A stretch of 42,411 nucleotides of DNA from the NCBI GenBank assembly GCA_029262155.1, contig JAJCZW010000127.1, positions 1 through 42,411 on the forward strand, in the 5' to 3' direction. The DNA comes from Gemmatimonadota bacterium. GTDB lineage: Bacteria; Gemmatimonadota; Gemmatimonadetes; Gemmatimonadales; GWC2-71-9. The notes under the pieces were generated by a model. It did not search any database. It was not told where the DNA came from and saw only the letters and a list, made by a program, of their open reading frames with translations. Shown here one piece after another: positions 1 through 42,411 of the stretch. A program made the translations under genes and the position numbers. The first letter of the stretch is position 1; every line of letters begins with the position of its first letter.

Positions 1-1
1 C

Positions 2-133
2 GCGTTTCACCAGCGCATGGTCGAGTTGCAGGTCCCCTGTCTTCAGGAACCCAAGTCGGTGTTTGGTGCCAGGCTGGCACTGTACCAGGATCCGGACGGC
101 CTGGCGGTGTCGGTGGGTGAAGACCGGAAGTGA
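2..133 (+). CDS. C-terminal fragment of a VOC/glyoxalase-like protein (truncated by window edge)
   Basis: Open frame from base 2 reads AFHQRMVELQVPCLQEPKSVFGARLALYQDPDGLAVSVGEDRK*; 'lYqDPDGlavsv' is a typical VOC C-terminus; followed by a second VOC gene. Confidence 0.6.
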   Translation, partial: AFHQRMVELQVPCLQEPKSVFGARLALYQDPDGLAVSVGEDRK

Positions 134-212
134 ATCGGCTGGAACCGGAATGCCCATTGTGCCCGCAACACCATCAGGTGACACTCCGAACACCTCACCA
201 GGAGACCAAGAG

Positions 213-566
213 ATGAGCCAAGCAGACCAGGACCGGCGGATCGATTATATCGAGTTTACCACCACGGATATCGGGAAGATCAAGCGGTTCTACTCCGAAG
301 TGTTCGGTTGGGAGTTCACCGACTATGGCCCCGACTACACCAGCTTTGTCGACGGTCGACTCGCCGGCGGCTTCAGCGCCGCGGCCGAGGTGATGGCAGG
401 CGGCCCATTGATCGTGCTCTACTCCATGGACCTGGCGGCGATCGAAACTCAGGTGCGGGAAGGTGGGGGAAAGATCGTTCGCGAGGTATTCGAGTTTCCT
501 GGTGGACGGCGATTTCATTTCACCGATCCAAGCGGGAACGAGTTGGCGGTCTGGTCAGACCAATGA
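213..566 (+). CDS. VOC family protein (glyoxalase/bleomycin-resistance-like)
   Basis: MSQADQDRRIDYIEFTTTDIGKIKRFYSEVFGWEFTDYGPDYTSF...FTDPSGNELAVWSDQ; internal ATG at 213 after AGGAG-like SD preferred over the ORF-track start at 63. Confidence 0.88.
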   Translation: MSQADQDRRIDYIEFTTTDIGKIKRFYSEVFGWEFTDYGPDYTSFVDGRLAGGFSAAAEVMAGGPLIVLYSMDLAAIETQVREGGGKIVREVFEFPGGRRFHFTDPSGNELAVWSDQ

Positions 567-572
567 TCTCCG

Positions 573-1712
573 TCAGGGTTGGTGCTGATACTGCGGCTTC
601 AACAATTCCGCCTGGTAGAGCGACTTCAACGCCGACTGATCTACCCGCATGTTGCCCCAGTCGGTCAACGTCACATCGTTCTTGGCGAAGTCCCGATTGC
701 TGTAACAGAACGCCTTGATGTTGGGATCACTATTGATCAACGCGAAGTACGGGGCGAACCAATTGTCCCAGGTGGACTGGGCGTTCGGGTCCATCTTCGA
801 TGGGGCACTCTCAGGGATGATCACCGGCTTGCCGCGGGCGGCGGCATCAGCCAGGAAACTCAGCACCTTGGCGTTCAACATCGGGTTCAAGAAGTCGGCG
901 TTGAACAGATCGATGCTCCACCAGTCGACCACGTCGTCTCCCGGGTAGAAGTCCATCGTTGGAGGCGATTGGTTCAGGACCAGCTTGATGTTCCACATAT
1001 ACACTGCGTTCGCCACCCCCTGAGCCTGAAATAGCGTCCTTATGTGGCGGTAGGCATCGGGAAAGAAGGCCGGAGAGTATCCGTTCCATGCGCCATTGGT
1101 CTCCGGACTGATCCGGAGGAAGACTGTCCGATTGACTCCTTTGAGCAGTTGAGCCAGCTGCGTCAAGTCGGCGTCGAAATCGCCCGCGGCCACATCCTGG
1201 TCGAGCCCCACTGGGGCCCCGGCGGCCGACTTCTTGTTGAAACCGATGGAAAGGAGTGGAAGCTCGTTCGCGTAGGTGTCGATGTGCCCTTGAATCTGCC
1301 CCAAGATCTCATCGAACGTAAACCGAGTTTGGCCGAGGTTCAGGCCGAACCGCACCATGAAGGATTTGGTCGTGGGGAAGCCGGCGAGGTAGCCGTCATG
1401 CTCTTCCGGGTTCCAGAGCGGCCCGGAGCAGTGGAGAATCTTGTTGATATTCCCGGTTCGGAGTTGTTCGAACGTAAAGGGCCCACTCGCCGGGGGTGGT
1501 GGTGGAGGCGGCGGAGGCGGTGGGGGGGGCGGTACCGGCGGCTGGCCTGCGGGTGGAGGTGCCGTAAGACCGTCGGAGCTGTCCGGGCCGCCGGAACACG
1601 CGGCTAGGAAGAGGCCCACCAGAACCACAACCAGACTACCCGACGAGGCCCTCCGGCCCCTCCGCGCAGACCACGCAATCACCGCTGGTACCTGAAAATG
1701 CATGATTTGCAC
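573..1712 (-). CDS. Secreted lipoprotein with poly-proline linker and GH26/beta-mannanase-like domain
   Basis: Signal peptide with lipobox LAAC, Pro-rich linker, then 'FLRISPETNGAWNGY' and 'KPVIIPESAP' resembling acid/base and nucleophile Glu regions of clan GH-A/GH26. Confidence 0.65.
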   Translation of the reverse strand: MQIMHFQVPAVIAWSARRGRRASSGSLVVVLVGLFLAACSGGPDSSDGLTAPPPAGQPPVPPPPPPPPPPPPPPASGPFTFEQLRTGNINKILHCSGPLWNPEEHDGYLAGFPTTKSFMVRFGLNLGQTRFTFDEILGQIQGHIDTYANELPLLSIGFNKKSAAGAPVGLDQDVAAGDFDADLTQLAQLLKGVNRTVFLRISPETNGAWNGYSPAFFPDAYRHIRTLFQAQGVANAVYMWNIKLVLNQSPPTMDFYPGDDVVDWWSIDLFNADFLNPMLNAKVLSFLADAAARGKPVIIPESAPSKMDPNAQSTWDNWFAPYFALINSDPNIKAFCYSNRDFAKNDVTLTDWGNMRVDQSALKSLYQAELLKPQYQHQP

Positions 1713-1888
1713 GGAGCCCGCCTCTCCTTCCGTTGGTCATCACCTGGATACTTCCAGGATCAGTTACCTTATCGGAGATAAGGGCAAAAAGTACGCCACA
1801 AACTCCACTGAGAAGGGTCCAGCCGTTGGGGAAAGGGGGAGGTGATTCGGGACATCCGGCGTCTCTGGTCCTGGGAACCAAGATAGCG

Positions 1889-2929
1889 CTAGTTGGGTAC
1901 TGGTTGCCACGCGGGATCCCCGGGATAGGGACCCGCCGCATTCTGGGAAACGAATCTGGGATTGCTCCCGTCCGGATCCATGATCCACACCTGGTTCGTC
2001 CCATTCCGGTCGGTCGAAAACAGGATCTTCGTGCCATCCGGTGACCAGGTGGGGTCGTCGTTCCGGGAAAAGAACGTGGTCGAAGTCAACTGAATCCGTT
2101 GGCTCCCATCGCTCTGGATACGCCACACCTGCCCGAAGGAGGTTTCCTCGCCCGACCAGAATGCGATCCACCCGTCGGGGCCGAAGTCCGGAGCATTGGC
2201 ATCGTGCGCCGTATTCAGAGAGCTCCCGTCCGGACGGGCGTTGTCAGGATCGGTGGAGGTCACCAGGCGTTGATTCGATCCGTCGCGGTCCACGACCCAA
2301 ATCTCCGGGTTGAATCCGCCGGGCGAGGTCGGCGCTGGTGTGATCATTGCGAAGGTCAGTTGACTGCCATCTGGAGACCAGGAGGGGTGCACCGTTGCCA
2401 CCGCCGCTCCGGTCCGCGTGGTCAGCTGACGTGGTGTCCCGCCCCCGGCCGGGACGACCCAAATCAGAAACCCTGACGGATCGTTGTTCCCCACCGCGAT
2501 ATAGGCGATCTCGTCGTTGCCACTCCAGTCGGGAAACATCGCGTTCCCCACCAACAGCCGTTGGTTCGTGCCGTCCTGGTCCATCGTATAGATCGCCTGG
2601 TTCCCGCCGCGATTCGAGGAGAAGGCGATCTGCTCCCCATCAGGAGACCAGCTGGGTGTTCCGTTGTCGCCTTCTGTGGTGAGCTGGTGTCGGTCGGTTC
2701 CATCGGGTCGAATCAGAAAGATCTGGAGGCGGCCGTTAGTATCCTTCCCCTGGACGGCGATCCACTCCCCGTTGCCGATCTGACCCGACCCTGGGCCGAC
2801 GATGTTCGTAGGTCCGGCAGCCGCGCTGCAGCCTTTCAATGTCAGCAGGACTGCAACGACAGTTGCAATCGCCAGGAAATGGCGAGTCTTTTTGCGGGCG
2901 GCCGAGTTGAATTGTTGGCCGTCTCTCAT
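1889..2929 (-). CDS. TolB-like beta-propeller (PD40/WD40-like) lipoprotein
   Basis: Repeated 'PSWSPDGxQIAFSSNRGGNxxIYTMDQDGTNQRL' blades; N-terminal lipobox-like LKGC. Confidence 0.85.
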   Translation of the reverse strand: MRDGQQFNSAARKKTRHFLAIATVVAVLLTLKGCSAAAGPTNIVGPGSGQIGNGEWIAVQGKDTNGRLQIFLIRPDGTDRHQLTTEGDNGTPSWSPDGEQIAFSSNRGGNQAIYTMDQDGTNQRLLVGNAMFPDWSGNDEIAYIAVGNNDPSGFLIWVVPAGGGTPRQLTTRTGAAVATVHPSWSPDGSQLTFAMITPAPTSPGGFNPEIWVVDRDGSNQRLVTSTDPDNARPDGSSLNTAHDANAPDFGPDGWIAFWSGEETSFGQVWRIQSDGSQRIQLTSTTFFSRNDDPTWSPDGTKILFSTDRNGTNQVWIMDPDGSNPRFVSQNAAGPYPGDPAWQPVPN

Positions 2930-3221
2930 TTCGGCACCGGAGCCTTGAGTGAGTGTCTTGGGTTGTCTGCTACGATAGACGCCTCTTGGGCGCTCTTGTT
3001 AAACCAGTAGCCCCCACAGCCCTCACCTGCATAACGATAGCCCGGGCTCGGGGCAACCGCCCTCAAGTGGGAATCTCGCACGGTGTGACCAGGAGGCCTC
3101 GGAACCGATCAACCGGACCGAGGACGTCTTTCGGGTTCCGGCCGTGGAGCGTACAATAGCAACATGGAAACTTCCGGCAGACCTGAAAACGCGTGAGGTG
3201 TTCCCCATTCGGGAGGTGAGC

Positions 3222-3653
3222 ATGACCATCGAAGAGATTCTACAGACCAAAGGCCGCGACGTTGTCACCATTGCCGAATCACATAGTGTGCTTGAGGCCG
3301 TGCGGCTGCTCGTCGATCGGAATATCGGCGGACTGGTGGTGATGGAGGGGCAGCGCCCTGCTGGCATCTTCACGGAAAGGGATGTGCTCCACCTCACCGC
3401 CCGCTCCCCGGGAGAACTCGGCTCCGTCACGGTGGGCAGTGTCATGACCCGGGAGCTGATCACTGCAGGCCCGAAGGACGACCTGGTGCTGGTGATGAAT
3501 CTCATGACCGAGAACAAGATCCGTCACCTTCCCATTATTGAGGACACTCAACTCGTCGGGATCATCTCGATCGGCGACCTGGTGAATGCCTGTCGCGCTG
3601 CCGCGGAGTTGGAGAACTCGCAGCTTCGGCAATACATCCATGGAGTGGAGTGA
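3222..3653 (+). CDS. CBS-domain pair protein
   Basis: MTIEEILQTKGRDVVTIAESHSVLEAVRLLVDRNIGGLVVMEGQRPAGIFTERDVL...VGIISIGDLVNA; GGGAGGTGAGC SD before ATG at 3222. Confidence 0.88.
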   Translation: MTIEEILQTKGRDVVTIAESHSVLEAVRLLVDRNIGGLVVMEGQRPAGIFTERDVLHLTARSPGELGSVTVGSVMTRELITAGPKDDLVLVMNLMTENKIRHLPIIEDTQLVGIISIGDLVNACRAAAELENSQLRQYIHGVE

Positions 3654-3690
3654 CCAAGCCGGAATAGTAGGACGACGAATGGTTGGCGGC

Positions 3691-3742
3691 GCGGGGGCGA
3701 CGAGCGGGGGCGACGAGCGGGGGCGACGCAGGCGTCGCCCCC
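3691..3742. terminator. Convergent-gene terminator/hairpin built from a 13-bp tandem repeat (GCGGGGGCGACGA x3) and its complement
   Basis: Repeats at 3691-3703, 3704-3716 and 3717-3729; GGGGGCGACG (3719-3728) pairs with CGTCGCCCCC (3733-3742); lies between convergent stops at 3653 (+) and 3768 (-). Confidence 0.6.
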
Positions 3743-3767
3743 CCCCGGTGGGACCACCATACTCTCT

Positions 3768-5261
3768 TTACAGAATGTACCTGCGGAGGTCGTCGTCTTC
3801 GATGATCGCTTTGAGGTGGGCCCGCACCTGCTCACCGTCATAGGTCAGGTTCTGATGTTTCCCATCGGGCAGTTCATAGAGTAGCTCTTCCATCAACGAC
3901 GCCATCACGGTGTGGAGTCGACGCGCCCCAATGTTCTCCAGCCGGTCGTTGGCCAAGGCCGCGATCCGCGCGATCTCCGCTACCCCGTCGTCAGTAAAGG
4001 TGAGCGTTGCCTCCTCGGCGGCGACCAGCGCCTGGTACTGCTTGACCAATGCGTTCTCCGGCTCGGTCATGATCCGGACAAAATCGTCTTGGGTGAGCGG
4101 TGACAGTTCCACCCGAATCGGAAAACGACCCTGCAACTCGGGGATCAGGTCGGATGGCTTGGAGACGTGGAAGGCACCGGCGGCAATGAACAGGATGTGA
4201 TCGGTTCGGACATAGCCGTATCGGGTCTGGACTGTTGAACCTTCGACAATCGGGAGGAGGTCGCGCTGGACGCCTTCCCGGGAGATATCGGGACCGGTCT
4301 GGAGCCGTTCCCCCGCGATCTTGTCGATCTCATCGATGAAGATGATTCCGTGGTTCTCGGTCCGGTCGAGCGCCTCGCTCACAACGTCGTCCATGTCGAC
4401 CAACCGGCGGAGTTCTTCGTCGACCAGAATGCGCCGGGCGTCGGGGACCTTGACCTTCCGCCGCTTGCTACGTTTGGGCAGCAAGTCCTGGAGCATCTCG
4501 AAGATGTTAATATCGGGACCTTCCATTCCCGGCTGTTGTTGCATGAGTTCCTGCATCGGATAGTTCTGGGGCACGATTTCGATTTCCACCTCCCGATCAT
4601 CGAGGGCTCCATCGGCCAGGAGTTTCCTGAGCTTCTCGCGCGACCCCTCACGGCGCTTTTCCGCCGCACCGCCTTCCGCCTCCGTCGGGGTCACTTCGCC
4701 CCGCGATGACACGGTGAACACCTTGACTGCCGCTTCTCCTTCGGCGGCTGGAGCGGTCGGCAGTGGCGTTGGCCCCGGCGGGAGGAGCAGGTCGAGCAGC
4801 TGTTCTTCAGCCTTCGATTCGGCGCTCGGCATCACCTCGTCTTCCCGCTCGGTCCGGACCAGGTTCACGGCCGTATCGATCAGATCCCGCACCATCGACT
4901 CGGTGTCCCGTCCCACATACCCGACTTCACTAAACTTCGAAGCCTCCACTTTGATGAACGGCGCTCCGGCCAGACGCGCCAACCGACGGGCGATCTCGGT
5001 TTTCCCCACCCCGGTCGGCCCAATCAGAATGATGTTGGAAGGCGTGATCTCTTCCCGGAGGGATTCTGGCGCCTGAGAGCGACGCCAGCGATTTCGCACC
5101 GCGATCGCAATCGCTTTCTTGGCCGGATCCTGGCCGATGATGAACCGATCGAGTTCGGCCACGATCTGACGGGGCGGCATCTCTTCGAGCCAGGGCAGCG
5201 GCTCGGACGGCGGGGTCGGGTCGGTCCCAACAGGGGGATGTTCTGGGGACGTCATGGTCAC
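3768..5261 (-). CDS. hslU: ATP-dependent protease ATPase subunit HslU
   Basis: [76 protein letters not shown]-terminal DDLRRYIL. Confidence 0.97.
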
Positions 5262-6046
5262 TCCTCCTCCGGGCCGACTCGCGTCAGGCTGACCAGGGTG
5301 ACCATTCGGTTGGCGGCGTGGAAGACCGCGCGCAGCTCTCCACGGGAGGGACAGCAGTTCGGGTCGCCGATCGCTGCCACCGGCCGCCAGAGGTGGATCG
5401 TGCCGTCCTCCCGAACAAGCCTCGTCGCGGCCTGGCCGCCGGATCCACGGCTCAGAAGGAACCCGCGGTTGAACGTCTCGTCCGATACCAGGAGGGCGCG
5501 GGCGCGGGTCTCCAGATCAGATGGCCATTCCCAGCACCCTAACGTTCTATTGTCGTCTATGTCGAGGATACACCACTCCATCATGCCTCCGGTCCCGCTG
5601 TACCGACGAATCACCTCCAGGGCCATGGCGCCATTTTCGCCCGTCTCGATGGGATTGAGGGCAAGGAGCCAAGCGATGCCGGGGTCGTCGCGATTACTGA
5701 GAGCCAGCACCGGGTTGGCAGCACCCGGAATGCCGAGCAGCACGAAGTCTTTCGGGTACCGGATCGCTTCGTCCTCGCCCCACTCGGGCTCGCTTGGACC
5801 GCACCGGCGCCACTCCCCCTCAAACGGTTGCGCTCCCATCGTCAGACGAAGCGGCGCAACCAGCGAACAGGCGTTCGCCTCGATGACGAAATCAGCGAGA
5901 CAGTTCCGGGCGGCCGTCGAATCAGGATAGGCACAGGCCGCACCGAACGCGACGATATTCGGGGCCAGGCCCACTCCGACCGCCACGACTTCAGGCTGAC
6001 ACCCAAGTACCACCACCCCCAGTACAGACCAGATAAGGCATCTCAT
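5258..6046 (-). CDS. Uncharacterised Cys-containing predicted lipoprotein, encoded between hslV and hslU
   Basis: [19 protein letters not shown] signal/lipobox-like start; 262 aa; ATGA-type overlaps with hslV (6043-6046) and hslU (5258-5261). Confidence 0.75.
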
Positions 6047-6609
6047 CCGAGTTCCACGATGGTCGAGTTGTGGTTGGTGTAGATGCAGATCTCGGCTGCG
6101 ATCGCCATCGCCCGTTCGACAATATCACGGGCGCTGAGTGTGGGATCGGGCAACAGCGCCCGCGCGGCGGCGACCGCATAGCTCCCACCCGCCCCCGCAG
6201 CGACGATGCCATCGTCGGGCTCGATCAACTCCCCTGCCCCACTCAGCAGGAAGGCGTGGTCGGGGTCGGCAACCACGAGCAAGGCCTCCAACCGTCGAAG
6301 GACCCGATCACTCCGCCAATCCTTTGCCAGTTCGACCGATGCGCGGGGAAGGTTTCCGGGATAGCGATCGAGCTTTTCCTCGAACCGTTCATAGAGGTTC
6401 AGGGCGTCGGCCACCGCGCCGGCAAAGCCTGCCAGTACCTTGCCCCCCTTGAGGGTACGCACCTTGGTGGCCTTCGCCTTCACGACGGTGTCGCCGACCG
6501 TCACCTGTCCGTCACCGCCGAGCGCGACCTTCCCCGCCTTCCGGACTGCCAAAATCGTGGTCCCGTGAAACGTTGTCATCACTACATCCTTGTCTTCCGA
6601 GTCATCCAC
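6043..6609 (-). CDS. hslV: ATP-dependent protease catalytic subunit HslV
   Basis: [43 protein letters not shown]...[14 protein letters not shown]; start may be the internal MTTFHG. Confidence 0.96.
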
Positions 6610-7555
6610 CCCGGGGGTGCGCCTGCCGATACACGTTCTTCAGGCGCTCCACACTGGTATGGGTATAGATCTGTGTCGTCGAGAGTGACGCGTGCCCCAA
6701 CAGTTCTTGCACCGACCGGAGGTCCGCTCCGGCATCGAGCAAGTGGGTTGCAAACGAATGCCTGAGGGCATGCACGCCCAACTCATCGCCTCCGATTGCG
6801 TCGAATAGTCTGTGCATCCTCCGTTGAATCCCCACCGCTGAAAGTCGTCCGCCCCGCCGATTCAGGAACACCGCCTCCCGATCGCCACCGGTCACCGGAA
6901 GCACACCGGTCCGAAGCTCAAGATAACGGCGCAGGGCACGAACAGCCTGACGCCCCACCGGAACGATCCGCTCTTTCCGCCCTTTCCCCCGCACCTTGAC
7001 TTGATCACTCAGCAGATCGAGTTCTCTGAGGTCCAGGCCGTGGAGTTCACCCAACCGGATTCCAGTGGAGTAAAAGAGTTCGAGCATCGCCAAATCGCGA
7101 ACTTCCACAAAGCCACCCTCTCGGGCGCGAGATTCTGCGGCGGCGAAGAGCGCATCCACCTCGTCCCGTCGGACATAGGCTGGGAGGCGACGTTCGCCCC
7201 GTGGGGTCCGCACGGCCCGAAGCACCGACGTGGTAATGTCATGGTGCACATGGAGGAACCGATAGAGGCTCCGAAGGGCGGAGAGGGCGCGGGCAGCGGA
7301 TCGCCGGGAAAGACCGCGTCGTTCGAACACACCCAGAAACCCACGGAGGCCGAGCCGATCGACGGTGGCCCAGTGCCAAGCACCCACCCCACCGTAGTAA
7401 TCATCGGCGAAGGCGATGAACTGCTCCAAGTCTCGGCGATAGGCCTTGAGCGTGTTCGGTGCGTGTCCCCGCTCGGTGTCCCCATGCTTGAGAAACGCTT
7501 CCAGCAGATCGGTCGGGGACGGCGCTCGGCGACTCATTGGGCTGTCGCCCACCAC
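6602..7555 (-). CDS. xerC: Tyrosine recombinase XerC-like
   Basis: Catalytic residues R (STGIRLGEL), K (VRGKGRKER), HxxR ([12 protein letters not shown]), H ([10 protein letters not shown]), Y (IYTH); position between trmFO and hslV. Confidence 0.93.
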
Positions 7556-8850
7556 GCCGCGGTCTCGTCCAACCCGCGCTTCGCGAGACGGCTCCGCTTC
7601 TCGGCCTTTCGTATCCGCCCAACCCCGGCGAGGGGGTCAACCAGTCCGAAGTTGGCATTCATCGGTTGGAAGTGTTTCGGATCGGCGTCGCGTAGGTAGC
7701 GACAGAGGCCACCCAGCATGGTCGTCGGTGGGGGTACGACTGGCGGACGACCCTGGAGGTGTCGGGAGAGGTTCAGACCGGCGAGCCATCCCGTTGCAAC
7801 CGACTCGGTGTACCCTTCGACCCCGGTAATCTGCCCGGCGAGGAAGAGTCCACTCTCGCCGACCCGGAGTCCCTCGGCGAGGCATGCCGGGCTATTCACG
7901 TAGCTGTTCCGGTGGATGCTCCCGAATCGCAGAAACTCCACATGAGCCATTCCGGGAAGCGCCCGCAGGATCCGCTGTTGATCAGGGATGCGGAGGCGGG
8001 TCTGGAATCCGACCAGGTTCCACATCTGTCCGGCCTGATCTTCCCGTCGGAGTTGGATCACGGCGTGGGCGATCTGGCCCGTCCGTGGATCCGGCAACCC
8101 AACCGGCTTAAGCGGTCCAAACCGGAGCGTCTCCGGTCCGCGCCGGGCCATCTCCTCGACCGGGAGACAGCCCTCAAAGTAGGGGACCTCGTCGAAGTCA
8201 TGACCTTGATAGGGATCGGCTGCAGTCAACCCCGCGATCAGTTCCGTGTACGCGGATTCGGTCAGTGGGACATTGAGATAGTCATCTCCGGCGCCCTTGC
8301 CGTAGCGGGACGCGAGGAAGAGCTGGCTGCGGTCGAGCGAGTCGTCGGCGACAATCGGCGCGATCGCATCGTAAAAGGCCAAGGCGTCGGCCCCGAGTCG
8401 ATCGGTGAGGGCCTGGGCCAATCGGTCGGTCGTGAGCGGGCCGGTGGCAACGATCCCGACCTCGGGCAGCGTCTCGACTTCCTCTTCCACTACCGTGATC
8501 TTCGGGTGGGTGCGGACGCGACGATCGACCTCGGTGGCAAAGGCCTCGCGATCGACCACCAGTGCGGTTCCCCCCGGGATGCTCGTGTCAGCAGCCACCG
8601 CCATGATGAGGCTCCCGACCTGGCCTAACTCGGCCTTCAACAAACCATGCGCGTTGGTGATATCGACCGACTTGAACGAGTTACTGCAGACCAACTCCGC
8701 GAGCGTACCCGTCTGATGGGCCGGGGTCGGCCGACCGGGGCGCATCTCGTGGATGGTCACCCGGTGCCCGCGTTCGGCGAGGGTCCAGGCCGCTTCCGAC
8801 CCGGCGAGGCCACCACCGATGATCACCGCCTCAGGTGGCACTCCGGTCAT
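7534..8850 (-). CDS. trmFO: Methylenetetrahydrofolate-tRNA-(uracil-5-)-methyltransferase TrmFO
   Basis: VIIGGGLAGSEAAWTLAERGHRVTIHEMRP, ELVCSNSFKS, GQITGVEGYTESVATGWLAG; start MTGVPPEAV at 8850 preferred over the track start. Confidence 0.96.
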   Translation of the reverse strand: MTGVPPEAVIIGGGLAGSEAAWTLAERGHRVTIHEMRPGRPTPAHQTGTLAELVCSNSFKSVDITNAHGLLKAELGQVGSLIMAVAADTSIPGGTALVVDREAFATEVDRRVRTHPKITVVEEEVETLPEVGIVATGPLTTDRLAQALTDRLGADALAFYDAIAPIVADDSLDRSQLFLASRYGKGAGDDYLNVPLTESAYTELIAGLTAADPYQGHDFDEVPYFEGCLPVEEMARRGPETLRFGPLKPVGLPDPRTGQIAHAVIQLRREDQAGQMWNLVGFQTRLRIPDQQRILRALPGMAHVEFLRFGSIHRNSYVNSPACLAEGLRVGESGLFLAGQITGVEGYTESVATGWLAGLNLSRHLQGRPPVVPPPTTMLGGLCRYLRDADPKHFQPMNANFGLVDPLAGVGRIRKAEKRSRLAKRGLDETAAWWATAQ

Positions 8851-9386
8851 GCGATGGGGGGTTCGAGTAGGTCGGCAGGGAGCATCTTCACCAGGAGGCT
8901 GGTGACGGCGTATCCGTCCAGTCCGTCGGTCGGTACGGTAATGTCCGCCATGGCATAGGCTGCCGCGCGGGCCTCGGCCTGGAGGGTCAAGCGTTCGACC
9001 AAATTGCCCTCTCCACCAAGAAGTGGTCGACCGTGGCAAGCGCCCAACCGAGCAGCAGCAACATCAGGTGAGACCGCAAGGTGGACGAGCAACGCGCCAT
9101 ACTGCCGCGCTTCGGCAATCGCACCGGGTTCGGCGGCCCATCCCGCACCAAGCGCCAACACCGTTGGCGGCGCCTGGAGCATCTCAAGCAGGAGACGCCG
9201 TTCCTCGGCCCGAAAAAACTTCTCTCCGTCGGTCGCGAAGATTTCGGCGATCGTCCGTCCAGACAATCCTTCTACCACTTGATCGATATCGAGATAATGG
9301 GCGCGAAGCCGAACGGACAGCAGGGGTCCTACGGTGGACTTTCCCGCACCCGACAGACCGGTCAACAGCACGTGTCGTTTCAGCAT
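8847..9386 (-). CDS. aroK: Shikimate kinase
   Basis: MLKRHVLLTGLSGAGKSTVGPLLSVRLRAHYLDIDQVVE...; adjacent to aroC, start overlaps aroC stop. Confidence 0.87.
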   Translation of the reverse strand: MLKRHVLLTGLSGAGKSTVGPLLSVRLRAHYLDIDQVVEGLSGRTIAEIFATDGEKFFRAEERRLLLEMLQAPPTVLALGAGWAAEPGAIAEARQYGALLVHLAVSPDVAAARLGACHGRPLLGGEGNLVERLTLQAEARAAAYAMADITVPTDGLDGYAVTSLLVKMLPADLLEPPIA

Positions 9387-10600
9387 TCTTCGGAGGACGG
9401 CGATCGGTGTGCGAACGGCCACCGGGCGCCGAGTGACGCGAGGTACCCCTTGACATTGCGTTGCATTTCAGGCAGGGAGTCGCCTCCAAACTTCTCCAGC
9501 ATCGCCTCCGCCAAGACCAACATGACCATCGCCTCGGCGATGACTCCCGCGGCGGGCACGGCCGTCACGTCCGAACGCTCGCTCTGAGCGTTGGCTGGCT
9601 CTCCGGTCTCCAGGTCGACCGTCCGCAATGGTGACATCAAGGTCGAGATCGGCTTCATGCCCGCCCGGCACACCAACGGCTCCCCGGTCGTGATCCCGCC
9701 CTCAAGCCCACCCGCGTTGTTGGTCTCTCGTCGGAACCCGCCACGAGGATCACCTTGTGGTGGACTCACTCGGACGATGGGGTCATGGACTTGGGAGCCG
9801 GGTCGTCGCGCGGCTTCGATGCCGAGTCCAATCTCGACCGCCTTGATCGCGGGGATCGACATGAGGGCCCCTGCGAGGCGACCGTCGAGCTTTCGATCCC
9901 AACTCACATGGCTTCCCAGGCCGACGATCGGTCGCTGCGCCACCACCTCCACTTCCCCACCCAAGGTGTCCCCATCGGCTTTGGCCTGATCGATCCGTGC
10001 GATGATGTCTGCCTCTATGCTCCGGTCGAGTATCCGGATTGGTGATTGGTCGGAGACATCGTTCAGTGGATTGGGATAGACGGCCGAACCAGGCACCCGC
10101 AGACCGCCGAGTGAGATGACGTGGCTCCCGACATCAATACCGAAGGCCCCGAGAAGCGCCCGGGCAAGAGCACCGGCCGCGACACGTGCGGCAGTCTCCC
10201 GCGCGCTCGCCCGTTCCAGAATATCGCGTCCATCGAGACGATCATACTTGAGAACACCCACGAGGTCGGCATGCCCGGGCCGGGGCCGTGTGACTCGACG
10301 GCGGCGCTGTTCCCCCTCCCCCTCGGTGGCCATGACATCACTCCAGTTGTCCCAGTCCCGATTGGGGATAAGGAGCGCGACGGGAGACCCAAGGGTCTCG
10401 CCTGCCCGGACGCCCGACAGGATCTCGGCCCGATCCTGCTCAATTTTCATCCGGGCACCGCGCCCGTACCCCTGCATCCGACGGCCGAGGTCGAGCGCGA
10501 TAGCATCGGCGGTGATTGGCAGCCCGGCGGGGAGCCCTTCGACGATCGTCACCAGACCTTTGCCATGGGATTCGCCAGCAGTAGTAAACCGAAGTGACAC
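9380..10600 (-). CDS. aroC: Chorismate synthase
   Basis: MSLRFTTAGESHGKGLVTIVEGLPAGLPI...GRGARMKIEQDRAEILSGVRAGETLGSPVALLIPNRDW. Confidence 0.97.
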   Translation of the reverse strand: MSLRFTTAGESHGKGLVTIVEGLPAGLPITADAIALDLGRRMQGYGRGARMKIEQDRAEILSGVRAGETLGSPVALLIPNRDWDNWSDVMATEGEGEQRRRRVTRPRPGHADLVGVLKYDRLDGRDILERASARETAARVAAGALARALLGAFGIDVGSHVISLGGLRVPGSAVYPNPLNDVSDQSPIRILDRSIEADIIARIDQAKADGDTLGGEVEVVAQRPIVGLGSHVSWDRKLDGRLAGALMSIPAIKAVEIGLGIEAARRPGSQVHDPIVRVSPPQGDPRGGFRRETNNAGGLEGGITTGEPLVCRAGMKPISTLMSPLRTVDLETGEPANAQSERSDVTAVPAAGVIAEAMVMLVLAEAMLEKFGGDSLPEMQRNVKGYLASLGARWPFAHRSPSSEEC

Positions 10601-10649
10601 GGAGTCCTCGGGTCAGAGGGTGGAGGAGCCTGACCCTCTAAAATACACA

Positions 10650-10669
10650 AGCCCAGCCGAAGCTGGGCT
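10650..10669 (-). terminator. Rho-independent-like terminator after pilQ (UUCG tetraloop on minus transcript)
   Basis: Minus strand AGCCCAGC-TTCG-GCTGGGCT followed by TGTGTATTTTAG; between pilQ stop and aroC start. Confidence 0.7.
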
Positions 10670-10697
10670 CATGGTGTTTCTAGGGAGGATGCAGGGG

Positions 10698-12461
10698 TTA
10701 GTTCGTCACCCCGTCGTCGATGATGCGTGGGGTGACGAGAATGATCAGATCCTTCCGATTCTCCGTGTCGTTCGTGAAGCTGAACAGGTTGCCAATCAGC
10801 GGCAAGCTGGACAGGAGCGGAATTCCAGTACGGGTTCGGGTAACTGTCGTCACGGTCAGTCCGCCGATCACGGCGGTCTCGCCGTCCTTGACGAGCAGCT
10901 GGTTCTGGGACGACTGCTTGGTGATGACGAACCCGAGATCTGCGGCGGCCAGTGGTTGAATGGCAGACCGCTCGGTATCGAGTGTCATCAAGATTTCCCG
11001 ATTGTTGGTGACGTGTGGGGTCACCTCGAGCTTGATACCAGTCTCCTTGAATTGAACCGTCGAACGCGGGGCCCCGCCGCCACCGGTCACCGGAGAACTC
11101 AGGTCCACGATTCGGACTGGGATCTCCTCACCGACCAGGATCTTGGCCCGTCGGTTATCGAGGGCGGTGATCACCGGTTCGGCCTGCACATCGGAGAGTT
11201 CGACCTTCTCGAGCGCACTCAAGAAACTCGTCAGCGTGAACCCGCCGATCGCGGTCGAGAAGACCAGATCCAGCGCCGACCCGGCGATCGTTGCGTCGGC
11301 GTTGCCGATCGCGGAGACGGTGTTCCCGCCCAGGTCAACGATGGTGACATTTTCGTCGAAGGTCGTGCCGGGCTCCCCATTGGGATCGGCGCGAGAGACG
11401 AGCTTGTTGAAGAACTGACTCTCGTTCCCGATATCATACTGCAGCCCGAGCTGACTGATGTCGCTTCGGTCGACAAAGATGATCTTCGCTTGAATCGACA
11501 CCTGCGGCGTCCGGATATCGAGGCTCCGCACGAAGTCGCTGATCTCGTCAATGCGATTTCGCTTGTCGGTCAGGATGACTGAGTTGGAGGCGGTATCCGC
11601 GATTGCCTTCCCCTTTTCCGGGGTGAGGATGCCGCTGATCGACGCGGCAATCTCGGCGGCCCGAGCATAGTTGATGCGCAGGATGGTCGTTTCCATCGGC
11701 TGCAGCGAATCGATCTCTGCCAAGGCCTTCGGGCTATCAACCCGAATGATCCCGCCGGGCATCTCCTGGGCCGAGAGACCGTTGGCCGCGAGAATTGCCT
11801 GGAAGGCTTGGGTCCACGGTTTGTCGCTGATTTCGGCGGTGACCTTGGTATTGCCCACCTCTTTCCCGAGGATGATGGTGCGTCCGCTCAAGGCGGCAAA
11901 GCCGGAGACGACGTCAGCGACGCTCGCGCCATCCCAGGAGACGGTGATCCGGGGCTCTTGCCCTTGACGCATTACAGCTGCCACCACAGGCAGCGTCTCG
12001 ACTTCGGGCGCGGTCTCCACCGGGAGATCGGCAGCGCGCGCCGGGCTGGTGGTCGACCAGGCGAGGAACGTCCGGTCAGCTCCAAAGGTTACCCGTACGG
12101 TACCATCGGCGGATTCCACCTGGTAGTCGACCTGCCGATCGAGGTCCAGGACGACTCGGACCGTCGTCGGAGCGAATTGTCGAACCCTGACGTTCCGGAC
12201 ACCGGCTCGATTCACCCCATCGTACATCGGGAGGTCGAGGGCACCGAGTGTGGCACCGTGGATATCGATGACGAGGCGCTCGGGATCGCGCAGGGTCAGG
12301 TCGGTTACGGTCACATCGCCGTTGACCGACACCACAAGTTCCGCTTGGCCGGGTGAGGCGAGGAGACTTACCGCCCGAACCTCACCGCCGAATGGGGCGG
12401 CGGAAGGTGGGGGCGCAAAAGCGACCAGGCCTGCCACGACGAGCAGGGAGACAGGTTTCAT
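10698..12461 (-). CDS. pilQ: Type IV pilus secretin PilQ (AMIN + STN + secretin domains)
   Basis: AMIN-like N-terminus, 'VSIQAKIIFVDRSDISQLGLQYD', 'LVKDGETAVIGGL...GIPLLSSLPLIGNLFSF...KDLIILVTPRII'. Confidence 0.95.
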   Translation of the reverse strand: MKPVSLLVVAGLVAFAPPPSAAPFGGEVRAVSLLASPGQAELVVSVNGDVTVTDLTLRDPERLVIDIHGATLGALDLPMYDGVNRAGVRNVRVRQFAPTTVRVVLDLDRQVDYQVESADGTVRVTFGADRTFLAWSTTSPARAADLPVETAPEVETLPVVAAVMRQGQEPRITVSWDGASVADVVSGFAALSGRTIILGKEVGNTKVTAEISDKPWTQAFQAILAANGLSAQEMPGGIIRVDSPKALAEIDSLQPMETTILRINYARAAEIAASISGILTPEKGKAIADTASNSVILTDKRNRIDEISDFVRSLDIRTPQVSIQAKIIFVDRSDISQLGLQYDIGNESQFFNKLVSRADPNGEPGTTFDENVTIVDLGGNTVSAIGNADATIAGSALDLVFSTAIGGFTLTSFLSALEKVELSDVQAEPVITALDNRRAKILVGEEIPVRIVDLSSPVTGGGGAPRSTVQFKETGIKLEVTPHVTNNREILMTLDTERSAIQPLAAADLGFVITKQSSQNQLLVKDGETAVIGGLTVTTVTRTRTGIPLLSSLPLIGNLFSFTNDTENRKDLIILVTPRIIDDGVTN

Positions 12462-12946
12462 GGGGTCTCTTCCTCCAGCTTGCGAAGGGACAGGGTCTCC
12501 TGCCGCTCCGTACCAAAGTCATCGATGATAAAGGTCACATCTTTCCGACCGATCGAGAGGACACGAAGTCGGCCAAGTTGATCGCCTTTCCGGACATTGT
12601 ACCGCCGCCCGTTCAGGCGTTCCCGCAAGACAGCTATTGAGTTCCCTGAGGATTGTTGATCGAGATACACCGCGACGAGCGAGAGATCGGGCAGTTCCGG
12701 TCCCGCGTTCGCCATCGTGAGAAGTGAGACAAAGGGATCACGGTTCCCACCGGTGTAGGAAAACACCTCACGTGACAATCCTTGACTCGGCGGGACAACC
12801 GTTTCGTCGGCCCCATCGCCAGAGGAGGGCGGTGTCACCGAAGACACTGCTGTCGCCGGGGCTGCCGCTGGTGCAGCGTCTCCACCCGCTCCTCCGCAGG
12901 AGAAGGTGGTCGCCGCCAGGACGAGAATCCAGAGATTACGATCCAC
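12458..12946 (-). CDS. pilP: PilP-like pilus assembly lipoprotein
   Basis: Position between pilO and pilQ; FSCGG lipobox-like; 'GGNRDPFVSL...' and 'VRKGDQLGRLRVLSIGRKDVTFI' PilP-like. Confidence 0.78.
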   Translation of the reverse strand: MDRNLWILVLAATTFSCGGAGGDAAPAAAPATAVSSVTPPSSGDGADETVVPPSQGLSREVFSYTGGNRDPFVSLLTMANAGPELPDLSLVAVYLDQQSSGNSIAVLRERLNGRRYNVRKGDQLGRLRVLSIGRKDVTFIIDDFGTERQETLSLRKLEEETP

Positions 12947-13565
12947 TCTCGTTCCCTCCCAGAAGACCCTTGACGTAGGTTTTCACTTGAAAGGTTGCCT
13001 CCAGCATCGCAGTACTGGAATCCCCCAGGGCACGGGCTTCGTTCGCCTCCGCTGCCTTGAGCAACACATTATTGGGGACAACGATTCGGCGCAGGCTGGC
13101 GACGTCGGCCAGGAAGGCGCCGATCTCGTCATAGCGGCCGATAACCGACACGTTGTACGAGAAGGTATCGAAGGGGTAGGGTCCGGACTGGACCGGTTGG
13201 GGCACGAACTGGGACAGGGTCACCCCGCGCACCTTGGCGCGAGTGGCGATGTCGTCCAACAGATTCGGCACCTCATTCCCATCGGGCACAAACTCCCGCA
13301 AGACCGTCAGGGTTCCCTGATACTCTTCGACGCGTTGCTTGATATCGTCTATAGATCCGGTGGCAAGTTCCTGTTTGGCACTGTCGGTTTGTGCCTGGAG
13401 GACTGAGATGGTATCGCGCACCGCCTCCACCCGGGTCGACCGCGATTCGATACCCGGGATACCAAGCAGTTGAATCCCCTCACCGGTATAGGCGACGAAC
13501 CCAACCAAGGCAGCGCCCAGAATACTGATGGCGGCTTTGCCGCGCGGGGTATCATAAAAGGCCAT
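12936..13565 (-). CDS. pilO: Type IV pilus inner-membrane alignment protein PilO
   Basis: Start MAFYDTPRGKAAISILG at 13565; single TM, coiled coil, 'FDTFSYNVSVIGRYDEIGAFLADVASLRRIV'. Confidence 0.88.
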   Translation of the reverse strand: MAFYDTPRGKAAISILGAALVGFVAYTGEGIQLLGIPGIESRSTRVEAVRDTISVLQAQTDSAKQELATGSIDDIKQRVEEYQGTLTVLREFVPDGNEVPNLLDDIATRAKVRGVTLSQFVPQPVQSGPYPFDTFSYNVSVIGRYDEIGAFLADVASLRRIVVPNNVLLKAAEANEARALGDSSTAMLEATFQVKTYVKGLLGGNESGS

Positions 13566-13567
13566 AG

Positions 13568-14254
13568 TTACCTCACCACCGATTCGCGAACGGGCACCAC
13601 CCGGACGAAGGAGGAATCCGCGTGCGAATGGGTTCCTCGGATCACAAAGGCGTTCACCGCGCGGTCCCCCTCGACGACCGTCTCTGCGGAGACCGCCACG
13701 ACGCCGGTGATCCACGGGGAGGCTTCGAGTTGGCGGAGAAAGCGGGTGAACCCCTGGATATCCACCGTGCGTCCACTAATCTCGAACTGGACCGGCACCG
13801 GGGCGACCGGACCACCAAGACTATCGAACGTCTGGGCCGGTGGGGTCGACGTGCTGATGTCGGTGAGCCAGGTAAAGGCCGGGAGGGCCCGGCTGACTTC
13901 GTCGAGGACGTGGGGCCAGATGTAGCGCTCCCCGTCGACGTTCTGAATCGTCTGGATTTGGGATAGGATCGAATCGCGGACCGACTCCTCGCGCTGTTTC
14001 TCCATCAAGAAATCGCGATACCGCTGGTGCTCGGCCTGGGTGGAAACCAGTTCCGGCTCCAGCGATTTGAGTTGGCTCCCAGTAGAAAACCAGGTCCACG
14101 CGAGGAACCCGAGGACGACGACCCACGCGCCAATCGAGAGGATGGCGAGTGGGTTCTTGATCTTGGATCCCAGATCACCCAGCCCTCCAAAGGCGGCGAA
14201 CGACCGACCGCCGCGGGAGCGCTTGACACCGGGTCGCAGATTGATGGTAATCAT
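13568..14254 (-). CDS. pilN: Type IV pilus assembly protein PilN
   Basis: MITINLRPGVKRS N-terminus (PilN INLLP-like), TM, coiled coil; between pilM and pilO. Confidence 0.88.
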   Translation of the reverse strand: MITINLRPGVKRSRGGRSFAAFGGLGDLGSKIKNPLAILSIGAWVVVLGFLAWTWFSTGSQLKSLEPELVSTQAEHQRYRDFLMEKQREESVRDSILSQIQTIQNVDGERYIWPHVLDEVSRALPAFTWLTDISTSTPPAQTFDSLGGPVAPVPVQFEISGRTVDIQGFTRFLRQLEASPWITGVVAVSAETVVEGDRAVNAFVIRGTHSHADSSFVRVVPVRESVVR

Positions 14255-14279
14255 CGTAAGCGTCTATCCGGGTCGAGGA

Positions 14280-15323
14280 TTAAGCCGCGGTCCGCAATGC
14301 GAGACCCACTGGCAGCATGAAGAGCGGAGCCACTTCGTCGACGTTCATCGTGTCGAAAACGCCGTCGGCAACTCGTAACCGCTCAATAGGGTTAGCAATC
14401 TGTACCGGCAACCGGAGGCGTTCGGCAAGCACCGCCGACAACCCTGGAATGCGCGCACCACCGCCCGACAGAAAAACACGGCTGAGCCCACTGGACGACC
14501 GACTCGAGGACTGCAAGAAGGCTCCGGCCCGCTCGATCCCAACCCCGAGTTCTTCGCCCCGTGACTTCAGGAACGGCGTCAGCGCATCGTTGGTATCGAA
14601 CGCTTGGAGCATCTGATCGGCGTCTTCGGCGGTCATCCCCCGTTCCCGTTGGAGGTCTTCACGGAACCGACGGGTCCCGATGGGGAGGTCGCGCGTCAAG
14701 ACCGGAACGCCGTGCTCAAGAATGTTCACATGGGTCGTCTCGTGCCCGATGTTGACCAACGCTACCACCCCCTGCATCCCATCGGGGTAGTTCAATTCAA
14801 AGGCGTTGTGGAGGGCAAAGGAGTCGACATCGATGATACTCGGTTCGATGCCAGCCTCGGTCAGGAGAGCCATCTTGTTGTCGACCAGCTCCCGTTTGGC
14901 GGCCACGAGGAGGAGTGCCATCTGGAGGCCATCGCCCTCAGGATCGAGGATCTGGAAGTCCAGTTCGACGTTGTCCATGTCGAATGGGACGTGCTGTTCC
15001 GCTTCCCAGCGGATCACATCCCGCGCTTCCGATTCCTTCATCCGGTCCATCGAAATCTTCTTGACGATCACATCGCGGCCACCGACGGCGGCCACCAAAG
15101 ACTTCGGTTTGATTCCGGCTGAAGCGAGGAGACCGCGAATGGCATCCGCGACGAGACCGGGATCCATGACCTCACCCTCGACGATGGCATCATCGACGAC
15201 TTGGGTAAGTGCCACTTTCGTGAGCACCGGTTCTCCGCTGCCGTGCGAAACGACTGCGAGTTTGATGAGGCCACTCCCGATATCGAGGCCCACCGTGGTG
15301 CGTCCGCGACCAAACAGTGTCAT
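14280..15323 (-). CDS. pilM: Actin-like type IV pilus assembly ATPase PilM
   Basis: MTLFGRGRTTVGLDIGSGLIKLAVVS...VALVNIGHETTHVNIL...VFLSGGGARIPGLSAVLAERL; upstream Met at 15383 is an alternative start. Confidence 0.93.
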   Translation of the reverse strand: MTLFGRGRTTVGLDIGSGLIKLAVVSHGSGEPVLTKVALTQVVDDAIVEGEVMDPGLVADAIRGLLASAGIKPKSLVAAVGGRDVIVKKISMDRMKESEARDVIRWEAEQHVPFDMDNVELDFQILDPEGDGLQMALLLVAAKRELVDNKMALLTEAGIEPSIIDVDSFALHNAFELNYPDGMQGVVALVNIGHETTHVNILEHGVPVLTRDLPIGTRRFREDLQRERGMTAEDADQMLQAFDTNDALTPFLKSRGEELGVGIERAGAFLQSSSRSSSGLSRVFLSGGGARIPGLSAVLAERLRLPVQIANPIERLRVADGVFDTMNVDEVAPLFMLPVGLALRTAA

Positions 15324-15529
15324 AAAACCCGATTTTCCGAGGAGATGTGGTGAAAATGGAAGCGGTGCAACCATTCGCACCAACGTTTGTCAAACTGCTA
15401 GAACACGAGAGCAACATCGCGCAAACTATTACGCAATAACTAGTTAGCTATAACAAAATACGCCGTGTTCGAGCCAACCCATCTGCAACCCAACATCAGA
15501 ACTCGAACACTTTGGTGTACCGTCAGTTG

Positions 15530-15544
15530 GCAACGCCTATGCCA
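15530..15544 (-). promoter_or_regulatory. Candidate sigma54 -24/-12 promoter upstream of pilMNOPQ
   Basis: Minus strand TGGCAT-AGGCG-TTGC, exact GG-N10-GC spacing, one mismatch to TGGCAC-N5-TTGC. Confidence 0.55.
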
Positions 15545-15702
15545 TGGGCAGGTCAATTGTCCTTAAGTCATTTCTACCAATATAGATAACAAGCCTACTT
15601 CTGTCAGTGCAGTTCTTTGCGCACCGGGTGATTCGACCGGACCTTCGCAAGGAATCTCTCGGTCTGCATGTATCCGGCAGGAAGGGCCTCCGCTGTAAAC
15701 GC

Positions 15703-15733
15703 CCAACCGCCCGGAGTGCTTCCGGGCGGTTGG
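15703..15733 (-). terminator. GC-rich hairpin downstream of second minor-pilin operon
   Basis: CCAACCGCCCGGA-GTGCT-TCCGGGCGGTTGG perfect 13-bp stem; 23 bp beyond the stop of the PilX-like gene. Confidence 0.65.
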
Positions 15734-15755
15734 CTGGTTTCCTCGAGACCTCTCG

Positions 15756-16970
15756 TTAGAAGAGCTGAGTCCATCCCCGTTCCAACGGTTGACCGAGCGA
15801 GGCCCCACCGACGGCTGCTTCGACGGCACATTTGGAATAGGTAATGTCGACGTTGCCGCTGATCGCTCCCGTCGTCACGACGTCGACCCCCTCAGTGAGG
15901 ATGGCGCCGGTGATCTTGTTCCCGTTCCCTGCGATCTTCATCTGTCCCCGAACGATGATGAGGCCTGACCACTCGAATCCGCCATTGATCTCCAGATTCC
16001 CGTCGACCAACAGAGTGCCCTGCCCACGACTTCCAGCGGCGAACTTGGTCCGCACACCGGTACCGTGCACGATCGGGAAGAATCCGTAGCACTCAGCAAC
16101 CGCACCGGCAACCGGCGGATTCCGGGCCGGCTCGCCAAAGTTGAGCAGGACTGGTTTGTCGCACGAATTCGGGGTGGTCGAAACATCGATCACCGGCCCC
16201 ACACCATTGTACACCGTGGGGTCGGGAAGCACCTTCACATTCGGTTGGGCTGCAAGGGTGGTGAAGGTGAAGTCAAGAAAGTTCCGGAAGGTCGCCGATG
16301 TAACCGAGGGGTCGTTCGGAGCCTCCTTGGTGGGGTATCCGAACACGTTGTTGAGGTCGGCGGCATTCATGCCGGTGGTTGTGGCACTCCGGATTCCCAC
16401 GAGGTCATCCGTATTCCCGGGGTCGGTCGGCGAACACATTCCCCAGCCCGGTGGATTGGCATTGAACCCTGTCACCGAAAAAGCGTTCCCGTTGAGCGCG
16501 ATTGGACTGGAGATGGTGATCGCCGCGTTCACCGAGATCGTCGGCTTGGCCAGACGGATCAATTGGGAAATCATCTTGGTTCCTAAGACCTGTCCCCCCG
16601 GCGTCATTCTGGAACCAACCGACCGAACCAGGAAAAGCGATTGATTCAACCGTCGGATGGTGTCGGTAAACTGGACCGTTCCACTCAGGGCCACGGTCGG
16701 CACTGCAAACTCTTGGGCAGGCAGGCCGGTATAGATCGGTAGCGCGTTATACAGCGCCGGATCCCAATTGGCGACGATTTGGCTGACACCAGCCTCGGCG
16801 GCCTCAGTGGCCTGTGAGCTCCAGACGGTGTTGGTCCCGGTCTGCTGCTCAATACGCCCCACGAAGAACGAACCTGCCACGAGAGCACCGATCACCACCA
16901 GGGCGAAGAGCGTCAGCACCAGCGCAATCCCACGTTCATCTCTCAAGGATGGCATCGGGTGAGTAGTCAT
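15756..16970 (-). CDS. PilX-like pilus assembly protein (minor-pilin module B)
   Basis: MTTHPMPSLRDERGIALVLTLFALVVIGALVAGSFFVGRIEQQTG...ATEAAEAGVSQ (PilX N-terminal-like). Confidence 0.78.
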   Translation of the reverse strand: MTTHPMPSLRDERGIALVLTLFALVVIGALVAGSFFVGRIEQQTGTNTVWSSQATEAAEAGVSQIVANWDPALYNALPIYTGLPAQEFAVPTVALSGTVQFTDTIRRLNQSLFLVRSVGSRMTPGGQVLGTKMISQLIRLAKPTISVNAAITISSPIALNGNAFSVTGFNANPPGWGMCSPTDPGNTDDLVGIRSATTTGMNAADLNNVFGYPTKEAPNDPSVTSATFRNFLDFTFTTLAAQPNVKVLPDPTVYNGVGPVIDVSTTPNSCDKPVLLNFGEPARNPPVAGAVAECYGFFPIVHGTGVRTKFAAGSRGQGTLLVDGNLEINGGFEWSGLIIVRGQMKIAGNGNKITGAILTEGVDVVTTGAISGNVDITYSKCAVEAAVGGASLGQPLERGWTQLF

Positions 16971-16992
16971 CACCAATCTCCTTCTGGCCGTC

Positions 16993-17895
16993 TCACGGCC
17001 GTAATGAATTCCGCAGGGCAACATCCGTCACCAATTGGTAGACACCAACTTGGGTCTGGCTCGCTCCCGCCAAATTCGTCCGACCCGTGGTCTCCCCATT
17101 GATCGTCACCTGAATGCGTCGCACCAACTGCACGTTGCCGCCGGGAAGGACCTCGTTGTTCGCACTATCGAAATAGCGAAAGCCGACTCCTGTCCCGTTG
17201 GCCAAAGGCCCTAAGACGGGTGTCAGGTTGAGTTCCCCTTGACTGATCGAGCGGGCACCAAGCCAGGAGCGTCCACCGGCAGCTAGCAGCCCATATTGCA
17301 TCCGCTCGTAGACTCGGATGGGTGAATTCACCTTCAGCTGACTCAGGGCCAGATTCGGCCCGCCAGGGTACGCACTCGGTGTCGGAAAGGTGAGGCGAAT
17401 GGCGGGAACCGCACCGCAGTTGCTAGCCGGATCGACCGCTGTCACCGTCAGGGGGATCCAAAGATCATCAATACCGGTGTTTTCGTCATTCTCGACAAAG
17501 AGAAGAAAACGGTCCGCGACAAGAGGATCCCGGATTCCGTAGAATGGTCTCGCTATGCGCATCTCTGTGAGCGTCGGAACCCCGCAAAGCAAACCGAACC
17601 CTCGTGCGGCATCGAAAGTGATCGTATTGGCACCGAGCGTCACCAGATCTGTACTAATCGCGGCGGCTGGTACCGGATTGGTTGTATTGCTGTCGTAGCC
17701 GATCTCTTTCAACTCGTTTGGTAAGGCCAGGGTAGCGGTCCGCACATTGGACTGCATGTCAACCTGCTGCATCTGGGCACGCGACACCCGTTGGGACGTC
17801 TGGACCATCTTCACGATGACAGTCCCCATCGTAGCGGTAATCACCATCGCGACGAGCAACTCGATGAGAGTAAAGCCCCGTTGGTACAGCGTCAT
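16993..17895 (-). CDS. PilW-like prepilin-type protein (module B)
   Basis: RGFTLIELLVAMVITATMGTVIVKMVQ type III signal peptide. Confidence 0.85.
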   Translation of the reverse strand: MTLYQRGFTLIELLVAMVITATMGTVIVKMVQTSQRVSRAQMQQVDMQSNVRTATLALPNELKEIGYDSNTTNPVPAAAISTDLVTLGANTITFDAARGFGLLCGVPTLTEMRIARPFYGIRDPLVADRFLLFVENDENTGIDDLWIPLTVTAVDPASNCGAVPAIRLTFPTPSAYPGGPNLALSQLKVNSPIRVYERMQYGLLAAGGRSWLGARSISQGELNLTPVLGPLANGTGVGFRYFDSANNEVLPGGNVQLVRRIQVTINGETTGRTNLAGASQTQVGVYQLVTDVALRNSLRP

Positions 17896-17905
17896 GGAAC
17901 CATCC

Positions 17906-18277
17906 TCAGTAACACAGAATGCGGGTTGAGACGGTGTCGGCCCGAGGCCGGCCCGAGAGTTGATAGGAGGTGATCGAGAGTACAGGCCGTGACAACCCGT
18001 TTGGCGCTACCACCCACTGCTCGGAGATACCCATCGTCGTGACCGGTCCGCCGCTGACAAACAGAACGGAAGTACAGGGCACGGGGGTGGAGCGCGCGAT
18101 CGTACGTAACTGATCAATGCGTTGAAGCGACACCTGCGTTGCGGTCGTGTTCCACTTCGCGCCACCAACGGTCCTCGTGACCATTGCGGAAGAACTCGCC
18201 AGCGCAAAGATCCCCAGACTCAGGATCACGATGGCCACGAGAGCCTCCACGATGGTGAATCCTTGGGTATTCTTCAT
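17906..18277 (-). CDS. PilV-like prepilin-type protein (module B)
   Basis: MKNTQGFTIVEALVAIVILSLGIFALASSSAMV. Confidence 0.85.
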   Translation of the reverse strand: MKNTQGFTIVEALVAIVILSLGIFALASSSAMVTRTVGGAKWNTTATQVSLQRIDQLRTIARSTPVPCTSVLFVSGGPVTTMGISEQWVVAPNGLSRPVLSITSYQLSGRPRADTVSTRILCY

Positions 18278-18708
18278 TGGATTCTCCCGTACCCGTTGAT
18301 GACCACACTGTCGGCCACACCTTGCCGGGTGAAACCAATGACATACCCAAGCCCCGGCGTCATCACCAACCCGGTGGGTTGGACCGTGATAGCGGCTGGG
18401 GCGCTCATGGTGACGCCGTACCGTCCATGGAGATCGGTCGTTTCCCCTACCTGCTGACTTACCCCTCCCACCAGGACCGTGACCCAGGCGCTGTCGGCGT
18501 CAAACTGGATCGAGGCAGGCACCCCCCGCTGGATCGCGTTGAGTCGTGCCTGTTGGTACATCGTGATAACCGCACTCCGGGTCGAGGCCACATCCCGAGA
18601 GACAGCCGAACGGCCGAGCCGCGGGACGGCAACAGCCACCAGAACGCCGAATATGACGACAATCACCATGGCTTCGACCAGGGTGAACCCTTCTTGGTTC
18701 TGCAACAC
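18274..18708 (-). CDS. FimT/GspH-family pseudopilin (module B)
   Basis: GTG start after GGTGGAGG SD; LQNQEGFTLVEAMVIVVIFGVLVAVAVPRLGRSAVSRDVASTRSAVITMYQQARLNAIQRG. Confidence 0.87.
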   Translation of the reverse strand: MLQNQEGFTLVEAMVIVVIFGVLVAVAVPRLGRSAVSRDVASTRSAVITMYQQARLNAIQRGVPASIQFDADSAWVTVLVGGVSQQVGETTDLHGRYGVTMSAPAAITVQPTGLVMTPGLGYVIGFTRQGVADSVVINGYGRIQ

Positions 18709-18753
18709 GGAACCTCCACCCTAAAGAGGGGGTTTGGGATCACCGCCGAATTG

Positions 18754-18770
18754 AGCAAGAAAAGGACCAG
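18754..18770 (-). promoter_or_regulatory. Candidate sigma54 promoter upstream of fimT/minor-pilin module B
   Basis: Minus strand CTGGTCCTTTTCTTGCT: GG-N10-GC spacing with TTGC -12 element; CACG part is weak. Confidence 0.42.
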
Positions 18771-18938
18771 GTGGGGTGTTCGCTTTTTATGTAGTCAACT
18801 CGTAGGAAAACCCATGACTTAGCGTTCTGGGACCAGGGCTGTATCGTTTCGCGACGGTGCAACTCGCCAGAGCAGAATTCTTTGCGGTTCCGATATGAAA
18901 CGACACCGGTGCCGGGTCGATCCCCGCCGCCAAACGAC

Positions 18939-19436
18939 CTAGCGGGAGGTAAACCAGACTGGGCGCACCTCCAGAACCACTGGCCGGAGCGTATCCAACG
19001 CGGGTGGCGAGGCTGTATCCCAGGTGCTTGCGAGGGCCGGGGGAACCCGGAGGGTAAGAAAGGTGACAAGCTGGCGAGAGGCCGTCCGACCCCCACCCTG
19101 AAGCCAGCTCGTGCTCAGCAGCGAAAATAGGTTGGGCGCATCTCGCCGGAGTCGGATGTCGACGGTGGTCCCCGGGCGCGGGTTCTTCCGTATGGTCCAC
19201 ACTGAATCTACCGGGAAGATACCGGGGTAGTTCCTCCTGGGATCCCACTGGGCGACAGCCAACAGCGCCTGCCGTTCGGCCACCGCCCCGGCCCATTCCC
19301 CAAGCCGGTACTGCGTGGCAGCTCGCTGGCTCGCAAGGGCAACGGCGAAGGCTGTGACCCCCGTCGTCATCAACACCACCACGAGAACCATCACCAAGAT
19401 GAGAATAAACCCCCGGTCCGACCGGGGAGGGGTCAC
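18939..19436 (-). CDS. PilX-like prepilin-associated protein (module A)
   Basis: DRGFILILVMVLVVVLMTTGVTAFAVALASQRAATQ; overlaps the PilW-like gene start/stop. Confidence 0.65.
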   Translation of the reverse strand: MTPPRSDRGFILILVMVLVVVLMTTGVTAFAVALASQRAATQYRLGEWAGAVAERQALLAVAQWDPRRNYPGIFPVDSVWTIRKNPRPGTTVDIRLRRDAPNLFSLLSTSWLQGGGRTASRQLVTFLTLRVPPALASTWDTASPPALDTLRPVVLEVRPVWFTSR

Positions 19437-20266
19437 CGCGAGTTCCGGGGTGACAGTATGAGGCTCACACTATCCGCCGTTGTCCGATGGCTGGCATACC
19501 CCCCAGCGATCGCAGAGAAGGGGCTCGACTGAACGGCCAGCCTGAACCCCAACACACCACCGACACCCGGTATTGCCGGGAAGGCTCCTGCTGTCATGGC
19601 AAGGCCCGTGAGTCCGGGGGAGCGAAGTGGTCCAAGCATCGGCTGGATCGATTCCCCTCCGGACATCGACCGCGCCCCCAACCACGTCGATCCAGCACTG
19701 CGGTAGGCGCGCCACTCCATGATCTCGAACCACGCGACGGGATACCCACTCCCCAGCCCGTTGAGCAGCAGCGGGGAAAGATTGGATACCCCGAGCCGAA
19801 GCGCCGCCTCCCCTCCCGGGCAGACGGCCCCACTTGGTGCCGAGTTGATGGCGCGAAGGACCCACCGATCATCGGAGGTGACGTCGAGCACGCCAGGGAC
19901 GAAGAGCAGAAGACTGTCCCGTCCGGCAGCTGGAAGGCGAAGGTTCCGTGGATCCCAAGAGATCAGAATCGCACCGGATCCAAGGGCGCAGATGCGGGAG
20001 AGCCCCCGGAAGGCTCGGTACCGCGCCTGACTGCCAGAAACCATGATATCGTTGGCACTCCCTCCGAGCACGAGGTTCCGCCACTCGGACGTCAATCGGA
20101 GTCCCGCCATGAGATGCTGGTGCGCCGCGCCCCGTTCGACCGTGGCTTGGGCCGCCTGCTGGCCACGACTGAACATCAGCATACTGATCATCCCGACCAC
20201 TCCAGCCAGGACCGTGGCGACCATGGTTTCGATGAGAGTAAAACCAGATTTTCTGGTCATGCGCAT
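19433..20266 (-). CDS. PilW-like prepilin-type protein (module A)
   Basis: MTRKSGFTLIETMVATVLAGVVGMISMLMFSRGQQAAQATVERG. Confidence 0.82.
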   Translation of the reverse strand: MRMTRKSGFTLIETMVATVLAGVVGMISMLMFSRGQQAAQATVERGAAHQHLMAGLRLTSEWRNLVLGGSANDIMVSGSQARYRAFRGLSRICALGSGAILISWDPRNLRLPAAGRDSLLLFVPGVLDVTSDDRWVLRAINSAPSGAVCPGGEAALRLGVSNLSPLLLNGLGSGYPVAWFEIMEWRAYRSAGSTWLGARSMSGGESIQPMLGPLRSPGLTGLAMTAGAFPAIPGVGGVLGFRLAVQSSPFSAIAGGYASHRTTADSVSLILSPRNSR

Positions 20267-20622
20267 CGAATGGCTGCGTGAAGGCTATCGCGATAGTCCC
20301 GGCCTAGGCTCATGGGGATGAGCACGTGGATACTGGCCTCGACCCGTCCGGGCTGAACGACCGTGACCCAGGACTCCTTCACCCCACTCGGCTGCACCAC
20401 CATGCCAGTAAGAGCAGCGCAGCCCGAGAGGGTTGCCGTCGCCTGCAGCGTTTCCATACGATTGATGAGAAGAACGGTCGCCTGACGCCGGATGGTGGCG
20501 AGCCGCAGCATTCCCCGGGCGGCGCTGAGGGTTGAGAGGGTGGCCAGGCCACCACCGCCAAGGACGACGAGGGCGATCAAGATTTCGAGGAGAGTCACCC
20601 CCCCAACAGAGTTCAGCCGCAT
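20257..20622 (-). CDS. PilV/GspI-like prepilin-type protein (module A)
   Basis: VGGVTLLEILIALVVLGGGGLATLSTLSAARG; G|V instead of G|F at the predicted cleavage site. Confidence 0.75.
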   Translation of the reverse strand: MRLNSVGGVTLLEILIALVVLGGGGLATLSTLSAARGMLRLATIRRQATVLLINRMETLQATATLSGCAALTGMVVQPSGVKESWVTVVQPGRVEASIHVLIPMSLGRDYRDSLHAAIRCA

Positions 20623-20692
20623 GACCCAGTATGGTGTCTACTCCAGCGTTCCCGGGACCGAACTGCTCCTGAATGGACCGACGTAACGCGCG

Positions 20693-22006
20693 CTAGACTT
20701 CGAGTCCGTAGCGGCGAAGTTTGTAGAAGAGGGTTCGGAGGCTGACCCGAAGGAGTTTGGATGCTTCGCGTCGATTCCCCCCGGTGGCAGTCAGGGCTCG
20801 GGTGATGACCTGCCGCTCGAGCGCCTCGACCTGGGGTTTGAGCGCGAGCCCGTCCCCAACGAAGATCGGTTCCGTCTTCTCCCCGCCCTGGAGATCGAGC
20901 TGAAGATCCTCATGGTCGAGTCGGCCGGAAGCGCTTAGGGTACTGGCTCGTTCGAGGACTTGGCGGAGTCCCCGGATGTTGCCAGGCCAGTCGTGGGCGA
21001 CCAACGCTTGCAGTGCCCGCGGCGTCAAGCTGACCGATCGCCCACTCCGCGTTGCAATGCGATGCACGAAATGCGTCACGAGGGACGGAATATCGTCCCG
21101 TCGCTCTCGCAGGGCCGGAAGGGGAATCACCAAGGCGAACAGCTCGAGGAACGCTGGCTCGAACGCACCGGAAAGGACCGCCCGATCCAAGTCCTGATCC
21201 GAGGCGGCAATCCAGCGGGGGCCGGTATCGGTGTGCTGTCTCATGCGCGACGCGAGTTCGCCTTGGTGGGTCGAGGCAAGGGCGTGTACCTGACTCAGGA
21301 AGAGCGATCCGTCAGCGGCCGACGCGATGGCACCGCCAGGCATGGCCGTCGTCGTCGCGTCGCCGTGGGCATCCCCAAAGAGTTCTGTTGCCAAAAGGGC
21401 TTCTGGAATCGCGTCGCAGGTCATTCCGATGAAGGGGCCTCCACCTCGATCACTCCGCTGATGGATCGCCCGGGCGATGAACTCCTTCCCGGTCCCGGGT
21501 TCGCCGCGAATCAGCACGGGCGCCTGCTCGGCGGCAGCGCGATTGACCAGGGTCAGGACGTGGCGCATGGCGGAACTCTCGCCGACAAACTGCGTGTCGA
21601 TGGATGCTGGTGGGAGGTCGTGACCGACCGCGGGAGCGCTGCGAGTGCGCTCACGTTCTTCAGCTTTCCGAAGTGTCAGAAGCACTTCATCCACTGCGAA
21701 CGGCTTCCGAACGTAGTCATATGCCCCTTCCCGCATAGCAATGAAGGCGTCCTCCTCCGAGCCGAAGGCACTCATCATGATGACGAGTCCCTTCCCCCCG
21801 CTCGCCCGATACTGCCGCAGAAACGTGTGCCCATCGAGGCCGGCGAGTTGGACGTCGCACAGGATGGTGTCAAACGATTCCACCAGGGCTCGAGCAAGGG
21901 CCGATTCGCCATCGCTCTCGGTCACGACACTATGGCCCGCTTCGTCGAGCAGGAGGGCCAAGGGCCGCCGGAGGGCGAGGTCGCCATCAACGATGAGAAT
22001 GCGCAC
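20693..22006 (-). CDS. NtrC-family response regulator with degenerate AAA+ domain
   Basis: Receiver (CDVQLAGLDG, RKPF), Walker A GEPGTGKE, C-terminal Fis-type HTH GGNRREASKLLRVSLRTLFYKLRRYGL; GAFTGA and Walker B acidic residues missing; GTG start. Confidence 0.9.
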   Translation of the reverse strand: MRILIVDGDLALRRPLALLLDEAGHSVVTESDGESALARALVESFDTILCDVQLAGLDGHTFLRQYRASGGKGLVIMMSAFGSEEDAFIAMREGAYDYVRKPFAVDEVLLTLRKAEERERTRSAPAVGHDLPPASIDTQFVGESSAMRHVLTLVNRAAAEQAPVLIRGEPGTGKEFIARAIHQRSDRGGGPFIGMTCDAIPEALLATELFGDAHGDATTTAMPGGAIASAADGSLFLSQVHALASTHQGELASRMRQHTDTGPRWIAASDQDLDRAVLSGAFEPAFLELFALVIPLPALRERRDDIPSLVTHFVHRIATRSGRSVSLTPRALQALVAHDWPGNIRGLRQVLERASTLSASGRLDHEDLQLDLQGGEKTEPIFVGDGLALKPQVEALERQVITRALTATGGNRREASKLLRVSLRTLFYKLRRYGLEV

Positions 22007-22050
22007 AGGTCAAATCTCGATATCCACGTACGGGGTGAGTAACGACGCAA

Positions 22051-22083
22051 AATGGGGCGGGGTCCAGAGACCGCCGCCCCATT
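22051..22083 (-). terminator. Hairpin terminator downstream of pilA
   Basis: AATGGGGCGG...CCGCCCCATT stem with inner GGTC/GACC pairing, followed on minus strand by TTTT. Confidence 0.65.
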
Positions 22084-22121
22084 CAGCGCCTGATGTTACA
22101 GACGGTTTACCACACTCCTGC

Positions 22122-22514
22122 TTAGGCGCAACCAGGCGCACCCTCGGCAGTCGCCGGGGCCAGCACCGCAGCGCCGTTCCCGAAGATCGCACAGGTCTGC
22201 GTCGAGCCGGTATTACTGACGGTCGCGTTCCAACCGGTGCCACTGATCGCGGTGGCAATCGTGTTACCAATGGTCGGTACGAACGCCGCGGTACCCTTCG
22301 CTTGCTTGGCGCCAATCGCACCAGCATAGATGTTGAAGTCCGCGAAGTGCGCTTCCTGAGCGGTCACCATGTTCCGGAGATCCGACTTCATCCCGGCGAT
22401 GATCGCCTTTTCCTTGGTGTTGGCGAACTTCGGAATCGCGATCGCGGCAAGAATACCGATAATCACGACCACGATGAGCAGTTCGATCAACGTAAAGCCC
22501 TTACGATTCGACAT
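22122..22514 (-). CDS. pilA: Type IV major pilin
   Basis: MSNRKGFTLIELLIVVVIIGILAAIAIPKFANTKEKA; SD GGGGAGGAAGT before ATG at 22514; two Cys near C-terminus. Confidence 0.95.
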   Translation of the reverse strand: MSNRKGFTLIELLIVVVIIGILAAIAIPKFANTKEKAIIAGMKSDLRNMVTAQEAHFADFNIYAGAIGAKQAKGTAAFVPTIGNTIATAISGTGWNATVSNTGSTQTCAIFGNGAAVLAPATAEGAPGCA

Positions 22515-22603
22515 ACTTCCTCCCCTTGGGTTTGTTTCCTGCATTTGAGCGTAACTCGTACTTCCTGAACAACTGGGTTTGATTGCTCCCGGGATATGAT
22601 GTA

Positions 22604-22620
22604 AGCAACCAGCGTACCAA
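22604..22620 (-). promoter_or_regulatory. Candidate sigma54 promoter of pilA
   Basis: Minus strand TTGGTACGCTGGTTGCT vs YTGGCACGRNNNTTGCW: GG-N10-GC spacing, two mismatches; about 90 nt upstream of pilA ATG. Confidence 0.75.
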
Positions 22621-22764
22621 ACTTTTTAGGGAAGTGACAAACCATTTTATCGCAACAGGTTACAGACATATTCGATGTGGCATGATTCTCCGGGGTCGGC
22701 CCCCGATCGTCGGGTTTTGCAAGTCCAGATCCCGGTCGATGCCGTCCGGTGCCAAAAAACGAAA

Positions 22765-22791
22765 CAGGTCCACCCCGAGAGAGTGGACCTG
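22765..22791 (-). terminator. Rho-independent terminator downstream of pilR
   Basis: CAGGTCCAC-N9-GTGGACCTG perfect 9-bp stem followed on minus strand by TTTCGTTTTTT. Confidence 0.85.
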
Positions 22792-22815
22792 TAAAGGGAC
22801 GTGAGGTTCCCTCCG

Positions 22816-24198
22816 TCACACCGTCGACTGAACCGCCTGTTCTTCATACCGGCTGAGTTTCCGGTAGAGCGTGGAGGGATCAATACCCAACACCTCTGCT
22901 GCCCGGGTCTTGTTTCCTCCCTCGGCTTGAAGCACCCACATGATATAGGCTCGCTCAATCACCTCGAGTGACGGGTTGGGGGTGGCTCGCTCGGTGACGA
23001 GTGGTTCCTTCCGACGCCGAGTGATCCGTTCCGGCAGCGATCCTGGATCGATCAAGGTGCCTTTCGTCATCACGACGGCATGTTCCAGGGCGTTTTGGAG
23101 CTCCCGGACATTTCCGGGCCAGTCGTACACGACCATCGCGTCCATCGCTTCGGCGCCCAGGGCCTTGGGTTCATCTCCCAGCTCGGTCGCGAGTTCCTGT
23201 AAGAAGGTTTCGATGAGGAGCAGCAGATCTTCCCGTCGATCCCGGAGCGGAGGCAGCTCGAGCGCAATTACGTTCAGACGGTAGAAGAGGTCAGAACGGA
23301 AGTTTCCGCGCCGGACCTCCTCCTCCAGGTCCCGATTGGTGGCCGCGATGATGCGCACGTCGACCGGAATGGTTTCGGTGGCTCCGACCGGAATGACCTC
23401 CCGTTCCTGCAACACACGGAGGAGCTTGATCTGGAGCGACGGGGGCATTTCGCCGACTTCGTCGAGGAAGAATGTCCCTCCTCTGGCCGCTGCAAAGAGA
23501 CCCTGTTTGTCGCGTACCGCACCGGTGAACGAGCCCTTCACGTGCCCGAAAAGCTCGCTCTCGAGGAGATTTTCGGGAAGGGCACCGCAGTTAATCGAAA
23601 GAAAGGGGCCATCGATCCGCTGGGACAGATTATGGAGATAGTGCGCCACGACCTCCTTGCCGGTACCGCTCTCGCCTTGGATCAGCACGGTGGATCCGGT
23701 CGGGGCCACCTGTTCGGCGAGTCGAAGCACTTCATTGAAGCTCTTGGACTTGCCGATCGGTCGGCTGAGCGTTTCCCCCTCGCGACGTCGGAAGTCCTGT
23801 TTGAGCAGCTTGTTCTCAACTCGAATGTGGCGGAACTCGCAGGCCCGCCGGAGAATGACGAGCATTTCGTCATTCGAGAACGGTTTCTGGATGTAGTAGA
23901 ACGCTCCGGCATTCACGGCGGCAACAGCTGTTTGGAGTGACGCCTGAGCGGTCATGAGGATGACCGGGGTCATCGGGTCCTGGTCTTTGGCTGCCTCCAG
24001 GATATCGAGACCGGTGACTTGGGGCATGCGGACATCCGTAAGAACGATGTCGTGGTTGCCCGACCGAATCTGTTCCAGCCCCGCTTTGCCACCCTGCGCT
24101 GTGGTGACATCGAACCCCTCCTTTCGGAGGAGAATCCGGAGGGTATCCAGAATCCCGGACTCGTCGTCGACAACCAGCACTGATGGTTTCTGACTCAT
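22816..24198 (-). CDS. pilR: Sigma54-dependent response regulator PilR
   Basis: Receiver + AAA+ with GESGTGKE, GSFTGA, GGTFFLDEVGEM, FRSDLFYRL + Fis HTH; follows pilS with 4-nt overlap. Confidence 0.93.
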   Translation of the reverse strand: MSQKPSVLVVDDESGILDTLRILLRKEGFDVTTAQGGKAGLEQIRSGNHDIVLTDVRMPQVTGLDILEAAKDQDPMTPVILMTAQASLQTAVAAVNAGAFYYIQKPFSNDEMLVILRRACEFRHIRVENKLLKQDFRRREGETLSRPIGKSKSFNEVLRLAEQVAPTGSTVLIQGESGTGKEVVAHYLHNLSQRIDGPFLSINCGALPENLLESELFGHVKGSFTGAVRDKQGLFAAARGGTFFLDEVGEMPPSLQIKLLRVLQEREVIPVGATETIPVDVRIIAATNRDLEEEVRRGNFRSDLFYRLNVIALELPPLRDRREDLLLLIETFLQELATELGDEPKALGAEAMDAMVVYDWPGNVRELQNALEHAVVMTKGTLIDPGSLPERITRRRKEPLVTERATPNPSLEVIERAYIMWVLQAEGGNKTRAAEVLGIDPSTLYRKLSRYEEQAVQSTV

Positions 24199-25874
24199 GC
24201 AGGCTCCTCTGTCCGCCAGGTCGCGTGAAAGAATATAGTAAAAGTGGTCCCTCGCCCTGGTGTCGATTCCAGCAACACCAATCCGCGATGGGCCTCCACT
24301 GCCCGTTGCACGATCGCGAGGCCCAAGCCGCTTCCCCCGGCTCGGCCTGAGACGAAGGGCTGAAAGAGCCGTTCGCGCAAGTCAGGCTCGATCCCCGGAC
24401 CGTCATCCTGGATCTGGAGCCGGACGGGGGAGTGGATGTCGCTCCCGATTGGGAGCGCGGCCGGGGAGGGTTGGTCGATCGTGACAAGCACTTCGCCCTT
24501 CCCCTCGCATGCCTGCACCGCGTTGAGTACCAAATTGGTGACAATCCGGTGGAGGAGATCTTCGTCGGCATCAAGATGCACCTGATCTCCCGCCACCCGG
24601 ACCACCACCCCTGCCCCGCAATCGGGATGTTCGCGGACCAAGGTGACCGCTTGGACCGCCACGGCGTAGAGATTGACCCGGGAGAAGTCGTGCACACTCA
24701 CCCGGGAGAAATCGAGGAACTCGCTCAGGAGACGACTCAGACGATCACTTTCCCGAACGATCAACTGACCCAGGGTGCGGTCGTCGTCATCGGCTTGCAC
24801 CGAGCGGGCGAGCTGTTCAACGGAACTCCGGATCGAAGCCAAGGGGTTCCGAATCTCATGGGCCAGGGACGCACTCAGTGCGGCCACCGCTTCAAGTCGT
24901 TCCGCCCGGGAGCGGAGTTCTTGGATGTGTATCGAATCCGAAATATCCGTAAAGATCGCGGTGACGGCCGGCAACGACTCGAGCTGCCGTTCGAAGGTTG
25001 TCGTGCTTAGACCGATGGGAAATGAGGTCCCGTCGGCGCGATGCACCAATCCTTCGCCCCGCGTTACCCGATCTTGTTCATCCAACCCTGCCACCATCGC
25101 TGCATGGAGATCGGGCGCCCGGGCCTTGAGCGAGTCGAGGACTGGTCGCCCCAGGAGGCGCTCACCGTTGAGTTCGAGCAACCGCTCTGCGGTCGGGTTC
25201 ATAAACGCCAATCGACCGTGCCCATCGACCGTCATGACACCAGTCCGAATACTCCGCAGTATCTCGTCGGCCTCCAGTCGGATCCGCTGCAACTCATGCT
25301 TCAATTTCGACTGCTCGGTCGCGGCGACTTGCAGCCGGCGGCTGAGCACGCTAACCATGAGGAAGACAAAGGCAAAAACCGCGAGCTGCCCCAGTAGAAT
25401 CGGGATTTCGACCCCCGTCTCGACCAAGGTCCGATCCAGGAGGTAGAGCAGCAATGCCACCAAGGTCACGACGCCGCCACCCGTCCCCGGCATAAGGAGA
25501 GCATATCCGGCGATGAGGACCACAAAGAGAGACGCAAGAGCGGTTGAGGCCCCTTGGCCGTAGTGGACCAGGGCAAGGACAAGGATCAGGTCGACTGCTG
25601 CTTGCACCCCAAAGAAGACCGTACCCGGCTCAACTTTCCGGACCCAGACGGCGTGCCCGGCATACGCCGACATCGTTCCGGCGAGGAGCACCACCAGCGC
25701 CAGGAGGAAGGCCACGCCCGGCTGGGAGCTGAACATCCACCCCGCCCATATGAGGGCAGCAACGGCGACGACGATACGACCAATGAGGATGCGATGTAGG
25801 AGGAGGCGTGGATTCAGGAATCGTGGAACAGCCTGAATAGGATGGGTGCCGGTATCAACGCGTCGGGACTCCAT
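24195..25874 (-). CDS. pilS: Membrane PAS-containing sensor histidine kinase PilS
   Basis: N-terminal TM segments, PAS, SLAHEIRNPLASIRSSVEQL (H-box), HATPase N/G boxes; coupled to pilR. Confidence 0.92.
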   Translation of the reverse strand: MESRRVDTGTHPIQAVPRFLNPRLLLHRILIGRIVVAVAALIWAGWMFSSQPGVAFLLALVVLLAGTMSAYAGHAVWVRKVEPGTVFFGVQAAVDLILVLALVHYGQGASTALASLFVVLIAGYALLMPGTGGGVVTLVALLLYLLDRTLVETGVEIPILLGQLAVFAFVFLMVSVLSRRLQVAATEQSKLKHELQRIRLEADEILRSIRTGVMTVDGHGRLAFMNPTAERLLELNGERLLGRPVLDSLKARAPDLHAAMVAGLDEQDRVTRGEGLVHRADGTSFPIGLSTTTFERQLESLPAVTAIFTDISDSIHIQELRSRAERLEAVAALSASLAHEIRNPLASIRSSVEQLARSVQADDDDRTLGQLIVRESDRLSRLLSEFLDFSRVSVHDFSRVNLYAVAVQAVTLVREHPDCGAGVVVRVAGDQVHLDADEDLLHRIVTNLVLNAVQACEGKGEVLVTIDQPSPAALPIGSDIHSPVRLQIQDDGPGIEPDLRERLFQPFVSGRAGGSGLGLAIVQRAVEAHRGLVLLESTPGRGTTFTIFFHATWRTEEPA

Positions 25875-25877
25875 AGC

Positions 25878-27686
25878 TCAGTTCACCCGAAGAAAAGAGT
25901 GGCGGGAGGTCCGCAGCAATGTCATCGCCCGGTCGAGTGACGCCTGCGCGGTCGCATCAAGGGAGGTGGACCGATCAAGGGTGTCGACAATCTGAGTCAC
26001 GCGAATCTCTCGAAGAGTCGGATCGACTGATTCCAGCCAAAAGGTGTAGTCATCGGTCACGACGGCCAAGGACGCCGCACGGTTCGGGTACCCTGCCCCG
26101 GCGAGGACGATACCGGCTGGGGATTGATCGGCCGCATACAACGAACGGCCGCTCATGACCCCTTCGGGCCAGGTCGCTGCCATCCAATCGAACAGCGTCG
26201 GGAAGATGTCGGCATGGCGGCTCAGCCCCGTCGCAGTCGGCATCGGTGTACCGGGGAGGCAGAACACCACTGGTACCCGGACCCGAGCGTCATAGAACTG
26301 CGTTGCCGCATGTCCAAAGAGGCCGTGTTCCCAGAACTCCTCGCCATGGTCGCCCGCAATGACCAATCCCAAGGTACCCTGCTCCAATTGAGGAACCAGG
26401 GCTTCTCCCAACTGTGCCAGGAGGTAGTCAACATAGCCGACGCTGTTGCGATACTTGTTGAAGAGACTGGTGTTGGCATCGAGGCGGGGGTCCACCGCGT
26501 TACTGGCGAATGTGGCAAACTCGGGTGGGAAGAGGTATGGCGTATGGGTGGAGTAGAGGAAACCAAATGCGAACTGCGGGCCCTCCTGCTGGACCATCTC
26601 GACCACATGGTCGATCACCAGCGTGTCTTGTTGGAGCAAGGTCTGATAGTGATCAAACTGGTCCGGAAGCAACGGGGGCATGAGGTAGCTCAACACACCG
26701 GTCGCATCAAATCCTTCCAGTTGGTACCCCGAGGCGCGCAGCCGAGCCAGAGGATATGAAGGGCGCCGCTCCTGCATAAAGGGTATGAAATAATCAGCAT
26801 CCAGACCGTACAACAGGCTGAAGGTGCCATACTGCGTTAGGTGCCCGCCGGCATAGTGCCGGTGGGCCAGCGTGCAACCATGTTGGACGAGAAACGCACT
26901 GAGCCGGGGCATATGCTCGGGGGTCAGCATATCCCAGCGGAGCGACTCAACCATGATCACGGCGAGGTCGGGGCGGACGTGGGTCGGCGGGAGAGGCAGC
27001 GGCACCACCTCTCCGGTCGGCATGGGATGGGCTGGACGGAGATCGGGGAAAGCACGCCGTTGCCCAGCCCACAGGCTGTAGTACGGCAGCGCCGCACGCG
27101 GCACCAAGGCCTCGGCGTCGGCTCGATCGAGGAGGAGAAAAGAACTCATTCCCAACGCGAAATACACCACCGGGCGCCATCCCAGGAGCGGCAGCAACGA
27201 TCGACGTCGGGAAAACCGATCCGCGACGATCCAGAGGCCGCCCTGAAAAATCACCGCGAGCAGGACAATGCCCAGTAGCAGCCCAAAGGCCCAAAGCGGC
27301 AGGTTCTGGATATCGGCTGTACCGATACCTGCCCAGGTCACTTCGCCGTATGGATGCAGCCCAAAGATCAAGAAGGTCCCGACATCGGCAAAAAGGGCCA
27401 GGGAGACCGCGGCCTGGAGGAGGACCACCACGCCTCGCTCCGTCCCGGGGCCACCGAGCCGTCGAGCCACGGCCCCGGCCGCTCGGCCGAGCAGAAACAC
27501 ACCGAGGACCAGGACAAGCACATACAGCAGGTACACAACGTACTCTGGTGGAGCACCGCCATCCGCACGAATCACCTGAACCATCCAGGGCGCCGCTCCA
27601 CCAAGAGCGATGAGTTGGATGAGAAGGTTCAACTGCAGGAACTGGATACGCTGACCGGTGGGCTCTATCGGTACAGTCGCCGCCAT
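25878..27686 (-). CDS. YejM/PbgA(LapC)-like inner-membrane alkaline-phosphatase-superfamily protein
   Basis: N-terminal TM bundle; 'VIMVESLRWDMLTPEHMPRLSAF...HYAGGHLTQYGTFSLLYGLDADYF', 'VIAGDHGEEFWEHGLFGHA'; start MAATVPIEP at 27686. Confidence 0.82.
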   Translation of the reverse strand: MAATVPIEPTGQRIQFLQLNLLIQLIALGGAAPWMVQVIRADGGAPPEYVVYLLYVLVLVLGVFLLGRAAGAVARRLGGPGTERGVVVLLQAAVSLALFADVGTFLIFGLHPYGEVTWAGIGTADIQNLPLWAFGLLLGIVLLAVIFQGGLWIVADRFSRRRSLLPLLGWRPVVYFALGMSSFLLLDRADAEALVPRAALPYYSLWAGQRRAFPDLRPAHPMPTGEVVPLPLPPTHVRPDLAVIMVESLRWDMLTPEHMPRLSAFLVQHGCTLAHRHYAGGHLTQYGTFSLLYGLDADYFIPFMQERRPSYPLARLRASGYQLEGFDATGVLSYLMPPLLPDQFDHYQTLLQQDTLVIDHVVEMVQQEGPQFAFGFLYSTHTPYLFPPEFATFASNAVDPRLDANTSLFNKYRNSVGYVDYLLAQLGEALVPQLEQGTLGLVIAGDHGEEFWEHGLFGHAATQFYDARVRVPVVFCLPGTPMPTATGLSRHADIFPTLFDWMAATWPEGVMSGRSLYAADQSPAGIVLAGAGYPNRAASLAVVTDDYTFWLESVDPTLREIRVTQIVDTLDRSTSLDATAQASLDRAMTLLRTSRHSFLRVN

Positions 27687-27688
27687 CG

Positions 27689-28318
27689 TCACTTCACACA
27701 CCGCAGGACGATCGCGGGCGGGAGATTGGCCCAAACCGGCCGGGTGTCGACGTGCCGAAAATGCTTGCCAAGCAGGCGGCGAAGGACGGTGAGCTTGGGA
27801 AGCCAGTAGGTGTGATGGTAGAGGAACGAGCGGAAGTGACCGCCGGGCCGGAGAATCTGATCCGTTGCCCGCACGGTTGCCACCAACCGTGAGAGACTCA
27901 TCAAGGAGCACGGGAGACCGGAAAAGACCAGGTCAACGTTCCCAACATCAGCACCCAGATACTGTGTGACATTGGATGCTTGGTCGGGGATCACTCCGAC
28001 ACCTGGAAAGTGTTGCGCGAGGTGTCGCTGGAACACCGGGTTGGGCTCAACCACGACGAGGCGGCTCTCTGGGGGCAAGGCGGCCAGCACGACTCCGGTC
28101 AGCGCCCCGGTCCCGGGGCCGTACTCCACTGCGAGCCGAGCCTTGTCGACGGGGAGATCCGCCACCATTGCGAGTGCCAATGCCCGGGATGAGGGGGCGA
28201 CGGATCCAACCTGTTTGGGGTTCTGGAGGTACTGCCGGAGGAACCGGAATTGCCACCCGACCGCCGTGTGTGCCGGCGAGGTAGCGGGTGAGGAAACGAC
28301 CGTTGTGGCTTTCGTCAT
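27689..28318 (-). CDS. Class I SAM-dependent methyltransferase, phospholipid N-methyltransferase (PmtA)-like
   Basis: FLRQYLQNPKQVGSVAPSSRALALAMV, VEYGPGTGALTGVVL, VFSGLPCSLMS; start MTKATTVV at 28318. Confidence 0.78.
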   Translation of the reverse strand: MTKATTVVSSPATSPAHTAVGWQFRFLRQYLQNPKQVGSVAPSSRALALAMVADLPVDKARLAVEYGPGTGALTGVVLAALPPESRLVVVEPNPVFQRHLAQHFPGVGVIPDQASNVTQYLGADVGNVDLVFSGLPCSLMSLSRLVATVRATDQILRPGGHFRSFLYHHTYWLPKLTVLRRLLGKHFRHVDTRPVWANLPPAIVLRCVK

Positions 28319-28381
28319 GGGCCTCGTTGGGGACCAGTCACGGGCCGGCCTCATCGCCGACCGCAAAGGAAAATAGCACTG

Positions 28382-28864
28382 ATGGGAGGCAAGCATGACC
28401 CGATGGTTGGCTTGACTACCATTTCAACCGATCTTTCCGACTCGAAGCCTGCTTGGGAGACGTCCGTGGCCGATCCACCCGAAACATCCGCTCAGATGCG
28501 ACTGGACAAGTGGCTTTGGGCCGCTCGATTCTACAAGACTCGTTCTCTGGCTGCCGCCGCGATCGATGGTGGTCGGGTTCAGGTGGAAGGGAATCGTGTG
28601 AAACGTGCCCGCATGATCGGGGCCGGGGACGCAATACGGATTCGGATTGGCGCCACCGAGTGGCAGGTGGTGGTGCAGTCACTTGCCGCGCGTCGCGGCC
28701 CGGCATCCGCTGCATCGAAGCTGTACGAGGAGACTCCCGAGAGCAGGACGACGCGGCTCCAGCGGCAGGCTGAACTCCGAATTGCGGAGGCCCATTCCCG
28801 GCGCGATCAGGGGCGACCGTCGAAGAAACAACGCCGGGAGTTGCTTCGATTACGACGTCGCTGA
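28382..28864 (+). CDS. hslR: S4-domain RNA-binding protein, HslR/Hsp15-like
   Basis: MRLDKWLWAARFYKTRSLAAAAIDGGRVQVEGNRVKRARMIGAGDAIRI...RPSKKQRRELLRL; exact start uncertain (28382, 28403 or 28496). Confidence 0.88.
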   Translation: MGGKHDPMVGLTTISTDLSDSKPAWETSVADPPETSAQMRLDKWLWAARFYKTRSLAAAAIDGGRVQVEGNRVKRARMIGAGDAIRIRIGATEWQVVVQSLAARRGPASAASKLYEETPESRTTRLQRQAELRIAEAHSRRDQGRPSKKQRRELLRLRRR

Positions 28865-28870
28865 ACGGAG

Positions 28871-29755
28871 TCAGCGATTGGGAGAGGGGGAGGGGGAGGG
28901 GGAGGCGTCCGTGGCGTAGGCAGCATCCGGTGGGGGATTGCCCAGCGGCCAGTCGCGTTCCTTGCCAGGAAAATCCGGGCGGGGCCGAGAATCGATGTAT
29001 GCTGCAACATCGAACGCCTCTTGATCAGTCAAGGTTCCGGGAAGATCGAATGGCATGTTGTGGCGGATAAAGGCGGCCGCAGTACGGACCCGTGCCATAC
29101 CGGCTCCGATGGTGTAGGACGCCTCACCCCAAAGCGGGGTCCCCATAACCGAGTCCTCCACCGTGATCCCCTCACCGTCGGCCCCGTGACACCGAACGCA
29201 GTTCGCAATGAAGACCTGGCGGCCTCTTCCCGAATCGGCCGGGAGCGGTTCTCCCCTGATCAAACCTTGTCCTCGAACCCGACTCCCGACGGGAACCCCG
29301 CGGCTGAGCCACGCGAAGTACGAAACGATATCGTGCATCGCAGACCCGTCGAGTGGGAGAGCCTTCCCATACAAGCTCCGCTGAAAACACGCGTTCACGC
29401 GCTCCTCAATCGAGGTCATCTTTGCGTTCCGCGAACGATACTGGGGGAAACGCGCATACACGCCAAGCCAGGGCATGGCATTCTCACGGGTGCCTGCATC
29501 CAGATGGCAGGTCGTGCATCGCAACCGATTCCCAACATGATCTGGGAGGCTGTCACGGGTCGCAAGCAGGATGGCGCGCCCTCGCCGAATCGATCGGCCC
29601 ACTTCACTGTTCGGGATCAGACTATCCGGCAAACGCAGGGCGACGAACGGCACCTCCCCACTGCTAGCTGCCGGCAGGCGTTGTTCGAACCGACAGGCGG
29701 TACCGGTGAGCGTAACCGCTACAAGACCGAGGGCGAGGAGTCGATAGCGCATCAT
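28871..29755 (-). CDS. Dihaem c-type cytochrome, TsdA (thiosulfate dehydrogenase)-like
   Basis: CTTCH and CVRCH haem motifs; 'EERVNACFQRSLYGKALP' TsdA-like; start MMRYRLLALGLVAVTLTGTACR at 29755. Confidence 0.78.
   Translation of the reverse strand: MMRYRLLALGLVAVTLTGTACRFEQRLPAASSGEVPFVALRLPDSLIPNSEVGRSIRRGRAILLATRDSLPDHVGNRLRCTTCHLDAGTRENAMPWLGVYARFPQYRSRNAKMTSIEERVNACFQRSLYGKALPLDGSAMHDIVSYFAWLSRGVPVGSRVRGQGLIRGEPLPADSGRGRQVFIANCVRCHGADGEGITVEDSVMGTPLWGEASYTIGAGMARVRTAAAFIRHNMPFDLPGTLTDQEAFDVAAYIDSRPRPDFPGKERDWPLGNPPPDAAYATDASPSPSPSPNR
28880..28905 (+). repeat. GGGGGA hexanucleotide repeat / potential G-quadruplex at 3' end of tsdA-like gene
   Basis: GGGAGAGGGGGAGGGGGAGGGGGAGG; encodes SPSPSPSP tail on the minus strand. 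Confidence 0.7.
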
Positions 29756-29795
29756 GCTACTATGCCCCCGCCGTTGTTTCGTCGCAAGCCCATGA

Positions 29796-31754
29796 TCACC
29801 GGACCCTGAGATCCACCCCAGCAAAAAGGGCCCGGCCGGGTGCCCGAAAGCCAACCACAGATTCATATCGCTCATCGAACAGATTCTCGACTCGCGCCTT
29901 GAGGATGACCTGCCGTGCCAGTGCCCACGTGCCGGCAAGGTCCACGGTAGCGTACCGCGGGAGACTGACCCGCTCTTCGGGAAATGATCGGAAGTCCACA
30001 TCATCCCGGGCACCAACAACCCTCACATTCGCCTGCCCCGAGACCCGTGCCCCCGTCAATGACAAGCCCATGCGCCCGGTGTGGCTCGGACGGCGGAGGA
30101 GAGTACGCCCGTCTACAAAGCCGACGGACATCGACGCTCCGGCATCGGTGACCTTCGTTGCGGTTCGGGTGTACGACAACTCAATGTTCGCCCAAGAGGT
30201 CGGATGCAGTTGGCCGGCCACCTCGAACCCAAGCGACCGGGCCCGGGCGAGATTGAAATAAGTCGGTTCGTTCGCACTGGTGAAGCGATACTGAATCACG
30301 TCCCTGAAACGTTGGGCAAAAAGGGCCACGTCGAGCGCGAGGCGTCGCGCCCAAGCCTCGTGACGGACACCGGCCTCAATACTGACCGACCGTTCTGGCC
30401 GCAGATCTGGATTCCCGATTTCGAAGGGAGTCCGAGCCCTGAGTTCGGTGAAGGTTGGCGCCTTGAATGCCGACCCGATGGATGCCCTGACATGGGTCGT
30501 CGGGAGGAGGGCGCCGGTGAGTCCCAACCGAGCGGTCAGGAACGTCCCAAACGCAGTGTTGTCATCCACCCGCACGCCTGCCTGCACGCCCACCGCCGGC
30601 CCGATTGCAAGCACGGCCTGGGCGTACCCCGCCACCGTCGTGCGGTCGGCGTCAAAAGTGCTGGAATCGCTCGACTCCCCATCACCGAAATTCGAGCGAG
30701 ATCGTGCGGTCAACTCCTCATATTCAGCCTCTACCGCCGTCCCGAAGGTGAGTGTTGACCTTCCCACACCCGCGTTGACCCTCCCGTCGACCAGGATCCG
30801 TGAGCTTTGGAGCCGGCGACGCGATTCGAACCCGAACCCGAGGCTATCGCCTGGTGAATCCGGATCGTCATGGGCCTTGATCGTTGCCCGACTCCCGGAG
30901 ACCAAGAGTCGGCCCTCGAGGCTCTGGGAGAGGGTGCGCGCCAGATCCGTCGAGATGGAAAAGCGCTCCTCGCTCCCGAACTGGTTACTGTCGGAGGGGA
31001 CACCGGCAAAGTCGGTTGGGAAGTGATGTACCGCGTCGGCGTATCGTGCGGTCGCCACAAGACGTGTGGCGGCAAATGGGTTGGTCCGAAAAGATGCGGT
31101 CGCGGTCGTGTTTCGGAATCGATTGTTGAACGGATAAATCCCATCCGTAGCGACCCGACCGAGGGCGGCACTGTAGCCTACCCCACCCCGGGTGCCACCG
31201 GCGACGCTGCCACGGACTCGGGTACTGCCGAAGGTCCCCGCTTCACTATCCACATTCGCGGTCAATTGCTGTGCTCCCCGACGCGTAAACAGCTGAATGA
31301 CACCGGTCATCGCATCGGCTCCGTACAACACACTTGCTGGTCCTCGGACGATCTCAATTCGGTCCAGGTTATCCGTCGTGAGACTCGCCCAATTGAAGCT
31401 GCCACCGGCTAGGTTCACCGGTACACCATCGATGAGCACTTTGACGTAATCGCTCTCCCCACCCCGAAGGAACAACGACGTGACCCCCCCATAGGAACCG
31501 GTCCGAACCACCGCTATGCCCGGTACGTCGCGTAGGGCATCTTGGACAAACCGAATGCCACGGCTCCGGAGATCCTCTCCTTGGAGGGTCGTGACCGACG
31601 CCGTTAGGAAACTGGACGAGGCAGGAAGCCGCGTCGCGGTGACTTCTACTTTGGGCAGGCGAGTCGTGTCGGGAAGCTGCTGACTCAACACAACAGGGGC
31701 AAAGACAGTGGTGCTGGCGATGACCACATTCAGGAAAACGCGAACGATATGCAT
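29796..31754 (-). CDS. btuB: TonB-dependent vitamin B12 receptor BtuB-like
   Basis: Plug 'LRDVPGIAVVRTGSYGGVTSLFLRGGESDYVKVLIDGVPVN...DRIEIVRGPASVLYGADAMTGVIQLFT'; preceded by cobalamin riboswitch. Confidence 0.88.
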   Translation of the reverse strand: MHIVRVFLNVVIASTTVFAPVVLSQQLPDTTRLPKVEVTATRLPASSSFLTASVTTLQGEDLRSRGIRFVQDALRDVPGIAVVRTGSYGGVTSLFLRGGESDYVKVLIDGVPVNLAGGSFNWASLTTDNLDRIEIVRGPASVLYGADAMTGVIQLFTRRGAQQLTANVDSEAGTFGSTRVRGSVAGGTRGGVGYSAALGRVATDGIYPFNNRFRNTTATASFRTNPFAATRLVATARYADAVHHFPTDFAGVPSDSNQFGSEERFSISTDLARTLSQSLEGRLLVSGSRATIKAHDDPDSPGDSLGFGFESRRRLQSSRILVDGRVNAGVGRSTLTFGTAVEAEYEELTARSRSNFGDGESSDSSTFDADRTTVAGYAQAVLAIGPAVGVQAGVRVDDNTAFGTFLTARLGLTGALLPTTHVRASIGSAFKAPTFTELRARTPFEIGNPDLRPERSVSIEAGVRHEAWARRLALDVALFAQRFRDVIQYRFTSANEPTYFNLARARSLGFEVAGQLHPTSWANIELSYTRTATKVTDAGASMSVGFVDGRTLLRRPSHTGRMGLSLTGARVSGQANVRVVGARDDVDFRSFPEERVSLPRYATVDLAGTWALARQVILKARVENLFDERYESVVGFRAPGRALFAGVDLRVR

Positions 31755-31762
31755 GATGATAA

Positions 31763-31796
31763 TCTCCGGAACAGGGGTTTATGGCCCCCCCGGAGA
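31763..31796 (-). promoter_or_regulatory. SD-sequestering hairpin in btuB leader
   Basis: Minus strand TCTCCGG...CCGGAGA; 3' arm contains the GGAG Shine-Dalgarno 8 nt before ATG at 31754; inner GGGG/CCCC pairing. Confidence 0.65.
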
Positions 31797-31944
31797 GACA
31801 AGGAACGTCCGACGTGGTCGCATACAACAAACGGGCCCCTGGCTATTTGCCAAGAACCCGACCATCGCGGCGACCGCGGTGCGACCTCCACCAACGAGCC
31901 AGACGAGAGTCCCGTCTCCCTTCCCACGGGGGATGCTCGGGCTT

Positions 31945-32110
31945 ACGCGCGTCTGGCAGGTCTTCTGGCTTGGGAGTCATTCGTCGGAGAGCCTCTTCCC
32001 ACAACCCAACAAGCGTTGCAGTGAGATCGTGCTCTCGTCGTCATCCCTTACAGCGGCGGGGCCACCCCGGATTTCCACCGGGTTCCCTCTTCACGTTCGG
32101 CATGTCGATG
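31945..32110 (-). ncRNA. Cobalamin (B12) riboswitch
   Basis: B12 box AGCCAGAAGACCTGCC on minus strand (31955-31970) plus upstream GGGAACCCGGTGGAAATCCGGGGTGGCCCCGCCGCTGTAAGGG; boundaries approximate. Confidence 0.93.
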
Positions 32111-32184
32111 CCCGAACGACCAGCGCGTGTCCTACAGAAACGAAGCTATACTGGCTCGACCCGATCATCAAGGACCACTGATGA

Positions 32185-32892
32185 CTACTGTCCACTCACA
32201 TCCGTGGAGATTTTGACCACCTCTTTCCCCGCGCTATTCCGCACCCGAATAACCCCATTGTTGTCGCTCGCGTGCAGGTTAACCAACTGTCGACCGGAGG
32301 CAGCCCGAACGGTAAGGCGGGCACCGTCTCCATCAGCCTGCAGCCGAACGGTAGCACCCTCCGAAGTCACGGCGCTGAACTGCAAATCGTCATCGCCAAA
32401 GTCGGCATTCGCCGAGACGCTCCGTCGTCCGTCTCGCCTTGCACTCCGGCCTTGATGACCTTGAGTGTAGACCGGACTCGTGAGGCCGCTCGGAGTAAAC
32501 CGGACCTCTCCGACCTGCCGGAGCGCCATCTCGGCAAGGTCCGCCTCATTCACGCACGAAAAGCCGGAACCTGGGCCAAAATTGCCGTTGTCCACAAGCA
32601 GGTTGCAACCCTTCAGTTCACTCAGATGTTCGCCGCCATCGAGCTGAACGGTTACTTGGATTCGGTCAGCGGCCGACCGCGCATGGCGATCCACCCGAAT
32701 CCCCTGGAATGCTCCAATCCGATCCCCATTCAATCGAAAGCTGCCCACCGTGAATGGGAGCGAAATGACGCCACCGGTAGAGAGGTGTTCCCGAACGTTG
32801 TTCACACCCTGTCCGACGAGCGTGACGACGAACATCCCGGCAACGAAAATCCCCGCTGCGCCTAAGGCGATTCGGGTCCAGTAGTTTCGCAT
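32185..32892 (-). CDS. Uncharacterised protein with single N-terminal TM segment and low-complexity/beta-rich extracytoplasmic region
   Basis: MRNYWTRIALGAAGIFVAGMFVVTLVGQGVNNV...; GGAG SD before ATG; no family recognised. Confidence 0.75.
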   Translation of the reverse strand: MRNYWTRIALGAAGIFVAGMFVVTLVGQGVNNVREHLSTGGVISLPFTVGSFRLNGDRIGAFQGIRVDRHARSAADRIQVTVQLDGGEHLSELKGCNLLVDNGNFGPGSGFSCVNEADLAEMALRQVGEVRFTPSGLTSPVYTQGHQGRSARRDGRRSVSANADFGDDDLQFSAVTSEGATVRLQADGDGARLTVRAASGRQLVNLHASDNNGVIRVRNSAGKEVVKISTDVSGQ

Positions 32893-32930
32893 CGGATACT
32901 CCAGATAAAGAGCCCAGATTAGAATTGCGT

Positions 32931-32976
32931 TCGTTACAAGATGTAACGAGATCTACCTCCAAGATGTTTCATCTTG
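32931..32976. promoter_or_regulatory. Tandem inverted repeats in promoter region (putative operator)
   Basis: TCGTTACA-AGA-TGTAACGA (32931-32949) and CAAGATG-TTT-CATCTTG (32960-32976); AT-rich. Confidence 0.55.
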
Positions 32977-33040
32977 AAATAATCCGCAAGGCCTGATCTT
33001 GTAAGCTTTTGTATAATATCGTGTTACAAATTCCTTCGGA

Positions 33041-33421
33041 TCACGCCATGACCCGTCTCGGGGTCATTGCGCGCCGCTGAAGGGCGACATAGATGGCGAC
33101 ACTGGCCAGGACGATTGGGAGTGGAGCCATCCCATACTCCTGGAACCGGAGGTGGGTACCGAGTGCACCGAGCATGATAAAGGTGAGGACCATGCCCCCG
33201 AGGGAGACGGTGCGGGGAATCAAGAAGAGCGTTGTCCCGACGATCTCGGCGGCGGCGATGAGATACCGAGCGCCATCGGGGTACCCCCATCGCTGGAAGT
33301 TGGCCACCATCTCGGGAGCTCGGGTGAGCTTCGGGAGGATACCCATGAACAGGAGCGTGCCTCCCAGGATGACCTGCAGTCCCCAGAGTAATCTTGCCTT
33401 GAATCGTTCTTCGGCATGCAT
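33041..33421 (-). CDS. DoxX-like membrane protein
   Basis: LLWGLQVILGGTLLFMGILPKLTRAPEMVANFQRWGYPDGARYLIAAAEIVGTTLFLIPR. Confidence 0.8.
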   Translation of the reverse strand: MHAEERFKARLLWGLQVILGGTLLFMGILPKLTRAPEMVANFQRWGYPDGARYLIAAAEIVGTTLFLIPRTVSLGGMVLTFIMLGALGTHLRFQEYGMAPLPIVLASVAIYVALQRRAMTPRRVMA

Positions 33422-33519
33422 GGCGAAAAAACCTCACGGAATATTGCACCGACAACCCATTCCCATCCATTCACCATACGCCATGCGATCACCAATCGGT
33501 TTCTACAGTATGACGCAAG

Positions 33520-36500
33520 TTATTGCACGGCGGCTCGGGCTTGGACGATATGGGAGGCAAGTAGCATCATGCGTGCGTCACGTGGCTGACGTCCACTCTG
33601 CACTCCGAGCAGATCCCACGCCGCCAAAGCGGACGGAAGATCGCCGACGGCCAAGAAGCTCATGATACCGCCATCCATCAATTGGTCGGCGGGAAGCCAA
33701 TTCCGCGCATCCCTCGCCTCGGCCAAGAGGATGGCAGCAGGCCGAGCGGCTGCCTGGAGATCGTTTCGGGCGAGTGCCTTTCGGAAGGCGACCCCTGCAA
33801 GCACCGGTGCTGGTGCCTGAAGTTTGGCGAGGTAGCTATCGACCTGTGCAAAGAATGCCGTATCGACCCACCCTCGGGTGCCGGCGTGCAAATCTGCCGC
33901 AATCTCCGAAAACGACGTGAGCCAAAAACGCCAACTGGTCGGGGCCCCGCCCCGGATCAACTCGTTTCGGAAGATATGGTGGCGATAAAGCGCCTCTTCA
34001 TTCTCTGCGGAATGGGGAGCAGTTTCTTCAGCGCGTTCCCAGGCATACCGCCGGAGCCAAGTCCCTTGGGCCAAGCCTCGGGGCCCGACGAGTTCAAACA
34101 ACGCAGTGGTCGTGTCGGTACCGGGAGCGATCGGTGTGGCGCGTCCGAGCCCCAAGGAAACCACGCCCTCGTTGAGCCCAAGAATCCCAGATGCAAGCTG
34201 CTTGGTGAACCTTGCCTTCTCGGCACCCAGGTCAAGAATCGGATAGAAGTCCGAGTTCACCTCGACACCCGCCTCGAAGAGGGGGGCAAGGCCAGCACGG
34301 TCGGCTAGCACGGTCGAACCCATCTCCAGAGGTGAGATCGGGAGAAAGGCGCAGAGATCTCGCCGGACCGAGGGCCAGTTGAAGATCGACCAATCCGCCA
34401 CCGGGAGAGGCCCGTCGACTGACGCGACGACGAGAACATCACTACCGGACAACGCATAGATCCGATAATCGGGGAAATTGTCATGCAAGGCAGCGAGGAC
34501 GCTCAGGGCGAGTTCATCGGACAGTTCGTACCCTTGCAGCCATTGGGCGAAGACTCCCCCTGGCGCGAGATAGTTGCGAACCCGAGCGTAGAACTCGTGA
34601 GTAAACAATCCGCTCACACCACTCACCCACGGGTTTGAGGGCTCCGACATGATCAGGTCGAATCGTTGGTTGGTAGCGGCAAAGTACGACTTCGCATCAT
34701 CGAATACATGCAGGGAGCGGGGATCGTCGAACACCCTGCGGTTGTTGGGGTAGAAAATCTTCGACCCCTCGACCATTTCCGGCTCGATCTCGATGGTGGT
34801 CAACTGGCCGAGCACCGGACTGGCGAGGAGGAAGTGCGAACTCATCCCCGTCCCATGCCCAATGACGGCTGCCGACGTTGCGGACGATCGTTGGGCGATC
34901 GCCACTAACCCCGCAAGCACCTGGGTTCCGTCATCCCCACCCAGCGGTGCCCGGGCAGAATCTGCGACGCATCCCGCCTTCCATTGAAAGGACAGGGAAC
35001 CATCGGGTTTCCCGTTGGTGGAAATCGTGGTCATTCGTGTTCCCGGATTGCTGTACCCGTGCACCGTCGCCGTTCGTCCATCACGAGAGAAGAGGATTTC
35101 GCTATTCTGTACCAAATCGGTACGGCCGACACGAAAGACGGTACTCGCCAGGAGCCGCTGGTCGAGGTGAACCCCGATCCCAACGGCCAGGGCGAGCCCG
35201 ACAGTTACCACCGACCCGATGAGAAGACGTCGCCCGCCAGCCACGTCTCGGTGGGTGGTGAGGTAGGCGAGAATGGCGACGCCGAGCAGCATATCGAGGG
35301 TCCCACCGACGATCAGGACGCCTTTGAGGCCGAGCAGTGGAAGCAGGAAGAGCCCGGCAATTCCAACCCCGACGATCGACCCGAAGGTATTCACTCCATA
35401 CACTGTCCCGATGGCACGTTCACCAACTTGTCCGGTGAAGAGCACCCGGGTGATGATCGGGAGGGTCATACCAGCGCAGAACGTGGCTGGCAGCATGATT
35501 CCGAGAACGATCGCATACTTCGCGAGCGAGAAGAGGGCATATCCTCCCTCATTCGTGGCCAGCGCGCCTAGGATCGTCGCGATCCATCCGAAGGCCTGCG
35601 CATACAGCACCAGACTCACCAGTGCAAATCCACCCATCCACAGCTGCACCATCGCAAGCGTTCGCAGCGGATTGGTCAGGCGATCGGCCTGCCGCCGTAC
35701 CCAGAACGCTCCTCCAGCGAGCCCGAGGATGAAGGCCGACAGCATGATCTCAAACGAATGCGTTGCACTGCCGATGACCAAGCTCAGCATGCGAATCCAT
35801 GCAATCTCATAGATGAAAGACGCGAGGGCTGTTCCGGCACTCACCGCCAACAGGAGAGTCACGGGAGAGGGGCCACCTAGCGACACCGCTGCAACATCAC
35901 CGGCAGGCATAGCCTTCTCCGGAGGGGAAACCGGATGGGCCCGCCCCACCACCATCGCCACCAGTGCCACGAGGAGATTCAGGATGGCCGCAGCAGTAAT
36001 GGTTCCCGGCAGACCGACCCAAGGATACAGCACGAAGCCCGCAACGAGGACACCGACCGCCGCGCCGAAGCTGTTGGCAAAGTAGAAAGAACCAAGAATC
36101 CGGCCGGGCTGACTGGGAAACCGTCGCAACACCCCGGCCGTCATCAGGGGGAACGTCGCGCCGAGCAGCACCGATTGCGGTAGGATCAGGGCCCCGGCAA
36201 GGACCCACTTCACCACGGTCAGGCCGCCGTGGCCAGCGAGAGCCGGGAAAGCGCTACCGTAGGCCCACGAGGTCAGCGGAAGATAGATCCCATCGTGGAA
36301 CGCTAGCCCGATGAGCCCGACGATCAGTTCCACCACAGCATAGCCAAGCAAGGGGTCTCGGATCCGGTGACTCCGGCGACTCACCACCATCGCTCCCAAG
36401 GCCATGCCTCCCAGAAAGAGGACCATGGTAATGATTTGCGCGTAGGCGCTGTGCCCTACGAAAAGACTGAGATACCGACTCCACACGGACTCATAAAAGA

Positions 36501-36546
36501 GACCGGCCGCCCCGGAGAGGGTGAAGGCCACCAGGAGTAATACCAT
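33520..36546 (-). CDS. Fused multi-TM transporter-like/spermidine-synthase-like protein with long C-terminal region
   Basis: SGAAGLFYESVWSRYLSLFVGHSAYAQIITMVLFLGGMALGA; 'AAVIGHGTGMSSHFLL...LTTIEIEPEMVEGSKIFYPNNRRVF...FDLIMSEPSNPWVSGVSGLFTHEFYARV'. Confidence 0.85.
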   Translation of the reverse strand: MVLLLVAFTLSGAAGLFYESVWSRYLSLFVGHSAYAQIITMVLFLGGMALGAMVVSRRSHRIRDPLLGYAVVELIVGLIGLAFHDGIYLPLTSWAYGSAFPALAGHGGLTVVKWVLAGALILPQSVLLGATFPLMTAGVLRRFPSQPGRILGSFYFANSFGAAVGVLVAGFVLYPWVGLPGTITAAAILNLLVALVAMVVGRAHPVSPPEKAMPAGDVAAVSLGGPSPVTLLLAVSAGTALASFIYEIAWIRMLSLVIGSATHSFEIMLSAFILGLAGGAFWVRRQADRLTNPLRTLAMVQLWMGGFALVSLVLYAQAFGWIATILGALATNEGGYALFSLAKYAIVLGIMLPATFCAGMTLPIITRVLFTGQVGERAIGTVYGVNTFGSIVGVGIAGLFLLPLLGLKGVLIVGGTLDMLLGVAILAYLTTHRDVAGGRRLLIGSVVTVGLALAVGIGVHLDQRLLASTVFRVGRTDLVQNSEILFSRDGRTATVHGYSNPGTRMTTISTNGKPDGSLSFQWKAGCVADSARAPLGGDDGTQVLAGLVAIAQRSSATSAAVIGHGTGMSSHFLLASPVLGQLTTIEIEPEMVEGSKIFYPNNRRVFDDPRSLHVFDDAKSYFAATNQRFDLIMSEPSNPWVSGVSGLFTHEFYARVRNYLAPGGVFAQWLQGYELSDELALSVLAALHDNFPDYRIYALSGSDVLVVASVDGPLPVADWSIFNWPSVRRDLCAFLPISPLEMGSTVLADRAGLAPLFEAGVEVNSDFYPILDLGAEKARFTKQLASGILGLNEGVVSLGLGRATPIAPGTDTTTALFELVGPRGLAQGTWLRRYAWERAEETAPHSAENEEALYRHHIFRNELIRGGAPTSWRFWLTSFSEIAADLHAGTRGWVDTAFFAQVDSYLAKLQAPAPVLAGVAFRKALARNDLQAAARPAAILLAEARDARNWLPADQLMDGGIMSFLAVGDLPSALAAWDLLGVQSGRQPRDARMMLLASHIVQARAAVQ

Positions 36547-36690
36547 GCGAGGGTACCTCAGCGTCAGAGGGCGCCACCTTGTCGGGTGGCCAGGCTGTAC
36601 CACACACATCCGTCGATTGGAATACACACGAGCGAGGCAACACCCATGCCAGAGACGCGACCGTGAGCGCCGAGCATGAAGCCCCCAAAA

Positions 36691-36730
36691 GATAGCAGGC
36701 CCGACGCTCTGGAGCGCCGGGCCTGTTATC
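36691..36730 (-). terminator. Terminator downstream of pilC
   Basis: GATAGCAGGCCCGACGCTC...GAGCGCCGGGCCTGTTATC long stem; minus strand continues TTTTGGGGG. Confidence 0.8.
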
Positions 36731-36746
36731 GGTGTACCCCCACGCG

Positions 36747-37955
36747 CTATTGGACGGCGTTCACCATATCGAAGATAGGCAAGTACATCGCGACCACCAT
36801 TCCACCGACGATGACACCGAGCACCACGATCATGACCGGCTCCATGAGCGACAACAGGGCGCCCACAGCCACATCGACCTCTTCATCGTAGAAGTCGGCG
36901 ATCTTAGTCAGCATCTCATCGAGCCCACCGGTCTGCTCACCCACCGCGATCATCGAAATGACCATCGGTGGAAAGACACCGGAGTGGGCCAACGGAGCCG
37001 CGATGGTTTCACCGCCTGCAATCGATTGGCGGGATTGCATCACCGCATCATGAATCACCCGGTTGCCGGCCGTCTTGGCCGTGATTTCAAGGCCATCGAG
37101 GATCGACACACCTGAGGAGATGAGGGTTCCCAAGGTTCGGGTAAACCGCGACACCGCGGACTTCCGGAGTAAGTCACCGAGGACTGGCGCGTTGAGCAGT
37201 GCCTTGTCGATATTCTTTCGACCCCCGAGGGTTTGGTAGTACTGTCGGGTCATGAATCCAATTCCACCGATGACCAACAGCATGGCCCACCACCAACCAA
37301 TCAAGAGGTGGGATGCTCCGATAACGATCCGAGTCGGGAGCGGGAGTTCCAGGTTCACCGAGGCGAACATGTTTTGGAAGGTGGGAATCACGAAGATCAA
37401 GAGAACGGCCACCGCGATGGCGGCCACGGAAAAGATCACGGCGGGGTAAACCATCGCACTCTTAACCTTCCGGATCAAGGCATCGCTCTTTTCGAGGAAG
37501 GTGGCGAGCCGGAGCAAGATGGTATCGAGGATACCGCCGGCCTCACCTGCGGCAACCATATTCACATAGAGATCGGTGAACGCCTTCGGCTGTTTCCCAA
37601 ACGCATCGGCCAACGTGTTCCCCGCCTCCACATCGTACACGACCTGTTTGGTGACATCCTTCAAGGCGTCGTTTTCTGTCTGCTGTGCCAAGATGTTCAG
37701 CGATTGAACGAGCGGGAGTCCCGCGTTGATCATGGTCGCAAACTGGCGGGTGAAAATGACCACGTCACGCGTTTTGATCCCGCCAGACCCGGGAAGCTTG
37801 AATCTGATTTCCTTGGGAGCCTCACGCACACTCACCAGAATCATGCGGCTTCGCCGCAGATGAGCGATCACGTCGTCCCGAGAGGCAACGTCGAGCTGTC
37901 CCTTCAAGATCTGGCCAGTCGATGCGTTCTTGGCGGTATAGTCGAACATTGGCAT
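36747..37955 (-). CDS. pilC: Type IV pilus inner-membrane platform protein PilC
   Basis: MPMFDYTAKNASTGQILKGQLDVASRDDVIAHLRR...; GspF-family domains. Confidence 0.95.
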   Translation of the reverse strand: MPMFDYTAKNASTGQILKGQLDVASRDDVIAHLRRSRMILVSVREAPKEIRFKLPGSGGIKTRDVVIFTRQFATMINAGLPLVQSLNILAQQTENDALKDVTKQVVYDVEAGNTLADAFGKQPKAFTDLYVNMVAAGEAGGILDTILLRLATFLEKSDALIRKVKSAMVYPAVIFSVAAIAVAVLLIFVIPTFQNMFASVNLELPLPTRIVIGASHLLIGWWWAMLLVIGGIGFMTRQYYQTLGGRKNIDKALLNAPVLGDLLRKSAVSRFTRTLGTLISSGVSILDGLEITAKTAGNRVIHDAVMQSRQSIAGGETIAAPLAHSGVFPPMVISMIAVGEQTGGLDEMLTKIADFYDEEVDVAVGALLSLMEPVMIVVLGVIVGGMVVAMYLPIFDMVNAVQ

Positions 37956-37973
37956 GAGATCCTTGTCCTCCGG

Positions 37974-39101
37974 CTAGCGGCGGGCACCGACCGGGGGCGC
38001 CCGGTCGATACTGAGAATGGCTTGTTCCTCCATCGGCTTCTCCCCGATGGAGCGGAGGAATTCCCCAGGGTCAGATGCGACACGGAGACACTCATCCTTG
38101 GACACTTCCCTACTGACATAGGCCTGATACAAGGCATCGTTCATCGTCTGCATGCCGTGTTTCTTGCCTGACTGAATGGAGGAGTAGATCTGGTGGACCT
38201 TGTCATCGCGGATCAGCGCTCGGATGGCTGCCGTGGCGACCATGATCTCCGCCGCCATGACCCGGCCGTGTCCGCGAGAGCGCTGTAACAGTGTTTGGGT
38301 CAAGACCCCCTCGAGCACAAACGCCAACTGGGCCCTCACCTGTGATTGCTGGTTGGCCGGAAAGACGTCGATAATGCGATTGATCGACTCGGCGGCGGAA
38401 TTCGTATGCAAGGTGGCGAGCACCAAGTGACCGGTTTCCGCGATAGTGAGCGCCGAGGCAATGGTCTCGAGATCCCGCATCTCGCCAACCAGGATGATGT
38501 CGGGATCTTCACGCAAGGCAAACTTGAGGGCCGTTGAGAAGGACTTTGTGTCGGTCCCGATCTCCCGTTGATTGACGATACAGTTCTGATGCTTATGGAT
38601 GAATTCGATCGGATCCTCAACCGTGATGATGTGGCCCCGACGCTCCCGATTGATCTTGTCCAACATGGCAGCAAGGGTGGTCGATTTCCCGGACCCCGTT
38701 GGCCCGGTGACGAGGATGAGGCCACGCGGTCGCTCGGCCAACTTGGCAACCACCGGAGGCAGCCCAAGGTCCTGGAACGTGCGGACATTGAACGGAATCA
38801 TCCGAAGGACCATGGCGACACATCCCCGTTGCTTGAAGCAGTTGCCGCGGAACCGGGCCAGATTCTGAATACCGAACGAAAAATCCAATTCGTCTTCCAG
38901 CTCGAATCGCTTCTTCTGGTTCTCGGTCAACACGCTGTAGGCCAACTGTAGCGTGTCCTTCGGGGTCAACACCGTATCCACTTGCGAATCGGCGATTTCG
39001 CCATCGATCCGGATCTTCGGGCGTTCGCCTGCGGTGATATGGAGGTCGGATCCACCCCGTTCGAGCATCTCCTCGAGAAGGGCACGTAGGTTGAGGGTCA
39101 T
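37974..39101 (-). CDS. pilT: Twitching motility ATPase PilT
   Basis: LLEEMLERGGSDLHITAGERPKIRIDGEI, GPTGSGKSTTLAAMLD, LREDPDIILVGEMRDLETI, AIRALIRDDKVHQIYSSIQSGKKHGMQTMNDAL. Confidence 0.96.
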   Translation of the reverse strand: MTLNLRALLEEMLERGGSDLHITAGERPKIRIDGEIADSQVDTVLTPKDTLQLAYSVLTENQKKRFELEDELDFSFGIQNLARFRGNCFKQRGCVAMVLRMIPFNVRTFQDLGLPPVVAKLAERPRGLILVTGPTGSGKSTTLAAMLDKINRERRGHIITVEDPIEFIHKHQNCIVNQREIGTDTKSFSTALKFALREDPDIILVGEMRDLETIASALTIAETGHLVLATLHTNSAAESINRIIDVFPANQQSQVRAQLAFVLEGVLTQTLLQRSRGHGRVMAAEIMVATAAIRALIRDDKVHQIYSSIQSGKKHGMQTMNDALYQAYVSREVSKDECLRVASDPGEFLRSIGEKPMEEQAILSIDRAPPVGARR

Positions 39102-40810
39102 TCGGCAGTCTCCTTAAGGACCTCTTCGAGGGTGGTTACACCGGTTGCCATCTTATCAATGCCATCCATCCGCAGGGTCAGCATCCCCTCGGAGACCGCC
39201 TGGTCTCTGAGCTCGGCGACGGAGGCCCCGCGGAGAATCATGCGCCGCAGTTCCGGAGAAAGGGCCATCACTTCATACAACCCCGCCCGTCCTTTGTACC
39301 CTGTCCCCGTGCAGGCATCGCACCCGGCCCCACGGTGGAGGGAGAAGTTGCCGGCTTCCTCCGGTCCGATACCGAGCGATTCGAACTCGGACTCGTCATA
39401 CGTGACTGGTTCCTTACACGATTTACAGATCCGCCGGACCAGCCGCTGAGCCACAACCAGGTTGACTGCGCTTGCCACATTGAAGGGCTCGACGCCCATA
39501 TCGATCATTCGGGTAATCGTGCTGGGGGCATCGTTGGTGTGAAGCGTGGAGAGCACCAGATGGCCGGTCAGCGCGGCTTTGATCGCGATGCTCCCCGTCT
39601 CCAGATCTCGAATCTCACCGATCATGATGATGTTGGGGTCTTGCCGGAGAAACGCCTTCAACGCGGTCGCGAAGGTGAGTCCAATCTCGTTCCGTACTGC
39701 GACCTGGTTAATCCCGGGGAGGTTGTACTCCACCGGATCTTCCGCGGTCATGATATTGGTATCGATCGTATTGATCCGCTGCAGTGCCGAATAGAGCGTC
39801 GTGGTCTTTCCGGAACCTGTCGGTCCTGTGACGAGCACCATGCCATACGGGTTGAGAATCGCCCGCATGAGATCCTTCTCCGCCCGCTTAGCAAAACCGA
39901 ACGTGGTGAGGTCGAGCGTGAGGTTTCCCTTGTCGAGGATTCGCAGCACAATCTTTTCACCGAAGAGGACCGGCAGCGTACTCACGCGGAAGTCGATCAC
40001 CCGGCTTCCCATTTTCATCTTCAGACGGCCATCCTGCGGAACCCGCCGTTCCGCGATGTTGAGTGAGGACAGAATCTTGATCCGGGAAATCAGCGCGGCC
40101 CGCATTCTCGGTGGTGGTCGCATGACCTCGACCAAGGCCCCGTCAATGCGATAGCGCACCCGCATCTCATGTTCGAATGACTCAACATGGTTGTCACTTG
40201 CCCCTCGCTTGACGGCATCCATCAAGATCCCGTTAATGAGCTTGACGTCAGGGGCATCATCGATCTGTTCCTGAGTGGCCGTTTCTTCTTCTTCCTCCGC
40301 CAAGACCTCGACCTCGTCGACGAGTCCCTCCATATCACGCAACAGATCTTGGAGTTGTCCTTCCGAGGTCTCGAAATGCTTCTCGATCAGGTTCCGAAGG
40401 GAGAGCTCCCCGGCGAGTACCGGGAACAGGTCGAATCGGGTGATGAACTTCAGGTCCTGCAGCAGACCGCTGTCGGTGGGATCGGCCATTGCGACCGTCA
40501 GGGTCCGTCCGTCACGCTTGAGCGGGAGCAGAATGTGCTTCCGGACGATCTCGCCAGGAATCAACTGGAGCATCTTGGGGTCGAATTCGAACTGGGAGAG
40601 ATCGACCGCTGGGATCCGGAACTGGCGTGCCAACACCTTGGTCATCGCGACTTCCGAGACAAATCCTAGCTTGACCGCGATATATCCAAGTCGCTGACGG
40701 GTGCTCTTCTGTTCGTTCAGGGCGGCGGTCAACTGTGCCTGGGTTAGGAGGCCGTCCTGAATGAGCATTTCCCCGAGCGCATTGGCGTTGGCTACAGCAA
40801 CAGCATTCAT
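39098..40810 (-). CDS. pilB: Type IV pilus extension ATPase PilB
   Basis: T2SSE N domain, GPTGSGKTTTLYSALQRINT, LRQDPNIIMIGEIRDLETGSIAI, tetracysteine CKSC/CDAC zinc motif; start 40810 or 40837. Confidence 0.96.
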   Translation of the reverse strand: MNAVAVANANALGEMLIQDGLLTQAQLTAALNEQKSTRQRLGYIAVKLGFVSEVAMTKVLARQFRIPAVDLSQFEFDPKMLQLIPGEIVRKHILLPLKRDGRTLTVAMADPTDSGLLQDLKFITRFDLFPVLAGELSLRNLIEKHFETSEGQLQDLLRDMEGLVDEVEVLAEEEEETATQEQIDDAPDVKLINGILMDAVKRGASDNHVESFEHEMRVRYRIDGALVEVMRPPPRMRAALISRIKILSSLNIAERRVPQDGRLKMKMGSRVIDFRVSTLPVLFGEKIVLRILDKGNLTLDLTTFGFAKRAEKDLMRAILNPYGMVLVTGPTGSGKTTTLYSALQRINTIDTNIMTAEDPVEYNLPGINQVAVRNEIGLTFATALKAFLRQDPNIIMIGEIRDLETGSIAIKAALTGHLVLSTLHTNDAPSTITRMIDMGVEPFNVASAVNLVVAQRLVRRICKSCKEPVTYDESEFESLGIGPEEAGNFSLHRGAGCDACTGTGYKGRAGLYEVMALSPELRRMILRGASVAELRDQAVSEGMLTLRMDGIDKMATGVTTLEEVLKETAE

Positions 40811-40892
40811 CTGGTTTCGCGATGCCTCACAGTTCAAGTCTCAGTATCGAGGGCGCCTTGGCCTCTCTGCCCCAGCCCGCCGTCGATTGGCG

Positions 40893-41486
40893 TTATTGCA
40901 CAATTGCCAAGCCGTCGAGTCTCTCTATCGATTTTCGGCCCAGCCCCGGAACCCTTGAGAGGGCTCCAAGCGTCGGGAAGGGACCGTGCCGTTTGCGATA
41001 TGCCACGATCGCTTGAGCCCGGGACGGTCCTATACCCGGAAGCATTTGCAACTCTTCCGGCGTCGCCCGGTTGAGATCCAGCGGCCCCCGGGGTACCGAG
41101 AAACCGGAGAACCGCAAGTAGGGCTTGAGCTTGCGAGCTGTAGCCGGTCCGATCCCCGATACCCGCATCAGGCCATCCAGGTCGCGGAACGGGCCACGCT
41201 GGTCGCGGTCGGATATGATTCTCTCAGCAAGGGTCGGGCCGACGCCGGGCAACCTGGTAAGTGCTTTTGCAGAAACGAGATCAGGGTTGAGGCGCTCACC
41301 GGGCCCTAGCGGGCGCCCGGCTTGGACTGATGCAACCCTCTGCGCGTCTGGAGAAACGCCAGAGAAGGAGATTGGATTGTTCTCGAGGGATGGCCTGGCA
41401 CTTCCAAAGCCAAAGGCGCGGACCGCATGCCCAAGCACTGCGAGCCCGAGAAGGAGATATACCGCACGGCGTTCACGCAGCCCCAT
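40893..41486 (-). CDS. ComEA-like secreted/anchored DNA-binding protein with tandem helix-hairpin-helix units
   Basis: Two HhH pairs: LTRLPGVGPTLAERIISDR/LMRVSGIGPATARKL and LDLNRATPEELQMLPGIGPSRAQAIVAYR/LSRVPGLGRKSIERL; N-terminal TM. Confidence 0.83.
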   Translation of the reverse strand: MGLRERRAVYLLLGLAVLGHAVRAFGFGSARPSLENNPISFSGVSPDAQRVASVQAGRPLGPGERLNPDLVSAKALTRLPGVGPTLAERIISDRDQRGPFRDLDGLMRVSGIGPATARKLKPYLRFSGFSVPRGPLDLNRATPEELQMLPGIGPSRAQAIVAYRKRHGPFPTLGALSRVPGLGRKSIERLDGLAIVQ

Positions 41487-41557
41487 ACCCTAGTATCGTA
41501 CGGTCAGGACCACGCCGAAGGTGGTTCCAGAAGCTTCCTTCCGGACCTCTTTGTTGC

Positions 41558-42411
41558 CTACGACCCTCCGGTCTGCCGAATCACGGCCATCATGACGTCC
41601 CCCACCGCTTGAAGGCTCGCCGCGCTCAGTTTGTCGATCGTGTCCTCGGTGGTATGCCAGAACGGATAGTCGAAATCGATGATGTCGATCGCCCGAAACC
41701 CGGCCTGCTGCAGCGGAATGTGGTCATCGTCCAAGGTGTGCTTCGGGGTGCCAACGAACAGGTGCCCATACCCTCGCTCACGAGCAACCCGCCAGACGAG
41801 ATCGACCACCTCCGGGGCACCAATCACCGAGTTCCCTTCCTTGAACAACTGGAGATCCCGGTCGCCAACCATGTCCAGGAGGAGAGCAAAAAGTGGCTTG
41901 GTGGCTGTGATCGGGTGGGTGGCGTAGTAGGATGAGCCAATAAGCACATCCGAGCGATCGGCCCCCCACTCGCCGTAGTCTTCCCCATCAACAAACAGGA
42001 GGTCGACGCCGATGCCAGGCGGGGCGGTGAACAGAGCGTCCGCAATCCCGAGCAGGACCGCCACACCGCTCGCGCCGTCGTTGGCACCGGGCACCGGGGC
42101 GGTTGTATCGGTGGAGGAGGGACCGTCGGCAATGGGCCGAGTGTCCCAATGGGCCAGTAGGAGAATGCGTTGGCTCGCGTCCGGAAGGAATCGGGCAATG
42201 AGGTTGCGAACCGCAATGGTATCGCCCGCCCTCGTGATATGGTTCCAGGCCTGAACGACCACGGTGTCGGCACGCTCCCGCAACAGGCTATCGAGCCAGT
42301 TTCCCATCTCCTGGCTGGCGGTTGAGCCCGTAATCCGCGGGCCGAAGCTCATCTGAGTTTCCGCGTATGCCAACGCGGCGTTTCCATCGAACTCCACTGG
42401 GGGGGGATCCT
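41558..42411 (-). CDS. M28-family peptidase/glutaminyl-cyclase-like protein (5' end beyond window)
   Basis: LLAHWDTRPIADG, GANDGASGVAVLL, FVDGEDYG, LLDMVGDRDLQL, DDDHIPLQQAGFRAIDIIDFDYPFWHTTEDT; frame open to window edge. Confidence 0.85.
   Translation of the reverse strand, partial: DPPPVEFDGNAALAYAETQMSFGPRITGSTASQEMGNWLDSLLRERADTVVVQAWNHITRAGDTIAVRNLIARFLPDASQRILLLAHWDTRPIADGPSSTDTTAPVPGANDGASGVAVLLGIADALFTAPPGIGVDLLFVDGEDYGEWGADRSDVLIGSSYYATHPITATKPLFALLLDMVGDRDLQLFKEGNSVIGAPEVVDLVWRVARERGYGHLFVGTPKHTLDDDHIPLQQAGFRAIDIIDFDYPFWHTTEDTIDKLSAASLQAVGDVMMAVIRQTGGS

Follow-up and report, generated by a model that had tools for sequence, protein, structure and literature searches.

A degenerate regulator gene in a pilus gene cluster

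Which function can an NtrC-type response regulator serve once it has lost the motifs for sigma54 activation, and why would a pilus gene cluster keep it? This question is raised by a gene, here called X, in the window, by which we mean the whole stretch of 42,411 nucleotides that was analyzed. Along the minus strand lie, in this order, pilS, pilR, a sigma54-type promoter, pilA, X, a set of PilV/PilW/PilX-like genes, a second set of FimT/PilV/PilW/PilX-like genes, and pilM to pilQ. HK2 denotes a second PilS-like histidine kinase gene found in relatives. The features are as follows, with the basis of each call in brackets:

24195..25874, minus: pilS, membrane histidine kinase of PilR (ORF, synteny)
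22816..24198, minus: pilR, intact NtrC-type activator (motifs, Pfam)
22604..22619, minus: sigma54-type -24/-12 promoter of pilA, TGGTACGCTGGTTGCT (score 14.5 of 15)
22122..22514, minus: pilA, major pilin (ORF, Pfam)
22052..22082, minus: GC-rich hairpin followed by ATTTT, 3' of pilA (sequence reading)
22007..22121, minus: gap of 115 nt between pilA and X, the position of HK2 in relatives with an intact X (synteny)
20693..22006, minus: X, degenerate PilR2-type response regulator, REC-AAA+-Fis HTH (ORF, translation, Pfam)
21662..22006, minus: receiver domain of X, residues 1-115 (motif table, site counts)
21107..21586, minus: AAA+ core of X, residues 141-300 (motif reading, site counts, AF2 model)
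20873..21106, minus: AAA+ lid of X, residues 301-378, with the sensor II motif HDWPGNIRG, Arg kept (Pfam, site counts)
20696..20839, minus: Fis-type HTH of X, residues 390-437 (HTH identity to intact orthologues)
18939..20622, minus: first minor-pilin set (PilV-, PilW-, PilX-like), immediately 3' of X (Pfam)
18754..18769, minus: weak sigma54-like site, TGGTCCTTTTCTTGCT, 61 nt 5' of the second minor-pilin set, whose fimT-like gene lies at 18708 (score 13 of 15)
15529..15544, minus: sigma54-type site, TGGCATAGGCGTTGCC, 5' of pilM, also present in degenerate and many intact relatives (sequence scoring)

X is a real open reading frame of 437 amino acids, running from a GTG start at 22006 to 20693. 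The first-pass annotation had placed the gene correctly and missed that it lies on the minus strand; the plus-strand translation of 20693-22006 does not give the X protein. The pilA gene starts with an ATG at 22514, preceded by AGGGGAGGAAGT, and a longer open reading frame starts at 22544. The hairpin 3' of pilA resembles a terminator or attenuator and may act as such. Two successive minor-pilin sets separate X from pilM (15756-20622, minus strand), and some relatives also carry duplicated sets.

Domains and motifs of X

Motif reading and Pfam both bear out that X has a receiver domain, a Walker A motif (GEPGTGKE), and a Fis-type HTH, as noted in the first-pass annotation. The Pfam domains detected were Response_reg, Sigma54_activat (partial), AAA_lid_14, and HTH_8. 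In the minus-strand translation, the segment corresponding to ELFGHxKGAFTGA is indeed replaced by ELFGDAHGDATTTAMPGGA, the Walker B motif reads DGSLFLSQV instead of GGTLFLDEI (DE to SQ), AATN has become AASD, and FEPAFLELFAL is found instead of FRxDLFYRL, so that both arginine fingers are missing along with GAFTGA. PilR (24198-22816, minus strand) proved to be a valid intact control, with GSFTGA, FLDEV, and FRSDLFYRL all in place. Sigma54_activat scored 97 bits in X, over residues 141-257 only, versus 239 bits in PilR, while the scores of Response_reg, the AAA lid, and HTH_8 were strong, a pattern that fits local degeneration. In the receiver, the phospho-acceptor pocket is intact (D51, the Ser of MSAF, and K101), and the recognition helix of the HTH, SLRTLFYKLRR, is the same in several intact relatives. 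The AlphaFold2 model of X (pLDDT 86) retains every domain, with the L1 region (215-218) disordered; by Foldseek, the nearest folds are NtrX, NtrC1, NtrC4, LuxO, FleQ, and VpsR.

GAFTGA contacts sigma54, and ATP hydrolysis by bEBPs, which sigma54 activation requires, needs Walker B and the arginine fingers. By architecture, homology, and fold, X descends from the sigma54-dependent bEBPs. Having lost GAFTGA, the Walker B acids, and the arginine fingers, it lacks what a functional bEBP has, and the earlier claim that X is unable to activate sigma54 is therefore well supported.

Intact and degenerate orthologues of X

Orthologues of X were searched for in 288 genomes of the order, mostly fragmented drafts and probably MAGs, with an E cut-off of 1e-72, which more diverged degenerate orthologues may escape. 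They were found in 84 genomes, the window being counted among them, and 83 orthologue loci were taken with their flanks. All motifs are intact in 74 of the 84 orthologues. The ten degenerate ones belong to the window (genus g1), G001 (g2), G002 (g3), five species of g28, G008 (g9), and, partially, G092 (g14). Nine genomes from five genera, the window included, have lost GAFTGA and show an altered Walker B, which excludes chance or a sequencing error as the cause; the tenth, G092, has lost only GAFTGA and kept Walker B. The reading frame is open in all ten genes. Site counts in the degenerate group gave the Walker A residues G/G/T/G/K and the sensor II Arg in 10/10, the phospho-Asp in 9/10, and the Walker B Asp in 1/10, a pattern from which we infer that these proteins would still bind ATP and DNA, with hydrolysis uncoupled from sigma54.

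The counts also bear on the idea that PilS phosphorylates X and that a non-canonical L1 still lets X work with sigma54. In the window's X the phospho-acceptor pocket is intact, pilA and pilM still have sigma54-type promoters, and mild variation of GAFTGA occurs in intact relatives, as GAFTSA in four genomes and as GAFTDA in Myxococcus. However, a GAFTGA-like sequence is present in 74/74 intact orthologues and in 0/10 degenerate ones, the Walker B Asp is lost in nine of these ten, the window's X has no arginine finger left, and L1 is disordered in the model. We regard this idea as very improbable. The four genomes with GAFTSA all belong to g51 and were counted as intact. GAFTDA occurs in PilR2-type regulators adjoining pilM, namely L240 of Myxococcus qinghaiensis and L038; the last Gly of the GAFTGA loop thus varies in such regulators even with the kinase present.

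Loss of the adjacent kinase gene

In 73 of the 74 intact loci, HK2 lies directly 5' of X, with an overlap of typically 4 or 20 nt, indicating that the ancestor of X was the regulator in a second two-component system of the pilus. For G014, a sensitive search detected the end of HK2. X is thus a regulator of the PilS2R2 kind. In the examined loci it holds the corresponding position in the pil cluster, with pilA or the kinase gene on one side and minor-pilin genes or pilM on the other. None of the ten degenerate loci has an intact HK2, and mostly the gene is absent. The window has no adjacent cognate kinase gene, and no HK2 orthologue was found in the 115-nt gap between pilA and X or elsewhere in the window's genome. 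The association between kinase and motif state (Fisher p 4e-12) overstates independence, as there were about three to four independent kinase losses.

Decay of HK2 is caught at successive stages. In G094 (L121), the kinase gene has become a pseudogene, with a frameshift and an in-frame stop, next to an intact X, the sole such case among the 74 intact loci. G092 (L133) has only an HK2 scrap, RIVQGPVDYAR, between pilA and X, and its X has lost the phospho-Asp and carries GAFPGA in place of GAFTGA, with Walker B retained. In G008 (L143), HK2 is truncated to its membrane/HAMP part and X is degenerate. In the degenerate locus of G117, no kinase match was obtained, with only 228 nt visible 5' of X. 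Since G094 combines a broken kinase with an intact X and G092 a kinase scrap with a partial X, the kinase appears to go first, which suggests that kinase loss precedes the loss of regulator motifs.

Number of losses

In the rpoB tree (in which the unusable G106 row was disregarded), the window, G001, G002, and g28 form one clade with support 96/99, and a tree of X built without the motif region likewise places them together. One loss is thus common to at least four genera, the window included. G008 groups with intact relatives; since a single origin of all rpoB-sampled degenerate genes was not rejected (AU p 0.106), its independence rests on the kinase remnant and its tree position. In the X tree, G092 is clearly nested among intact relatives. 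G092 and G094, lying within a genus of intact genes, are separate losses, and the loss has recurred several times independently.

Close to an even call, though leaning slightly against, we consider a broader proposal: a recurrent route of kinase loss followed by loss of sigma54 activation, with ATP and DNA binding preserved, may have produced, in this bacterial family, a group of pilus regulators that have no kinase and do not hydrolyze ATP, the living intermediates G094, G092, and G008 showing the order of events. The genomes form a natural series across several lineages, from an intact pair through a broken kinase with an intact regulator and a partial regulator to a fully sigma54-dead regulator under selection. 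This series makes it testable which parts of an NtrC-type protein remain important after activation has been lost, here the HTH, Walker A, and sensor II, and not GAFTGA, Walker B, or the arginine fingers.

Purifying selection on X

Among the five g28 species, dN/dS of the degenerate X was 0.10-0.16 for the whole gene, 0-0.14 for the HTH, and 0.10-0.25 for the AAA core; intact pairs gave 0.03-0.19 in the AAA core. The values for the degenerate X come from the sister genus g28 only, because the window's own genus is represented in the sample by a single genome, and for the window the evidence is that the frame is open and the HTH conserved. In the HTH, degenerate and intact proteins are 60-70% identical, on par with the 69.5% among intact orthologues; the window's X reaches 66.6%. 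AAA identity falls from 78% among intact proteins to 40-49% for degenerate ones, and receiver identity from 75% to 35-61%. Receiver residues are eroding in g28 and G002, which argues against a single common phosphorylation-dependent role.

X might be a functionless remnant left by the loss of its kinase and heading for deletion. The missing kinase, the relaxed AAA core (dN/dS up to 0.25), the eroding receivers of g28 and G002, and the ongoing decay of the system in G092 and G094 all speak for such a course. Against it, the frame is open in all sampled genomes of the four or more genera with the shared loss, every domain has a dN/dS well below 1, the HTH is conserved at the level of intact orthologues, and Walker A is fully kept. 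With these values and open frames throughout, X was rejected as a pseudogene, and decay toward deletion is unlikely. By the first-pass annotation, intact motifs in close relatives would be a sign of recent pseudogenization or of a sequencing error. Relatives with intact motifs do exist, in other genera, but both explanations are refuted by the low dN/dS and by the clade in which the degenerate form is shared. As the DNA- and ATP-binding parts are selected in several genera, X has probably been repurposed and not abandoned.

The first-pass annotation had offered two roles for X, a sigma54-independent regulator or a dominant-negative partner of PilR. The latter would tune or damp pilA transcription through mixed AAA+ rings or DNA-bound complexes with PilR. 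Its location between pilA and the minor-pilin genes would suit such a partner, and with Walker A and sensor II retained a nucleotide-bound assembly with PilR could be conceived. Nevertheless, X and PilR are only 34% identical, the domain of X that has diverged most is the AAA core, the very part needed to fit into a PilR ring, and the window's X has neither arginine finger. Furthermore, where X is intact, it and its own kinase form a separate system alongside PilR in one and the same cluster. An X-PilR heteromer is not favoured, and we consider this role improbable; nor did the observations support the first-pass idea of a tuned ratio of pilin to minor pilins.

The first of the two roles turned out to be the best reading: as the sigma54-driving parts are lost, the host retains rpoN and an intact PilR, and X is under selection, a sigma54-independent, DNA-binding role accounts best for the gene. 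We consider it fairly likely that X is a passive DNA-binding regulator in the pil operon, orphaned of HK2, dead for sigma54, kept by selection, and probably binding ATP. In this scenario, the HK2 gene would have been deleted in an ancestor of the window's clade, and sigma54 activation lost afterwards with the GAFTGA loop, the catalytic acids of Walker B, and the arginine fingers. X would have stayed under purifying selection as a DNA-binding protein, probably one that still binds ATP and does not hydrolyze it. Its Fis-type HTH would hold it on the DNA, ATP binding may tune it, and in the window's genome its intact receiver may be phosphorylated by another donor. From there, X would act at a sigma70 promoter, as a repressor or a helper, or would be a competitor of an activator. 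The homology, the losses of the kinase and of the motifs, the purifying selection, and the recurrence are observations; DNA binding, ATP binding without hydrolysis, and the sigma54-independent mode are predictions.

Comparison with known regulators

NtrX belongs to a nitrogen-related system with the kinase NtrY. By Foldseek, NtrX of Brucella abortus (5m7n, 5m7o, 5m7p) matched the X model best; it was also a top PDB sequence match, with 28% identity. PilR of the window shares the NtrC-type architecture and the gene cluster with X, but is intact and belongs to the PilS/PilR system.

In Myxococcus, pilR2S2 has been described in the T4aP cluster (PMC6060248), and both PilR and PilR2 are required for T4P-dependent motility (PMC6211767). 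Among 46 matches in Myxococcus qinghaiensis, the best to an intact X was regulator L240, with a kinase gene before it and pilM after it; from this position, L240 would be the published PilR2 of PilS2R2. It resembles X in domain order and in its place in a T4P cluster. In contrast to X, which has neither the kinase nor the sigma54-activating motifs, L240 is intact save for GAFTDA and has its kinase. L039-L041, distant Myxococcus hits from plain similarity, were discarded as counterparts of X: they are paralogues, and no pil genes were found in their surroundings.

NtrC proteins of Caulobacter and Rhodobacter capsulatus without GAFTGA activate or repress sigma70 promoters (PMC10274813). Like X, they lack L1/GAFTGA and keep the receiver, Walker A, and HTH; they belong to another orthologue group, and Caulobacter NtrC keeps its kinase NtrB and a needed Walker B Asp, whereas X has lost kinase, Walker B, and arginine fingers. 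VpsR of Vibrio cholerae is a degenerate bEBP that acts at sigma70 promoters, with phosphorylation and ATP reportedly not needed (PMC10274813). VpsR matches X by sequence and fold (7v2b), at about 23% identity, and binds c-di-GMP, for which no site was identified in X. In having lost GAFTGA and kept the HTH, X agrees with the GAFTGA-less, sigma54-independent regulators such as R. capsulatus NtrC and VpsR; like them, it may act at sigma70 promoters. X is a kinase-orphaned, sigma54-dead PilR2 homologue under selection. In the literature searched, no paper on this type of locus was found, and surveys of sigma54 activators based on GAFTGA (e.g., PMC12316311) would drop this selected pilus-cluster regulator.

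Candidate target sites and sigma54 promoters

Just 3' of the X stop codon, a TGCA-N6-TGCA dyad occurs in 39 of the 74 intact loci and in none of the ten degenerate loci. Elsewhere in the intact loci, only 8 such sites occur in 987 kb, so the position is highly non-random, counted in the same sequences in which the dyad was first noticed. X of the intact loci may bind this dyad, judging from its position. The dyads after the X stop (L129-L165 and others) often come in two copies, 18 bp apart. Nine of the nearest intact relatives also have, 5' of the minor-pilin genes and around +85 to +110, a site resembling a sigma54 promoter (mostly TGGTACGNNNNCTGCC), and the dyad and this site plausibly represent the enhancer and promoter of the ancestral circuit. 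The correlation is partial, because several intact loci lack both; and as about half of the intact loci are without an exact TGCA-N6-TGCA, its loss does not split the classes cleanly. The idea that the minor-pilin sigma54 promoter was lost cleanly together with X function was likewise rejected, since several intact loci also lack the promoter. In the window, the 70-nt gap between X and the first minor-pilin set contains neither a sigma54 site nor TGCA-N6-TGCA, and no target site or promoter for X was found in the degenerate clade. Two g28 genomes have a TGCA-N6-TGCA 3' of the promoter of pilM; this site was set aside, as it is not conserved in their sisters.

The sigma54-type promoters of pilA and pilM persist in the degenerate genomes, and sites comparable to that of pilA lie 5' of pilA in many intact and degenerate loci. 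Together with the presence of rpoN in the host genome, this indicates that sigma54 control was lost only in the X branch. In the window, the sigma54-like site at 18754-18769 could put the second minor-pilin set under PilR. A TTGACA element lies nearer to pilM than its sigma54 site (15330-15544, minus strand), followed in many relatives by a TAGCGT-like -10 element, and the two may form a double promoter of pilMNOPQ.
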